From assembly GCF_002803985.1 (NCBI RefSeq), contig NZ_CP024963.1, forward strand, positions 558,001 to 622,000: 64,000 nucleotides of DNA, given 5' to 3'. Each line of letters begins with the position of its first letter. The first letter of the stretch is position 1. This document shows, in pieces, positions 1 to 64,000 of this stretch. The stretch comes from Williamsoniiplasma luminosum (GTDB lineage Bacteria > Bacillota_I > Bacilli_A > Mycoplasmatales > Mycoplasmataceae). The notes beneath the pieces are model-generated. The model searched no databases. It was not told the DNA's origin and saw nothing but the letters and a program-made list of their open reading frames with translations. A program made the translations under genes and the position numbers.

Positions 1-239
1 GCTTTACCTTTGATATTTAATAAAGCCGGTCACATATATAACAATTTAGTTCTATCAAATTTAAAATGTTCTTCTGCTTTTGGTTTTTCTTTTTTTTCTT
101 TGACAACTGCAGTTTCATTAACTGCAGTTGCATCAAGTTCTTCACTTTGTGTTTCTTGTTCTTTTACTTCAACAGCTGGTTGTTCAACAACAGCTGTTAG
201 ATCTAATTCTTGGGTTTTTGGTTTTGCTACTTTTGGCAT
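1..239 (-). CDS. Partial gene, function not recognised (runs off the left edge)
   Basis: The start codon at 239 overlaps the stop of folA (TAATG arrangement), so this is the third gene of the thyA-folA unit. The first ~55 residues are low-complexity and charged (many Glu, Lys, Thr, Val), probably a disordered N-terminal tail. A TGA at 30-32 is read as Trp, after which a more hydrophobic segment (WPALLNIKG) begins and leaves the window. I do not recognise the family. The tail may precede a membrane or ribosome-associated domain, but only about 79 residues are visible. Confidence 0.6.
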
Positions 240-724
240 TATTTCTTCCTTTCAAAATATTCTATTTCGAATTCATTCTCTTTAATAGTATTGATTTTTT
301 TAAAATTTTCAAAATTGTAATTTGAAATTTTCACGTTTCCTTGGTAATTTTCTAAAATCATTGAACGAATAATTTCATCAGCACAATCAAAAAAAATGGT
401 AAAAATTTCATTTCCCCCGATCACATATAAGTCATCATTGGCAGGGCCTTGATATTTTTTAATTAGTGCATCAACATCACTTGTGAAAATTAAATTTTCA
501 GCTTCAATGCCTTCAAATTTTTTTGGGTTTCTTGTTAAAACAATATTCAAACGATTTTTTAATGGGCGACTATTCATCGAAACAAAAGTTTTACTCCCCA
601 TCAAAACATTTTTATGAAGTGTTGTTTGTCTGAAATGTTTCATTTCAGCGGGAATACTTCACGGAAGTTTATTGTCATCCCCAATCACCCCATCTTGAGT
701 TTGTGCGTAAACTAGTTTAATCAT
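239..724 (-). CDS. folA: Dihydrofolate reductase
   Basis: Reduces dihydrofolate to tetrahydrofolate with NADPH, regenerating the cofactor oxidised by the adjacent thymidylate synthase. The 161-residue protein has the family layout: N-terminal [15 protein letters not shown], then KLPW in which Trp is TGA, a central NVLMGSKTF segment and YVIGGNEIF near residue 110, the NADPH-binding Gly-Gly region. The start at 724 overlaps the thyA stop (TAATG) and its own stop overlaps the next start, indicating translational coupling. Length matches typical bacterial DHFR. Confidence 0.95.
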
Positions 725-1593
725 TAAACAGCTACCGCGCCTTTAATTCCGGGTCATGAATCATAATTTTCGATCACAATATCTTCGAATTTCACATCAA
801 AAATTGATGTGAAATTATTGATTTTTAAGGTTGGCAATTTTTTTGGTTCACGACTTAGTTGTAAATCAACTTGATCTAAATGATTAGTGTAAATATGTGT
901 ATCACCAATTGTGTGGACAAATTCTCCAGCCTCTAAATTACATTCTTTAGCAACTAACGCTAACAATAAAGCATAACTTGCAATATTAAACGGAACACCT
1001 AAAAATAAATCTCCACTTCTTTGGTAAAGTTGTAAGCTTAAAGTTTTATGATCAGCTGAAACATAAAATTGGAACATTGTGTGACATGGAGGTAAAGCCA
1101 TTGAATCAACTAATGGTGGATTTCAAGCCGAAACAATTAATCTTCTTGAGTCTGGAGTGGTTTTAATTTGTTGAATAATCTTTTTTAATTGGTCAACTCC
1201 GCCAAAATCCCTTCATTGTTTCCCATAAACTGGACCTAAATCCCCATGGATTTTGGCAAATTTTGGATCTGTTTTAATTAAATCAATAAATTCAATTAAA
1301 GTTTGACCTTTAAAATCTGGGCTTTTTTTAAATTTTTCATAAGGTCATTCATTTCAAATTTTGACATCGTTGTCAACTAAATATTTAATATTGGTATCCC
1401 CAGCAATGAATCATAAAAGTTCATGTGTAATCCCTTTCATAAACACTTTTTTAGTTGTGACAAGGGGAAAACCATCGCGTAAATCATAACGAGATTGGGC
1501 TCCGAAATAAGATATTGTATCAATTCCTGTTCGATTTGCACGATGTTCACCTTTCTTTTTCACTAATTTTAATAAATCTAAATATTGTTGCAT
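724..1593 (-). CDS. thyA: Thymidylate synthase
   Basis: Methylates dUMP to dTMP using methylenetetrahydrofolate. The 289-residue protein begins MQQYLDLLK and contains [18 protein letters not shown], the catalytic Cys in [12 protein letters not shown] (about residue 170), and the conserved C-terminus ending PGIKGAVAV. Several TGA codons fall at conserved Trp positions, so a standard-code reading falsely splits it. It is the first gene of the thyA-folA unit. Having both genes together argues for intact folate-dependent dTMP synthesis. Confidence 0.96.
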
Positions 1594-1714
1594 TTTTCAC
1601 CTCTAGCATTTAATTTCATGATTACTATTTTTAATCATTTATCCTTTTAATTATATAATCAACTTCAGATTACAATGTTGATAAAATGAAAAAAGAAAAT
1701 AGAATTTAGAAAAT

Positions 1715-1748
1715 AAAAAATGGAAAATTAAGGTTGCTTAATTTTCCA
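1715..1748 (-). terminator. Intrinsic terminator overlapping the acpS stop codon
   Basis: A perfect 11-bp inverted repeat (TGGAAAATTAA at 1721-1731 and TTAATTTTCCA at 1738-1748) with a 6-nt loop, followed on the minus strand by a T-run (1715-1720). The 5' arm of the stem encodes the last codons and stop of acpS. Confidence 0.75.
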
Positions 1749-2067
1749 TCGCAATTGCTACTGTAAAGTGCTTTTCATGGGAAATCGAAATCGCGATATT
1801 TGCGAATTCTGGATTTAAAACCATGGGACGATGACTTGGGTCATAACCGATTTCGATTTGATGAAAAGCAAGGCGTTTTTCAACTGGAATAACTTTTCAA
1901 ATCGCTTCTTTGACAGCTCAACGACCAGCTGTAAATTCAATTTTTCTTTGTAAATCATCAACTTGATCTAAATATTTAATTTCATTTTGGGTCAAAATTT
2001 TATTTAAAAAATTTTGTTCAATTTTGATTCGGGAGTTTTCAATAATATCAATTCCAATCTTCTTCAT
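1738..2067 (-). CDS. acpS: Holo-[acyl-carrier-protein] synthase
   Basis: Transfers the 4'-phosphopantetheine arm of CoA to acyl carrier protein. The gene encodes 109 residues once two TGA codons are read as Trp. Visible family motifs are MKKIGIDIIE at the N-terminus (metal-binding Asp), FTAGRWAVKEAIWK in the middle (catalytic Glu and Lys helix) and SISHEKHFTVAIA near the C-terminus. It stands alone, divergent from the nitroreductase genes, with its own terminator built into its last codons. It is interrupted under the standard code, so it is easily missed. Confidence 0.93.
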
Positions 2068-2080
2068 TGTGCCTCCTTAT

Positions 2081-2109
2081 TTGCATCTGCATCCTAGTAA
2101 TATTATAAT
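2081..2109 (+). promoter_or_regulatory. Sigma-70 type promoter for the first nitroreductase gene
   Basis: TTGCAT (2081-2086), a 17-nt spacer and TATAAT (2104-2109), about 60 bp ahead of the ATG at 2173, which has a strong GAAGGAGATA ribosome-binding site. Confidence 0.65.
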
Positions 2110-2172
2110 TGGATTAGAATTATTTGTTTACTAATTAATTCTACGATATTTTATGAAGGAGATATTACACAT

Positions 2173-2829
2173 ATGGCAAAAAATACACACGTCCTTGATT
2201 TAATCAAAACCCGTCGTTCAACAAAAAGAATGATTCCCACTTACACAATTAGTGATGAAGATTTAAGAAGCATCACTGAAGCAATTCGCTGAACCTCAAT
2301 GAGTTATGGAGTTTGAGCATTCCGTATTATTGTTGTCCCACGCGGAAATTTACGCAACGAATTAACACCAACTTTTTTCAACCAACCATCATTTGTTAAT
2401 TCAAGTCATGTTATTTTGTTTATTTCAAACAAAGAAGAATACATCAAAGGCGAAGGAATGAAATATAGTTATGAACAAACTATTCCTGACAGTGCTGCAA
2501 GTGTGCGTCAAGATATGGTCAATGCAGTTGCAACAAATTGAGAAGTCAATAAAGTGATCCCTGAAGAATGAGCATCAAAACAATCATATATTGGATTGGG
2601 GAGTGCGATGATTGCAGCCGCTGATCTTGGAATTGATTCAGCTCCATACGAAGGATTTAACCGTTTTGAAGTTGATAAAGTCTTGGCAAAACACAATTTA
2701 ATCGATCCACAAAATGAAAGATTATCTGTGGCAATCAGTTTTGGAAAAGCTGATTTAGAAGATACAATGGTCCACTTCTTTGACAAAATCCGCATGGATG
2801 AAGATAAATTCACAACTATTGCTGAATAG
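2173..2829 (+). CDS. Nitroreductase-family protein (copy 1)
   Basis: Predicted flavin (FMN) dependent oxidoreductase of 218 residues. The N-terminus LIKTRRSTKRM is the family's Arg-rich FMN-phosphate contact. The middle has WTSMSYGVW, FFNQPSF and SSHVILFIS, and the C-terminal half contains the Gly/Ala-rich YIGLGSAMIAAADLGIDSAPYEGF dimer/flavin segment. Trp residues are TGA. A strong terminator follows. A closely similar gene starts 139 bp downstream, suggesting tandem duplication. The substrate cannot be inferred; quinone or nitro-compound reduction is only the family norm. Confidence 0.85.
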
Positions 2830-2840
2830 TTATTAAAATG

Positions 2841-2882
2841 TAAGTTTACAGCTAAACCATTAGCTGTAAACTTATTTTTTTT
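2841..2882 (+). terminator. Intrinsic terminator after nitroreductase 1
   Basis: A perfect 15-bp stem (arms at 2841-2855 and 2860-2874) with loop ACCA, followed by eight T. Confidence 0.9.
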
Positions 2883-2967
2883 CATCATTTTAAGTAGATG
2901 AAGATTATAATTTTAATAGAATTATTTGTTATATTTAATTCTTTCAATCTAAAAAGGAGTTAACAAA

Positions 2968-3642
2968 ATGTTCAACAAAACTTACGTACTTGATTTAATC
3001 AAAAACCGCCGCGCAACCAAAAGAATGGTTGCTAATTATACAATTAGTGATGAAGATTTAAGAGTTATCACTGAATCAATGCGTTGAACTTCAATGAGTT
3101 ATGGGGTTTGAAGTTATCGCATTCTTGTTGTGCCAAAAGGAGAATTAAGAGATGCATTAACCCCAGCTTTTATGCATCAACCATCATTTATTAATTCAAG
3201 TCATGTGATTTTATTGATCTCTTCAAAAGAAGAATTTATTAGAAATCAACAAATGGCATATAGTTTTGATCATGCAATTCCAGAACACGCTGCAAATGTA
3301 CGCCAAGACCGCTTTAAAGCTGTTTTTAACAATTGAGAAATGAATAAAGTTGTTCCTGAAGAGTGATCTTCAAAACAAACTTACATCGCACTTGGCAGTG
3401 CGATGATCACAGCGGCACATTTAGGGATTGATTCAGCTCCATACGAAGGATTTAACCGTTTTGAAATTGATAAAATTTTAGAAAAATATCAATTAATTGA
3501 TCAAAAAAATGAAAGACTATCTGTGGCTATTGGTTTTGGAAAAGCGGATTTAAATGACAAAATGGTGCATTTTTTTGATAAAACACGCATGGATGAAGAT
3601 AAATTCACAATAATTGTTAATGGAGATGGTAGAATAAATTAG
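2968..3642 (+). CDS. Nitroreductase-family protein (copy 2)
   Basis: 224 residues, clearly paralogous to the gene at 2173: LIKNRRATKRM N-terminus, WTSMSYGVW, HQPSFINSSHVILLIS, and the YIALGSAMITAAHLGIDSAPYEGF segment. It starts at the ATG at 2968 behind AAAGGAGT. The C-terminal extension (about 6 residues, VNGDGRIN) differs from copy 1, which stops earlier. No terminator separates it cleanly from the DUF2130 gene 103 bp downstream, although that gap can fold. Predicted FMN oxidoreductase; substrate unknown. Confidence 0.85.
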
Positions 3643-3745
3643 AGGATAAAGAAGTAGAAACACAATATGCTTGGTTTAATAAAATTAGTTATTAAACCGA
3701 CTAGGCTGAATTTAGACTTTTATCCCATTAAGAAGGAGACATAAT
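3643..3745 (+). other. Potentially structured spacer upstream of the DUF2130 gene
   Basis: Contains a perfect 10-bp hairpin (GGTTTAATAA at 3673-3682 and TTATTAAACC at 3689-3698) without a following T-run, enclosed by short complementary ends (GGATAAA near 3644 and TTTATCC near 3719). The gene's AGAAGGAGA site follows. It could be a leader structure; it matches no RNA class I recognise. Confidence 0.3.
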
Positions 3746-5194
3746 ATGTCAAATATAAATTTAACATGTCCGAAATGTGGACAAGATTTTAGTTTTGATC
3801 AATTGTTTGATCATAACAAAGAAGCTTTTAATGATTTAATTAATCAAAAAGTAAAAGAAAAATTAAGTGAAAAAATCGGTGAAGAAAAACAACTTATTCT
3901 TCGTGATGCTGAAAATAAATTGAACCTTGAAAAGGTTGCACTTGAAAAATCATTTAATGAAAAAGAAAACAAGTTCGTGAATGAAATAAATCAATTAAAT
4001 CTAGAACTTGAAAAGCAGCAAGAGCAAATTACTTTGCAAATTGGTCAAGAAGTTTTGCAAAAAGAGCAAGAAATGCAAAAATTATTGAATGCTAAAAATG
4101 AAGAAAATTCAAAACAAATCAATGAATTGATCAATCAAATTAATGGACTAAAACTTGAAGTTAAAAAACAACAAGAAGAAGCTAGTTTAAAAATTGGTCA
4201 AGAAGTCTTATTAAAAGAAAAAGAAATCCAGAAAAGCATTGATTTGAAAAACGAAGAAACTGCAAAAAAACAAGCAGATTTTGTCAATCAAATTAATAAG
4301 TTGCAAGTTGAACTTGAAAAACAACAAGAACAAATGATCTTGAAAATTACTCACGAAGTCTTATTAAAAGAAAAAGAAATGCAAAAATTACTTGATGAAA
4401 AAAATGAAGAAATTCAAGAATTGAACCTTAAAAATTCAACATTTAAAGTGATGCATTCAAAAGCAAAAGGTGAAAATTTTGAACACGAAGTAGAAACTGA
4501 ATTGCGAAAAGGTTTTGGTATTTTAGACGAAATTAAAAAAATTAATGCTGATATTGATGGGACTAAAGCTGACTTTTTACAAGTGGTTAAAGATAGTACT
4601 GGAACTAATTTTGGATCAATCGTTTATGAAGTAAAAAATGCTGAATGAAAAGATAGTTGAGTGTCAAAATTAAGTATTGATGTGGCAAAACAAAAAGCAA
4701 AATTCGGAATTTTAATCACTACTTCATTTAATGATAAATACAAAGGAGATACTCCATTTATTAAATCTGAAGAATTTGATAACATTTGAATTACTGATGC
4801 AAATAGTTTTATTTTCATTGGTCAAGTGATTCGTAAATTGGTTGAAAATGAATATAAATGAAACCAAGAACTTAAAAAATTGATGGAATTATCTAAAAAT
4901 GATGAACTGCAAAATTTATATCAAAAACAAAAAGAACAATTAAATAAATTTATCAAAGAAAATTTGCCAAGTTTATGAAAACGTTTTGATAAACAGATCA
5001 AAGATTTAGAATCTATTGAAAGATCATTAAATAAGAGTGCTGGTACAATCGAAAAAAGCAGAACTATCATCTACAAAATTATGACCAAGGATATCATTGG
5101 TTTTATGAGTAAATTAACTCAAACAAATTTAGATTTCATTATTAATGAACAAGAAGGAGAATATGAAACACATAGAGAAACTGATGACGAATAG
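3746..5194 (+). CDS. DUF2130 domain protein with long coiled coil
   Basis: A 482-residue protein. The N-terminus has a zinc-ribbon-like CPKCGQDFSF (residues 7-16, only one Cys pair). Residues ~25-235 form a long heptad coiled coil with internal repeats (EKQQEQ, KEKEMQKL blocks). Residues ~240-370 form the DUF2130 region (KAKGENFEHEVETEL, ADFLQVV, YEVKNAEWKDSWVSKL), which resembles a restriction-endonuclease-like fold. A C-terminal helical part follows. Family function is unknown. The 3' end overlaps the start of the third nitroreductase by 32 nt, so the two are likely co-translated. Confidence 0.8.
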
Positions 5195-5813
5195 AATCTC
5201 ACCTAGAAGATTTGACGAAACACATGAAATTACAAACACAGATATGGAATCAATTATTGAAGCAATGAGAATGACCCCTGCTTCTTATGGTTTATTGAAT
5301 GTTAGATTAATTAGACTATCAAGAGGAGAGTTTAAAAATAGCTTAAATGGCTTGTTTTATCACCAACCAAATTTTACTCAAGCAAGTGAATACTTACTTT
5401 TTGTTGTTGATAAATCTGAAAAATTAATTAACGAAACAATTGTGAAAACAGCTGATCAAATTTTTGTTGGTGAACCAGAAAAAGGACAAAAATTTGTGAC
5501 TTCTTTCCAAGAAAGAATTCCGCTTTATTATGGAAGTGAAACTTTGGTTAATGAATGAAGTGCGAAACAAGCCTACATTACACTTGGGGTTGGAATTGTT
5601 GCTGCAGCCGATCTTGGAATTGACACAGTTGCTCAAGAAGGATTTGATCATCTTAAATTAAATCAATTCATGGTTGAACAAAATTTAATCGAAGACAATG
5701 AAATGATTGTTTTAGGATTAGCCCTTGGGAAATTGTCAAATCTTGATTTTGATCATACAAAAAAAGCAAAAGTTAGAAGAGATAAAAAAGAATTTATCAA
5801 AACTATTAAATAA
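5163..5813 (+). CDS. Nitroreductase-family protein (copy 3)
   Basis: 216 residues with the nitroreductase layout: LMTNRISPRRFDE near the N-terminus, MTPASYGLLNVRLIRLS, FYHQPNFTQASEYLLFV, and the C-terminal YITLGVGIVAAADLGIDTVAQEGF segment. I chose the ATG at 5163, preceded by AAGAAGGAG; the ATG at 5145 has no ribosome-binding site. It is more diverged from copies 1 and 2 than they are from each other. It begins inside the end of the DUF2130 gene, implying coupling. Predicted FMN oxidoreductase of unknown substrate. Confidence 0.83.
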
Positions 5814-5853
5814 AAAATCCTGCTAGCATTTAATTGCTTGCAGGATTTTTTAT
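5814..5853 (+). terminator. Intrinsic terminator after nitroreductase 3
   Basis: Stem AAAATCCTGC / GCAGGATTTT (5814-5823, 5840-5849) with T-run immediately after the stop codon. Confidence 0.85.
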
Positions 5854-5880
5854 TTGTTTGGAATTAACCAATATTATTAT

Positions 5881-6702
5881 TTAATTTTTTATTTGATTGT
5901 AGAAGTCTCTAAACTTTGAGCTTTCAATACCTTCAGAATAACTATTTTCATATCGATTAAGATTTTTGATCACAGCTAATTCTGCATCAGTAAGTTGAAT
6001 TGTAACGTTTGCTAAATTTTCCTTCATATGTTCGAAGTTTGTTGATTTTAAAACAGGATTTAAGTGATGATGTTTTAATCATGACATAACTATTTGATTT
6101 GTAGACACGTTGTGTTTCTTGGCTAGTTGTTCAACCTCACTAGACTGCTCATGCCGTTTCAGCGCTCCATAAACTTGGCTTTCAATTCCATGTTTTTGTG
6201 CAAAGACAACACGATCTCATCTTTGATTAAAGATGTTCATTTCAAATTGGTGCATTTCTGGTTTTACCCCACTCTCTGATCATAATAGAACAATATGTTC
6301 TTTTTCAAAATTAGAAATTCCGACATGTTTGACGATTCCTTTGTTTTTTCATGCTATTAATTTTTTGTAAGCATTAATTGAGTTATTTAAATCCATTGAA
6401 GGTCTGTGTACTAATAGTGAATCAATGTATTCAAGATGTAAATCTTTTAAGATTTTCATCACCGCTTGATCCACGTTGTTGTTATCGATATCTGTTACTC
6501 ATACTTTTGATTGGAAAAAGTAATCTGCTCTTTTGAGAGTTGGATTATTTTTGAATCAATCAGTAATTGCTTGACCAATTTCTGCTTGGTTACCATAAAC
6601 TTCTGCGAAGTCAAAGTATTTATAGCCAGCTTGGAAAGCTTCCATTACCGCCTTATAAGTATCACCTGACTTAGTCATTGTGCCAAAATATATTTTTTGC
6701 AT
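5881..6702 (-). CDS. Aldo/keto reductase family protein
   Basis: NADPH-dependent aldehyde/ketone reductase fold, 273 residues. The catalytic tetrad is visible: Asp and Tyr in YFDFAEVYGN (about residues 32-41), Lys in FFQSKVW, His in SLLVHRPSM. KHVGISNFEKEHI and MSWLKHHHLNPVLKST are further family motifs. Five or more TGA-Trp codons break the gene under the standard code. It ends only 67 bp from the convergent nitroreductase 3 stop, and is separated from nrdE by a terminator-like palindrome. The physiological substrate is unknown. Confidence 0.9.
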
Positions 6703-6810
6703 AAATATCACCTCTTGTCTATATTATATTCCTTTGAAAATGACTTTTGCTTTTTTTGAAAGGATTTGAAAAATTTCTTATTTTAAAGTGATTTTTGGCA
6801 TAAAAAAGGT

Positions 6811-6840
6811 TAAAAAATGCATCCAACGATGCATTTTTTA
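6811..6840 (-). terminator. Terminator of the nrdFIE operon
   Basis: TAAAAAATGCATC / GATGCATTTTTTA stem with a CAAC loop, ending in a T-run on the minus strand four bases beyond the nrdE stop. Because it is symmetric it could act in both directions. Confidence 0.8.
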
Positions 6841-6843
6841 AAA

Positions 6844-8991
6844 CTAAATAACACAAGAATCACATTCGTAGTTTTCAGAATCTTCTAAAATTTCTTGACG
6901 GACACGAACATAATAAATTGATGCACATCCTTTATTAAAGGCACGAATATATGCTTTATTCAAGTCACGAGTTGTGGCTGTATCATTCATGAAAAGAGTT
7001 AATGAAATCGCTTGATCAACATGTTGTTGGGCCGCTGCTGCAATATCAATAATTGGATCTGGTCCTAGTTCATAAGCCCCAAGTGCATAATAACTCATAT
7101 TATCAAAATCGATATTGTAAGCCGGCACATAAACTCGACCCATTTTACCTTCTTTGCGAACTTCAACACTTGAAACAACGGGTTGCAAACTTGGGGTACA
7201 ACTTGCTAAGTAACTAATTGATCCAGTTGGGGCAACTGCTAATAGATGGGAATTTGCTAAACCGTGTTGTTGAATATTTTGAACTAAATTAATTCAATCT
7301 TGTTTGGTTGGAATAACAACATTGTATTTGGCAAAAACTTCTTGAATTTTTTTCGTTTCACATCTTCACTTGTCTTGTGAACATAAAGTATATTTATCAA
7401 AATATGTTCCATCTGCAAATTTCGTTTTGTGAAAATCTTTAAATGAACCATGAATTTTGGCTAATTTATTTGAAGCTTTAAAAGCATAATAAGCAACTGT
7501 ATAGAAGAACATATTCGTAAAATCAATGGCTTCTGGTGAATGATAATTAATTTTATGTGTTGCTAAAAATCCATGTAAATTCATTGCCCCAAGTCCAACC
7601 GCATGATTATTTTGATTGCCTTTTTCAATGCTTGGAGCTGATTTTAAACTGGTTTTTCTTGAAACATGATCTAAGGCATAAACTGCATTGTATATCATTT
7701 CTTCAAAATCAGCTCCAGCTTTGATTGCTTTATCAACATTTAAACTCCCTAAATTACAACAAACATCTTCCCCAATTTGAGCATAAGATAAGTCATCATT
7801 TAAAATACTTATTGTATTTGGTTGGGCAATTTCACTGCATAAATTTGACATCACAATTCGATTGGGATGAGCATTGCGATTATTGACAGTGTCATCAAAC
7901 AATAAGTAAGGGTAACCACTTTCAAAATGTAATTCAGCAATCATTTGGAATAATTTTCGAGCATTAATATAGGTTTTTCTGATCAACGGATTATTGACCA
8001 TCTTGTCATATTCTTGAGTGATGGAAATATCACTGAAAGGTTTTTGATAAATTTTTTCAACATCATATGGGCTAAACAAAGCCATTTCATCGTTTTGTTT
8101 AGCCAATTCAAAAGTAATATCTGGCATTACGATGCCAAGTGATAAAGATTTAATACGAATTTTTTCATCAGCATTTTCACGTTTAGTGTCTAAAAAAGTT
8201 AAAATTTCAGGATGATGAGCAGAAAGATAAACAGCTCCAGCCCCTTGTCTTTGCCCTAATTGGTTGGCATATGAAAAACTATCTTCTAATAATTTCATCA
8301 CCGGAACAATCCCTGTTGCTTGATTATGAATATTTTTAATTGGAGCACCAAATTCTCTTAAATTCGTTAAACATAAAGCGACACCCCCACCACGTTTTGA
8401 TAATTGCAACGATGTTGAAATTGCTCTTCCAATTGATTCCATGTTATCTTCAATCCGTAATAAATAACAACTTGTATATTCACCACGTTGTTTTTTACCA
8501 ACATTTAAAAATGTTGGTGTTGCTGGTTGATATCTTCCTAACATTAATTCTTTAATTATCTTTTTGGCAATTTCAACATCCCCATCACCAACAAAAAGAG
8601 CATTCATCACAACCCGATCTTCATAGTCTTCTAAAAAATATTTGTTATCAAATGTTTTGAGTGCATAAGCATTATAAAATTTTAGTATTCCCATAAAGCT
8701 TGGAAATTGATGATTAAAACTTAAAGCATAAGCAGTTAATTTTGCTAAATCTTGAATTGAATATTTAGCAATTAATTCTTGGTCATAATATTGGTTAGCA
8801 ACCAAAAACTCTATGCGTTTTTCAAAGCTATCAAATTGCATTGTATTAGGTTTGATGTGCTTTTCTTTATATAAAATTGCTGCTTGGCGATCCAAATGAT
8901 AATTGGCTTGATTATTGGAAAAAAGTTTGGATTTAGCATTTAAAGTAATGTATTCATCATTTTCAAATAATGAGTTATTTTTTGTTTTCAT
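6844..8991 (-). CDS. nrdE: Class Ib-type ribonucleotide reductase alpha subunit
   Basis: Catalytic subunit that reduces ribonucleoside diphosphates; 715 residues with one TGA-Trp splitting it. Active-site elements are visible: GEYTSCYLL (first redox Cys), SNLCSEIAQP (radical-bearing Cys), DVCCNLGSLN (second redox Cys), PTGSISYL, and the C-terminal Cys pair in YECDSCVI, which exchanges electrons with a glutaredoxin/NrdH-like donor. It starts one base after the nrdI stop. It works with the unusual NrdF encoded upstream, which delivers the radical. Confidence 0.96.
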
Positions 8992-8992
8992 T

Positions 8993-9472
8993 TTAATTTA
9001 TTCTCTTTTTTTCTGGTTCTTGGTTTCAAAAATTAATTAAAATCTTTTGAATTTGTTCAACATCTTTTGTGGTTCCTAAAAGTTCAAATTGATAGAGCAA
9101 TGGAACATTTAATTTTTTAGAAAGGATTGGTCCAGCAATCGCAAATGTGTCACCAAAATTGGTGTTTCCTGAAGCAATGACACCACGACAAGATTCTCTA
9201 TTTTCTTTTTTATTTAAAAAATTGATAACTTGTTTTGGCACAGCTCCACTTGTGAATTCTCCACCCCCACTATAAGTTGGAGAAAATAAAACATAATCTT
9301 GATTGACTGAAATTGTTTGATCAATTTCAGTCGGAATTCTAAAATTGGTAAACCCCAATTTTTGAATAAATTTATGAGTATTGTTGGAAGTTGATGAAAA
9401 ATAGACCACACAAATTTCACCAATTGGTTTAATAATGTCAGCATTATTTATTTTGATAATATCTTTGTGCAT
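8993..9472 (-). CDS. nrdI: NrdI flavodoxin-like activator of NrdF
   Basis: Flavoprotein that supplies the oxidant to NrdF. It has 159 residues from the ATG at 9472 (MHKDIIK); an upstream TTG would add five residues inside nrdF. Family motifs: VVYFSSTSNNTHKF (FMN phosphate loop), LFSPTYSGGGEF, GVIASGNTNFGDTF and the C-terminal YQFELLGT. One TGA-Trp sits near the end (INFWNQEPEKK). It lies between nrdF (2-nt gap) and nrdE (1-nt gap). In class Ie enzymes NrdI is required to hydroxylate the radical tyrosine, so its retention here fits. Confidence 0.94.
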
Positions 9473-9474
9473 AA

Positions 9475-10515
9475 TTAAAATTCCCAATCTGCATCTTCAG
9501 TTTCTTCACTCACACCCATCACATAACTCGAACCATTCCCTGAAAAGAAATCATGATTTTCATCAGCTCGAGCAGATAATTGAGCAAAAATTTCAGATTT
9601 GATTGTTGTTTCAGTTTCAGAAAAAGGTGAATCATAACCTAAATTTTGCAAAAATTTACCAGCATTATAAATGCTGAATTTAATCGCATCTTCAGCAATC
9701 TCAAACCCATCATATAATTCATATAAATACTCTTTTTCTAACTCAATCAATTCATACATTAAATCAAAAACAAATGTTTTCATTGCTTGTTGTTTTTCAA
9801 GTGATAATTTTTGTAATTTTTGTTGATACTTATAACCACTATAATAGTTGTGAATCACTTTATCACGTAAAATTAAACGCACAATATCAGAAGTATTTGG
9901 TAATTTTGCTCTTGCTGATAAATAAAACGGTAAATAAAATCCCCCGTACAGTAAAAATCCTGGCATTAAAGCTGCTGCGACCTTTGATTTCAACGGATCT
10001 TCACCAACATAATATGGAATTAAGGCTTTGGCACGCTTTTGCAAACTTTCACAATTAATCACTCATGTGTGAGCTTCTTCGATTTGTTCACTTGAACATA
10101 AAGTAGAAAAAATGGTTCCATAACTTCGGGCATGAACCCCAACCATAAAAGCAAAATTAGTATAAATAATTTGTTCATGATCGGTCAAAGAACTTGGCAT
10201 TTGACTTGTGTCTCCAATTGTTGCTTGAACAGTGTCAAGCAACGTTAAACCAGTAAAAGTTCTGGTAATTAATTGTTGTCAATCTGGGGTTAGGGTTTTT
10301 CATGAAGGTAAATCATTGGACACTGGAATTTTTTCAGGCAATCAAAAATTTTGGGTAATCCGATTTCACACCTCCAAATCTTTGTTGTCATTGATCACAT
10401 TTCAATTAATTGAACGAATATTGCCATTAAAACCATTTAAAGCATATTCGAGTGGAGACACTGATTCTTGATAATATTTATTTTTTTCATTTGTTTTGTA
10501 TTTGTTATTTGTCAT
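9475..10515 (-). CDS. nrdF: Ribonucleotide reductase beta subunit, metal-free class Ie (VPK) type
   Basis: Radical-generating subunit, 346 residues. Alignment by eye to class Ib NrdF shows Asp94 (LLDT), His128 (VGVHARSY) and His222 (DKVIHNYY) kept. The three other metal-ligand glutamates are replaced: Val125 (FMVGVH), Pro185 (ALMPGF) and Lys219 (RDKVIH). Tyr132 is the radical-tyrosine equivalent. The Val/Pro/Lys set defines one of the two known class Ie groups, described in Mollicutes, in which a DOPA radical replaces the dimetal cofactor. It is the first gene of the operon and is preceded by a riboswitch-like leader. Confidence 0.93.
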
Positions 10516-10661
10516 ATAAAATCTCTTTTCCTTTCTTGTGTATTTAACAATTGATTTTCAAGAAAATTTATTAGGGTTTAAAAATTTATTTGCTTTTTAG
10601 AGTCACTAAAAAGCATTAGATAATTTCTAATTTTCTTGATTTCAATTATTAGTTTTTGAAA

Positions 10662-10691
10662 TAAAAACACGATTTTTTTAAAAAAATCGTG
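10662..10691 (-). terminator. Leader terminator between the cobalamin-like aptamer and nrdF
   Basis: A 24-bp perfect palindrome (CACGATTTTTTT / AAAAAAATCGTG, 10668-10691) followed on the minus strand by TTTTTA. It lies about 60 nt downstream of the aptamer and 150 nt before the nrdF start, the position expected for a riboswitch expression platform. Confidence 0.8.
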
Positions 10692-10750
10692 GTCATATTT
10701 GGAAAAAGATTTTTAACCAACTTTTTCTGACCAGGAAAAAGAATAATTTT

Positions 10751-10890
10751 GAAAAGATAATAGGTCTCCTGACTCAAGTTCATCTCAATTATCGCCTTCT
10801 CGGTTGCCCAATGGCCTGGATAATTGATCCCTTTTACAGTTGCTGGTACAGTTTTGGCATTGAACCAAATTCCCTTAGCATTACTTTTCT
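10751..10890 (-). promoter_or_regulatory. Cobalamin-riboswitch-like aptamer in the nrdFIE leader
   Basis: Read on the minus strand, conserved blocks occur in the right order. They are AAGGGAA; GGTTCAATGCC; ACCAGCAACTGTAA (CGCAACTGT block); GGCCATTGGG (B12-box-like, GCCACTG); CCGAGAAGGC; and AGTCAGGAGACC (the family's 3' hallmark). Closing stem P1 is supported by GAAAAG-TAAT (10880-10889) with ATTAT-CTTTTC (10751-10761), and an internal stem by ATCAATTATC with GATAATTGAGAT. The terminator at 10662-10691 follows. I infer B12-responsive termination control of ribonucleotide reductase. Ligand specificity (adenosyl- or methyl-cobalamin, or altered) cannot be read from sequence. Confidence 0.85.
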
Positions 10891-11149
10891 GTTTTTATTT
10901 CAAAGTGATTTTCTCACATTTTTAATTAAAAAAAGTTTATTTGGCAAAATAAAAAAATTTATAAAAAATAAATTTTTAAAACCAATTTAAAAGTCATGGT
11001 TTTAAGATATGTTTTGTTTGGAATGAATAACTTTTTAAAAATAAAACTATAAAAGCAGTTGATTTTATTGAAATAAAATAGTAAAAAAATATGTAATCTA
11101 TTTAGAAAAGATTAAACACAAAGATTGATTTCAAAAAGGAAATTTTACT
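10891..11149. other. Divergent intergenic region between the nrd leader and a membrane-protein gene
   Basis: Very AT-rich, with no open frame of note. It must hold the nrd promoter on the minus strand and the promoter of the gene at 11150 on the plus strand, but I could not assign either confidently. Confidence 0.5.
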
Positions 11150-11998
11150 ATGAACCATATAGCTGAATACATCGTTGGGGTGATAGCGAGCATTCTAATT
11201 ATTAGCACCTTATTTATTTTTCGCAAATTTTGAGCCAAAACTGCAAAAACCTACTGAGTCAGAATTATTCTTGCTGGGTGAATGTTGGGGAATCAAATTT
11301 TTATTACAATTTTTCAAAATATCACATGAGATTGAGAACTATGTCATATTCTTGCATGATCATCAATTGTTTTAATGTTGATTCCAACAAAAATTCAAAT
11401 TGATCTTTTTATGCCCTTGGTAATGATTGGTCCGGTTTTAGCAATTGCTGGCGGGATTGTTGGAACTGCTAAAGATTATGGTTTTGATCATTATCGTTAT
11501 TACAATTACTATTTTGGACATTTAGGAATTCTTTTCAGTTACTTATATATTTATTTATATGATTTCACAGGTGCGCGTCTAACTTGGAAATCAATGAAAA
11601 GATCTGCCATATTTGCCTTATTACTTTTAACTTTTGTGATGATGTGAAACATGTCGCATTTACCAGCTGGCAGTGATCCATTAAAACCAGTTCCACCAGG
11701 TAAAATTCCAAGCGAATATTGAGGGGAAAATTACATTTATAAATACATTATTTATAATCTAGGACTAGGTAAATTAAGTTTATTAAATCAATATTTTGTG
11801 CTTATTTTCGGTTTTGGGCCAATAATTATGGTAATTGGTTGAACGTTGATGTTTTTTGCCAGACCAATTTATGAAAATCGTGGTGAACAAAAATTAAAAT
11901 TCAATCTTCAGGAAGATATTTTAGGGATTAAAACTACATTTACCAAATCAAACTATAAGAAAATTTGAGTAAATTTCAAAAGTAAAATCAAAGCTTAA
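11150..11998 (+). CDS. Polytopic membrane protein, YwaF/TIGR02206-like
   Basis: 282 residues with about six hydrophobic segments: residues ~7-25, 38-55, 70-90, 93-108, 123-140, 150-168 and 222-242. Motif-like features are WELCHILAWSS around residue 65, YYFGHLGILFSYLYIYLYD around 130, and MSHLPAGSDPLKPVPPG between two membrane spans. This resembles the YwaF-type family of Mollicutes membrane proteins, whose function is unknown. It starts at ATG 11150 behind AAAAAGGAAATT. It is a single-gene unit ending in a strong terminator. Many Trp are TGA. Confidence 0.7.
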
Positions 11999-12008
11999 TT
12001 TCGATTTT

Positions 12009-12054
12009 AAAAAAGCAAATCCACACTTGTTTTATAGTGTGGAATTGCTTTTTT
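12009..12054 (+). terminator. Intrinsic terminator
   Basis: Long stem (TCCACACT / AGTGTGGA core, extended by AAAAAAGCAA / TTGCTTTTTT) just after the stop of the membrane-protein gene, ending in T-run. Confidence 0.9.
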
Positions 12055-12204
12055 ACATCTTGTTTTTTCAAATTCTTAACAAATATAAGGAATTAATTTC
12101 GAGTTATTTTTACAAAAATGCCAATTAATTCATTTTAGTTTAAAAGAAATGATATAGTTTTAATAATTTTGTTCAAAAAGAGAGAAAACAAAAGAAAAAG
12201 GATA

Positions 12205-13962
12205 ATGAAAAAATTATTAAAATTATTAGCAATCATTGCAACAGCATCACCAATAGTGATGACTGTTTCATGTCAAAAAACCAAAATCCAAACTACAAAA
12301 CCAATTAATGCAATAGAAAATATCAAAAGAAGAATTGAAAGAAAAAGTATTAGTGATATTCAAATTCGTAACGTTGTATTTGTCAACAATACTTTAGAAG
12401 CAATTTATAACAAAATTCAAACTGAAATTTTAAAAGTAAGACCCGGTGTTGTCAAGGATAAAGACTATACCATTACAAAAACTGTTGATGCAGACAAAGT
12501 CCTTTTTACAGTGGGGGCAACAAGCGCATCGGAATTGATTTCCAATGAGTTTTCTTTTGAAGTTTCAAAAGAAGATATTTCTTTAGCAGATATTAAAGAT
12601 TTATATTTTGATACTTATGAAACTGAATTAGAAACAAAAATTCAAACTGAAATTTCAACTTATTTTTCTATTGAAGCAAAAAAAGATATTGATTATCAAA
12701 TCATTAAACAAATGACTGAAAATGCTGGAACTATTGAAGTTAAGGCTATTTCTACTTCAAATTTTTTAAAGAATTCATTTACAATTAATGTTTTACCTGC
12801 AAAAACAAATATTTCAACAATCACAATTGACGATGTGATTGTTGGGCAAAACATTGATCAACTTGTTTTAACAAAAATTCAAGAAATAGTTCCGGATGTA
12901 ACAAGTGATGATTTCACAATTTCCGGGGCCAATTATGTAAATGGAATTGCAACATCAGTTGGAATCAAGACAATTAGAGTTGAAGCAAATCCTGATTCAA
13001 TATTGATTCAAGGTGCTTTTTCAATGACTGTTGAAAAAGCCTCAATTGAAAATATTGAATTGGCAATTTTGGTTGGAGAAGAACAAGAAATGGTTGAAGA
13101 TTATATTCAAACTGAAATGGACAAAATTGCCCCCGGGATTGAAAAAGATATTGATTATATAATCACAAATTTAGCTGATGTAACCATTTCTAGACAAATA
13201 ATTACAGTTGAAGCAACAGCTAATTCAACAAAAATTAAAGATACTTTTTCAATCACTGTTGAAAAAGTATCAATTCAAGAAATTGAATTGATTGTTTACA
13301 CTGATGATGAAGAAGATTATGTCAAAACATATATTCAAGAAAATATTCAAGTCTATGCTGAGGAAGTTGCAGAAGGAACTGATTACACAATCAGTAATTT
13401 GAATAGCTTAACCACTGCCGGAAGTGAGATAACAGTTAGTGCAATTGAGGATTCTGCTTTAATTAAAGATTCATTCACGATTACTGTTTTACCGGCCAGA
13501 ATTACAATTAGCACTCTTTCGATCACTGATGTTTTTGTTGGTGATAATATTGGAGAAGCAATTTTAAGAAAAATTCAAACTGTCTCACCAAGAGCAACGG
13601 TAAATGATTTTGTGATCACCGGACCAATTTCTGAAACCGGGATTGCAACCACTGCTGGAGATGAAATTATTACAGTTAAAGCCAAAGAAGGTTCAACCTT
13701 GATTACAGATGAATTCAAAATTAGTGTTGCTAAAAAAGATCTGAGTGATCTTGGGACGACAATTATCAACATTGATGGTAATGATTTCACGATAAGAAGA
13801 CTTCTTTTAGAAGCAATTAATCAAGCACTTCCAAATGTTGGTGTGACAAGTGATGATATCGATATTGCATGACCTCGATGAGCTTGAAACACCGAAACTA
13901 GAGTGACGGCGAAAGCGACTTCGACAAAAATTATTGGGACATTTATTTTTCAATATATCTAA
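12205..13962 (+). CDS. Repetitive surface lipoprotein
   Basis: 585 residues. The N-terminus MKKLLKLLAIIATASPIVMTVSC is a lipoprotein signal peptide with lipobox Cys at residue 23, so the protein is anchored to the outer face of the membrane. The rest is roughly six tandem ~75-85-residue units, each with a helix containing KIQ or YIQ, a DxxI/F segment, an ITVxA strand and a closing TKIxDxFxITV strand. This is typical of variable Mollicutes surface proteins. The ATG at 12205 is preceded by AAAGGATA; an in-frame TTG at 12169 is unlikely. The last ~35 residues carry TGA-Trp codons. Role unknown; adhesion is plausible. Confidence 0.8.
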
Positions 13963-14068
13963 ATTTCTTGGATTTAAAGATTTGATTAATGTATTGGATC
14001 AACAATAAAAATTATTATGCCATTTTAGATTAAATATGGTATTATTTTATTGTAAGTTAGTAAACATG

Positions 14069-14095
14069 AGCAAGCTTCGGGCTTGCTTTCTTGTT
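14069..14095 (+). terminator. UUCGG-loop hairpin ahead of rimP
   Basis: AGCAAGC-TTCGG-GCTTGCT (14069-14087) followed by a T-rich stretch, ending 15-20 nt before the rimP ribosome-binding site AGGAGGA. It could be a leader attenuator or a terminator of upstream transcription. Confidence 0.55.
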
Positions 14096-14110
14096 TCGTT
14101 CAGGAGGATT

Positions 14111-14605
14111 ATGGAAAACTTTACCAGCTTTAAAAACCAAATTGAAGATTTAGCAAATAAAATTTTAAATCAACACAACTTAAGAGTTTATGAAATTAAT
14201 AATTTCCAAGATTTTGAAAGTGATGTGATTCAAATTTTAGTTGAAGATCAAACCCAACCAAATAAACCACTAAGTTTTGACATATTGTTATTAGTGAATG
14301 AAGATTTATCAACGATGATGGATGACATCAAAGGCATTGATAATCAATATTTATTAGAAGTTGCGAGTGCTGGTATTGAAAAGCCAATTAGAAATGAAAA
14401 AGAATTAGTTCAAGCAATTGATCAATATGTGCATATTGAATTTCATCAAATGATTAACAAAATTAAAAGTTTAGATGGAACAATTATTAGCTATGATGAA
14501 AAAGACAAAACATTCAAAATTGCTTTTTTTGTTAAAGGACAAAAAAAGCAAATCGATTTTACTTGAGAGTTGATTCAACAAGTAAGATATGCAGTTAAAT
14601 TTTAA
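14111..14605 (+). CDS. rimP: Ribosome maturation factor RimP
   Basis: Small-subunit assembly factor, 164 residues. Family features include LEVASAGIEKPI (the LEVSSPGLDRPL equivalent) around residue 90 and a C-terminal small-barrel segment. The ATG at 14111 follows AGGAGGATT. It heads the classic rimP-nusA-rnpM-ylxQ-infB-rbfA-truB-ribF order, which supports the assignment even though sequence conservation is modest. TGA encodes Trp near the C-terminus. Confidence 0.9.
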
Positions 14606-14619
14606 GAGGAGATGAAAAA

Positions 14620-16122
14620 ATGATTAACGGAGCAGCACTATTAGGTGCAATTAACGAAATTGCGATGGAAAAAGGCATTGCCAAAGAAGTTGTATTAATA
14701 GGAATTAAAGAAGGATTTCAAAAAGCCCATGAAAGGTTTTTTGATACAGAAGCAAAAATTGTTGTTGATATTGATGAACAAGCTGGAACATTAAAAATGT
14801 TCCAAATTTTAGAAGTTGTTGAAGAAGTCGAAGATGATTGATTAGAAATTAGTTTTGCTGATGCAAAAAAATTAAATAATGCAATCCAAATTGGTGAAAC
14901 AATTAAAAAAGAAATTCATTTCAATGAAGAGTTTTCACGTTTGGCAGTGATTCAAGTCAGACAAATTTTACAACAAAAAATTAAAGGGGCTGAACGTGCA
15001 AATGTTTATGATAAATTTGCAAATTTAGAACACACAATTTTACCAGGTAAAGTGACTGGAATGAACGAACAAGGAAACTCATATTTATTAGATATCAATG
15101 GTACACAAGCATCATTGTGAAAACAAAAAGTGATCCCTGGAGAAAAATTTGAAGTGAATCAAATCATTGAAGTTTATGTTGAAGAAGTTGCCAAAGAAGA
15201 TAAAATTTCGCAAGTTAAAGTTTCAAGAACTGCACCAGCATTTCTTGAAAAATTATTAGAAAGAGAAGTTCCTGAAATTAGAAATCGACTAATTGCGATT
15301 AAAGCAATTAGTCGTGAACCAGGGGTCAGAGCAAAAGTGGCTGTTGTGTCTTATGATGATGCAATTGATGCAAAAGGTTCATTGATTGGTGAAAACTCAA
15401 CAAGAATTGATGCTGTCAGAAAAGCATTAAAAGACGAACGCATTGATGTGATTAAATGAGATGAAGATTTAACTAAATTTATCATGGAAGCAATGGCTCC
15501 AGTCCGTGTGATTTCAATTAACTTTATTGAAGGAACAGAAGAAATTGATGTTGTTGTACCAAACGAACAATTATCTTTAGCAATTGGTAAAAAAGGTGTA
15601 GCTGCTAGATTAGTTGCGAACTTAATCAAAAAAAGAGTCAACATTTATTCATATGATGATGCTCAAAAATTTGCAATTGATATTAATTGAAATGGAAATA
15701 TTACTTTAGCGGAATTAACAAGTCCAGAATTTATTGAAAGCACAATTAGAAGAAAAAAACCGTACCAACCATTCAACAATTATGCACATACAAACACTCA
15801 ATACCAATCAAGAAATAACAATTTCAACAACAACAGTTTCAGAAATAATGACAAAGATTTTGACAATTTCAAAAATAATTTCAATTTAATTAATGAAGAT
15901 GAACTATTGGCATTGCAAGAAGAAATCAAAGAAATTCAAGCATATGATGAATTAACAAAACAAGAAGAAGCAATTGATGAAAGTTTTGGTCTTTCAACTC
16001 CAGTTTTAGAATTAGAAGAAATCCAACAAAATCTTGCAGCTTTTGATGATTTAGAAAATAAATTCGAAGATGATGAAATTGATGATGAAGACGAAGAAGA
16101 TTATGATGAGTATTACGACTAA
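14620..16122 (+). CDS. nusA: Transcription termination/antitermination factor NusA
   Basis: RNA polymerase-binding elongation factor, 500 residues. The order is an N-terminal RNAP-binding domain (~1-130), an S1 domain (~135-200), and two KH domains (SREPGVRAKVAV and LSLAIGKKGVAARL are KH signatures). A long Asn/Phe-rich then acidic C-terminal tail (~390-500) ends in a run of Asp/Glu/Tyr. The tail is longer than in many Firmicutes. The gene begins 14 nt after rimP, and its end overlaps rnpM. It is relevant to the attenuated leaders of the ICE, where NusA could influence hairpin pausing. Confidence 0.95.
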
Positions 16123-16369
16123 TAATTTAAGAAAAGATTTGTTTTCCAAAACGCTAATTGATCGTCATGATTTAATCAGAATTGTTAAAACCAAAAACAA
16201 TGAAATTTTGATTGATCATCAACAAAATTTGTCAGGTCGAGGAGCTTATATTCAAAAAAATAAACAAGCAATTTTAAGCCTTAAAAAAACCAATGGTTTA
16301 TCAAGAAGTTTAAAAACCAAAGTTGATGAATCAATTTATAATCAACTTTTAGAGTTGTTCAATGAATAA
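16103..16369 (+). CDS. rnpM: RnpM (YlxR) family RNA-binding protein
   Basis: 88 residues beginning inside the acidic-tail coding sequence of nusA (20-nt overlap). Two adjacent ATGs (16103, 16106) are possible. Motifs LRKDLFSKTLIDRHDLIRIV and LSGRGAYIQKN match the YlxR fold (the GRGAYV loop). The family binds RNase P RNA in B. subtilis and is conserved in this operon. The canonical CxxC-like start is absent here. Confidence 0.85.
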   Translation: MMSITTNNLRKDLFSKTLIDRHDLIRIVKTKNNEILIDHQQNLSGRGAYIQKNKQAILSLKKTNGLSRSLKTKVDESIYNQLLELFNE

Positions 16370-16670
16370 AATTAAGTTGATTAATAATCTAGGTCTTGCA
16401 AGAAGATCGGGAAAAATAATTTTTGGTTTTAGATTATTAGAAGCGATAAAAAACAATCAAGTAAATTTAGTCATCATAGCTACAGACATGGGTGAATCAC
16501 AAAAAAAGAAATATTTAGATAAAAGTAATTTTTACAATATTGAAACATGAGTTGATGTAGTTAGTATTCAAGAATTATCACAAGCAACAGGCATGAAAAA
16601 AGTTGTTGCAATCGGAATTAAAGACAAAAACATGATTACTTTGTTTAAACAAAGTAAGGAGAAGGAGTAA
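16362..16670 (+). CDS. ylxQ: YlxQ, ribosomal protein L7Ae-like
   Basis: 102 residues, L7Ae/L30e-type RNA-binding fold: LGLARRSGKIIFGFRLLEAIKNNQ at the N-terminus and VVAIGIKDKNM at the C-terminus. Overlaps rnpM by 8 nt. Its place between rnpM and infB is diagnostic. Its proposed role is kink-turn RNA binding, probably in ribosome or RNase P biology; this is family knowledge, not shown here. Confidence 0.85.
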
Positions 16671-16672
16671 AA

Positions 16673-18556
16673 ATGGCAAATAACAATAACAACAATAACC
16701 ACAAAAACAATAATAAATTGGCACAGAAAAAACGTGTCCAACAACATACAAAACAAATTAAACAACAATTAAAAGAAACGGTCGAAACAGGTTTGATTGA
16801 TGGTGTTTTTGTTTACACAAAACCTTTATCAATGTCTGATTTTGCCAAAGAAGTTAATAAGCCAATTACTGAAATTATCAAATATTACTTTTCACAAGGA
16901 ATGATGTTGAATCAAAATACCACTTTAAGTGATGAACAAATGGGAGAATTGGCATTACATTTTGGTTTTGACTTTAAAAAAGAACAAAATTTAACCAAAG
17001 AAAACATTTTCGAACAATTTCAAACCCCTGATAAACCAGAAGATTTAAAAGTTCGTCCCCCAGTTGTAACAATCATGGGTCACGTTGATCATGGGAAAAC
17101 TACTTTGTTAGACTCAATGCATAATTCAAACGTTGTTTCTGGCGAAGCTGGAGGAATTACCCAAGCAATTGGAGCATACCAGGTGACTTCAAAATCTGGT
17201 AAAAAAATTACCTTTATTGATACACCAGGGCATGAAGCTTTTACAGAAATGAGAAGTCGTGGAGCGAACGTGACTGATATTGTGATTTTGATTGTGGCTG
17301 CTGATGATGGGGTGATGCCTCAAACTGAAGAAGCAATTGATCATGCAAAACAAGCTGGTGTTCCAATTATTGTTTTTGTTAACAAAATGGATAAACCTGG
17401 AGCAGATCCTGAACGTGTCAAAACTGAATTAATGCGCCATGGAATCTTAGCTGAAGATTTTGGTGGAGATGTACCATTTATTTATGGTTCAGCCAAACAA
17501 AAACAAGGTTTAGAAGAATTACAAGAAACAATTTTATTGATTGCAGAATTAAAAGATTACAAATCTAATCCGAATAAATTTGCATCAGGGGTGGTTTTAG
17601 AAGCGCATTTAGATAAATCAAAAGGACCTGTGGCTTCAGTTCTTGTTCAACATGGAACTTTAAATTTACGTGATGTCGTAATTGCTGGAACCACGCATGG
17701 AACGATTAAAGATATGGAAAATGAAGTTGGTAAAAAACAAAAAACAGCGATTCCATCACAACCCGTTTTAATTATTGGTTTAAATGAAGTACCACATGCT
17801 GGAGATAAATTTTTAGTCATGAATGATGAAAAAGTTGCGCGTTCAATTGCTGAAGCACAGCTTCATCAATTTGTTGAACGTGAACGTTCAAACAAACAAA
17901 TTTTTACATTAGATTCAATCAAAACTCATATTGATGATGGGGAAATGAAACTAATTAATTTAATTATTAAAGCCGATACACAAGGAAGTGTTGAAGCTCT
18001 GAAATCATCATTGGCCAAAGTCAATATTGATGGAGTGAGAATCAACATTATTCGTGCCAGTGTTGGGGCAATTTCAAATTCAGATATTACCCTAGCAGCA
18101 GCAGGACAAGCATTGGTTTATGGATTTAACGTCCGTCCAGCAGCTCCAGTTCGTAAAAAAGCTGAAGAAGATGGTGTTGAAATTCGTTTACATAATATTA
18201 TTTATAAATTAATCGAAGAGCTTCAAGCGGCTGCAAAAGGGATGCTTGATCCAATTATGGAAGAAAAAATTCTTGGTCAAGCTGAAATCCGTGCCTTATT
18301 CAGACATACAGATATCGGAGTAATTGGTGGATTTCACGTGATTGATGGAATGATTCCAAGAAATGGAAAAATTCGTGTCATTCGTGGTGGAGTTGTGATT
18401 TATACTGGTGAAATCTTATCTTTAAAACATGGAAAAGAAGACATCAAAGAAGCGAAAATTGATTCTGAAGGCGGATTAACCATTAAAAACTTTAAAGATT
18501 TAAAAGAGCAAGATATTATCGAAGCTTATGTTGTTGAAGAAAAAAAGGCAACTTAA
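16673..18556 (+). CDS. infB: Translation initiation factor IF-2
   Basis: GTPase that places fMet-tRNA on the ribosome; 627 residues. A short Asn/Lys/Gln-rich N-terminus is followed by the IF2-N helical domain. The G domain has G1 GHVDHGKTT (~residues 135-143), G3 DTPGHEAF, G4 NKMD and G5 GSAK, and domains II-IV follow. The long N-terminal extension of larger bacteria is absent, as usual in Mollicutes. It starts 2 nt after ylxQ, behind GAAGGAG. Confidence 0.97.
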
Positions 18557-18614
18557 AAACCTCAACCTCAGAATTTATATATAATATAGATATAAACGAA
18601 AGAAGGAAAACATC

Positions 18615-18968
18615 ATGGGATTTAACAAGATATCAGCTCGTAAGGAGTCAACAATTTTACGTGAATTAACTTTAATTTTGACAAGAGAATTTAGCAACAA
18701 GTTTCTAAATTCAATTTCAATCCACGAAGTGAGATTAACAAGAGACAATGAAATAGCAAAAATTTTCTATTCATTTTTAGCTTTTGACCCAAGTATTAAC
18801 AAGGAAAGTGTTGCTGAAGAATTGGAAATTCATCATAAACAAATTCGCAAAATATTAGCAGGAAAATTACAAATGAAGTTCATTCCGGAATTAAATTTTG
18901 TTTATGATACTTCCCTTGACAATGCTAATCACATTGAGGAAATCTTAAAAAAAGTTAACACAAAATAA
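18615..18968 (+). CDS. rbfA: Ribosome-binding factor A
   Basis: 30S maturation factor with a KH-type fold, 117 residues. Visible features are RKESTILRELTLIL, VRLTRDNEIAKIFYSFL and the C-terminal LQMKFIPELNFVYDTSLDNANHIEEIL, the family signature. It starts at ATG 18615 behind AGAAGGAAA, 58 nt after infB, and is followed by a hairpin-T-run terminator before truB. Confidence 0.92.
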   Translation: MGFNKISARKESTILRELTLILTREFSNKFLNSISIHEVRLTRDNEIAKIFYSFLAFDPSINKESVAEELEIHHKQIRKILAGKLQMKFIPELNFVYDTSLDNANHIEEILKKVNTK

Positions 18969-18971
18969 ATC

Positions 18972-18996
18972 AAAAAAGTCCGATGGGACTTTTTTA
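18972..18996 (+). terminator. Intrinsic terminator between rbfA and truB
   Basis: AAAAAAGTCC-GAT-GGGACTTTTTT directly after the rbfA stop. It sits only 20 bp before truB, so it may attenuate rather than fully stop transcription. Confidence 0.75.
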
Positions 18997-19016
18997 ATAG
19001 AAACAACGAGGTATTT

Positions 19017-19880
19017 ATGCAAGATGGAATTATCATTATTGATAAGGAACTAAATTTTAGTTCAAATAAAATTATTCAACAATTAAAACGTAAATTAAAG
19101 CTGAAAAAAATAGGGCACGCAGGAACACTAGATCCATTGGCAAGCGGAGTTTTAATTGCTTTGATTGGGAATGGAACTAAAATTAGTGATTTTCTTTTAA
19201 ATGAAGATAAAACTTATCAAGTCACAATTAAATTATTTGAAACCACTTCAACATTGGATGCAGAAGGTGAAATTATTGAAACTCAAACCCCCTTTGCAAT
19301 TAGTTTAGAACAAGTTCAAGCAGCGATTAAACACTTTACAAATTTGACTTATGATCAAATCCCTCCAATTTATTCTGCGATTAAAGTCGATGGTAAAAAA
19401 CTTTATGAATATGCTTTGCAAAATCAAGATGTTGAAATTAAACCTCGCACAATCACGATTAATTCAATCGAATTAATCGAATTTGAAAATGATAAAATTA
19501 AGATGATTGTCAATGCAAGTAAAGGGACATACATCAGAAGTTTTGCCCTTGATTTTGCCAAACAACTAAACACCATTGGATTTGTGACAGAACTGAGAAG
19601 ATTAGCATCAGGTGGTTTTGATTTAAGTCGTGCTAAACAAGTAAATGAAATTACTGAACAAGACATTATTCCTTTAAGAGAAGTTATCGAGATTGCACAA
19701 CAACCCATTTTAAAATTTGAAAATACCCTTGTTTTTGAACAAGGGAAAAAAGTCAAATTAGATTTAGAAATTCCACATCCAATTGTGTTTATTGAAAATC
19801 ATCAAAAGCAATTAGTGGCAATTTATGAAATTGATCAATTTCCAATTTATAAAAGTAAGAGAGGTGGATTAAATAATTAA
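19017..19880 (+). CDS. truB: tRNA pseudouridine(55) synthase
   Basis: Makes the universal pseudouridine 55 in the T loop. 287 residues with GIIIIDKELNFSSNKII, KIGHAGTLDPLASGVL (catalytic Asp), DKTYQVTI, YSAIKVDGKKLYEYA and SKGTYIRSFALD motifs. Its stop overlaps the ribF start (TAATG). No TGA codons interrupt it. Length is typical. Confidence 0.95.
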   Translation: MQDGIIIIDKELNFSSNKIIQQLKRKLKLKKIGHAGTLDPLASGVLIALIGNGTKISDFLLNEDKTYQVTIKLFETTSTLDAEGEIIETQTPFAISLEQVQAAIKHFTNLTYDQIPPIYSAIKVDGKKLYEYALQNQDVEIKPRTITINSIELIEFENDKIKMIVNASKGTYIRSFALDFAKQLNTIGFVTELRRLASGGFDLSRAKQVNEITEQDIIPLREVIEIAQQPILKFENTLVFEQGKKVKLDLEIPHPIVFIENHQKQLVAIYEIDQFPIYKSKRGGLNN

Positions 19881-20623
19881 TGAAAATATTCCAAGAGACG
19901 ATTCAAAATTTACAAGATTTAAACCAAACACAAAACAGTATTGTGGTGATTGGTTATTTTGATGGTCTTCATAAATACCATCAACAAATTTTAAACAAAG
20001 CCAAACAGCTTGCGATGAAGCAAAAAAAACCATTTATTTTTGTGACTTTTGATCAAAAAATTGGTAATTTTTTGAAAAATGAAAAACATGATTTAATTTC
20101 GCAGACAACCAAAATTAAATTAGTCAATCAATATAATCCAGACATGTATATTGAGTTAAAAGTTGATGATTATTTAGTGAATTATAGCAAAGAACAATTT
20201 ATTCGATGATTAAAAAATATTCTCCTTGCCGATACTTTGATTGTCGGTCAAGATTTCAAATTTGGTGCTCGAGCAATGGGAAATGTTGATACATTAATCG
20301 AATATTTTTCAGCCAAACAAATCATTGTTTTTAAACGTAATAATATTATAAGTTCTCAAGAAATTAGAGAATTAGTCAATCAAGGCGAAATTCAAAAAAT
20401 TTCTAAACAATTAAAACGTTGTTTAGAAATTGAATTTGAAAATAAGGATAATGAGATTCGAATTAAATATCCACAATCAAAATTTATGAACGGAACTTAT
20501 CAAATTTCCAATCAAGACAATGAAAAATATGAAATCACAATTAATGAAAACAATAAAATTAATTGTGATTTATCACAAGAACAATTATTAAATGATCATT
20601 GACAGATTTTGCTTAAAAAATAA
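19880..20623 (+). CDS. ribF: RibF-like FAD synthetase, apparently lacking a normal riboflavin kinase domain
   Basis: 247 residues. The N-terminal nucleotidyltransferase is clear: VVIGYFDGLHKYHQQIL (equivalent of the GxFDGxHxGH motif, last His kept) and IVGQDFKFGARAMGN. After about residue 170 the sequence is short and divergent; I do not see the PTAN/GxANxG kinase motif, and full-length bifunctional RibCF is ~300-315 residues. I infer FMN adenylylation with a lost or heavily degraded kinase, which would require FMN from elsewhere. TGA-Trp codons occur. Last gene of the operon. Confidence 0.82.
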
Positions 20624-20647
20624 TTTAGTTTTAATGCTTAAAATAAG

Positions 20648-20687
20648 AAAAAAACGTTTCTACAATTTAAAGTAGAAACGTTTTTTA
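20648..20687 (+). terminator. Terminator of the rimP-ribF operon
   Basis: AAAAAACGTTTCTAC / GTAGAAACGTTTTTT stem with an 8-nt AT loop, symmetric and with T-runs on both strands, so it can also end the convergent gene at 20710. Confidence 0.9.
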
Positions 20688-20709
20688 AATTTTACAAGAT
20701 GAATCACAC

Positions 20710-21162
20710 TTAGAGATTAGAACTTCTAAGCGCTCTATTTTCGACCTCTAATTCACCAATTCTTTGATTCAATCGAACAACTTCTGCACGTAATTCGGCA
20801 TTTTCAGCTCGCAACTGTGCATTTTCAGCTCGCAATTCAGCATTTTCAGCACGCAACTGTGCATTTTCAATTTCTAACTGTACAATTCTTTGATTCAAGC
20901 GAATATTTTCTGCTTGTAATTCAATCACCATTTGAGTTAACTTCTCCACTTGTTCACGTAAAGATGGTTTTTTAATTCGTGGTTTAGTTTGGATGTTTAA
21001 ATCTTGAACTATCATTTGTTTTAATTCCTTTGCTAATCGATTAGAAAATTCAATTTTCTTATTATTGCTTAAACTTTTCATTTCTGGACTATATTTTAGC
21101 TCCAATAATTTTGGCAAAAATGAATTTGTTTGCAAATTAATTATAGCCTTTATTTCGTTCAT
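20710..21162 (-). CDS. Coiled-coil protein with a leucine-heptad repeat, function unknown
   Basis: 150 residues. Residues 1-70 are a Lys-rich helical head (KYSPEMKSLSNNKKIEFSNRL). From ~75 on it is a continuous coiled coil with near-perfect 14-residue repeats of the type AENAQLRAENAELR, encoded by tandem 42-bp DNA units. This pattern favours oligomerisation, and repeat-number variation by slippage is possible. It is convergent with ribF and precedes the first mobile-element gene, so it may mark the chromosome side of the junction. No family is recognised. Confidence 0.7.
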   Translation of the reverse strand: MNEIKAIINLQTNSFLPKLLELKYSPEMKSLSNNKKIEFSNRLAKELKQMIVQDLNIQTKPRIKKPSLREQVEKLTQMVIELQAENIRLNQRIVQLEIENAQLRAENAELRAENAQLRAENAELRAEVVRLNQRIGELEVENRALRSSNL

Positions 21163-21617
21163 ATTTGATTATTTTCCTGCTTTTTGATCTTCTTTTTGTT
21201 AATGAATTTTCATCTTCTGGTATTAATCAATTTATTAGAAAATTTGATGATGATTAATCAGTTTCATTTTAATCTAGCAATTATGTTTTTCATAAAGTTT
21301 ACCCCCGTCCAATATAGATTAGGATTTTTTCATTAAAAATGACCATTAATTGCTTTTGTTTTTTTGTAAAATCAAAAAAACAAAATAAAATTGGCGAAAA
21401 ACACTAAATTTATTGAGAAAAGTAATTTAAATAAGTTTTAGAATCAATTTTTAATGTTAAAAAACAAGGTTTGAAGATTTTGATGAGAAGCATTAAAAAA
21501 ATGAAAAATTTAGAGTGAATAAGAAAATTGTGAAACCTATAAAAGATTTATTGATAATTAAATTATAACATGCTGTTTGCAAAATGAAATATCTAAACTA
21601 ATATTTTTTTGCAAATT
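21163..21617. other. AT-rich spacer, no gene seen
   Basis: About 450 bp without a credible open frame. It should contain the promoter for the coiled-coil gene and may contain the chromosome/ICE boundary; no direct repeat could be assigned as an attachment site. Confidence 0.4.
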
Positions 21618-21646
21618 AAAAATTTAGCAATAGTCTTGCTATTTTT
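21618..21646 (-). terminator. Terminator of the transposase-like gene
   Basis: TAGCAA-TAGTC-TTGCTA hairpin (21625-21641) about 25 bp beyond the stop codon at 21668, with AT-rich flanks giving a T-run on both strands. Confidence 0.6.
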
Positions 21647-21667
21647 GATTAATTAAAAGTTTAATAA

Positions 21668-22846
21668 CTATGCACTTAAGTCATATTCATTATTAATTTT
21701 GAAGGCCCGCATTGTCATCATATTCATAAAAACTAAATCAGACAATGCTTTTGATCCAAAACCTAAAATAGCTTTAACTAATCGACAAACTTCCGATTCC
21801 ACAGAAACACCAAAGTTATATTCTAATGAATTATTGACAACTGCTTCGCTATTATTTGTGAAATACTTAACAACCTTGCTTCTATTAGGGAAAAGCTTGA
21901 GAAAAGCCATTAGAGATTCAAATTCGCCTAAATAAAGCAATTCCTTTGCGTGTCTTAAATTTGCTTGGTTTTGTGGGTTGTACTTTTGTTTACCACGTAT
22001 AAAAAAATCTTTTAAATATTTAACTGAATGGAATTTATCTAAAATTAAAGTGGCATTTAATTCTTTTGCAATTTTTTTAAAACTTCGATCACCATCACCA
22101 CCAATAATAATTTGCGCATTATCAAAATTCTCATAAAAGTTATTACCATATTGTTTTATAGATTGAACTGTATCTTCAACTGAAATAGTAGGTCCAAAAC
22201 CAACATAACCAGCAATAAAACCAACACGCTTCGAAATTAATAAACTCTCCTTTTTTGATTCTAAATTTTCTTTTTTTCCTAAATTGAACGATATTACTCG
22301 AATCTGTTTTTGAACTTTCTTATTTGTAATATTTTTCACATCTTGGTTTTTGACCGTTGGATATGCATCATCCAAGAAAACATAAACTAATTGACCATCT
22401 TGAAGTTTTGGTTTCTCCTTGATAGCTTTTTCCATTTCCATTTGGTGTAGATCCAAACTTCTATAATAAGTTGAAATTGTCATGTTTGTAATTTTCAATT
22501 TATTCATTGCAGCTTTTACAGCTTTGTATTTACCAAAAGTATCAATGTAATTTAAAATTTCTTTTCTAATAAAATTTGGTATTGGACTTTTGGAAGATAA
22601 ATCAAATTCTTCTAATACGGGCGCAAACCATTTTTTTGTTTCTGCATTTTTATATATTCTGAAACTAAATAATATCGTACCTTCTTTTGTTCTTAAAAAT
22701 CGTTTTCGATTTGTTGATTTTTTTCAAAGAGTTTTGTCTCTAGTTTTAAATCAAGTTTGATCATAATCTTCAATTTCTTTTTTTAAATTTGATAGCCCTT
22801 GCTCGTTTATAAAAGCAATGGTAGTTTCTAATTTTGAATTGTTCAT
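21668..22846 (-). CDS. ISLre2/UPF0236-type transposase-like protein (Mollicutes ICE type)
   Basis: 392 residues, read through two TGA-Trp codons. Features of the ISLre2/UPF0236 group: a basic N-terminus, VYVFLDDAYPTV (first acidic residue), IIGGDGDRSFKKIAKELN and LDKFHSVKYLKDF (GDG and DxFH motifs), and a C-terminal helical region. Homologues are a recurring component of mycoplasma ICEs. It ends in a terminator and is preceded by a hairpin-rich leader. No terminal inverted repeats were found right beside it, so it is probably an ICE gene rather than a free insertion sequence. It may be the excision/integration enzyme. Confidence 0.78.
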
Positions 22847-22870
22847 AAATCTCCTTAAGTAAATAAAAAG

Positions 22871-22977
22871 GCATTACTAAATATAAATTCGTAATGCTAG
22901 AGATGCTATACTTAAAATGAGAAGAAAAGTCACACCTTCTCTTCTTAAATTAAGTAGTGATAACGCACTACTTTTTT
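22871..22977. other. Hairpin cluster upstream of the transposase-like gene
   Basis: GCATTAC / GTAATGC (22871-22877, 22891-22897) and AGTAGTG / CACTACT plus T-run (22953-22977). The latter is a good plus-strand terminator that would shield the element from plus-strand transcription. The former would lie in the transposase mRNA leader. Confidence 0.5.
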
Positions 22978-23204
22978 ATTTACAATTACATTTAATCATA
23001 TGTTTTGAAACAAAGGATTTAATTACAAAAATTCACAAGTAATCAACATTAAAATTAGATTATTTTAAAAACAAAACAGCTTTTGAAATTTTGAAATAAT
23101 TGTTCATAATTCGTATTCTTCAAATTATCTTAATTTTCAATCTTCATCAAATTTTTAGGGGTCAAATTATCCTGTTAATCAAAACATTTTAATTTCATTA
23201 AAAC

Positions 23205-23545
23205 CGAAAAGCACCCCTAAAACCCCTTTTCTTGTTATTTATTAACAAGCAGGGTAAGGGGTGGTTCCATTTTTAACAAAATGAACCAAAAAGCCTTATA
23301 AATAAAGGACTTTTGGTGGAACCATTTTCAAAAAACGTGGTTCCATTTTTAACAAAATGAACCAAAAAGCCTTATAAATAAAGGATTTTTGGTGGAACCA
23401 CTTCCTTGAAAACGTCTAACCCGACTTCTTTAAGTTAGTTGTTTTTTGACAAAAACAAGGTTATTAACCTTAAAAAAGCAAGGTTGTTAGCCTTTTGTCA
23501 TGAACGAAAAGGTTAAAATTGACTAAAATATCCACTTATCCACAA
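23205..23545. other. Hairpin array with tandem DnaA boxes: candidate replication or transfer origin
   Basis: Within 340 bp I see several nested stems in series. CACCCCT...AGGGGTG (from ~23211 to ~23264) encloses CTTGTTA-TTTAT-TAACAAG. Two near-identical ~65-bp direct repeats follow (23261-23324 and 23337-23402), each bounded by TGGTTCCA/TGGAACCA with an internal CCAAAAAGCCTT/AAGGATTTTTGG stem. Then TGACAAAA...TTTTGTCA (~23447-23500) encloses AAGGTTATTAACCTT and AAGGTTGTTAGCCTT. Next come ATATCCACT and the consensus DnaA box TTATCCACA (23528-23544). No protein-coding frame spans it. An oriV/oriT or single-strand origin of the ICE is my inference. Confidence 0.6.
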
Positions 23546-23775
23546 AAAGCAGTACTTTTTGATTGAAAAGCTAATTTTTTTCATGTCAAACATAATAAAA
23601 TGGAATTTAAATATGCTTTTATACAACTTTTGTTTGCATTAAATCATAATTAAAAACATAAAAATTGATGCAATTATTAGATCAAAATAAAACTTAAATC
23701 TTTTTTGAGACAACTATGGGATGATAGTTCTTTTTTCGTTTTTAATGATTCTAATAAAATAGCAAACATCAATAC

Positions 23776-23803
23776 AAAAAAAGTGTAGTTTTTTCTACAC
23801 TTT
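23776..23803. terminator. AAAGTGTA/TACACTTT terminator
   Basis: AAAGTGTAG-TTTTTT-CTACACTTT flanked by A- and T-runs, the same motif family used after most ICE gene clusters. It lies downstream of the topoisomerase cluster. Confidence 0.75.
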
Positions 23804-23910
23804 AAATCATCTATTTTTTTCTTTAATTTTTTCGATTAAATTGTTATATCCATTAATTTTTAAATCAAACTATAAATTTTGATTTTGATCATTTTGAAAG
23901 CAGTATAAAA

Positions 23911-23936
23911 AGAAAAGTTCCCTTTCAGGAACGTTC
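23911..23936 (-). terminator. Terminator after the topoisomerase gene cluster
   Basis: GTTCC-TGAAAG-GGAAC on the minus strand followed by TTTTCTTTTT, about 30 bp beyond the stop at 23964. Confidence 0.7.
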
Positions 23937-23963
23937 CATTTTTAATCTTTTGGTTGATGATTA

Positions 23964-24266
23964 TTAATTCATTAACAACAATTTATTAGAAAATAAATCT
24001 TGTATTTCATCCAATTGTTCAAAAAAATAATTTAAATGTAAGCAATAATAACAAGATGAAAATGTTAATGCTTGTACTTTAATTGAAACATGTGTTCCTT
24101 CACAATCTTGGTATTTATGATTTAAATGTTGTAATAAAGATTTAAATGATGATCGTAATCCATCGATATAATCTATTAATTTTTCATTAGTTATATTTTC
24201 AAAAACTTCAAATTCTTGATTTATTCGTTTAAGGATTTTTTCATTTTCTTCTAAAATCTTATTCAT
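23964..24266 (-). CDS. Small helical protein, unknown
   Basis: 100 residues, starting at the ATG that overlaps the topoisomerase stop (TAATG), so co-translated with it. It is mostly amphipathic helix, with four Cys (CEGTH, CYYC cluster around residues 57-77) that could bind a metal. No recognised family. Position suggests a role in ICE DNA processing. Confidence 0.65.
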   Translation of the reverse strand: MNKILEENEKILKRINQEFEVFENITNEKLIDYIDGLRSSFKSLLQHLNHKYQDCEGTHVSIKVQALTFSSCYYCLHLNYFFEQLDEIQDLFSNKLLLMN

Positions 24267-26395
24267 TATTTAAACCCTCTTCTTTTATCGTCTTCTTTTA
24301 TCATTTTAGCTAAAGTTTCACAATCTAATGTTTTGACAAATTCTTTCATAGAATTGTCTTTCATAGACTTGCTTGATTTTTTATCAAAAAATTTTATGAA
24401 ATCACATTGTTGATTTTTACATTTTTGATATTTATTGCCATTCTTTGCAACACCTTCAAATACAACACCAACTTTACATTTTTTACATTTTTTTAATCCA
24501 TAATCTCAATTAATATACTCACATTCTTTGTTAGAACAATATTCATAATCTTTACCAGTTTTTGTTTTGTTGAGTTTTAAAAAACCAACCTTACAATTTG
24601 TGCAAATTTTAGAATCTCGATTTGTTTCTTGGACAAATTCGATATGATCACAAGTCTCATTTATACACTTAGAATATTCAAAACCTTTTTTTGAAATTAA
24701 ACCTTCCTTTCAAGTTTTTTGCTTACACTTTTTGCAATCTTTGTATTGAATAGTTTTTGAAGACACTTCCTTCATTAGTTTGTTTCAAAAATCCTTCAAA
24801 ACAATTTTATGGTCCATTTTTCCACTTGAAATCAAATCCAATTCTTTTTCTAATTGAATAGTATAATTCACTGCAATAATATCATTTCAATTATTTTTTA
24901 AATAATCATTAACATTTTTTCCTAACGGTAAAATACTTATTTTAGATTTACTCTTAATTTCAGTGTATCCACGTCTTTGATTTACTTCAACAGCATTAGC
25001 ATATGTTGCTGGTCTACCTAAACCATTTTTTTTCATTTCTTTAATTAAAGAAACTTCGGTAAATAAAGTTTTAGGTTTGCTTTCAATTTCAACCAATTCT
25101 TTTTTGTGAATATCTATAAAATTAGTTTTAGGTTTAATGTTGTTACTTTCTGGTTTTTTATCAAAAAAGTAAAGATCATAAACACCATAATCTAAATAGT
25201 TTTTTGCAGTGGCTCTAAATATAAAATTGTTTAATTCGACAACTAGTGTTTGGTTTAGACCGCTAGCTTCTTTTAAACCATAAGATATTGTATTTTTATA
25301 AATAATTTCATACACACCAGATACATATTCATCATTAATTTTATCTTGAACCTTTGCTAGAGAAAAATCAGTTGGAATAATTGCAGGGTGGCCTTCTTGA
25401 GCTGAAGAATCAACTTTAACATCCTTTAAAACACCTAATGCTTTTTGGCCAAATTTATTAATAATATATTCTGAAAGTTTTTCTTTAGTTTTTATATCAA
25501 TATTTCTTGAATCTGTACGAATGTAAGTAATTAATCCAGCTTCATAAAGTATTTGCAAAGCCTTTGTAGCCTTGCTTGTTCCGCCTTTTAATTTACCAAT
25601 TATTGCAACCAATGCACTTTGTGTATCAAAAGGTTGAAAAAAATTTTCTTTAAATTCTTTTTCAACAAAACTAATCACATTAGCTTTATTAGAAATTAAA
25701 GAATTTAGAATTTGCTCCATTTCTGGTTTGTTTGGGGTTTTTCAATCTTTTAATTCTTCAGTTATTAAATTAAAGACTAATTGATTTATATCTTCAATTT
25801 TAATTGTGTAATTAAGATCTTTAACAAATTCTTCAATTGCCTGTTGATTAGTAGCAATCAATCTTAATGTTGCTCCTTGTACACGTCCGGTAGATGCCCC
25901 ACCTGTATTTTGGCGAACTTCTTGTGAAAGCACATAACCAATTGTTTTATCTAAAATAGTGCGAGTATTAGCTGAATTTACTAAATTATAATCAATTTCA
26001 CTTAGATTATTTAGTTGTCTAGCAACTTCATCTTTTGTAATTGAATTTAATTTCATTCGCTTAAATGGTTTATTTAAATTTTTTAATATTTCAAAAAGAT
26101 GCCAAGCGATAGCTTCACCTTCGCGATCAGGATCCGATGCTAAAATAATTTGATCAACTTCACTTGCTTTGGTTTTCAATTCCTCAACTACTTTTTTCTT
26201 ATCTGCAGAAACTATTCAACTAGCTTCTAATTTATTTCAATCCACTCCAATTGAATAATCAAAAGAATTTGAAAGTTCACGAATATGACCAATTGATGCT
26301 CCACCAATTCATTTATGTTGTGGTTGTAATTCTTTTGCATATTCAACTACATGTTTTGCTTTAGATGGGGATTCCATAATAATTAAATATTTCAT
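24266..26395 (-). CDS. Type IA DNA topoisomerase encoded by the ICE
   Basis: 709 residues. Toprim motifs MESPSKAKHVVEY (residues ~7-19) and ASDPDREGEAIAWH; active-site Tyr at about 291 in GLITYIRTDS; GHPAIIPT and GLGRPATYA. Residues ~590-700 hold a series of CxxC zinc-ribbon pairs, as in TopA/TopB of mobile elements. It relaxes negative supercoils and could aid single-strand transfer or replication. It sits in a four-gene cluster behind leader module A. It is a second topoisomerase in addition to the presumed chromosomal TopA, so I give no gene symbol. Confidence 0.9.
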
Positions 26396-26396
26396 A

Positions 26397-26597
26397 CTAC
26401 TCAATTCCCGATTCAATTTCTAGTTTTGCATAACATTGATCACAGATTGGTGTCCCACAATTTTTATTTACATAATTAAAAATATCAAATGATTTAGATG
26501 ATGAACAATAATTACAATTTCTATATTCCATTTCAAATGAAAATGAATTGACAGGTTTGTAAATAAAATCTGATTTGTTTATTTTATTAATGATCAT
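26397..26597 (-). CDS. Small zinc-finger-like protein
   Basis: 66 residues with paired cysteines NCNYC (residues ~28-32) and PICDQCYA (~50-57), spacing consistent with a single zinc-binding knuckle. Starts 2 nt downstream of the preceding gene's stop and ends 1 nt before the topoisomerase ATG, so it is tightly coupled. Function unknown; a DNA-binding accessory is plausible. Confidence 0.65.
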   Translation of the reverse strand: MIINKINKSDFIYKPVNSFSFEMEYRNCNYCSSSKSFDIFNYVNKNCGTPICDQCYAKLEIESGIE

Positions 26598-26599
26598 AA

Positions 26600-27169
26600 T
26601 TACATCTCCATTCCATCATCTTCATTTGAAGATTGATTATTGTTTGGGGTGGTTATTGTTGCATTTGTCGTTTCGTTTTTCATTCTTATTGCTTTTAACT
26701 CTTGAGTACCGTGTTTTTGAATTTGTTTTTCTTTTCCGCTAAACTGAAGATTGTAAATAAGTTTGGATTTGTGGTTTGTTTCAATAGAAGAATCTATTAC
26801 CGCCATAACATCTTCAGACAATCTGCGTAAAGGGAATTTGGGGTGGGATTTTAAAGCCCCATAATCAAAATCCTCAATATTCTTTATTGGTTTTGTATGC
26901 TTGTTGAGTTTTGTTCAAAAAATATTAGTTGTATTAACATAAAAATGATTGGTATTAGGAGATTTATATTGTTGAGAACGCCTTCTTAAGGACATTGAAT
27001 AATCGGTTAAATCAATAAAATTTTTGAAATTATTGTTTTTAACAGTTCCGTATGCAGCGATTAAGCTTCAACCGTTTCTTGATTCCAAAACCAGTGCCTC
27101 TCTTGGTTTTTTATGATGATTCATTTTTATCAGATTTGCATTTGATTTGTTTTTTTTCATATATTCCAT
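26600..27169 (-). CDS. ICE protein of unknown function with acidic EDDGMEM tail
   Basis: 189 residues with two TGA-Trp codons. The start at ATG 27169 is about 20 nt after a hairpin-T-run. Features: basic N-terminus, YSMSLRRRSQQYKSP in the middle, and a C-terminus of Thr/Asn-rich linker plus QSSNEDDGMEM. The same ending occurs in the protein at 39337 (EDDGLEM) and variants elsewhere. The tail's last codons also supply the GGAG ribosome-binding site for the next gene. No family recognised. Confidence 0.7.
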
Positions 27170-27184
27170 TTAATATAAAATAAA

Positions 27185-27273
27185 AGTAAAAAGAGCAACA
27201 ATGTTGCTCTTTAAATATGCGCCTACATTCCCAATAAAAGGGCCAGCATTATCTGTTTAAATTGTAGGTCGGT
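27185..27273 (-). ncRNA. Candidate small structured RNA upstream of gene 26600
   Basis: On the minus strand a TATAAT (27280-27285) is followed by CCTACA...TGTAGG (27263-27268 with 27222-27227) enclosing CCC-TTTTATT-GGG, then AAGAGCAACATTGTTGCTCTT plus T-run (27191-27213). That is promoter, ~60-nt structured body and terminator. It could be a stand-alone RNA or a leader controlling the gene at 27169. It matches no riboswitch class I know. Confidence 0.5.
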
Positions 27274-27333
27274 AATTTAATTATACAACAAAATTCAAAT
27301 TTTTATATAAATTTTATATTTTTCCTTTTCTTT

Positions 27334-27448
27334 TTTAAAGTCCTGTGGACCATTTATTCAAAGAAAGTACAAAAGTACATAATTGTGGTTATAAAAACAA
27401 AAAAGCAGTACTTTCGTACTACTTTCTTTGTTACATTGATTATAACAT
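27334..27448 (-). promoter_or_regulatory. ICE leader module A (promoter + attenuator)
   Basis: Extended -10 TGTTATAAT, then CAAAGAAAGTAGTAC-GAAA-GTACTGCTTT followed by TTTTTTGTTTTTATA, then the complementary arm GTACTTTTGTACTTTCTTTG and the GGTCCACAGGACTTTAAA segment. First of ten copies. Here the module is separated from the coding genes by the candidate small RNA. Confidence 0.85.
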
Positions 27449-27540
27449 TATTGTATGAAAAGATAATCTTAATTCGAAAGGAGAAAATGATTAAAAAATA
27501 AAATAGAAGGTTGATAGTTTAAAGTCGTTCCGGACTTTTT

Positions 27541-27619
27541 TGGTGGAAGTGGTAGGACTCAAACCTACTCATTTTAAAATTAAACTATCAATAATTATTA
27601 AAACAAATCTTTCACTTCC
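27541..27619 (-). tRNA. tRNA-like element lacking a normal D arm (possible tRNA pseudogene)
   Basis: Minus-strand 79 nt with a perfect 7-bp acceptor stem GGAAGTG/CACTTCC, discriminator A plus encoded CCA, and a perfect T arm GTAGG-TTTGAGT-CCTAC. The 44 nt between fit tRNA length but give no D stem-loop with GG. The anticodon arm is only a weak AATTA/TAATT stem with a 9-nt loop. T-loop position 56 is T rather than C, matching loss of the D-loop GG contact. Downstream GTC-GGAAC hairpin with T-run. No anticodon can be assigned. It may be decayed or a genuine tRNA mimic. Confidence 0.5.
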
Positions 27620-27659
27620 AAAAATAGTTTTTTAAAGTTGACTATTAACAACTAAATTT

Positions 27660-28085
27660 CTAATCTCATAGAATAGAGTCTTGAAGTGTTTGGTAATCTT
27701 CATTTTCATCAGTAGAATTATTATTGAATTGTGAAGTCAAAACTTCATTATTTTGCTCAACACTTAATTCTTTTTTAACTTTCTGAGATTCCAAAAAATG
27801 AACTCGATCAGCTGCAACATTGATAATATTTTCATATTTGCCCTCTTTGTTACTACTACGTACTTGCAATCGTCCTTCAACAGATATTAAACTTCCTTTT
27901 CCTAAATACTTATTCATATTTTCAGCAGTGTGGTTAAAAGCTATACAAGGAATAAAATTTGTGTGTTCTCCATCTTTTCTATGTTCAGACACCGCAATTG
28001 TAAATCCTAAAAAAACATTGCCATTAGAAGCTGTTTTTAATTCAAGATTTTTTGTAATTCTTCCGATTAAATTAATTTGATTCAT
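27660..28085 (-). CDS. ssb: Single-stranded DNA-binding protein of the ICE
   Basis: 141 residues. OB-fold motifs of bacterial SSB: MNQINLIGRITKNLEL, FLGFTIAVSEH, TNFIPCIAFNHTAENMNKYLGKGSLISVEGRLQVRS. The C-terminal linker is Asn/Glu-rich and the tail ends DSILWD instead of the usual acidic DDDIPF, so partner contacts may differ. A TGA-Trp is the penultimate sense codon. It is coupled behind a 48-residue gene with AGGAGGTGAAATAAATG. Likely coats transferred strand DNA together with the ICE topoisomerase. Confidence 0.92.
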
Positions 28086-28232
28086 TTATTTCACCTCCTG
28101 TCTCAAGTCTCATAACATTGATAAAATGTATTCCTTTTGGATTTCTATTAAATCTGAATTTGGTTGTTTATTTAACCTATTTAATTGTTTTTTGAGAAGA
28201 TCTATTTCTAAATAAAATTGTTTTTTTGACAT
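28086..28232 (-). CDS. 48-residue ICE protein, unknown
   Basis: MSKKQFYLEI start, amphipathic helix with Leu repeats, ending MLWDLRQEVK. The final codons contain the AGGAGGTGAAATAA ribosome-binding site of ssb. The last 36 bp of this gene recur in inverted orientation at 63579-63614. Too short to classify. Confidence 0.55.
28093..28128 (+). repeat. 36-bp inverted repeat, copy 1
   Basis: Identical to the reverse complement of 63579-63614. It overlaps the end of the 48-residue gene just before ssb and is richer in G+C than its surroundings. Its partner lies in another reading frame and orientation relative to coding, so conservation is at DNA level. Confidence 0.9.
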
Positions 28233-28234
28233 AA

Positions 28235-28585
28235 TTATTCATGTCCCAATTCGTTTAGATATTCTTCAACCAAACCTAGGCCTTTTTGACTCATATAAGG
28301 TTTTAATAATGCTCTAGTATCTTTTTCTTCAACAAACCATCATGTTGCACAGTCATTATAATCATCTTCATCACTTGGCCATTTAAAATCACCAACTGGT
28401 ATTTCTATCGTGTCATCTTTTTGAGTGAGAATACATATCTTATATTGATAAGCGTTATTTTTATCAAAATCTAAATACATATCAGAAATCTTTTCTTCAT
28501 CAAAATATTTTTTAAATTCATCAATAATATCACTTGCATTTTCATTTAAAGATTCAGCCATTGTATCTGAAAAATAATATCCCAT
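28235..28585 (-). CDS. Acidic ICE protein, unknown (116 aa)
   Basis: Starts at ATG 28585 behind GGGGGTTGAG, which is encoded in the tail of the preceding gene. Acidic, with FDEEKISDMYLDFDKNN and DFKWPSDEDDYNDCATWWF; two Trp from TGA/TGG. It has a compact alpha/beta look but no family I recognise. Third-to-fourth gene of the cluster behind leader B that leads into ssb. Confidence 0.65.
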
Positions 28586-28586
28586 A

Positions 28587-28901
28587 TTACTCAACCCCCA
28601 ATTCTTGATCACCATCAAATTCAAAATTGTTAGCCATTTTTAAAATAGTTTGTTGAACTGAAGTATCTACAATTTGAATTAGGGCATCATATGGACTATC
28701 AAAATCACTTAAATAAAAATGATCATTAGCCGAATTGGTGTCACCTTCCACAAAAACATCATTAAAAGTTAAACCCTTAGATTTTACATAATCTGTAATA
28801 TCTGCATTAAATGAATGTTGAACTTCAATTCATTCTTTTACTCACTCATTCGTTTCTGAATTTAATTCAATCATTAGATTTTTTAAAGTAGTTTTTTGCA
28901 T
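28587..28901 (-). CDS. ICE protein, unknown (104 aa)
   Basis: MQKTTLKNLMIEL start, TGA-Trp in NEWVKEWIEVQ, acidic second half (FVEGDTNSANDHFYLSDFDSP), and tail DQELGVE whose last codons double as the next gene's ribosome-binding site. Start ATG 28901 follows GGGGGTCAAT in the preceding gene's tail. Tightly packed cluster, function unknown. Confidence 0.65.
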
Positions 28902-28902
28902 A

Positions 28903-29094
28903 TTAATTGACCCCCATTTCTTGATCTTTTGAAAGTTGGATTAAATTATTGATTTCGTTTATAAAATTTTGAAATGAAAAATTTAAAACTTCTCCAACTT
29001 TTCAATCGTTATCTAGAAATGCGTCTGCATTTTCTAAAGCAATTTCATACTTTGTTTTTAACTCTAGTAGTTTAGAGTCTAGTTTATTCGACAT
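28903..29094 (-). CDS. 63-residue ICE protein, unknown
   Basis: First gene behind leader B, with GGAGGGCATAAG before the ATG. MSNKLDSKLLELKTKYE resembles the N-terminus of the membrane protein at 60810 (MSKKLNSNLLELKTKHK), suggesting a shared targeting or interaction segment. Tail DQEMGVN. Predicted helical; function unknown. Confidence 0.62.
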
Positions 29095-29108
29095 ATCTTA
29101 TGCCCTCC

Positions 29109-29225
29109 GTTTAAAGTCCTGTAGACCTTTTATTCAAAGAAGGTACAAAAGTATGCAATCACAGCTATATAAAAACAAAAAAGCAGTACTTTTGTACTAC
29201 TTTCTTTGTTACATTGATTATAACA
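29109..29225 (-). promoter_or_regulatory. ICE leader module B
   Basis: Same promoter-attenuator module; the hairpin loop reads GTAC-AAAA-GTAC instead of GAAA. The GGTCTACAGGACTTTAAACGGAGG segment runs straight into the ribosome-binding site of gene 28903. Confidence 0.85.
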
Positions 29226-29258
29226 CAAATTAGCTAAATCAATTTAACTAGTTTAAGG

Positions 29259-29284
29259 AAAAGTGTAATTAAAAATACACTTTT
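29259..29284. terminator. AAAAGTGTA/TACACTTTT terminator
   Basis: 9-bp stem with ATTAAAAA loop and T-run, ending the cluster transcribed from leader C just upstream of leader B. Confidence 0.85.
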
Positions 29285-29290
29285 ATCATC

Positions 29291-30016
29291 TTATTTCATT
29301 TGAATTTCTTCATCAGCTTCTAAAAATTCATTTGAATTTAAAACATTATAAAAATCTGGATATTTTTCAACAATGGAGATATATTTAGGATCATTTTCAT
29401 TCAAAATATTGCTAAAGTTTGAATCACCATACATATCCTTTCCTTTATAAAAATAGAACTCATAAAATTGTGGTTGAAAATTCTTAAATTTTAAATCATA
29501 ATTTTCATCAATATCCGTACCAACAAATCCTAATTTTCATTCTTTTCAATTTGTAAAATTTTCTTTAAAAATTTCATTAACAATAAAATCTTGAACTTCT
29601 TTTTTAAGATTTTTTAGATTCTTATTTTCAGGTTTTAGATTTTCATTATTTTCAATTTGGATTTTATCTTCCAATATTTTTGTTAAAACTTTTTCAAAAC
29701 CTTCTAAATATATTTCTAAAACATTGTCCCAATTTTTTTCGTATTCATATGAATTGGTATTACCACTTTTATATTCACGCTTAAAATTTTTGTGAGTCTC
29801 CCCAAGATTTGAAAACTCTTCTTTTAGACGATCTAAATTAACTGTGTAATCTCTTTCATCAATGATGATATTTTCAATATCTTTTAAAGTGTTTATTCCA
29901 CCATTATCTTCGCTTGGCATATTGAATTCATTTCAATAGGCAACCGCATCTTTGGCTCCCAATATTTTAATTTGTGCTTTTATTTTTTCACTTAAATTTT
30001 CTTTAAATGCTTTCAT
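29291..30016 (-). CDS. ICE protein of unknown function (241 aa)
   Basis: MKAFKENLSEKIKAQIKILGAKDAVAYWNEF start. The middle is Glu/Lys/Asn-rich helical (LKKEVQDFIVNEIFKENF), and the C-terminal part has aromatic FQPQFYEFYFYKGKDMYG. The first eight residues are identical to those of the gene at 31294 because the start lies inside the 0.7-kb duplication. It starts one base after the stop of gene 30018 and ends 7 bp before the terminator. No family recognised. Confidence 0.68.
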
Positions 30017-30017
30017 G

Positions 30018-30485
30018 TTATTCCCCAACAATTTCTAATTCATCTTCGGTTTGATTTACAACTTCATGTTTTTGAATCGCTTCTTTAGCTCAGTTGATAA
30101 CTGAAAACGTATTATTAGCAACTAATTTATTTAATTCATTGTGTGATAATGTTTCGTTTTTAAAAATATGTTTTCCTTCTGCGTCTAATTCTTCGGTTTT
30201 AACACTAATTTTGACATCTTCAACAGTTGGAACAGAAATGTTATAAAATCCTGCATTAAAATTTGATTTAGTTGAATCGAAAGGAACAAAAGTTTTTTGC
30301 ACTCCTTTTTCATTCAAATCTCCTAGCTTAGCTAATTTTCATTCAGTAATATTTTTTTCTGCAACTCAAAAAGTCTTGTTATCTAATGTAATGGGGAATT
30401 TAATTTTCCCAGTTTTTTCATTTACAACACCTTTACCTAATTGTTTTGGTCAAATATAACCACTAACTCAGTTGTGTTTTTTCAT
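30018..30485 (-). CDS. ICE protein, unknown (155 aa), copy 1 of a duplicated gene
   Basis: MKKHNWVSGYIWPKQLGKG start; IKFPITLDNKTFWVAEKNITEW and VQKTFVPFDSTKSNFNAGFY suggest a beta-rich single-strand-binding-like or OB-type domain, but I cannot confirm it. Tail EDELEIVGE. Apparently identical to the protein at 31571. First gene behind leader C (ribosome-binding site GGAGGATTACGA). Function unknown. Confidence 0.72.
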
Positions 30486-30497
30486 TCGTAATCCTCC

Positions 30498-30613
30498 GTT
30501 TAAAGTCCTGTAGACCTTTTATTCAAAGAAGGCACAAAAGCATGCGATCACAGCTATATAAAAACAAAAAAGCAGTACTTTCGTACTACTTTCTTTGTTA
30601 ATTTGATTATAAC
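30498..30613 (-). promoter_or_regulatory. ICE leader module C
   Basis: Full module. Its distal arm reads GCATGCTTTTGTGCCTTCTTTG, where the GTGC/GTAC change still allows G-U pairing with the proximal arm. Confidence 0.85.
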
Positions 30614-30647
30614 ATAAACTAGATTAATTAATTTAACTGGTTTAAGG

Positions 30648-30673
30648 AAAAGTGTAATTAAAAATACACTTTT
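30648..30673. terminator. AAAAGTGTA/TACACTTTT terminator
   Basis: Identical hairpin to that at 29259. Here it lies upstream of leader C and not directly after a gene, consistent with inclusion in the duplicated segment. Confidence 0.8.
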
Positions 30674-30777
30674 ATCATCTTATTTCATTTGAATTCACCC
30701 CTTTCTTTAATTATCAAAATAAATTTAAAACTGAATTTATGTTTTTTAGAAAACAAAAAACATAGTGCTGATATACA

Positions 30778-30942
30778 CTATGTTTTTATTGTGATGCAGG
30801 AGGGTTGGAGGTTTTGCTTCACCTCCTCCGGCATACTTTCATTTATCAGTTTAATTTTTATGAGCTTGCTAATTTTTGTCCGCCCATCCACGATGGTTTT
30901 TTTGAAAACCTTAAATGATAAAATAATCTGGTGTTGTAAACA
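30778..30942 (-). pseudogene. Orphan gene fragment next to a G+C-rich hairpin
   Basis: An open frame of 54 codons with no start and a TAG at each end. It reads like a protein C-terminus (VFKKTIVDGRTKISKLIKIK, then MPEEVKQNLQPSCITIKT). The DNA holds GGAGGTTTTGCTTCACCTCC and a CATAGTG/CACTATG terminator. Base composition is clearly higher in G+C than the flanks. Probably a remnant of another mobile gene. Source family not recognised. Confidence 0.4.
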
Positions 30943-30961
30943 CTAGGGGGGGGTGAGCGGA

Positions 30962-31276
30962 ATGTGTGATAATGGAATTGAAAATAATCCATATTATGAA
31001 AATTGTGAAAATGATCCTAATTTTGAAGATTGTTATTCATGTAGTTTTAATAAACGTAATAATTTAAGAATGAATATGTGTTTAGTTAAAACTACCAAAA
31101 ATAAAATAGGGCGATATTTTATTGAATCTGACAACAATGGTGATATTTATATAAAATTTTGTGTCGATTGTATGCTTCAAGGATTTGCTTCTGGAAAAGA
31201 AGCTACAATTAAAGGAACGAAATTAACCAAAAGATATGATTATTCTGATTATTGAAAAATTTTTGAAAAAACTTAA
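30962..31276 (+). CDS. Cys-rich small protein on the opposite strand, unknown
   Basis: The only convincing plus-strand gene in the ICE part. 104 residues from ATG 30962, preceded by an eight-G tract and GTGAGCGGA. Cysteines at MCDNGIE, NCENDPNFEDCYSC, MNMCLV and FCVDC suggest zinc binding. Short basic C-terminus; one TGA-Trp (DYWKIFEKT). It lies between the two copies of the 0.7-kb duplication, so it probably entered with the insertion that separates them. Function unknown. Confidence 0.62.
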
Positions 31277-31293
31277 TTTTTTTAAATTCACAA

Positions 31294-31569
31294 CTAGCTT
31301 TTTAAGTTAGTTGTTTTAATTTCATTCAAAACACAAAACCAATAAGCAACTAAAGATGATTCTGTGACAGTGTTTTTTGAAGTTGGATATAATACATTAA
31401 TTTTGCTTACAATATCATCGACCTTAATAATTTCATTAGTAAAGTTTTCTTCTATAAAAGTGCTCAATGATTCAATTCAAAACTGTGTGTTTTGTTTATT
31501 TGTATTTTGAATCGTTTTAATTTTACTTATAATTTGTGTTTTAGTTAAATTTTCTTTAAATGCTTTCAT
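31294..31569 (-). CDS. ICE protein, unknown (91 aa), start shared with gene 29291
   Basis: MKAFKENL is identical to gene 29291; thereafter the sequence differs (TKTQIISKIKTIQNTNKQN, TFIEENFTNEIIKVDDIVSK, VAYWFCVLNEIKTT). The junction of the duplication falls inside the first codons, so this is a different ORF joined to a duplicated start. Small helical protein; stop just before a hairpin shared with the convergent plus-strand gene. Function unknown. Confidence 0.6.
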
Positions 31570-31570
31570 G

Positions 31571-32038
31571 TTATTCCCCAACAATTTCTAATTCATCTTC
31601 GGTTTGATTTACAACTTCATGTTTTTGAATCGCTTCTTTAGCTCAGTTGATAACTGAAAACGTATTATTAGCAACTAATTTATTTAATTCATTGTGTGAT
31701 AATGTTTCGTTTTTAAAAATATGTTTTCCTTCTGCGTCTAATTCTTCGGTTTTAACACTAATTTTGACATCTTCAACAGTTGGAACAGAAATGTTATAAA
31801 ATCCTGCATTAAAATTTGATTTAGTTGAATCGAAAGGAACAAAAGTTTTTTGCACTCCTTTTTCATTCAAATCTCCTAGCTTAGCTAATTTTCATTCAGT
31901 AATATTTTTTTCTGCAACTCAAAAAGTCTTGTTATCTAATGTAATGGGGAATTTAATTTTCCCAGTTTTTTCATTTACAACACCTTTACCTAATTGTTTT
32001 GGTCAAATATAACCACTAACTCAGTTGTGTTTTTTCAT
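31571..32038 (-). CDS. ICE protein, unknown (155 aa), copy 2 of a duplicated gene
   Basis: Second copy of gene 30018 at a 1553-bp offset with no amino-acid difference that I noticed, implying very recent duplication or ongoing gene conversion. It is read from leader D. Same predicted beta-rich body and EDELEIVGE tail. Two identical genes under two near-identical promoters would simply raise dosage. Confidence 0.72.
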
Positions 32039-32050
32039 GTGTAATCCTCC

Positions 32051-32166
32051 GTTTAAAGTCCTGTAGACCTTTTATTCAAAGAAGGCACAAAAGCATGCGA
32101 TCACAGCTATATAAAAACAAAAAAGCAATACTTCCGTACTACTTTCTTTGTTAATTTGATTATAAC
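32051..32166 (-). promoter_or_regulatory. ICE leader module D
   Basis: Copy within duplication 2. The hairpin now reads GTAC-GGAA-GTATTGCT: the loop stays a GNRA tetraloop and the stem change leaves a G-U pair, so the substitutions preserve the fold. Confidence 0.85.
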
Positions 32167-32200
32167 ATAAACTAGATTAATTAATTTAACTGGTTTTAGG

Positions 32201-32226
32201 AAAAGTGTAATTAAAAATACACTTTT
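32201..32226. terminator. AAAAGTGTA/TACACTTTT terminator
   Basis: Overlaps the stop codon of the giant surface-protein gene; ends the transcript from leader E. Confidence 0.85.
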
Positions 32227-35200
32227 ATCGCTTACCTATTCTACGAGATTTTCTTCGGATTGAAATACGTTTTCCTATAAAAAATATTAATCCAACACCA
32301 ATTAAAGCTAGTGGTATAATTCACAATAAATTTAATGGACTAAACTTATCTTTATCAGGATTTGGTTTTTCACCACCTGGGTCTGGGTTCGGTTTTTCAG
32401 GATCAATTGGCCCTGGGTCTGGTTTTTCAGGATCAATTGGCCCTGGGTCTGGATTAATAATTTCTTTTCTATTTACAATTAATTGAAAAGTAACATCATC
32501 AGCTTCTGGATATGAAACAGTAATTGTAACTGTACCTTCAGCTATAGCTTGAAGGACGATTTTACCAGCATAATTAACACTTGCTTTCGCAATAGCATTA
32601 TCACTTGACTTGACAGAAATTTCCTTATTCTTAATAGGATTTTCTATATCAACTGTAATTATCTTATTTTTATCGCCAACTGTCATTGATTCATCAGAAA
32701 TATTTGCAATGATTGGTTTGTATGGATCAATTACTGGTGGTTTTGGATCTTTGTCTTTTTTAGTTGTTCAGTAATTAATAGTTAATTTAGAACCGTATAG
32801 ATAATTTTCTCCTTCTGTGGAAATACCCAGTTGCATAGAATGGTCGAAACCATTTTCACTTGGTTTGTTTTGATAAAATCATCTAAATGTAAAGTACTCA
32901 ATTTTAAATAATTTAGGATCATATGTTGCAGCATTCATTTGAATTAATTTTTCAAAAACTTCTTCTTTTGTATATTTATCATCACCATCACCAATTACCT
33001 CACCAATATTTGTAATAGGAAATAAATCTTCAATATTTTTCCTGTGGTCAACTGGTGGTGGATCGAGTTTTGTAGCAGTAAAGAATTCTGCATTGTGAGA
33101 ACCATAATATAATCGATCATTATTTGATTTTATATTAAATGTGCCTTTGTATAAGACTTCATTTGGTTTATCAGGATTAGGTTTAGGTCTTTGACCTGAA
33201 TCTTTGTGAAATAATTTAAAATGTTTAATGTTTAATGTATCTAAAAACTCGTTTAAACGTTGTGCAGACTCCGGATCATTGCTTCACACTTTATTATTCT
33301 TTTCTTTTTGAGCACTAATTAATTTGTTTCATAAAAGTTGATTATTTTTATCAAAAATCTGTTCTGGTTGTAATTCAGGATTTGTAACATTGTTTATTAA
33401 GTCTACAATTTCTAAATTTTCAACATTTAAGAATAAACTAAGATCTGTTGCAACATCTGGAGTTGGAATAATTGGTGGAAGTGGTGCATCGGGATTATTA
33501 ATATATTTTTGAATAGTGGAATTTATCAATAATGGATGTTTAACCATTGGGTTAGATGTAACTTTAATCTTTAAGTTTGAATTTGAATTTGATAAAAATT
33601 CTTCAATTTTTTGAATTGATTCAAAAGCCTCTAAATCATATTCTTTGTTTCCTAAACCAGTTTCTAAAACTGACAATTTATAATCTTGTAAATATTTAGG
33701 TTTTCCCTTTGGATTTACATGTGAAATTGCTATTTCTAATTGTTTTTGCATTAAATCCTTAATTCATTTTTTTCTAAATGTTGGTTCATCTAATTTGGTG
33801 TTTGTACCTTCTTCAACACCTGAGAAGTTATATTCTTGAGCTTTTCAGTTTATTTTATTTAAATCTAAAACTTTATCCGGTTCAAAGAATGGATTATTAA
33901 CAACTAAAAATTTTGTTTCCCCCTGTACTTCTTTGACATTGTCTTTTGCTTTAATAATAAAATTAGCAGATTTTATTTCATCAGTAATATTAGCTAAGTG
34001 TTTTAAGTGTTGTGGTGCATTAAACTCATTTAAAGCAACATCAACACCATCGATATATAAATCTCAATGAGTTTTATATATTGCAGTTCCTTTATTATTC
34101 ATAGCGAATTTATTAACTTTTTCTTGAGCATAAGCTTCAATTTCTTTGAATAATTTTAAAACATCAGTTTGGTTTCTTAATAAAGAATCTAATTTTAGTT
34201 GATTTAAGACTAAAAAATTATTTCCTGGTTCTGGTGGTGTCAATTTTCCATCAATTGCAGCAGATACATATTCCTTTCAATAAGCAAAATTATTTTCATA
34301 GTTCAAAACATCAAGTTGTTGTGTAGTAAAGTTATATTTATTTATTAAATATCATTTTAAACGATGAGAAACTAATGAATTCCCAGAATTAAATTCCATA
34401 ATATCAGGATTATTTTTAATGAAAGGCAATGATGTAAATTTTTGATATGCAACTTCCTTGTTAGAAACAAATAAAAATTTATGAAGAATATTACCAGCAG
34501 AAGCAGGAATATTATTTCCGGTTGGTGGATAAGTTGAAACATCTGCTGGATTTAATTTTTTACCAGATGAATTTTGATAAAGTGGAGCTTTATCTTTTAC
34601 ATAGAAGAAATATTCATATAACCCCGAAGAACTAAATTGTCCTTCATTTTTAAAATCAACTAATTCTGGTTTTGAATTCTCTGAACTCACGGGTTTTCCT
34701 TCTGAATCTGTAATTTGTATTCTTTCCACTTTTTCAAAAGCTTGATCAAATGTTTTGTCTTGGAAAAGATTTAAAACCCCTTTATTTACAACATAAGCTT
34801 CTGCAAAATATCCAACAGTTCTATTTTTTTCGTTAAAACCATTTTCAGGTTTAATGAAATTACCATTTAAATCAAATGGATCTAGAGGGAAAGGATGTTT
34901 ATCTAAATATTTTTTATCTGTTTTCACAAAAACTTGTTGTATTCTAACTCCTGATTTAGGATCGATTGTTGGATCATATTTTGGATTAGCTTCTAATTGA
35001 CCATCCTTGTTAGGTAATTTCTCTTGAGTTAACACTCATTGTTGATATTTTTCAGGTTGATTTTTATCTTCAACCGGATCTCAAGCCATTCATTTAAATG
35101 AGGAACGTGAAATCAATGAATTAATTGCAATTGAAAAATTGATTGTTCGCGGTTTTGGTTGAGGTAAAATTTGACCATTTTCATCAATTTTATCTCAACC

Positions 35201-37234
35201 ATTAACGATGATATCGTACTGAACATATTTTTCATTTGGTTTCAATCCTAGATTTTGATCTAATAATTCTTTTTTAAATATGTTATCATAAACTTCAATG
35301 GGTTCACCATTTACAGTTACAGTTTCTTTAGCACTTTTTGAAGAGGCAAATTCAAAATCAACTTTATTATGATAAACAAAGGTTGGTTTCTCTTTATCTC
35401 AAATCAACTCCGGTTCATCTAATACAGATTTTCCTGGATTTTTTGGGTCAATCATATTTCCTGGTTTAATTGATATTCTTTGCAAAAATGATCTATTTAA
35501 AGCAATTGCAGTTGGCCTAACATTAACCTTTATTGGAATATTTTGAATTCATTGTCCTTCATTAATTAAACTCTGAGCATCTTTAAATTGAATAATCACT
35601 TTATTTTCTTCTTGAACAAATTTTTTGTTTGTAATTTCTAGATTGTTAGCAATAGCTGGATGAGAATTCGTCAAAGTTTTAAAACGTTTATCAATTTCTC
35701 TTTCAATTACTTGTTTATTGTTTAAACCTTTGTTCGGACTTCCATCTTGATCATCTATAATACTTTCATTGTTCATAATTGGGGAAGTATTGGTTATCAA
35801 ATCAAAAGGTGTTTTAGCAAAAACATCATTGATTTTTGAAGTAATCCCATTTTTATCAAATTTAACTTTAACATGAATGTTATATTCTAATTTAAATTTT
35901 TTTACAAAATCTGCATTCACACCTTCTCTTTTTTTAAATTCAACTTTTAAAAAACCTTGTGATGAATTGTTAGGATCGTTTTTATTTCAAGTAAAAATAG
36001 GCTTGTCTAAATCAATGTATTTATTTCATTGTTTATTGTTTTTGAATTTGCTGATACGTGCAGTTACTTCTTGTATTGTTAAATCTTTATTAGAAGTTAA
36101 ACTATTGTTGCCAGATCAAATATCAATTGTATTTGTAGAATCTATGTGTTGTGATGTTGTACTTTCAAATTCAATATTTTTTATAAATTCATCACTATTA
36201 GCAAAGTCAATTGTTTTATCATCAAATTTAATTGTAACTGGCATTTCAAAATCTGTTTTGAATTTGTTTTCAATAGTAGAGTTGACACCACGTTTATTTA
36301 ATTTAATTTTAATAACTCCATTTGATACAGCCTCGTTAATTGAAAATTGTGGATTATCTAAATCAATATAGCTATTTCATTCATCTTTGTTTGGAAGATT
36401 TTTGACTCTTCTTTTAATTTCATCAGAAATTTTTGCTTGATTTGATGAATCTCCAGACCCAGTTCAATGATTAATTGTTTCTGTAGAATTAATTCATGGA
36501 GAAGTAAAAGAATTAATTTGAAAATGAGATTGTATTTGTGCTGTATAATTTGATAAATCGGAAGAAAAATCGTAAGAAGTTTTGAAAGTTATGTCACCTA
36601 ATATAATTTCAGCAGAAACCTCCGGACTTCAAAAAGCAGTGTTTCTTCAAGTTTGTGCTCAAATCTCCGCTTTTATATAAATATTTCCATTTTCTTCATA
36701 TAAATGAACACCAGCTGCTGCCTTAGCAGTTGAACTTGATCCACCATGATTTGCTGAAATGCTTGAATTTAAATGAAATTTAGGGGCATTCTCCAAACTA
36801 ATATCTGGAGGAGTAGATTGTGTGATTGTGTTTGTATTAATAACAGGATTTTGATTAGACTTATCATTGGTTTGGGGCGTATAAGATGCGTAACCTTTTG
36901 TAATAAATCTTGGAGTATTTATTTGAATCTCGGGGTATTTTTGCTTAAATTCTTCAAAAGAATTTGCATATGTTTTTCAAGAAATCAAAAATTTATTATC
37001 TTTTTTATTGTCGGATCAATCATAGCCTTCATGCTCAAGCTTTAAATTTTCTAACGGGTTTCCAATTGTGAAACTCGGGTATGTTGGATCGATTGTTCTG
37101 ATATTTTTTTGCTCTAATTGTTTAGATTTCAATTGTTCCAATTTCTTAGCTAAGTTTTGAGTATATGAAACAGTAAAAGATGTTGAGACAAGTAATGAGC
37201 TAGTTAGTATTGTTGAAAATAGTAATTTTTTCAT
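32225..37234 (-). CDS. Giant surface-anchored protein (1669 aa)
   Basis: One reading frame through many TGA-Trp codons; standard-code pieces are all in register. MKKLLFSTILTSSLLVSTSF is a Sec signal peptide without a lipobox. The ectodomain has repeated ~100-150-residue units around KNNKQWNKYIDLDKP and ISKIND-type strands. Near residue ~1500 there is an Ig-like (Big2-type) module (MTVGDKNKIITVDIENP, KASVNYAGKIVLQAIAEGTVTITV). A Pro-rich spacer of DPGPIDPEKP repeats and a single C-terminal membrane span (IIPLALIGVGLIFFIG) with an Arg/Lys-rich tail follow. Likely displayed on the cell surface; adhesion or mating-pair contact is my inference. Third gene behind leader E. Confidence 0.8.
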
Positions 37235-37236
37235 TG

Positions 37237-37350
37237 TTATTCCTTCTCTTTCTTATTCTTTTTTCCAATATTTTTTCACGGGTTTTTAATCCCAATTGTA
37301 TCTAACATTTTGTCAAAAAATTTTTTCAATCCTCATAGTAATAACGACAT
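37237..37350 (-). CDS. 37-residue basic peptide gene
   Basis: MSLLLWGLKKFFDKMLDTIG start and a Lys-rich end (KKNKKEKE). Two TGA-Trp codons. It fits tightly between gene 37352 and the giant surface gene, with AGAAGGAATAACAATG at its end serving the next gene. It may be an amphipathic membrane-associating peptide; function unknown. Confidence 0.5.
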
Positions 37351-37351
37351 A

Positions 37352-37831
37352 TTATTCCACCTCTTCCTTTAGCTTTTTCTTTTTAAAATTAGCTAATAAA
37401 TTTCTTTGTTCGGACTTCATTTCACGATCGATTGTGTGTTGAAATGTAAAAGGTTCTAAAAAACTTTCTTTAGGCACTTCAATTTGATCTTCAAATTTCA
37501 TTTCTTTAGCTAATAGGTTTGTTAGTAAAATCACATTGGCTTCAATTTTTGCCAAACGTCTTTCTGAATCTAAAATAGATTTTTTAGCCGTCACAGCATT
37601 AAAAAATTTTAATTCTTCATTTCTAGAATTAATTGAATTATTAATTGTACTTTCTAAGTTATCTAACAGTTTTCCATCTTTTAAATAATTTAAAACAGCT
37701 TGTAAAAAAATAACACGAATTTGTGGTTGCAAATTTTGATTATTTTGCTTTAAATTAGCCTTAAATAAATTCATTAATTCAATATCTTCAACATTGTATA
37801 GATCTATTCAAAATCTAGTCCTTTTACTCAT
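37352..37831 (-). CDS. Helical ICE protein, possibly relaxosome/MobC-like
   Basis: 159 residues, first gene behind leader E (ribosome-binding site AAAGGAGAAATAAAA). MSKRTRFWIDLYNVEDIEL followed by long helices (LQPQIRVIFLQAVLNYLKDG, SERRLAKIEANVILLTNLL). The basic beta-strand-like start followed by helices is reminiscent of ribbon-helix-helix accessory proteins, but similarity is weak. Acidic tail KLKEEVE. Unassigned. Confidence 0.6.
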
Positions 37832-37844
37832 TTTTATTTCTCCT

Positions 37845-37941
37845 TTTATAATTTCAAAGAAGGTACGAAAGGATACAATTGTGATTATAAAAACAAAAAA
37901 GCAGTACTTTCGTACTACTTTCTTTGTTAATTTGATTATAA
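37845..37941 (-). promoter_or_regulatory. ICE leader module E
   Basis: Variant module without the GGACTTTAAA segment. The distal arm is GTATCCTTTCGTACCTTCTTTG, complementary to GTACGAAAG of the hairpin. Drives genes 37352, 37237 and 32225. Confidence 0.85.
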
Positions 37942-37978
37942 CACAAATTAAGAATAGACAAAACATTGTTCATTCCTT

Positions 37979-38005
37979 TAAAAAGTGTATTTTTAATTAC
38001 ACTTT
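37979..38005. terminator. AAAAGTGTA/TACACTTTT terminator
   Basis: The stop codon and last Val codon of gene 37997 lie inside the stem (GTGTAA). Confidence 0.85.
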
Positions 38006-39289
38006 TGGATATGTTATCTTCAAGTTTGATGATGGTCTCCATTCTGGTTTAGATTCATTGTGAATAAAATTCAAAGTCAGTTCACCTTGTAATAAATTTT
38101 TTCAAGGACTGTTTTTATTATTTTCATAACCTGTTAAAACAACTGAAATGTTGTTGTTGTTTTTATCTTTTGAAATTTTTAAATGTTTTAAATCACTTTG
38201 CTTTGGGGGTTGAATTTTAAAAATTTCAGTTGGTGCATCGGGATTTTTAGGATCTTTTTCTTTTAATTTAATTTTACCGAAACCATTCAAACCATGTTTT
38301 AATGTTTTTATTTTAAAATTTGGGTTAGATGGACTCTTAAATTCATCAAAATTCTTTAAATCTCATAGTTTATTTGCAATAGATTTAAATGAATTGTCAA
38401 TTTGATTATTTATTCAATTTTTAAATTCAGGACTCTCAATGTTTGTAGGCTTTAAATTAAACTCTAAAGGTTCATATTTCAAATGCTTAATATTGAAAGA
38501 TAAAGGACTGACATCAAATTGACTGGGATTAACTCCTGATGGTTTTTGGTTAACATCATTTATATCCACTTTTGTTATTTCTCGCACAAGTTTAATTACA
38601 TTTCCAGTAATATTTTTTTTAGAATTATTAGTTTTTAAGTCTTTTTTCAAAGAAGACATACTGACTTCTTTTGGTACATAATCTTTAACTGATTGAATAT
38701 ATTCTCATTCTGGTGAATTTAGATATGTTTCTAGCATATATTGATATACTCATGTATTTGTTTTATTAGCTTCAATGTTTGAATAAACCAATTGATATAA
38801 CAATGTGTTAACATAAGCAGTTCCAACAAAAGAAGTATTTATTTTCATTTGTTCTTCTTGATCAATGTGTACTGGTGGTTTTTTAATAGAAAATCTATTT
38901 GGATCTTTAGATGGAGGGTTTAATTCATCTTCGGTTGGAGCAATACTTTGATTAAATTGCTTATAAGTTGCTTCTTCAAAAATGATTAACTTTCATAAAT
39001 GTTCTTGCAATTCATCTTTTGTTTTAAATTTAAAAGATTTAGAATCACCAAAAGAAAAATTTTTAACAAAATCTTTTAAATATTTATCAAATATTTTAGG
39101 TTCTTTTTCAAAACGTTGATCCAAAATGCTTATTGGTTGATATATATCTTGTTTTCATTCATCATTGTCAATACCGTGTCGAGAATTTTCGGCAATATAA
39201 TTATAAGCTAAAATCCCACCAGCAGTGATTCCACCACCAATAGCTGTTGCTCCAACAATTTTAGTTGCTAACAATCACTTAATTGGCAC
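37997..39289 (-). CDS. Membrane-anchored ICE protein (430 aa)
   Basis: Starts at GTG 39289 behind GGAGGTGAGTTGAT. One N-terminal membrane span (WLLATKIVGATAIGGGITAG) and a large polar domain. The domain is helix-rich to ~residue 270, then repeats of the form SPLSFNIKHLKYEPLEFNLK and QSDLKHLKISKDKNNNN, beta-rich. Orientation would place the bulk outside. Last gene of the cluster behind leader F. Unknown family; could be part of the transfer apparatus or a surface protein. Confidence 0.68.
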
Positions 39290-39335
39290 ATCAACTCACC
39301 TCCATTTCGTTGTTTTTCTCAATTAACAATTTCAT
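39279..39335 (-). CDS. 18-codon mini-ORF retaining an NNEMEV tail
   Basis: ATG right after the stop of gene 39337 (TAATATG), encoding a short peptide that ends NNEMEVSWCAN and overlaps the GTG start of gene 37997 by 11 nt. The NNEMEV segment matches the tail of protein 43964 (ENNEMEVN). It could be a translational-coupling leader peptide or the remnant of a deleted gene. Confidence 0.4.
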
Positions 39336-39336
39336 A

Positions 39337-39966
39337 TTACATCTCCAATCCATCATCTTCATTTGAAGATTGATTATCATTTTGAACAATTGGCTTTTGT
39401 AGATCAAAAGTTGGCATATGTACTGAAATTAAGACCCCAGGAACTACAGGAACTGCTTCCCCTTGTTTTAAAGCTTTTAGTGTTAATTCGTGCATGTAAA
39501 ATTCAACAGCTTGTGTAACAATCTCTTCAGGTACTTTACTAATATCAAAACATTGAGTTTTAACATGTACTTTAGCACCATTTTTGGCTGCTTCAAGCTT
39601 TGATTCAAACCCATTTGTATAACCAATAGAATGAATCTTTTCACCTAAAAGATCTAATTGTTTAGATAACGAGTTTTCAGTATCTGTTAATTCTTTTTTA
39701 AGACCATTTAAAATATCTTTGTATGGTTTGGTTTGTGATTTCACACCGCCTAACTGATATTTTTTATATGATTTCATTTCATCTAAAATCATGTTAAACC
39801 TGTCTTTTGTAATACCCAATAATTCTGCATCTGACATACTAAAAACATCATCTAATATTGAATTTTCAAATTCATCTTTCAATGATTGAATTAATTTTGT
39901 TTGTTCTTGTTGGAACATTTCTTTTGCGATTAAAGTTTCATTAGAAACTAAAAATGTTTTTTTCAT
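39337..39966 (-). CDS. ICE protein with EDDGLEM tail (209 aa), unknown
   Basis: First gene behind leader F, ATG 39966 after GAAGGATTACGA. Helical N-terminal half (KEMFQQEQTKLIQSLKDEF, SDAELLGITKDRFNMILDEMK), coiled coil about residues 80-115, then a short beta part (VPVVPGVLISVHMPTF). The C-terminus QSSNEDDGLEM nearly repeats that of the protein at 26600. No family recognised. Confidence 0.68.
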   Translation of the reverse strand: MKKTFLVSNETLIAKEMFQQEQTKLIQSLKDEFENSILDDVFSMSDAELLGITKDRFNMILDEMKSYKKYQLGGVKSQTKPYKDILNGLKKELTDTENSLSKQLDLLGEKIHSIGYTNGFESKLEAAKNGAKVHVKTQCFDISKVPEEIVTQAVEFYMHELTLKALKQGEAVPVVPGVLISVHMPTFDLQKPIVQNDNQSSNEDDGLEM

Positions 39967-39975
39967 TCGTAATCC

Positions 39976-40091
39976 TTCATTTAAAGTCATAAAGACTCTT
40001 CAAAGAAGGTACAAAAGCATGCGATCACAGCTATATAAAAACAAAAAAGCAGCACTTTCGTACTACTTTCTTTGTTACATTGATTATAACA
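39976..40091 (-). promoter_or_regulatory. ICE leader module F
   Basis: Module with a shortened ATAAAGAGTCTTTATGACTTTAAA distal segment. The hairpin carries GTAC-GAAA-GTGCTG, a T-A to T-G wobble that keeps pairing. Confidence 0.85.
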
Positions 40092-40128
40092 TAAAACATA
40101 AATAATTCACTTAGCAATTTAAACCTTG

Positions 40129-40153
40129 AAAGTGTATTTTTAATTACACTTTT
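40129..40153. terminator. AAAGTGTA/TACACTTT terminator
   Basis: Hairpin overlapping the stop codon of the SprT-like gene, same motif family as the other ICE cluster ends. Confidence 0.85.
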
Positions 40154-40895
40154 AAAGTTCGATTTCTTCTAAATCTTTTAGATTATTATCAGAAGCTTTT
40201 TTGTTTTCGTAATTTGAAATTATTTCTTTGTTGAATTTATCTTGTTTTTTAAGATATTCATTTTCAATTTCTAAAATTTTGATTCTTTCTAAAAGTTCTT
40301 CAACTTCAAATTTTAAACTTGCAATTTCTAAATCTTTTTTACCTAAAGGTTTTGGTGTTTTTTCAACTGGTTTTTGACCGTTGTTAGTATTAGAATTTTT
40401 AAATTTATCTACATTAAATGAATTAATGTAATCTTCTAATACTTTAAAATCAATATTACTATTAGTAGAAATATCATTTCACAATTTCTCATCCAGTTCT
40501 GTTTTATATCCTATGTTTTTATTGTTCGGCTTTAAAACGGTTAAACCAAATTCTTCAGCATGTTTTTTAAAGTTTTTATTATGGCGACCATTACTTTCTA
40601 CATCGTGAATATTGTTTTCAGAACAATATTGATGAATCATTTCATGAAATAGCGTCGCAGTTACTTTTGCTGGATTACCATTAAAAACCAATCCATGTAA
40701 AACAATTTCATGATACTTCTCGTTTCAAACCGGATGATTGGTGTAGTGACCAAAAACCCTTTTATTCTTCGGATTAGAAACAATAGTAATAACCGCTTTA
40801 CCTAATTTATTTTTGAAATGTTTTTCATTTAAATATGCATGTAAATCATTAAAGGTTTTGATCAAATTGGTCGAATCTATTAATTTATTTTCCAT
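40152..40895 (-). CDS. SprT-like zinc metalloprotease-domain protein
   Basis: 247 residues with HEMIHQYC at residues ~84-91 (HExxH zinc-protease motif) and a downstream NGRHNKNFKKHAEEFGL helix as in SprT/Spartan. N-terminal LIKTFNDLHAYLN, then FGHYTNHPVWNEKYHEIVLHG. The C-terminal third is a coiled coil ending in ENKKASDNNLKDLEEIEL, unlike housekeeping SprT. Such proteins can clear DNA-protein crosslinks or act as anti-defence factors on mobile elements; which applies here is open. Last gene in the long cluster behind leader G. Confidence 0.78.
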
Positions 40896-40897
40896 AA

Positions 40898-41341
40898 TTA
40901 TTTCATTTCCATTCCGTTGTCTTCTGATGCAATATCACCAATAGGTTTAAAAGTTGGTTCAGATGATGTGCTGTTATTATTGACAACAACATTTTTCATA
41001 TTTTGGCATACATTAGTCTGACTATCCAAGTGTTTTTGCATGTTTGGCATTACATTATTATTAATAATTGTTTCATTTTTTAGGTTATTTAAAGTTTGAT
41101 TGATAAGTGCAGTAGAAGTCATATCATGTCCCAAGCCAAGCCTAGCAGCAGATTCTTGGATGTGTGCTTTTGAGGCATAACTGACTTTTGGTGTTTGAGG
41201 AATTGGTTCTAAAGATTTTATATTGGTCTTTTTATTTTGAAAGTTAAAAGTAAATAATTTTTTAATGCCTTTAAAAAACTTTCCTATCTTCTCCCCAATT
41301 CAACCAAACAGACTATAAAATTTTAAAATTGGTTTAATCAT
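40898..41341 (-). CDS. ICE protein with EDNGMEMK tail (147 aa), unknown
   Basis: MIKPILKFYSLFGWIGEKIGKFFKGIKKLF is an amphipathic, possibly membrane-associating N-terminus with two TGA-Trp codons nearby. The middle is Asn/Thr/Ser-rich low complexity. The C-terminus ASEDNGMEMK recalls the tails of 26600 and 39337, and its codons carry the GGAAATG ribosome-binding site of the next gene. Unknown family. Confidence 0.62.
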
Positions 41342-41342
41342 A

Positions 41343-42020
41343 TTAATTGACCTCCATTTCTAATGAATTTTCAACTCTTGGATATGTTAAATGTAATTCA
41401 TTAATCAATTTAGCAGCATTCGGTAAATACTTATCTACTTCATCGTTTGAAAGATATTTATCATTTAATGATCATTGTTTTTTGAATTCATCAAAATTTT
41501 CATTAAATTGAAATTCCAAATCATTTTTAATTAATTTTTCAACTTTATTATATTCTTCACCATTTTTAACAGCTAAAGTCGGACTTACAAAAATCGATTC
41601 AACATCGTATTGAGATAATTTGTTATGATCAACATTCAAGCCTTCAATTGTTATAATAAATTCATGTGAATAATTTGATTTACATTCATAAAATTCATAA
41701 TAATCTCCTTCTCAATCATTTCAAGAAATATCAGAATTTTCCAAAGATACTCATTCTCTTCTCGTTTGCAAACCTTCGAGATTACAAAGGTCGCAATTAC
41801 TGCATTCCACGATACTATGATCCATACCTATTTTTCATAGAATTTTATCCATATCAATATTTTTTAATTCTTCTTGATTTTTAAATTCAACATACACTCC
41901 ATTCAACAAGTTTAAAATAATTTCAATCTCGTCTTTATTAAATCATTTTGAAAAATATTTAATCTTTTGTTTTTCTTGTTCTGCAATTAATTTTGTTCAG
42001 GTGGTGTTCATATTATTCAT
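41343..42020 (-). CDS. ICE protein, unknown (225 aa), with repeated N-terminus
   Basis: Start ATG 42020 (AGAGGAATTAGAAA upstream); an in-frame ATG at 42011 is possible. MNTTWTKLIAEQEK is shared with the protein at 42013 through a 50-bp direct repeat. Contains a Cys cluster CSNCDLCN (about residues 72-80), aromatic and acidic segments (WNDWEGDYYEFYECKS) and the tail NSLEMEVN. Possible metal-binding protein; function unknown. Confidence 0.62.
41969..42018. repeat. 50-bp direct repeat, copy 1
   Basis: Identical to 42276-42325; encodes the N-terminal 14 residues of gene 41343 (MNTTWTKLIAEQEK) and its start region. Confidence 0.9.
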
Positions 42021-42318
42021 TTTCTAATTCCTCTTCTTCTAATTCATCTTCTTCTAATTCATATTCATAATCGTCTAATAAAGACAAGGTTATTTTTATT
42101 TCATTCAATATCTCTCAGCCTTTGTTTTGTAATATAACTCAAGCAGAAGTATCTGAATCACCTGTTTGTGTTTGTCCTGGTCCTAATAGGTCAATAAAAC
42201 CTTCAATTGAACTTTTAGCATCATATAAAAAATCTTCTAATTCTTCCATAATTTTTATCTCTTTTCTATTTTTTGGTTTTTCTTGTTCTGCAATTAATTT
42301 TGTTCAGGTGGTGTTCAT
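42013..42318 (-). CDS. Acidic ICE protein, unknown (101 aa)
   Basis: From ATG 42318 it shares MNTTWTKLIAEQEK with gene 41343; an alternative start at 42249 (MEELEDFLYDAK) would exclude the repeat. The body is acidic (FIDLLGPGQTQTGDSDTSAW), ending in a run of Glu/Asp/Leu (YELEEDELEE...LENE) much like the ending of protein 63837. The tail overlaps the next start. Unknown function. Confidence 0.55.
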
Positions 42319-42325
42319 ATTATTC
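42276..42325. repeat. 50-bp direct repeat, copy 2
   Basis: Second copy of 41969-42018, 307 bp away, at the 5' end of gene 42013. Confidence 0.9.
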
Positions 42326-42724
42326 CATTTCCATTCCATCATCAGCTGTATCAACAATCTCTTCTAACAACTTTTTTGTTTGTTCTAAATCGTCAATTTC
42401 AACTAAAACATTTTGAATTCTTTCGTTTATGTTTCTAATTCTGTCCTGATTACATTTGAATTGTATTTTTCAATTTTGTATTTGTTTTTCGTTTTTTAAC
42501 AAGAATGATTTAATTGTTTCAGGTTTACGTTCATCCACTTTTCCTTCTTTTTCAACAACCCCTTCTAACAACTTTTTTGTTTGTTCTAAATCGTCAATTT
42601 CAGCTAAAATCTTTTGATTGTTTTCGTTTATTTCTCTAATTTTGGATTGATTATCTTCTAAATATACTTTTAAATCTTGTAGTCGTGCTTCGGTATTTAA
42701 CAAGAATTTATTAATTTTATTCAT
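42320..42724 (-). CDS. Coiled-coil ICE protein with internal duplication (134 aa)
   Basis: Two homologous halves, each with an INxxxQKI/IQNVL-type helix and EIDDLEQTKKLLE, encoded by ~60-bp near-identical DNA repeats. TGA-Trp lies at the junction (QIQNWKIQ). Tail TADDGMEME. The linker KVDERKPE also occurs at residue ~125 of VirD4 (53.4 kb), with a ~22-bp DNA identity, hinting at fragment exchange. Dimeric coiled coil expected; function unknown. Confidence 0.62.
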
Positions 42725-42959
42725 TTTCTAATTCCCCCTCGTCATCTTGGTGCATGTCGCAATCCTCTAACCCGCAAAATGCTTCACAAAATTCCTCATC
42801 GTGCCCAACACATGCTTCTTCATCCCCGCAATCTCTTCGGCAATAAGTAAATTCCTCATCGTCTTGGGTCATTTCATCTAATTCATCTTTAAAATCAATG
42901 ATTGCTTTATTAGCATCACATAATATGCTATATAATTTTTCTTTTTCATATTTATTCAT
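42717..42959 (-). CDS. Small acidic Cys-rich protein (80 aa)
   Basis: Helical N-terminus (MNKYEKEKLYSILCDANKAI), then DDEEFTYCRRDCGDEEACVG, with eight or more Cys in about 40 residues (CRRDC, CVGHDEEFC, FCGLEDC). The module is nearly identical, at DNA level too, in the protein at 63282. Spacing suggests two zinc sites. Higher G+C than neighbours. Function unknown; a novel Cys-rich domain carried twice by the element. Confidence 0.65.
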   Translation of the reverse strand: MNKYEKEKLYSILCDANKAIIDFKDELDEMTQDDEEFTYCRRDCGDEEACVGHDEEFCEAFCGLEDCDMHQDDEGELENE

Positions 42960-43116
42960 TGTTTTGTCTCTTTTCTGTTTTTTTATTGTATTGATCAAGA
43001 AAACAAGAAGCACATTCTTTGTTTTTGTGTGCTGCTTTATCATCGTGTTTTACTCAATCGTTGTCTCCAAGTGAAGACATTTTACTTATCACGTCTTGTG
43101 GTGTTTTAAAACCCAT
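42952..43116 (-). CDS. 54-residue ICE protein with a CxxC pair
   Basis: MGFKTPQDVISKMSSLGDNDW start, then KNKECASCFLDQYNKK. A TGA-Trp is needed to read it. GGAGGCTAAGTAGT in the upstream gene's tail provides the ribosome-binding site, and its end overlaps the next start. Possible single zinc knuckle; function unknown. Confidence 0.55.
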
Positions 43117-43117
43117 A

Positions 43118-43453
43118 CTACTTAGCCTCCATTTCGTTATAATTTCGAATTTTTAGAATTTCATTTTCAAAATCTTTAAATTCTAATTGATAAACTTCAA
43201 AACCATTATTTTCAAGACTGCTTATTTCATCCATAAAATCCATATCAGCTCATTCCCCAACATTGTAAACAACTTCGTTTGTTTCTGAACTGTAAGCTAA
43301 CGAATAAGGTGTTGTTAAGTAGTCTTCATCATGGTTTCCTGAAGTTTGTTGAAATTTATTTTCATTAAATTCGTCACGAAGTACATTTAAAAACAAATTT
43401 GATTTTTTTAAATCATTTATACTTACTTCAGTGTAATAAAATTTTTTATTCAT
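43118..43453 (-). CDS. ICE protein, unknown (111 aa)
   Basis: MNKKFYYTEVSINDLKKSN start; mixed alpha/beta with an acidic surface (GNHDEDYLTTPYSLAYSS, ADMDFMDEISSLENNGFEVY). Tail RNYNEMEAK carries the GGAG site for the next gene. The C-terminal half (INDLKKS / GFEVYQLEF) has the look of a small stand-alone domain, but no family is recognised. Confidence 0.6.
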
Positions 43454-43455
43454 AA

Positions 43456-43962
43456 TTACTCCATTTCCATATCATTATCTGAAGAACTCCATATTGAATT
43501 TTCGTTTTCACCAGCCATAGAACGATAAATGTTTGTGATATTGTCGCTTTGAGCAACTAATTCACCAGCAACATTAAAGCTGAAAAATTGGGTATTTCAA
43601 TCTCCTTCAGCTTCTAGAACTTGATAAATTTCAACATAATCGCCAAACATGGTCATAGAATCTCAATGATCAGATCAAGGTAAAGTATTTTGCATCGATA
43701 CTAGATTAATTTCTCATAACCAATACCCAGGATCAATTACTACTTCTTCATTTACTAATTCACCAGTATTTTTAGAGAAAGTCTTTATGGTTGTACTGTT
43801 GTTATCATCAATAGTGTCATCCATATAATCATTTACATATTTTTGAATAGCATTAATAATTCTTAAATCTCGTTCTGCGTTTTTAATTCTTTTAGGAAAG
43901 TCAGAAAACTTTATCATTTTTTCCACATTGAATTGTTTGTATTTAGGTTGTATTTTTGTCAT
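43456..43962 (-). CDS. ICE protein, unknown (168 aa)
   Basis: MTKIQPKYKQFNVEKMIKFS start; helix RIKNAERDLRIINAIQKYVND; beta-rich C-terminal half (DYVEIYQVLEAEGDW, FFSFNVAGELVAQSDN). Tail SSSDNDMEME. Several TGA-Trp codons. Coupled to both neighbours by 1-2-nt spacing. Function unknown. Confidence 0.6.
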
Positions 43963-43963
43963 C

Positions 43964-44584
43964 TTAATTGACCTCCATTTCATTGTTTTCTTGTTGCAAT
44001 TTAGATGTAATTCTTTCAATATTCTCTAAATTAACAGTGTCAATAGTTTCTTCAATTCATTCATCTAATTTATCCAAAATTTCTGTTTGCTCATCGTCAT
44101 CATAGTCGTCAAGTGGTTTTGGACAAATTTGATCATAATATTTATTTCAGTCATCTTCATGTCCTGTTCATTGACCGTCAAGATAAGTTGCGATAAAATT
44201 TTCAGCTTCATCAACAGCACTTGCTACAATGTGCAAATTATATTTTTCTCTCATTAAAGAATAAATTGGTGTTGGTGGTGTTCACGCGGTTTCGAATCCA
44301 AAGCTTATTGATTCAATTGTTTCAAGATCTTTGTCAGAATCAATTTCAAATAAAGACAATTGTAAATGCTCTTCATCATCCAAATCCCACTTAGTTCCTC
44401 ACATATCTATTTGGTGCTCAACTTGACTAATATTAGTTTTGTCATCAGGATTGATATTTTCATTAATTGGAATTAAACAATTAAATTTAAAGAACCCTTC
44501 AGATGTTGTGCTATCTTTAATTAATTGATTTAAATTTTTCTTAGAACCAATAATGGTTACTCTGTTTGCACATCAATTAGGCAT
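43964..44584 (-). CDS. Api92/YubB-like ferredoxin-fold protein (206 aa)
   Basis: The start MPNWCANRVTIIGSKKNL is the hallmark of the phage/plasmid Api92-like (DUF1281, ferredoxin-like) family. LISFGFETAWTPPTPIY-type segment (ISFGFETAWTPPTPI) around residue 95 supports it. The C-terminal half is very acidic (DDYDDDEQTEILDKL) and ends ENNEMEVN. The family is common on conjugative plasmids and phages and of unknown biochemical role. Confidence 0.68.
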
Positions 44585-44585
44585 A

Positions 44586-45086
44586 TTATTCAACCTCCAT
44601 TTCAGCTTCATCTGTGAATGTTAATTTTCGTGATTGTTCAAAGGTTAAACCATTTGTTAGATACAATGGATTAACTTCATCAGTTTTTGTTCAATTCATA
44701 TAATTTAAAAAATCATTTGTTCTTTCTTCATTTTTAAATTGAAATCAAACTGGGATTGCATATTTTTCATGAGTTAAGTTTCTTTCATATTCTTTAATAA
44801 TTACATCGGGATCACGTTCTTCAGAATTATCAACTTTTCAAGACCCAGCATTGTCACCAATTGCTAAAAAAACATATTCATAATTTGGTTCTTTAGATCT
44901 GGTGTCAATTTCTCCTTTAAAACAACAAGAACAAGCCATACTATTATCATCATCTCCATAATATGATCCGACTCTAGCATAAGGTTCGAAGAGAACATTA
45001 TTGCTTTTACACCATTCTTTTATTTTTGATACAATTTCTAATTTGTTAACTTCATCATAAAAGTAGTTTCATTTTTTCTTATTCAT
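44586..45086 (-). CDS. ICE protein, unknown (166 aa)
   Basis: First full-length gene behind leader G. MNKKKWNYFYDEVNKLEI start, YGDDDNSMACSCCFKGEID (three Cys), then IPVWFQFKNEERTNDFLNYM; tail DEAEMEVE. Alternation of aromatic and acidic stretches resembles the Api92-like gene next to it, so the two might be distant paralogues. Function unknown. Confidence 0.6.
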
Positions 45087-45120
45087 ACTGCATCTCCATT
45101 AATGCAAAAATTCTTAGCAT
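45079..45120 (-). CDS. 13-codon mini-ORF behind leader G
   Basis: ATG 45120 follows GGAGGATTACAA, the standard ribosome-binding site of leader modules, and encodes MLRIFALMEMQYE, overlapping the ATG of gene 44586. Its ALMEM segment contains the GGAG site used for that gene. Probably a coupling peptide or a remnant of a deleted first gene. Confidence 0.4.
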   Translation of the reverse strand: MLRIFALMEMQYE

Positions 45121-45129
45121 TTGTAATCC

Positions 45130-45247
45130 TCCGTTTAAAGTCCTGTGGACTTTTTATTCAAAGAAGGTACAAAAGCATACGATTGTGGTTATAAAAACAA
45201 AAAAGCAGTACTTTCGTACTACTTTCTTTGTTACATTGATTATAACA
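45130..45247 (-). promoter_or_regulatory. ICE leader module G
   Basis: Full-length module with GGAGGATTACAAATG at its 3' end. Drives the longest cluster (genes from 45079 down to 40152, about a dozen small proteins). Confidence 0.85.
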
Positions 45248-45266
45248 TAAATTAACTTATTTTAGG

Positions 45267-45292
45267 AAAAGTGTAATTAAAAATACACTTTT
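45267..45292. terminator. AAAAGTGTA/TACACTTTT terminator
   Basis: Same cluster-end hairpin, upstream of leader G; no gene of the upstream cluster ends directly at it. Confidence 0.8.
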
Positions 45293-45354
45293 ATCTTCTT
45301 ATTCGATTTGATGTGTAATAACAGTCTCTTGTTAAACAAATTGTTGAACAAGTA

Positions 45355-45381
45355 AGAAAAAAGCGCTTACCACTCCGTAAG
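45355..45381 (-). terminator. Terminator after the Panacea gene pair
   Basis: CTTAC-GGAGTG-GTAAG followed by CGCTTTTTT on the minus strand. The whole stretch 45293-45446 has no gene and also contains a CTTGTT/AACAAG stem. Confidence 0.65.
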
Positions 45382-45446
45382 TACCCCAAAAATCATTTAA
45401 GATTTATTTTGATTTATTTATTGCATAAATATAATAACATAAAAAG

Positions 45447-46025
45447 CTAATCCATTTCTCATTCACTATCATTTTTAGAAATTGAAATATCATTTTCGAT
45501 CAATTCAATTACATTGTTGATTTGACTTTCTAATTTTTCTAGCTTTTGGTTCATTAATTCTAAATCTTTAAAATGGATATATTTTTTTTGGTGAGAAAAT
45601 TCATTATTTAAAAAAAGATTTAAAATTTCTTGTTGAAGTTTTAGTGAAAGAATAGGTTTTCTCAAATCATCTGGAAAATATGTTATTTTTTTATCTTTTT
45701 GATGACGGATAAAATCTGATTTTTCTTTTCCTACCCTTATATATGTATCTTTTTTGAATAACAGATTCAATGCATCATAATTATTTAATTTTATTCATGA
45801 ATTTTTTGGTTCTTTAGAATTAAATTGACTAGTTAATTTGTAATATAAAGATTTACTTTCATTTTCATCATATGAAATTCTTTCATTTTCATCGATTAAC
45901 TTTAATATAATTATTTTTGTTCTGCATAAATTCTTATTATTGTGTTTACAAGTTTCAATAGGAAAAACACATTCACCACCATTGTTTTTTAAAAAAAATA
46001 ATTCCAGATTATAATAACTATCCAT
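45447..46025 (-). CDS. Candidate toxin partner of the Panacea-like protein (192 aa)
   Basis: Start ATG 46025 overlaps the stop of the upstream gene (ATGGATAG). An N-terminal ~75-residue domain has three Cys (CVFPIETCKHNNKNLC), then a TGA-Trp. A middle part is basic with KITYFPDDLRKP, and the C-terminus is a coiled coil (LELMNQKLEKLESQINNVIE). Not a family I recognise. The assignment as toxin rests on its coupling to a Panacea-type gene, whose partners are typically toxins. It could instead be a regulator. Confidence 0.5.
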
Positions 46026-46614
46026 AGATGATTTCCATATCAAACCTTCTTTCTTTATCATCTATTTCATCTAATAAATTCATTTCTTTGCCATCAACAG
46101 CATTAATTCAAGATTTATATTTATGTGTAAAATCAGAAAGTTTTTTCGAATTGTTTAGTTCAAAAATTTTGTTTGTGCATCACTCTATCAAATTCAATTC
46201 AAATTCAGAAGAAAATATTTTGAATGTTTCAAATTCTTCATTTCATTCTAATTGTTTTTTTCCATTAGTTTTGTTAGATATTTTAAAAGGACTAATTTCA
46301 TTATTTGAAGATAATTGTTCTAAAAAAAAATAATCTATAAAATCTTTCATTTTAGATGGAACAGGTCCATTCTCCATTCTAATCATTTTTTGACTAGTAA
46401 AATAATTTCCGGCTTGTTTCATGTACTCTATTTCTAATATTGAAATAAATTTTAAAAAATGAGTTTTGTAAATAGTAAATTTTCTTTGTTTTGATATATC
46501 AAAAAAACGATTAGATGCAAACCAAATCTTTTCAATATCTTCGGTGTCTAACTCAAAAAAAGAATTTATTTTTTTTCTTTTTGAGATCACTTCTTTTATA
46601 TATTCTACATTCAT
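46018..46614 (-). CDS. Panacea-domain (DUF4065/SocA-like) putative antitoxin
   Basis: 198 residues. The segment KTHFLKFISILEIEYMKQAGNYFTSQ followed by RMENGPVPSKMKDFIDYFF resembles the Panacea core (tKLLYfa...G..L....I.AW.yGPVvp). The C-terminal helices (WNEEFETFKIFSSEFELN, LSDFTHKYKSW) complete the domain. Panacea proteins neutralise many unrelated toxins. Order here is antitoxin first, unknown gene second, isolated from the ICE leader modules and preceded by a candidate small RNA. Assignment by eye only. Confidence 0.6.
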
Positions 46615-46654
46615 AATAAACCTCATTTACATTATTAATTATACAATATAGTAT

Positions 46655-46760
46655 AAAAAAACGTTGGCTTTTACACCAACATTTAGCCTAAACGGTCACG
46701 TACTTAGATTACGCTTAAAACCCAAATGTTTGTTTGACTCAGTTTCAAGGTCTTACACAA
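46655..46760 (-). ncRNA. Candidate ~100-nt small RNA upstream of the Panacea pair
   Basis: Extended -10 TGCTATAAT (46763-46768 complement), then a ~75-nt body and the GTTGG-TGTAAAAG-CCAAC hairpin plus T7. In the body CATTTGG can pair with CTAAATG. A second TATAAT lies after the terminator before the Panacea gene, so the RNA appears to be a separate unit. It may be an RNA component or regulator of the toxin-antitoxin locus; class unknown. Confidence 0.5.
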
Positions 46761-46775
46761 ATATTATAGCATATC

Positions 46776-46804
46776 CAAAAAAAAATAGTCCTTTTAGGGA
46801 CTAT
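46776..46804 (-). terminator. Terminator after gene 46862
   Basis: TAGTCC-CTAAAA-GGACTA type hairpin followed on the minus strand by nine T; its T-run directly precedes the small-RNA promoter. Confidence 0.8.
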
Positions 46805-46861
46805 CAATCTTAAACAAATACTAAGTATTAACTCAACATTTGTTTAATGCTAATGCATCGA

Positions 46862-47770
46862 TTAACCAATATTGGCTAAGAAGTCATCAACTTTAGCTTC
46901 ACGTTCTGCACTTTTGGCTTTTTCTTTTGCAATTTCTTCAGGTGTTGCTTGTTTAACACTCATTTGTTCAACAATTAGTGGTAATGTTGTTTCAATTGGG
47001 GGTCAGATATCGATACCTTTGCCAAAATATGCAGCATCAATTCCATAAAAGTCATCTAAGAATATTTCAAGAGTTTGTTGTTTTGATAAACCAGCACCAA
47101 AATCATTAGCAGTTTCAGCAAAGGCTTTTAGATCCATAATATTAGGTAAAATATTAGTTGCTTCTTGAATATAAAGATTGTAATCTTTTTCTCAAAATGC
47201 TTCAAAGATTGATCTCAATTTTGCATCATAAATTTTAAATTCAATTCCAGCCATTTGTGTAGCTAATGCAAAATAATCTGGACGAGATTTAATAAATTTT
47301 TTCATTGCCTCCCCAGTCGCCATCGCTTCATGAATTTGTTTCATATCATCTCCCATGCGATACATTGGTGTTCCTAATTTCAAGGCTCAATATCAAGAAA
47401 CTGTAATTGATGGAGTAATGACATAATTATTAACTTTAACTTCATCATTTCCTCCACCTAAATATCCTCCAGATGGAGAATGAAATCCACTTTGAACTTT
47501 ACGCATTTTATCACTAGTTGGCCAATCTGGATCAAATCTGTAAATTGTTTTTTTATTCACATTATTATGAAAATTTTCATAATTAAAAAACTTTGCATCA
47601 ACTCCTGGAATTTGAGGATTATTTTTGTAAAGTAAATAAGCTAATCAAATTCGTGAGCGGTCGCATCTTCATAATGTTCCTTGTCCATAAATTTTTTCGT
47701 ATTGTTTAAAGACCACTTGTGATTGATCTAATTTTCGTTGTTGTTTTGCATCTCATCCAAATCCAAACAT
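46862..47770 (-). CDS. ICE protein, unknown (302 aa)
   Basis: MFGFGWDAKQQRKLDQSQVV start; many aromatic residues and six or more TGA-Trp codons; Gly-rich FHSPSGGYLGGGNDEVKVNN around residue 95; helical C-terminal half with LALATQMAGIEFKIYDAKL-type helices and an Ala/Lys-rich end (EEIAKEKAKSAEREAKVDD). Own promoter TTGAAT-17-TATAAT, not a leader module. Monocistronic between a promoter and a terminator. Function unknown. Confidence 0.66.
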
Positions 47771-47810
47771 ATATATTTCTCCTTATTATCTTGTTACTAA
47801 AGACATGTTT

Positions 47811-47839
47811 ATTATAACATTTAAGATAAAATAATTCAA
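47811..47839 (-). promoter_or_regulatory. Promoter of gene 46862
   Basis: On the minus strand TTGAAT (47834-47839), 17-nt spacer, TATAAT (47811-47816), about 40 nt before the ATG with AATAAGGAGAAA as ribosome-binding site. Confidence 0.7.
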
Positions 47840-47863
47840 TCTAAAACCCTTGACAAAATAAAG

Positions 47864-47890
47864 AAAAAAGTGTATATTTTAATACACTTT
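47864..47890. terminator. AAAGTGTA/TACACTTT terminator
   Basis: AAAAGTGTAT-ATTT-TAATACACTTTA hairpin 13 bp beyond the stop of gene 47903. Confidence 0.8.
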
Positions 47891-47902
47891 ATTTCTAAAA
47901 TT

Positions 47903-48373
47903 TTAATTGTGTTTTTTTGATATATCGCTAAGCAATTGATTTAAGGATAACAAATTAACACCATACATACCATGTCCAGCACCTTCAAAATCTATATATT
48001 CAGAAGCGATAAAAAACATATTGTATTTATTGGTATGGTTATCTAAATGATATTTATTGTTTTGATAAATTTCTACTCAATTTGTTGCTTTTTTAGATCT
48101 AATTCCTGTTTTGCGATCTATTTGTCAAAAAAACTTATTTTTAATAAAAAAACGATATTCATATTTGTTGTTTGTAAAAATATTAAATACAAATAATGTT
48201 CCTTCACAATCAAATATTACATGAGCCAGTAAATACTTTTCATTATAATAATAATATTTATTCCCGCCTTCTGAATCATTTGATTGAAACACTTTATTCA
48301 CCTTTAAAAAATATCTCTTTAATAAATTTTCAATTTCTTCAATTCATTTTTGTTTTGTTAAATTTGTAAACAC
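47903..48373 (-). CDS. ICE protein, unknown (156 aa), paralogue of 59501
   Basis: Starts at GTG 48373 behind GGAGGATAGTT. FTNLTKQKWIEEIENLL; NKYYYYNEKYLLAHVIFDCEG; TLFVFNIFTNNKYEYRFF; YGVNLLSLNQLLS. It has exactly the same length as, and similar segments to, the protein at 59501 (NKFFYDKLDDKKYLMGDVIF, KEYYTFEFFTDPSKEYRF). Each copy is preceded by the same type of partner gene (48376 and 59976). A two-gene module is duplicated within the ICE; function unknown. Confidence 0.65.
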
Positions 48374-48375
48374 AA

Positions 48376-48624
48376 CTATCCTCCAAGACCATTATTTATA
48401 ATATTTACTCAAAAGTCATGATAATATTTAGCATCAATTCCAATCATCAAAACATTTATAGATTCATTTTCATTATATCAAACTTGAAAACTTTTAAATT
48501 TTAATTTGTTAATAATTTTTTTAGGATATAAAAGCAACGGTAATGTATCTCCGGTTTCATAGTCAAACAATTCAATTGCATAAAGTTGTTCGCCATATTT
48601 TTTTAGTAATTGTCCAATTGTCAT
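48376..48624 (-). CDS. ICE protein, unknown (82 aa), paralogue of 59976
   Basis: MTIGQLLKKYGEQLYAIELFDYETGD start parallels MKVGQLLKLYRSSLYAVKY at 59976; both continue with a KxFKVYF/SFQVWYNE segment and MIGIDAKYY/VIGICEKQY. Ends GLGG with its last codons forming GGAGGATAG for the next gene. Mixed alpha/beta, function unknown; probably works with the protein at 47903. Confidence 0.63.
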
Positions 48625-48654
48625 ATTGTTTATTCCCCTAATTATTATTTTGGT

Positions 48655-50703
48655 TTATTTTGTTTTGTTCATTCCTTCATTTCATTCTAATTGTTTTTTT
48701 CTTCCGATAGTTTTGTCTGCTTTACGGGCCTCTTTTGAAGGTTTAAAGTCTTTCATTGCTTTTGTTTCAATTTTGTTTTGGTGTTTTACTGTAGCAGAAG
48801 TTTGCTTTTTAGCAATCTTATGAGCAGATTTTTCTTCGGCAGTTAATGGTTTAACGTTCTGTTTTTCAACACGAGCATTAATTTTCTCAACTTTTCGATT
48901 TGAATCATTAACTTTTTTTTCTGCAAGAGCTTGTTTGTTGTTTAAAGTTTTTTCTATTTTAGTTGTTTTGTATGCAATAGGTTTATCAGTGTGTTGAATT
49001 GCTTTTTCTTTTGCTCCAGCTTTTCGCACCATCTTGATATCTTTTGCACGTTGATTGATGAAACCTTTATGTGCTTTGGCGTATTCTTTTGTGCCTTCTT
49101 CGAAATGACCATATTCGTTAAATTGTTCAGTTAATCTTTGTGTAGCATTATTGAAACGAGTTTCATAATCACCTTCAAATTTAGCAGTTCCTTTACCTCC
49201 AACTTCACCAGTTCTAACATCAGCAACTTTTTGAGAAATTTTACTACGCATTTGAGTATATCGTTCACCAATTTTAGCTTTAGCGGCCCCTCTTTTCTTT
49301 TTAGATAATAAAGCGGCTCCAGTTCCTAAAACAGCTCCAGCAATTCCAACTCCAGCCATAACAGCTCCACCACGACCTCTTCAAGCACCAAACATATTTT
49401 TTACTGGTTCAGGTGTGTTTTGAGTCATTTTTTCAGCTGCATCAGCCATTCCTTCAACTCCATCAGATTCTTGAGGACTTAATTGGTCAGATCCTCCCAT
49501 CATACGATTGTTTAGTCCACCAAGACCATGTTTTTTCTTTCAGTCTTCACTTCTTCCAAGCCCTCATGATTTGTTTTGTAAAGTTTTACTTCCAATCGCA
49601 ATTCCGGCTCCAACTCCACCAACACGAGCAGATGCTAATACTCCAACTCCGGCAGCTTTAACTGCACCTTTCACTGACTCATTAGCTGCTCTATCAATGG
49701 CTTTTTCGCCACCTGTAAACATTGAAGCTAAACTTGGCCCCATCATGATTCAAGCAGCACTTGCTAAGATCATAATTAATCTAAAGGTAGTGTCAGTCAT
49801 TCCACCAGCTCCAGGTATAACTTGAGATGGTTTAATTTTAATTAGTATTCCTAATAAAACAATTGACGACAAGTATGTACTTAAGCCTAAGGCGACTGCT
49901 AAGAATTTGTTTAAGATTGCTTCTCTTCAAACTTTTAATCTTGCACCATCATCTTGAACGGTTGTAGCAGCTACCACTGGTCCTTTAATAAATAATCAAA
50001 AAATTTCAAAAGTTTTTAAAGCTAATGAAACTACCCCAATAGCCATTCCATAAAACATTCCAAATGTTCCTGCAATAGTTACAAGAATATTATATTGTCC
50101 TTTTTCCAATAAATTTCCTGGTGGTTTTCATAAAGCAGTTCCACCAGCAACTGTAATTTTACCGTCTCAATTAACATCACCAATGTGATATAACATCCCA
50201 GAAATTGAACTTGCTTTATTAGCACCTCCTTCATTGTTTCCAAAAATGAAAACAATTAAATTCACCAGATGTACTGTAAAACCAGCAAGAATAAATAATG
50301 CGAGTGGCATAAAGACTGCTGTTGCAATTCCAATTAATGAAAATTTTGTTGCTTTAACAAGTCTTTCTTTGACTTCCAAATCGTCACTCATACAAATGCT
50401 CCAATAATTAACGCCCCAAAGAACGCCCATGAGCATAAAACTAAATATTAGAAATGCTCAAAAGGCTATTGGAAGATTTGCAAATGAGAATGTTGTAATC
50501 GTGTTTCCGGCTGCATCAGTTGAACCAATTCCAAAAATAACTTGTAATACTAATTGACCAGATAAGTACACAAAAAGTTGTTCAAATGTTTCTAACAACA
50601 TTAATATCGGTCCAATTAAGACTAATCAAACAATAGAAAAAACAAACCCCGTTAAAGATGAGCTAATTACATTATTTAATAAGTCAAATAATCAATCAAA
50701 CAT
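48655..50703 (-). CDS. Polytopic VirB6/TrbL-like conjugation protein (682 aa)
   Basis: Several TGA-Trp codons; all pieces are in one frame. Residues 1-370 contain about eight membrane spans (FSIVWLVLIGPILMLL, LPIAFWAFLIFSFMLMGVLW, LIGIATAVFMPLALFILAGF, ITVAGGTALW region, MAIGVVSLALKTFEIFWLF, LSSIVLLGILI, LIMILASAAWIMMGP). They are followed by a Gly/Ala-rich stretch (VLASARVGGVGAGIAIGS, MAGVGIAGAVLGTGAALL) and a long basic soluble tail rich in Lys/Ala. This layout matches VirB6/TrbL-type inner-membrane channel proteins. It lies near the VirB2-like and VirD4/VirB4 genes. Confidence 0.78.
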
Positions 50704-50743
50704 TTAGTACCTCCTTGTTTAAAATTGTTTTTTAAATGCAAAT

Positions 50744-50769
50744 AAAAGTGTATTTTTAATTACACTTTT
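50744..50769. terminator. AAAAGTGTA/TACACTTTT hairpin between 50782 and 48655
   Basis: Located between the VirB2-like gene and the VirB6-like gene, so here the hairpin may only attenuate transcription within a continuing unit from leader H, as no leader module follows it. Confidence 0.75.
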
Positions 50770-50781
50770 TTCATAGTTATT

Positions 50782-51159
50782 CTAGAGTTTTAGCAATGGT
50801 GTCAATGAATAAAAATCAACCAATGATCTTACACTTAACATTTTAGTGTTTCCTCCAACTCCTCAATCTTGTTGTAAACCAGATAGTGATTCTCACATCA
50901 ATGTTCCAATTGTTCCAGCCGCTAAACAAATTGCTAAACCAACTCCAACTCCACAAATTTGTCATATTTTTTTGGTCATCGCTCCCTCTGGAACATCATC
51001 TTCTTTATTTAATTTAACGATTGCAAATGCAATTCTAATAACTGCAAATAGAGCGAATGCTGCCGCAATAAAACCCACAATTGATAGAATTGGTCCAATT
51101 CATTCTTTTACTTGTTTTGTAATTCCCGAAAAATCCAAACCTGCATAAAAATTAATCAT
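50782..51159 (-). CDS. Small two-span membrane protein, VirB2/pilin-like
   Basis: 125 residues: short N-terminus with an amphipathic helix (GITKQVKEW), span 1 (ILSIVGFIAAAFALFAVIRIAIAIV), a Lys/Glu loop (KLNKEDDVPEGAMTKKIW), span 2 (GVGVGLAICLAAGTIGTL), and a polar tail. Size and topology match VirB2/TrbC-type pilin subunits of Gram-positive T4SS. First gene behind leader H (ribosome-binding site AGGAGGTAAAAAA). Confidence 0.68.
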
Positions 51160-51177
51160 TTTTTTACCTCCTATTTT

Positions 51178-51275
51178 CTGTTTCCAAAGAGTAGGACGAA
51201 GTATACAGTTTTAGATTGTAAAAGCAAAAAAAGCAGTACTTTCGTACTACTTTCTTTGTTACCTTCATTATACCA
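51178..51275 (-). promoter_or_regulatory. ICE leader module H (most diverged)
   Basis: Extended -10 TGGTATAAT and the invariant GTAC-GAAA-GTAC attenuator hairpin with T-run are kept; the distal arm is changed (TATACTTCGTCCTACTCTTTGG) but still complementary in part. Confidence 0.8.
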
Positions 51276-51382
51276 TAAAATATATCTTCAACACAATGGT
51301 TATAATCTTTTTTTGGATTTAATTCTTTGGTCATTTAAATCATTTTTTAGCATTCGTAATCTTCTGTTTAAAGTTTTGAAGA

Positions 51383-53827
51383 TTATTTCATTCCATTGAA
51401 TGAATTTTCATATAATTCAATGTCTTTTTTTAATCCATTTATTTGATTTTCGTCTGGATATGTTGATAATTTTTGTGTTTTTAGCAATAATTTCAAGTCT
51501 TCAATTTTCTTTTGTTTTTCACTTGCAGACAAAGAATTAAATTCCATCAATTTTAAATTATTAATATCAAAATTTGGTTTAGGTCTTTTGAACATTGGTC
51601 GTTCAAATTCTTTGGAAACTCTTGATAAATTTGTCGGATCAACTATCGGTTCAACATCATCTTTTTGAAATTTATAGTTGCTTAAATCAAAAAAATAACT
51701 TTCATCATACATTATTGGATTGGGAGTTGAATCAAATTGCAATTTTCCAAAGAAATTCATTACTCCAAGTTTTTTTAATTTATATAAATGTTTAAATCTA
51801 GTAATTGCAGGTTGCATACCAGCATACAAGACAACAGCTAATTCATCATCACTGTTAGTTAATTTAAATAGATCAGCTGCAGTAATTAAATCCTTACCAA
51901 CCATTGATGTTGACGATTTGGAAGATTGTGAATTATCATCACTAACTGATCTTGTTAAAACAGTTTCTTTTCCACATTTTTTTGCTATCATTTCATTAAT
52001 GTTTTCATTATCTGATTTCAAATACACTGTTAATAGACAGTTAGATTTAATTGTTGTTGCGCCTCTGTCATACTCTTTATCAATTTGAGCCAAATCTTGC
52101 ACAATTAATGTAAAGAAAATTCTTCTTGAACGTGAAACAGACAAAATAGTATCAAAGTTAGCAATGGCTGGCATATTCCCAAACTCGTCGAGCAAGAACA
52201 TTAAATCTCGATCTAGTTCTTCTCGCCCAAAATCAATTCTATTTCGATCAGCAACAAAAGAACATGCTAAATATAATTGTGAAACAAATAATGAAGCTAA
52301 TGGGTGTTTATCTTTACGTTGGTCAGGAACAATCAAGAATAATGCGGTAGGTTTATCCTTAGAAGCAATTTCAAATAAATTAATATCATTTTTACACAAT
52401 ATATCTTGTAAAGATTCATCTGCAAAAATTCTTGTACCGTTAGATACAGCACTAAAATACGAAGAATTAGTATTTTCACCACAATCAATTTGAGCAGAAC
52501 AAGTACCTCAAGATCCGGATGTAGGATTTAAATAACCATATTTTTTAAATCAATTGTTCAATGAAGTTCTGTTTGCTAAAATTTTTTGAACAGTAACCAT
52601 ATTAAAGTTTTTTTCAGTAATTGCAGCAAAATCTTTTTCTTTAATTTCTAACATTGCCATTAAAACCCCTTTAATTAAAGATTTAGCTCCATTCGGTCAA
52701 ATATCTTCTTTAGATGAACTAGAATTGATTAAAGTTTCGGCTAAATCCACAATCTCTTGTTGAGCTAATGATTTAAAATACTTAATTTGAGAAGTTAAAT
52801 ATTTATCGTAATCTTCTTGAGTATAAATAATTTTTTTATCAAACTTATCAATTCAAAATTTCTTTTGCTTTTTATTATTTTTAAAATCATCATAGCATTT
52901 TGTACAATTAGGAATTGTATCTTTTAGACAAGAAAAATCATGGTTTATTTTTGCGTTGTCTTGTTTGGATGATTTTTTAATTGCTTGAATGAAATCCTTT
53001 TCATATGTAATCGCAATTGTAAAAAATTTTAATGTTTGAGCCAAAGGATTTCAACCCATTGATTTAGATGGGTCTTTAAAATTTAAAACTTGAACATTGT
53101 ATCCTTGTTTTTCTAAATCCATTTTTGTTACATCAAAAATTTCGCCTTTTGGATCAGTAATAACAAAACTAGGTTTTCTATTTGTTTTAATTCCTGTAGT
53201 GGGATCAACAATATCTTTTAATCTTGAATTTGTGAAAATGGTTGGAAAAATAACTTTTTGAGTTTTACCCGATCCTGTTGAACCAATAATAATTTGATGC
53301 ACCACATCTCGCACCGAAATTCCATGATAAAGTAATTTATGTTTACCATTCTTATTAGTATAAGTTGTCCTAGTTAAATACGATGGAATTTCAAAATTAG
53401 GAGTATATACCTTCTCAAAGTCTTTTAAATTAATTTTTTCAGGTTTACGTTCATCCAAAAGTCATTTACCTGAACCATATTCAATATTATCCGTTTTAGT
53501 AACATGGTCACGATTTTTTTGTTTTTTAAAGAAGCAGATGTTAAAAGATCTTATAATTAAGAATAGCAATGCACCTAAAGAAATATATAAAGCAATATTT
53601 GCTTTTGGTACAAAAAATGGTGATTTAAAAGTTTTATTAAAAGCTTCTAAAAATGTTAGTTTTAACGTCTTGTCAACAATTAATGAGATTAAAATCAAGA
53701 TTGAATTTAATACTATAAACAATAAATATGCAATTACTATTGAACCTAAAATGTACAATCCAAACTTTCATCATTGGTTTGGGGTTTTTATATTTGTTAA
53801 AAACTTGTGTTGTGTTTTTGTTTTCAT
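51383..53827 (-). CDS. VirD4/TraG type IV coupling protein
   Basis: ATPase that couples the relaxosome to the secretion channel; 814 residues. Two N-terminal membrane spans (YILGSIVIAYLLFIVLNSIL and IALYISLGALLFLII), Walker A GSTGSGKT at ~182-189, then VITDPKGEIFD, and Walker B LMFLLDEFGNMP at ~542. The VSRSRRIFFTLIVQDLAQID motif is typical of TraG. A long C-terminal polar tail (PKPNFDINNLKL) follows. At ~250-290 there is a Cys-containing insertion (DFSCLKDTIPNCTKC). TGA-Trp codons split it. It lies between the VirB2/VirB6-like genes and virB4. Confidence 0.93.
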
Positions 53828-53833
53828 ATTATT

Positions 53834-54220
53834 TTATTTATTAACCAACGCTTTACCAATTGCATGAAGATTAACTCATTCTTGGAAGAATCCAGATCCG
53901 AAACCAATTGATAAAAATATAATTCACAAAACTACGGTAATTCCAAAACAAATTCAAAATTGAAGTTTTAGTTTTTTGTGTAATAACTGGTATGAAGCAT
54001 CATTGTCTAATGTGCCCACTATGGTTTCTTTTACTGTGTTAAAAGAATCTGTTGATGATGCTTCTTGTTTTTTTTGACGCAAGTAAGTTTTTAAATTAAT
54101 TTTAGCTTTTTTTATGTGTTTTGTTTTCTTTTTCAATCTTCATCTTTGAAGTAAGAAAAAAATACTTACTCCCAAAAAACCTACGCTTAATAAAGCTAAT
54201 AATTGTAATGCTATTTCCAT
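53834..54220 (-). CDS. Membrane protein between virD4 and virB4 (128 aa)
   Basis: N-terminal span (LQLLALLSVGFLGVSIFFLL), a basic/polar cytoplasmic loop (KKKTKHIKKAKINLKTYLRQ), a Ser/Thr-rich middle, and C-terminal span (ICFGITVVLWIIFLSIGFG). Starts 14 nt after the virB4 stop and ends 6 nt before virD4. Position and topology suggest a T4SS scaffold component, but no family is recognised. Confidence 0.65.
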
Positions 54221-54234
54221 TTTAGTGTTCCTCT

Positions 54235-56991
54235 CTAGTTAAATTCAACTTTAGCTTGAATAACATTTTCTAATTCTTGTGAAATATTAAATTTAATATT
54301 GTGTGTTTCATAAGATCCAACTCTAAGAATGAATTCTCCACGCTTAGCTCCTAGCAGGAAATCTCTTTGAGATTCAGTTAAACCACCAATTGAACGATAC
54401 ATTGTTTCAACCGTTTCTATATTTTGAGGTAATGTTTTACCAATAAAAACATAAATTGAGTTGTTTAATATTGCTTTTGTTTTTTTAGCAATTTCAGGTG
54501 TGGAATAAAAATCTTCCAAGTTTTGCGTTGCTAAGAAAACAGAACCAGCACGTTTACGAATACGTTTTACTAACTGATAAATAAAATCTAAAGCCATCAT
54601 ATTTTTTTCATCTAATAATAAGTGAGCTTCATCGATCAATACAAACATTTTTTTATCAGTCATTAAATTATTCAATTTAACTTCATTTTGAATAATTGAA
54701 GTAATTAACATTAATTGTGCTTGAATTAAATTTGGTGCTTTTTCTAATAAAGATTGAATGTTGTAAACAATAATATCTTTTGTGGCCTTTGGAGTGATTA
54801 CACTTGGGCCATTATAAAGTTCGGCATATTTACCTGTTTCTTGAAAGTTTTGTTCCAATAAAGTCACACAGTCATCATAAATTTCTGCTTGAAATTTTGG
54901 ATTCTTTGATTTAATTTGTGATTTTATAAAATCTATTAAATTGTTAAAAGTTGGATATCATTCAACTTTCTTTTCTGTAATTTTTTTGGTTTTAACATAT
55001 TTTGGTGTTTGGTATAATTCTCCTAACGCAAATGAAATCATTGGAGCCATTTCGTTAATATTTTTACGATCGCTAAATAATGTTTTTAATCAAGTTTCAA
55101 AAAACTCAATATGGTATTGAAGAATTTCTTTTCTAGATAAAGTATCTTTATCATTATCAATAAGTTGAATTTGTGGTTGTAATGGATTAATTCTTCCTTC
55201 TCTTCCAGTTCCAGCATCAATTACCAATCCACCAAAATAATGAGCAATTGAAGCATATTCATTTTCTGGATCAATGGCTCTAATTTTATTTCCTTTAGCA
55301 AGTTCACCTGTCATCAAAACCTTTAGAGCGGTTGTTTTACCACCACCAGAATTAGCAACAAAGAAACCATTGTGATTCATACGATTATCATCTTTAATAA
55401 AAATATCCAAAAGAACTGGTTCACCTAATTCATTTAATCCTATTGGTGTGCCGGTTTCATCTCGTAAATTTGATGATAAGAAAGGAAATGATTCAGCTAG
55501 TGCTGTTGCAGGAATATGTACTCCATATTTATTTCCATATTCATCTGTTGGTTTTAACAATGCACCAGAAAATGCAGTTAATTGTAAAAAACTCATATCA
55601 TCAATCAAAATTTTATTGTTCTTTAATTGTTTAAAGAAAATTTGTTTATAGTCATTCAATTGTTTTAAATTTGTATCATAAGAATAGATGTAAGTGTTAA
55701 CTCTTTTTATCTTTTCATTACCAGAAGATAAATCTTCTACTAATTGTCAAAGAATTTCAGATTCTTTTTCTAATTTAGCTTTACCAATTAAATCTTTATT
55801 AGAGTGTGTTTGTGTATTTGCTCTAAGAACTTGAATTTGTTGAGAAATTTTTTGTGAAATTCCTTCATTTTTTATCTCATTTATATTCATAACAAAGTTA
55901 GAAGGAGAAAAGACCAATGGAGCAAGTCATGATCTTGTTGGATATGCAGGATATTCCTTAATATTTGTAACGTTTATATAATACTTAAATTTTTCTTCTT
56001 CATTTTGCGATTCACTAAAAACAGATAGATATTTACCACTTTGTTTTAAATTATTAAATGACAAAATATCATCTAGTTTATCTTTATGTTCCATTATATA
56101 TTCTTTAGAATATTTTTTTTGATATGGATTAATTAAAGATAAATAAACATTTACTAATTCAAAAGCTTCAATATGTTCAGATTTAAAACCCACAGTTGAA
56201 CACTCATGTTTTAATTGTGCAACCTCTTTATATAACTTTTGTTTATTGGTTGAATACAAAACAAAGTAAAATTCACGATCTGTGTTATTAGATGAAATAA
56301 AAGAATCTTCACTATCATGTAAATTTATATAACTTTTTAATTGTTTAATTCTTGATTTTTTTTCATGTTTATTTCATTTTAAGTTTTCATTAACTTCGAT
56401 AATTTTATTTTCAAAAAATTTTTTATTAGATTTCAACTCTAATGGACGATTAATTTTTACTAAAGAAACATTTAATTCTATTCTTAAAAATAATTTTTGT
56501 AAGTTACCCATTAATAGGTCTTGTTCTTCTTGTGAAAAACGGAACAAATCAAAACCCGAAACCTTAACAGCCGTTGCTAAAAAGCTTTTATTTTTAGAAG
56601 CTGTTTTTGTTGCAACAAATTTTGGCGACTCATTTTCATCACCAACAATTGAATCAAACGCAACTAAATTGCGTGTATCATTCACTGTATTGAATTTAAA
56701 TTTCTTAATTTCCGAATTAAATTTGAAAGACTTATAAATAACTTGATAAACTCTTAACTCTCTTCCAACTTTAGTAGGTAAAATTAAAATAAACCCTAAT
56801 GCAAAAACAATTAGACCTGTTAAAACTTGCACAGGTATCCCTGCAATTGATAAAGTTATTCCAACAATAATTGCAATAACTCCAGCAACAAAAAGTCAAA
56901 TCAAATCATATACTGTAAACCAACTTTTATTTTTACTTAATTTCAACCTATTATCCAATTTCTTGGGTATGTAACTATTTCTTATACTCAT
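54235..56991 (-). CDS. VirB4/TraE type IV secretion ATPase
   Basis: 918 residues. N-terminal hydrophobic pair (IWLFVAGVIAIIVGITLSIA and VLTGLIVFALGFILIL) resembles a fused VirB3-like segment. Residues ~440-560 hold FLQLTAFSGALL, Walker A NSGGGKTT (~547-554) and DPENEYASIA; Walker B FVLIDEAHLLL at ~782-790, then ATQNLEDF and RVGSYETHNI. Energises assembly or transport of the conjugation channel. First gene behind leader I with AAAGGAGAAATAGAA. It is the element's most diagnostic gene together with VirD4. Confidence 0.94.
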
Positions 56992-57002
56992 TTCTATTTC
57001 TC

Positions 57003-57103
57003 CTTTTATAAATTCAAAGAAGGTACAAAAGCACGCGATTGTGGTTATAAAAACAAAAAAGCAGTACTTTCGTACTACTTTCTTTGTTACATTGATTATA
57101 ACA
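57003..57103 (-). promoter_or_regulatory. ICE leader module I
   Basis: Short form of the module, directly after the relaxase stop codon and directly before virB4; distal arm GCACGCTTTTGTACCTTCTTTG-like sequence present without the GGACTTTAAA segment. Confidence 0.85.
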
Positions 57104-57109
57104 TAAACT

Positions 57110-58690
57110 TTAATTAATTTGCTTAGTTAATTGTTTGTCTTTTGTATCGATTAAATATTGAATTTCGCGAGCTTTTTGAGTTGATAAATATTGAACTTCA
57201 TCTATAAATTTATTAATTGAATATTCATCTTTGTTTTTCTTTCAATCAACAAAAGAATAATTATCAGTAGAATTAAAAGTATTATCCGTTTTAAAACTAG
57301 TTGGTTGATTCTTCCTTAATGTTGGTAAGGTCATATATTCAACATCTTCTAATAGTTCATTACCGATTTGTACAAGAATTCCTTCATAAATTCCATTTTC
57401 ATTTTTATGAAAGATATTCTCATTTATAAATTCATTATTTTTAAATTTTAGAAATTCAATTGGATCAGATAAATCAAATTTATAATCTCATTGCAATTCT
57501 TCATCATTTAAATTAGTTAAATTGTATAATTCAATTTTATCAAGATTTGGATATTTAGATTTTACAAAGTCAGAATCACTATATGATTCAAAGAATAAAT
57601 CAAACTGTTTTTTAGCAACATTTTTATTTATTTCTAAAAATTCAAGATATTTATCATTTAATGCAGGATTATTTTCTAAATAAATTGTTGTTAAATTTAA
57701 TAAATTGTTCTTGTCTTTTTTAGATAAATTTTTTGAACCAAAGGTAAGATTATTGTTTTTTGATTTAATTTTTTTGACACTTCTATAACATTTTAAAAGA
57801 TTGCTACTTAAAGGTTTTTTAGTTAAAATCAAATCTTCAAAAACTTCTTGAAAATTATTATGTGTAGTTTTATAAGCAGCTCTTAATTCATCCCTACTTT
57901 GAAACAAATCATCAAAAACTTCCATATTAGATTTAATATCTGATTCAATATTAATTTCTAATTCACGCATAGAATTTAAATTTAACATAAATGTTTTTCT
58001 AAATTCTTTTTGCTTAGTTTCATTATTATACTTTGTTGGATATTTTTCAAAGAACGCAAAGTGAAAATGAGTATTATCGGTATTTTTGTGAAAAGAAATT
58101 GCTGTTTCCATTTGTTTTGGGTTTAATTCATTTTGAATCATTAATTTCTTTAAATTACGACTTACAATTTTGTGAAATTCTTTACCTGAAAAAATTTGAT
58201 GTTCGTTCATAAAATCTTCAGAAAAAGATATCACTCCCGATCAAATAAGTTGGTCATCAACAATTTTGTTAAAAGCTTTCTTTTTGAAATACATTTCTTT
58301 TCTAGAAATTTCACCTTTTAAATCAAAAACACCTGTATGAAGTTCTTTTGTCGATGTTAAATCTAATAGTGTTTGTTTATAGTCTTTAAACGATTCATCC
58401 CATATAGCCTTTTTAATACTTGTATAAACATCATGATTTTCAGAAAGACTTTCAAGCAATGTCTTTTTTTGTTTTAATGAATAATTATATTTTTTTCAAG
58501 CATTTGCTTTTTTTGATTGTAATTGAATAATTTCTTCGGTTGAAAATTCAATTCCTCTAGTTGCTTCGTGTCTGGCAATATAATCCAAATAATCTCCTGA
58601 TTTATATCAGTTAGCTTTTTTGCTTGGTTTTGGGATGGCATTAGACACTGCTTTAACTTCTAATAAAACAGGGGTTGTTTTTTTAATCAT
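57110..58690 (-). CDS. MobL-like conjugative relaxase
   Basis: 526 residues. N-terminal region KANWYKSGDYLDYIARHEATR resembles the MobL start (K.W.....YL.YI..R.G). The metal-binding histidine triad of HUH relaxases is in HKNTDNTHFHFAF (His at ~201, 208, 210; motif III). WSGVISFSEDFM precedes it, as in MobL. The C-terminal half is helical and probably accessory. It should nick oriT and lead the strand to VirD4. Sits just upstream of virB4, following a membrane protein with which it overlaps by 8 nt. TGA-Trp codons split it. Confidence 0.75.
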
Positions 58691-59306
58691 GTTGTTGAAG
58701 CTCCTTGTTAATTGATTCTTTTTTTTCGGTCGTTTTAGAACCATTCAACATCAACGAAACATCTTTATCATTAAATATAAATTTTTCTTTAAATTCATTG
58801 GATTTCAATGATGATTTTATAAATAAATTTCAATAAGATTTATAATTATCTTTTGCTGGTCACTTCTTATTAATTCAAAAAAGAATAATACAAAGGATAG
58901 GAATTAAAAAGAATAAAGTAGTAGATATCAAAAAATGAGTAGAAACTATCGATAACATTTCTGGATCTATATTTATCAAATCAATGTCATGTGTTTCGTG
59001 AGCAATCCCTGCAATCGCTCCCAGTACTACAATTCAAACAAATGTTGAGAATATAAAAAAAGCCAACATAGTTAAAAGACAAAGTCCTAAGAAATAATAC
59101 AAACCTCTTTTTCATTTATAGTTTTTTTCATACTCAGTTTTAAAATTGATAAATTCATCCGTTAACTGATTATATTTTTTATTCTTGAAAATTGAATTAT
59201 ATTTTTTGAATTCCAAGTTAACGAAAGGGTCGATGTAAAATTTCTTGTTGTTCATTTTCTTTTTTTCTTGACTAATTGTTTTGGTTTTATTGAGTTTTTT
59301 TTCCAT
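58683..59306 (-). CDS. Membrane protein upstream of the relaxase (207 aa)
   Basis: First gene behind leader J. Lys-rich N-terminus (MEKKLNKTKTISQEKKKM), two central spans (GLCLLTMLAFFIFSTFVWIVVLG and HFLISTTLFFLIPILCIILFW) separated by a short acidic loop, and a charged C-terminus. Its end overlaps the relaxase start. Likely couples the relaxase to the membrane channel; no family recognised. Confidence 0.65.
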
Positions 59307-59317
59307 TTTATTTCTCC

Positions 59318-59419
59318 TTTTATAATTTCAAATAATGTACGAAAGGATACAATTGTGATATATAAAAACAAAAAAGCAGTACTTTCGTACTACTTTCTTT
59401 GTTACATTGATTATAACAT
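59318..59419 (-). promoter_or_regulatory. ICE leader module J
   Basis: Short-form module; TTTCAAATAATGTACGAAAGGATAC on the plus strand gives the distal arm with the GTACGAAAG match. Drives genes 58683 and 57110. Confidence 0.85.
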
Positions 59420-59451
59420 AAATTATCTAAATTAATTTAACTGGCTTTTGA

Positions 59452-59478
59452 AAAAGTGTAATTAAAAATACACTTTTA
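59452..59478. terminator. AAAAGTGTA/TACACTTTT terminator
   Basis: Same hairpin as after other clusters, about 20 bp beyond the stop of gene 59501 and upstream of leader J. Confidence 0.85.
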
Positions 59479-59500
59479 TCACAATATAGCCTTTTAGGGT

Positions 59501-59971
59501 TTATTGATTTAAAACAAATTTTGAAATAAATTCTTCAACAAAATCAATACCAACTGCATAAATTCCATTTCCAGAACCGTTATGATTAACGTGTTTTGCA
59601 ATCAAAAAGAATTTATTATAGCTACCGTTATATTTATCAATATATATTTTAGAATTTTTTCATATATTAGGTCAGTTTGTTTGGCGTTTGGTTCTTTTAC
59701 CATTCGGAAATTCATATTCTCAAAATTCTTTTAAATTTGGTGAAAATCGATATTCTTTAGAAGGATCAGTAAAAAATTCAAATGTATAATATTCCTTATT
59801 CACTTCAAAAATAACATCACCCATTAAATATTTTTTATCATCTAATTTGTCATAAAAAAACTTGTTTCCATCGTTCCCTTGGATAGCTTCAAAAGCTATT
59901 TTGGTATCTTGGTATTTTTGTTTAAAAATGGTTAAGATATTTTCTTTTCATCGGTGTTTTAATGCATTCAT
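59501..59971 (-). CDS. ICE protein, unknown (156 aa), paralogue of 47903
   Basis: MNALKHRWKENILTIFKQKY start; NKFFYDKLDDKKYLMGDVIF; YTFEFFTDPSKEYRF; NKFFLIAKHVNHNGSGNGIY. Same length and order of motifs as the protein at 47903, with partner gene 59976 upstream as there. Four or more TGA-Trp codons. Predicted alpha/beta; function unknown. Confidence 0.65.
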
Positions 59972-59975
59972 TTAA

Positions 59976-60257
59976 TTAATTTCACTTTCTTTGATTTTCT
60001 AAATAATCTACATTAGTTATATTACCACCAATTTCTGGATCATTTTTAAGCGAAATATATTGTTTTTCACAAATTCCAATAACAATAGTATCAACCATAT
60101 TGATACTATCAAAATAGACTTTAAACCCTTTGACTTTTAACATATCATTCACATTTTCAAAATCAAAAGGCATAATATCTTTTCCGTTTTTATAATTTAT
60201 ATATTTAACAGCATAAAGACTGCTTCTATATAATTTTAATAATTGTCCTACTTTCAT
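59976..60257 (-). CDS. ICE protein, unknown (93 aa), paralogue of 48376
   Basis: MKVGQLLKLYRSSLYAVKYINYKNG, then VKGFKVYFDSINMVDTIVIG and a C-terminal extension (NDPEIGGNITNVDYL) absent from 48376. Preceded by AAAGGAAAAACATTA. The frame is open further upstream (from ~60320) so a longer N-terminus is conceivable. Ends 4 nt before gene 59501. Unknown function. Confidence 0.6.
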
Positions 60258-60374
60258 TAATGTTTTTCCTTTCTTGCTTGTCATTCAAGCTTTAGTGATT
60301 GCTCATCTACGCATTAAATAAATATAATTCAATTTCAGAATCATTTTCTTTAATTTTCACAATTATATATAACA

Positions 60375-60689
60375 TTAAATAAATAATTGAAAAATTTGTG
60401 AGATAGTTTCTGGATCTAGTTTATTTTTTTGTTTTTTCAACATTTCATTAATTTTGATAAAAATATAACTAATCTTATCAAATAACAAAATTAATTCTTG
60501 GCTATTTAAATCATGTTTTATCAATACATTTTCTTCAATGATTTTTTTCAATTTAGCCAAATTCTCGGAATCTTCAAACAAACTATTTGTTATAACTAAA
60601 AATTCGCTATAAATTTCTTTAAGGGATCATTCCAGTTTATCTCATTCTTCTTGACAAAAATATATTTTTTTTCTTTTCTTTTTCGGCAT
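60375..60689 (-). CDS. Small basic-start protein, possible MobC-like accessory (104 aa)
   Basis: MPKKKRKKIYFCQEEWDKLEWSL resembles the basic strand plus EEW helix of mobilisation accessory (MobC/RHH) proteins; the rest is helical (AKLKKIIEENVLIKHDLN). Two TGA-Trp codons. Start overlaps the previous stop (ATAATG). Proximity to relaxase genes is consistent but similarity is weak. Confidence 0.5.
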
Positions 60690-60808
60690 TATATTCACCT
60701 TCTACCACATAAAGTGCGATGGAATTGGTTTGAATTTGTCTTGTCATTCCAAAATTGAGTACCAGATAACTTTTTGCAATGAAAACAATAAAGTTCATTA
60801 TTTTTCAT
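60689..60808 (-). CDS. 39-residue zinc-knuckle-like protein
   Basis: MKNNELYCFHCKKLSGTQFW, then RTLCGRRWI. One CxxC pair plus a later Cys/His (FHRTLC) would allow a single zinc site. It is tightly placed between genes 60810 and 60375 and shares the AGAAGGTGAATATAATG junction. Function unknown. Confidence 0.5.
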
Positions 60809-60809
60809 A

Positions 60810-61229
60810 TTATTCAACCTCCGAATCTTGTTCTTTTAAAAGTTTAATTAATTCATTAATTTCCTGATTGTTTTCGTCGGTAAATTTCATAGTCTCTATC
60901 AGAAGAATTCCAAGTAAAATTCCCATGAAAAAATCAATTAAAAAGCATAAAAACATAATCCAATGAGGTTGAGTAATCGCTCCGTATATTTGAAGACCTA
61001 AACTGACCATTGCAAGTAATATTGCAATACCGAAAAGACCCCATCATAAAAAGTTTTGTTTTCTTTTTTTACTTTCAAGAACAATTGTTTTTAATTTTTT
61101 GTTTTTGTTGTTTTCGTCATTAATTTTTTGTTTTAATCTTTTAATTTTAGATTTAATTTGTAATTCCTTTAATTCAACTTTGTGTTTTGTCTTTAATTCT
61201 AATAAATTAGAATTTAATTTTTTTGACAT
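60810..61229 (-). CDS. Coiled-coil membrane protein (139 aa)
   Basis: MSKKLNSNLLELKTKHKVEL (similar to protein 28903), a Lys-rich coiled coil to residue ~60, two spans (WWGLFGIAILLAMVSLGLQIYG and IMFLCFLIDFFMGILLGILL), and an acidic coiled-coil tail (INELIKLLKEQDSEVE). TGA-Trp at the membrane edge. Ribosome-binding site AAGGAGGACAC lies in the preceding gene's end. Function unknown. Confidence 0.65.
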
Positions 61230-61243
61230 ATGATGTGTCCTCC

Positions 61244-61585
61244 TTATGTTTCTTTTTTTATTGTTGTTGTTTTTTTATTTTTTGTCTTTGGTTCAAAGTA
61301 ATTGTTGTTTCAATTTTTTGATTGATTTAAAACATTTCAAAAATATGTTTGTCTATTAAAGAAATTTCTTTTTCAAATAGAAGTTTCTTTGATTTTGCAA
61401 TCTTTAAAAATACAATTCATAAAATTACAATTGGTAAACTCTGCATCAAACACAACTTCTTCAAATGTGCAATTTTTAAATAAAACTTTATTCATTCTGA
61501 TATTTGATTTAAATGCTAAAGATTTAAATTTTTTATCTTCCATTTGCAGATTTTCGTGTAATTCTTTTTTGACGATTTCGGCCAT
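61244..61585 (-). CDS. Short pentapeptide-repeat protein (113 aa)
   Basis: Residues ~28-70 show F-centred five-residue periodicity (VLFKNCTFEEVVFDAEFTNC, then NFMNCIFKDCKIKE), a quadrilateral beta-helix of about two coils with Cys/Asn positions. The C-terminal ~45 residues are basic and Asn/Thr/Lys-rich with three TGA-Trp. Some pentapeptide proteins mimic DNA or protect gyrase; with so few repeats that role is unproven. Confidence 0.62.
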
Positions 61586-61813
61586 TTATTTTTCCTTTCT
61601 AGATTTAATATATGAAGCAACATATTGTAAATCGCTCGAACTATATTTTTTGTGTAAGTTTTTCAAAATATAAAACTCATTGTGTGAAAAGGTATTTACG
61701 TTTTGATCTAAATCTTGTTGTGTCCCGCACACTAGATTTATTAACTTAAAACTATATTTATTTATTAAAGTTTCTAAAATGTAATAATCTTTTCTTGATA
61801 ATGGAAATTGCAT
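61586..61813 (-). CDS. 75-residue ICE protein, unknown
   Basis: MQFPLSRKDYYILETLINKY, ending LQYVASYIKSRKEK; internally repeated (YYILETLINKYSFKLINLV versus FYILKNLHKKYSSSDLQYV), so two similar helical hairpins. Shares its stop with the start of the pentapeptide gene (TAAATG). Function unknown. Confidence 0.58.
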   Translation of the reverse strand: MQFPLSRKDYYILETLINKYSFKLINLVCGTQQDLDQNVNTFSHNEFYILKNLHKKYSSSDLQYVASYIKSRKEK

Positions 61814-61817
61814 AATA

Positions 61818-62075
61818 CTATTTATCTCTTAATATTCCATTATTTAATAATTTTGTGAGCAATTTTGTTTGTTGATCAACTATGTTGATTAGTTCTGAAA
61901 TTTGCTTCTCAACTTTTCGATTTGAACCTAAATAAAGTTTCTTTGATCTAAGATCTAATTCTTTTTTATGACACTCATCACATATTTTTAAATTTTTTCC
62001 ACGAGCTATCAAATAACCATCATTGGGGGTATAATCAAAAAAAATTGAACAACCTTTTTTTTGACATTTATTCAT
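61818..62075 (-). CDS. Small zinc-finger protein (85 aa)
   Basis: MNKCQKKGCSIFFDYTPNDG and LKICDECHKKEL give a CxxxxC...CxxC zinc site; the C-terminal half is a coiled coil (QISELINIVDQQTKLLTKLL). Likely a nucleic-acid-binding or regulatory protein. Preceded by GGAGGTTAAATAATTT. Function unknown. Confidence 0.6.
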   Translation of the reverse strand: MNKCQKKGCSIFFDYTPNDGYLIARGKNLKICDECHKKELDLRSKKLYLGSNRKVEKQISELINIVDQQTKLLTKLLNNGILRDK

Positions 62076-62078
62076 AAA

Positions 62079-62297
62079 TTATTTAACCTCCACGCAGTCA
62101 TCTTCAATAGGATCAATTTTACATTCACATGCTCAAAAGGATTCACTTTCAAATTGATTATTTGGATTATTTAAATTTTTAAACATAAAGCCTGTATTGT
62201 TATGACATAAAGGACAATGTAATATTATGACATCTGTATTTCTTTCAAATATATATAAATATTCTTGATATTTTTTTTGGAATTGTTTTACTTTCAT
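62079..62297 (-). CDS. 72-residue protein with two Cys pairs
   Basis: MKVKQFQKKYQEYLYIFERN, then VIILHCPLCHNNTGFMF and FWACECKIDP: two CxxC/CxC pairs spaced about 35 residues apart, a zinc-ribbon arrangement. Tail DDCVEVK carries the next ribosome-binding site. One TGA-Trp. Function unknown. Confidence 0.6.
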
Positions 62298-62302
62298 AAT
62301 TT

Positions 62303-62641
62303 TTACTCTTTTTCTTGTTTTACTAAATAAATTTTTTCAATCGGTAAATTTAATATTTCATTTTCAAATGAAAGAGTTCTACCAAATGGATGAGTAGGAA
62401 TTGTGTCCAGTGAATCTATTATTAAAATAATTGGCTTTGCTGATCTATTTGAATTAACTAACAATGTTAATTCTAAAAAGTCATGTGTTATTGTTGCTGT
62501 TTTATTAATGACGTGATATTCATTCTCGGCATCATAAATAATTATTTTGTGTTTAGTTGACACAATATTTTTAAGTTCATTCACCATTCAACTTGTTTTT
62601 CCAACTCCTGATCGACCAGTAACATAAATGGTGTCATTCAT
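62303..62641 (-). CDS. Miniature P-loop ATPase-like protein (112 aa)
   Basis: MNDTIYVTGRSGVGKTSW places a Walker A at residues 9-16; YDAENEYHVI follows at ~38 (as the D-x-E-x-E region of HerA/VirB4/TraG ATPases); PIILIIDSLDTIP at ~75 looks like Walker B. The usual C-terminal half of such ATPases is missing. It could be a minimal ATP-binding regulator or a truncated HerA/FtsK-like ATPase. TGA-Trp after the P-loop. Confidence 0.65.
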
Positions 62642-62654
62642 TTTGTTTCTTTGT

Positions 62655-62903
62655 TTATAAGTTATAGTTAAATTTTTGTTCATTTTCTAACTCCTTTAAT
62701 TTTTTCTTGAGCAATTTTAAATTTTCTTTTTCGTCCAAAATAACTGCTTGCCAGTGTTTAATTTCCATTTCAACAAGAATGGCACCCACTACTTCTCCAT
62801 TTCTGTATAAATACTCAGCATGTTCTTCGTCGTGCGCAATTTTTCGCTTAGAACCACATATTTTTTCTTTAATAATTTTCATTTGTTGATGGTTGGTTTC
62901 CAT
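62655..62903 (-). CDS. 82-residue helical ICE protein, unknown
   Basis: METNHQQMKIIKEKICGSKR, then GEVVGAILVEMEIKHWQAVI and a Lys/Glu coiled coil (LKLLKKKLKELENEQK). Probably dimeric. Starts after AAAGGAGATAGTAA. No family recognised. Confidence 0.58.
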   Translation of the reverse strand: METNHQQMKIIKEKICGSKRKIAHDEEHAEYLYRNGEVVGAILVEMEIKHWQAVILDEKENLKLLKKKLKELENEQKFNYNL

Positions 62904-62920
62904 TTACTATCTCCTTTTCT

Positions 62921-63268
62921 TTATTCATTTACTAGTTCTAGATCGTATCAATACAAGGAATCACCTTGTTTAAAATAATCTTCTAATACAAAGTTGTTCA
63001 CATCGGACAACATTTGTCTTTTTGGATATTCCCAAAAGTCCGATTCATTTCCTTTAGTGCGGAGTAGTTCACTTAAATATTGCCCTATTTCAAATGTATT
63101 CATTTTAGTTTGTTTTAATTTCACAATCAAAGTTTCTTGAGTTTCAATATTTAACAATCTAACTTTAGTTCAATCTTTAAAACCATAATCTTTCTTTCTA
63201 ATTTCAAAGTTTTTGATTCCCTCTTTAACATATTGAAAAAAGTTATCTTGTATTTTTAATTCGTTCAT
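62921..63268 (-). CDS. DUF3850 (ASCH-like) domain protein (115 aa)
   Basis: MNELKIQDNFFQYVKEGIKN followed by FEIRKKDYGF matches the DUF3850 start (H.LKI.P..F..V..G.K.FEIRKNDR.F). ASCH/PUA-like folds bind RNA or modified bases and are common in phages and conjugative elements. The C-terminal part (QYLSELLRTKGNESDFWEYP) is element-specific. TGA-Trp codons at KDWTKV and LYWYDLELVNE. Exact function unknown. Confidence 0.7.
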
Positions 63269-63281
63269 AATTTGTTTCCTT

Positions 63282-63773
63282 CTAATTACTTTCTTTATTT
63301 TCGGATGACTCGTTGAGTGTTTTAGTTAAGTCATCAACCTCGTCAATTTCCTTTGGTTTGGCATGTTCTGGGTCCATGCAAGGTTCGTAACCTTCCCAAC
63401 AATTCTCATCGTCACAAATGTCCTCATCGTCATCTTGTCTCATCGGGCAAGGGTCTAAGTCGCAAAAGTCTTCACAAAACTCCTCGTCATGCCCAACGCA
63501 TGCTTCTTCATCTCCGCAATCTCTTCGGCAATAAGTAAATTCCTCATCGTCTTGGTAATTTGCCTCTGCTTCTCGGGTCATTTTATCAATGTTATGAGAC
63601 TTGAGACAGGAGGTTAAGGCATAGTCAATTTTGTTAAAGGCCTTTTTGTAATCGTTAAACTTAAAAAAGTTAAGTCCTGTTAGTAAAAGTTCTTCAACCA
63701 ATTGTTGTTCTAAGAAATCAATTTGGTCTTGGTTCTTAGGTCTTCTTGGTCCTGGTTTGTATTTGTTTTGCAT
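63282..63773 (-). CDS. Acidic Cys-rich protein (163 aa), related to 42717
   Basis: MQNKYKPGPRRPKNQDQIDF start and helical N-terminal half. Then EEFTYCRRDCGDEEACVG plus further Cys (FCEDFCDLDPC, CDDENCWEGYEPC) and an acidic Ser/Glu tail. About twelve Cys in ~70 residues. The module is almost identical to that of protein 42717. Start ATG 63773 has GGAGCGTGACT upstream; a GTG at 63779 is less likely. The gene contains the second 36-bp inverted repeat. Function unknown; multi-zinc binding likely. Confidence 0.68.
   Translation of the reverse strand: MQNKYKPGPRRPKNQDQIDFLEQQLVEELLLTGLNFFKFNDYKKAFNKIDYALTSCLKSHNIDKMTREAEANYQDDEEFTYCRRDCGDEEACVGHDEEFCEDFCDLDPCPMRQDDDEDICDDENCWEGYEPCMDPEHAKPKEIDEVDDLTKTLNESSENKESN
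63579..63614 (-). repeat. 36-bp inverted repeat, copy 2
   Basis: Reverse complement of 28093-28128, lying in the middle of the Cys-rich gene 63282 in a reading frame unrelated to that of copy 1. Confidence 0.9.
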
Positions 63774-63836
63774 AGTCACGCTCCTTTTCTCGGTGTTACT
63801 TAATGTTTTTTATTACTTTTTTTCTTTTTGGTTTGT

Positions 63837-63998
63837 TTAATTTTCTAATTCATCTTCTTCTAATTCATCTTCTTCATCATCACAATTGCAGTAGCAACTT
63901 TCGTCTAAAGAAATACCGTAGTCAGGTTCAATAATCAGATTACATTCACCGCAAACGACAAGGTCGATTTCTTCGTATACAATTTTTTCTCTTTCCAT
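63837..63998 (-). CDS. 53-residue acidic Cys protein at the right edge
   Basis: MEREKIVYEEIDLVVCGECN, then SCYCNCDDEEDEELEEDELEN. Two Cys clusters (CGEC and CYCNC) fit one zinc site; the acidic tail matches the end of protein 42013. Starts two bases from the window end, so its upstream context is not visible. Confidence 0.55.
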   Translation of the reverse strand: MEREKIVYEEIDLVVCGECNLIIEPDYGISLDESCYCNCDDEEDELEEDELEN

Positions 63999-64000
63999 AA

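Follow-up and report, generated by a model that had tools for sequence, protein, structure and literature searches.

A predicted adenosylcobalamin-responsive OFF switch at the class Ie ribonucleotide reductase operon of Williamsoniiplasma luminosum

Introduction

Why would a Mollicute whose genome measures about 1 Mb place a leader resembling a cobalamin riboswitch ahead of nrdF-nrdI-nrdE, an operon for a B12-independent ribonucleotide reductase (RNR), and what would such a leader do there? Class Ie RNR, the kind encoded here, is usually viewed as a response to metal starvation. The question was raised by a sequence-only reading of the locus in Williamsoniiplasma luminosum, and it is addressed here by covariance-model and profile searches, folding, and comparison of 198 sampled Mycoplasmatales genomes. 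The window (the whole 64,000-nucleotide stretch that was analysed) is C1:558001-622000 of a single-contig genome of 1,031,560 bases, read with genetic code 4, and coordinates without a contig prefix refer to it.

A complete cobalamin aptamer in the nrdF leader

The leader upstream of nrdF matches the cobalamin riboswitch family RF00174 with 74.4 bits against a cut-off of 31.5 (E = 1.8e-16), and the alignment spans model positions 1-189 of 189, that is, its full length. In the Rfam scan of the entire 64-kb window this was the sole family to exceed its cut-off, and RF01510, the 2'-dG-I riboswitch family, had no match anywhere in the window, the nrdF leader included. P4, L5, the peripheral arm GCCAUUGG..CCGAGAAGGC and the B12 box AGUCAGGAGACCU are all present. 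Peripheral arms of this type are usual in aptamers of the adenosylcobalamin (AdoCbl) type, also called Cbl-I.

10742-10925, minus strand: cobalamin riboswitch aptamer (RF00174, covariance model), with the arm GCCAUUGG..CCGAGAAGGC
10843-10847, minus strand: L5 segment ACCAG, kissing-loop partner of L13 (complement of CUGGU; compensation in relatives)
10762-10774, minus strand: B12 box AGUCAGGAGACCU (alignment to the RF00174 consensus)

The cobalamin-like leader proposed by the sequence-only reading is thus a match to the whole RF00174 model, and its extent needs correction. The interval first given, 10662-10890, does overlap the riboswitch, but its 5' limit falls about 35 bases short of the true aptamer start at 10925, and the stretch 10741-10663 within it is the expression platform, which lies beyond the aptamer. 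A phage origin of the leader was also considered and was rejected, with no match.

The expression platform

On the 3' side of the aptamer, the P13 hairpin comes first, followed by an antiterminator strand, a terminator and then nrdF-nrdI-nrdE.

10721-10741, minus strand: P13 hairpin CUUUUU-CCUGGUCAG-AAAAAG, with L13 CUGGU at 10734-10730 (fold; covariation)
10728-10733, minus strand: 5' strand of the antiterminator, UGGUCA, overlapping L13 and pairing with 10695-10690
10690-10695, minus strand: 3' strand of the antiterminator, UGACCA, with two bases in common with the terminator stem (fold; covariation)
10663-10691, minus strand: intrinsic terminator, stem CACGAUUUUUUU/AAAAAAAUCGUG followed by a U run (terminator search)

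The perfect terminator that had been read ahead of nrdF is there, and its stem is perfect yet A/U-rich, with only three G-C pairs. Three terminator-like sites were counted in the region against 0.2 expected from shuffles, and the stem end AUCGUG-UUUUU is conserved across the genus and in six reduced leaders of further genomes. A sub-threshold match to RF04134 in the leader proved to be the terminator hairpin itself and was set aside. Past the terminator, the nrdF leader holds a second hairpin of 10 pairs (UGCUUUUUAGUGACUCUAAAAAGCA, 10591-10615, minus strand).

Comparison of leaders provides evidence for the remaining elements. In 15 leaders, four of the six P13 pairs are changed on both sides; P13 and the antiterminator taken together have 22 cells with changes on both sides, where shuffles give 6.3, and 96.1% of their cells are paired against 41-58% in slid versions. 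The antiterminator reads UGGUC/GACCA in the genus of W. luminosum and UGGCU/AGCCA in relatives, which is a compensatory change. L5 (ACCAG, 10847-10843) is complementary to L13 (CUGGU, 10734-10730), and relatives have compensated pairings of this kissing loop, e.g., CCUAG/CUAGG. Across 52 leaders, the L5 complement located in a hairpin loop has a mean of 4.1 bases, compared with 3.3 in 500 shuffles (maximum 3.8).

The bases of L13 are common to P13 with its kissing loop and to the antiterminator, so that the two arrangements are mutually exclusive. Because the kissing loop and the antiterminator compete for L13, ligand binding is predicted to favour termination. In the minimum-energy fold, nine terminator pairs persist alongside the antiterminator, and since its overlap with the terminator stem amounts to just two bases, the route to readthrough is one that we infer.

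The nrdF-nrdI-nrdE operon

The three genes were read with genetic code 4 and identified by NCBIfam models; the start codon of nrdF lies about 150 bases downstream of the terminator U run.

9475-10515, minus strand: nrdF, class Ie (VPK) R2 subunit (NF010572, 604 bits)
8993-9487, minus strand: nrdI, flavodoxin-like activator (TIGR00333, 188 bits)
6844-8991, minus strand: nrdE, R1 subunit (TIGR04170, 960 bits)

In the VPK variant of class Ie, three metal-ligand glutamates are replaced by V, P and K (PMC11846895). NrdF of W. luminosum has V125, P185 and K219 as these replacements, its best PDB match is 6gp2, and its NrdI partner, a further mark of class Ie, is encoded in the same operon. Judged by these residues and this partner, NrdF is, as had been proposed, a class Ie RNR subunit, and of the VPK kind; metal-free activity with a DOPA radical is predicted for it. 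Divergent from the riboswitch lies a gene for a TMEM164-family membrane protein (11150-11998, plus strand; PF14808, 49.5 bits).

Cobalamin uptake, adenosylation and use in the genome

Control of a class I RNR by B12 had been taken to imply a class II enzyme elsewhere in the genome, together with a cobalamin importer, and the searches recovered both. The AdoCbl-dependent class II enzyme NrdJ is encoded at C1:531609-534089 (NF005991, 1226 bits against a cut-off of 854; TIGR02504, 552 against 400); its 826 amino acids are free of stops under code 4 and include the NPCGEQ and FFNC motifs. No cobalamin leader was found ahead of nrdJ in this genome, and NrdD, the class III RNR, is absent from it.

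A further RF00174 match, outside the window at genome positions 36842-37000 (72.9 bits), precedes the gene of an ECF S component, and the platform of this riboswitch is almost identical in sequence to that of the nrdF leader. A profile search of the PDB with the S component and its riboswitch-linked relatives gave one match, 6fnp_A (E = 7.2e-15), which we take to be CbrT, an ECF cobalamin transporter. The search for a transporter led to a component behind a sister riboswitch that, by profile, would be a CbrT-type cobalamin ECF component. A CobA/BtuR adenosyltransferase is encoded at C1:162681-163202 (PF02572, 163 bits against 25.7); the PduO type (PF01923) is absent from the genome, and CobA is the type that was found. 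A sub-threshold match to the B12-binding domain PF02310 lay inside an IMP dehydrogenase-like frame and was rejected. On these assignments, the genome has genes for importing, adenosylating and using B12 as well as a predicted sensor of it.

Further proteins accompany cobalamin riboswitches in this group. Behind the CbrT-type gene lies a gene for a small protein that is anchored in the membrane and matches no Pfam family; in the relative G036, a protein of about this size that is linked to a riboswitch has a weak match to DUF4430. Small single-pass membrane proteins also lie near cobalamin riboswitches at L003:5616-6113 (minus strand), L046, L061 (DUF4430, 22.6 bits, just below the cut-off), L067 and L076. 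They may serve the transporter as corrinoid-binding partners at the cell surface. A family of putative lipoproteins of about 330 amino acids, likewise without a Pfam match, recurs behind cobalamin riboswitches in genus g6 and related genomes (L048, L050, L051, L052, L059, L078 and L046).

Distribution across the Mycoplasmatales

RF00174 exceeds its cut-off in 32 of the 198 Mycoplasmatales genomes sampled, and the leader type is therefore not peculiar to W. luminosum. The genes behind these riboswitches are nrdF operons (15 genomes), CbrT-type S components, nrdD-nrdG and a deoxynucleoside operon. Association with NrdJ was assessed in the 79 sampled genomes that have this NrdF. A riboswitch stands at nrdF in 14 of 18 genomes with NrdJ, intact or broken, versus 1 of 61 without it (Fisher p = 3e-11), and in 11 of 14 versus 4 of 65 when only intact NrdJ is counted (p = 5e-8), the tests treating genomes as independent and ignoring kinship. 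CbrT occurs in 24 genomes, every one of which has NrdJ (p = 3e-22, genomes again taken as independent), and FecCD-type ABC operons in three genomes with NrdJ are preceded by weak RF00174 matches (24-30 bits). Relatives also have sub-threshold RF03531 matches, which lie upstream of the nrdF leader.

The association has exceptions. G115, of the same genus (L224), and G076, of the same family (L191), have intact NrdJ, CbrT and CobA and an nrdFIE leader with no detectable cobalamin riboswitch, and riboswitch control at nrdF appears to have been lost or replaced in both. B12 control of nrdFIE is thus not indispensable in organisms with NrdJ.

Beyond nrdF, the sensor stands at other routes to deoxynucleotides. 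G109, which has NrdJ and a riboswitch-led nrdFIE, also has a cobalamin riboswitch ahead of nrdD-nrdG, the class III RNR (L056:1501-4561). In eight genomes of genus g6 (L057, L058, L065, L068, L075, L086, L088 and L089), the riboswitch precedes a deoxynucleoside-salvage operon with genes for a purine-nucleoside phosphorylase, a deoxynucleoside kinase, a transketolase, a KDPG-type aldolase and a nucleoside deoxyribosyltransferase; this operon is eroded in G144. No RNR of class I, II or III was detected in the g6 genomes G094, G112, G144, G189 and G195, all of which retain cobalamin riboswitches at the deoxynucleoside operon.

Mesoplasma (g2) and the genera g5 and g7, none of which has NrdJ, carry a 2'-dG-I riboswitch as the nrdF leader (RF01510; L185-L190, L194, L195, L197 and L209). 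The matches score 52-89 bits, and two of them, at 51.8 bits, barely clear the cut-off of 51. The proposed presence of such riboswitches at nrd genes of Mesoplasma is hereby confirmed.

Decaying and reduced leaders

Intact, reduced and vanished leaders in related genomes form a natural experiment on the fate of a riboswitch after loss of its ligand pathway. In G079, NrdJ, CbrT and CobA are broken and the riboswitches are weak (45 and 38 bits), and in G091 the leader is reduced to scraps. Six genomes of the Spiroplasma type (g3) have one reduced cobalamin-like leader each, always at nrdF: G037 (L103), G057 (L098), G103 (L101), G106 (L211), G124 (L099) and G150 (L212). NrdJ, CobA and a strong CbrT match are absent from all six.

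P4 and L5 survive in the reduced leaders, as does most of the B12 box, and a short hairpin stands in place of the peripheral arm, with two pairs changed on both sides in one genome. Model R1 gives them 99-113 bits, by construction. Their P13/antiterminator/terminator platform is almost invariant. In four of these genomes, leader identity is 0.81-0.93, versus 0.69-0.77 at nrdF third positions and 0.66-0.79 in the untranslated stretch past the terminator. As leader identity lies above both, selection on the reduced leader is indicated; the comparison points to a leader maintained though every tested B12 gene except the sensor is missing. It is conceivable, if rather doubtful, that it has become adapted to a ligand different from AdoCbl, by analogy with the origin of the 2'-dG switch from guanine switches. 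An attenuator that needs no ligand, or a relic in slow decay, would fit as well.

Proposed mechanism and alternatives

Taken together, the aptamer, its platform and the genomic setting suggest that the nrdFIE leader is an AdoCbl-responsive OFF switch acting through premature transcription termination, a reading to which we assign a probability of about 0.88. With AdoCbl bound, L5 would hold L13 in P13 and the antiterminator would be blocked; the full terminator could then form and nrdFIE would be silenced, leaving NrdJ, which needs no O2, to supply deoxynucleotides. In the absence of AdoCbl, UGGUCA would pair with UGACCA and take the two bases at the foot of the terminator stem, beside the U run, and this loss next to the U run would be sufficient for readthrough. 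The metal-free, O2-dependent class Ie enzyme would thus be made only when B12, and hence NrdJ, is lacking, and low AdoCbl would simultaneously raise cobalamin import through the sister riboswitch.

The leader could instead be a vestige from a B12-using ancestor that now neither binds nor regulates. The decay seen in G079 and G091 is what such a history would look like, but NrdJ, CobA and CbrT are intact in W. luminosum itself, its aptamer fills the whole RF00174 model, the platform has compensatory pairs, and both the sister copy and the copies in G153 share the architecture of the nrdF leader; the vestige is accordingly very unlikely. We give no more room to the idea that AdoCbl turns nrdFIE on, or that another ligand is sensed. 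Deoxynucleoside sensing would suit the operon, and 2'-deoxyguanosine is the obvious candidate given the 2'-dG-I switches that Mesoplasma and two more genera without NrdJ have at this operon. Against this, RF01510 has no match in the window and the aptamer belongs to the cobalamin family. The platform, moreover, is common with the cbrT copy, where feedback repression by B12 is expected, and the sharing of L13 between kissing loop and antiterminator predicts OFF with ligand.

Least credible is control at translation. The computed fold, in which the antiterminator leaves the terminator partly formed, speaks in its favour. The nrdF start, however, lies some 150 bases past the U run, P13 and the antiterminator stop short of its ribosome site, and the AUCGUG-UUUUU stem end is conserved in the genus and in six further genomes. 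An AdoCbl OFF switch by termination remains the preferred reading.

Relation to known systems

The closest precedent is Streptomyces coelicolor nrdABS, where, as one account relates, an AdoCbl riboswitch precedes a class I RNR with class II NrdJ alongside (PMC4991794, describing Borovok et al. 2006). As there, W. luminosum combines an AdoCbl-type riboswitch, a B12-independent class I RNR and NrdJ in the genome, with the same presumed logic. The Streptomyces RNR is, however, class Ia, and that of W. luminosum class Ie with NrdI. Streptomyces coelicolor is an actinobacterium that synthesises its own B12, whereas W. luminosum, which reads code 4, would import it.

Measured against ordinary Cbl-I riboswitches of RF00174, the leader shares the whole aptamer, the B12 box, the L5-L13 kissing loop and the peripheral arm; its platform is short and A/U-rich, and otherwise ordinary. 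The two riboswitches of W. luminosum sit at nrdFIE and cbrT, those of relatives at nrdFIE, nrdDG, cbrT and FecCD-type ABC genes, and the S component at the sister riboswitch falls in the same family as the 6fnp transporter by profile search. The 2'-dG-I switch of Mesoplasma florum likewise precedes an orthologous nrdFIE and has no sequence relationship to the W. luminosum leader. It is a purine-type aptamer that senses a product, deoxyguanosine, whereas the leader described here is predicted to sense the cofactor of the alternative enzyme. One order is thus divided between a predicted cofactor sensor, often present in lineages with NrdJ, and a product sensor in Mesoplasma and two genera without it.

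These findings give B12 a likely role in Mollicute metabolism, namely the choice of enzyme for DNA precursors, with nrdFIE, nrdDG or deoxynucleoside salvage often under the cofactor sensor where NrdJ is kept, and with a predicted metal-free class Ie RNR paired with a cobalt-cofactor enzyme. Streptomyces already offers a precedent for this control logic. What is new is its breadth in Mollicutes, including nrdDG and the deoxynucleoside-salvage operon, as well as the reduced, conserved cobalamin-like nrdF leader in six Spiroplasma-type genomes. Among the openly accessible papers searched, none connects cobalamin or B12 riboswitches to Mollicutes or Spiroplasma, although a paper on chlamydiae does bring Spiroplasma, cobalamin and ribonucleotide reductase together. 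The mere occurrence of the riboswitch in Mollicute genomes may already be on record, for instance through automatic Rfam annotation.
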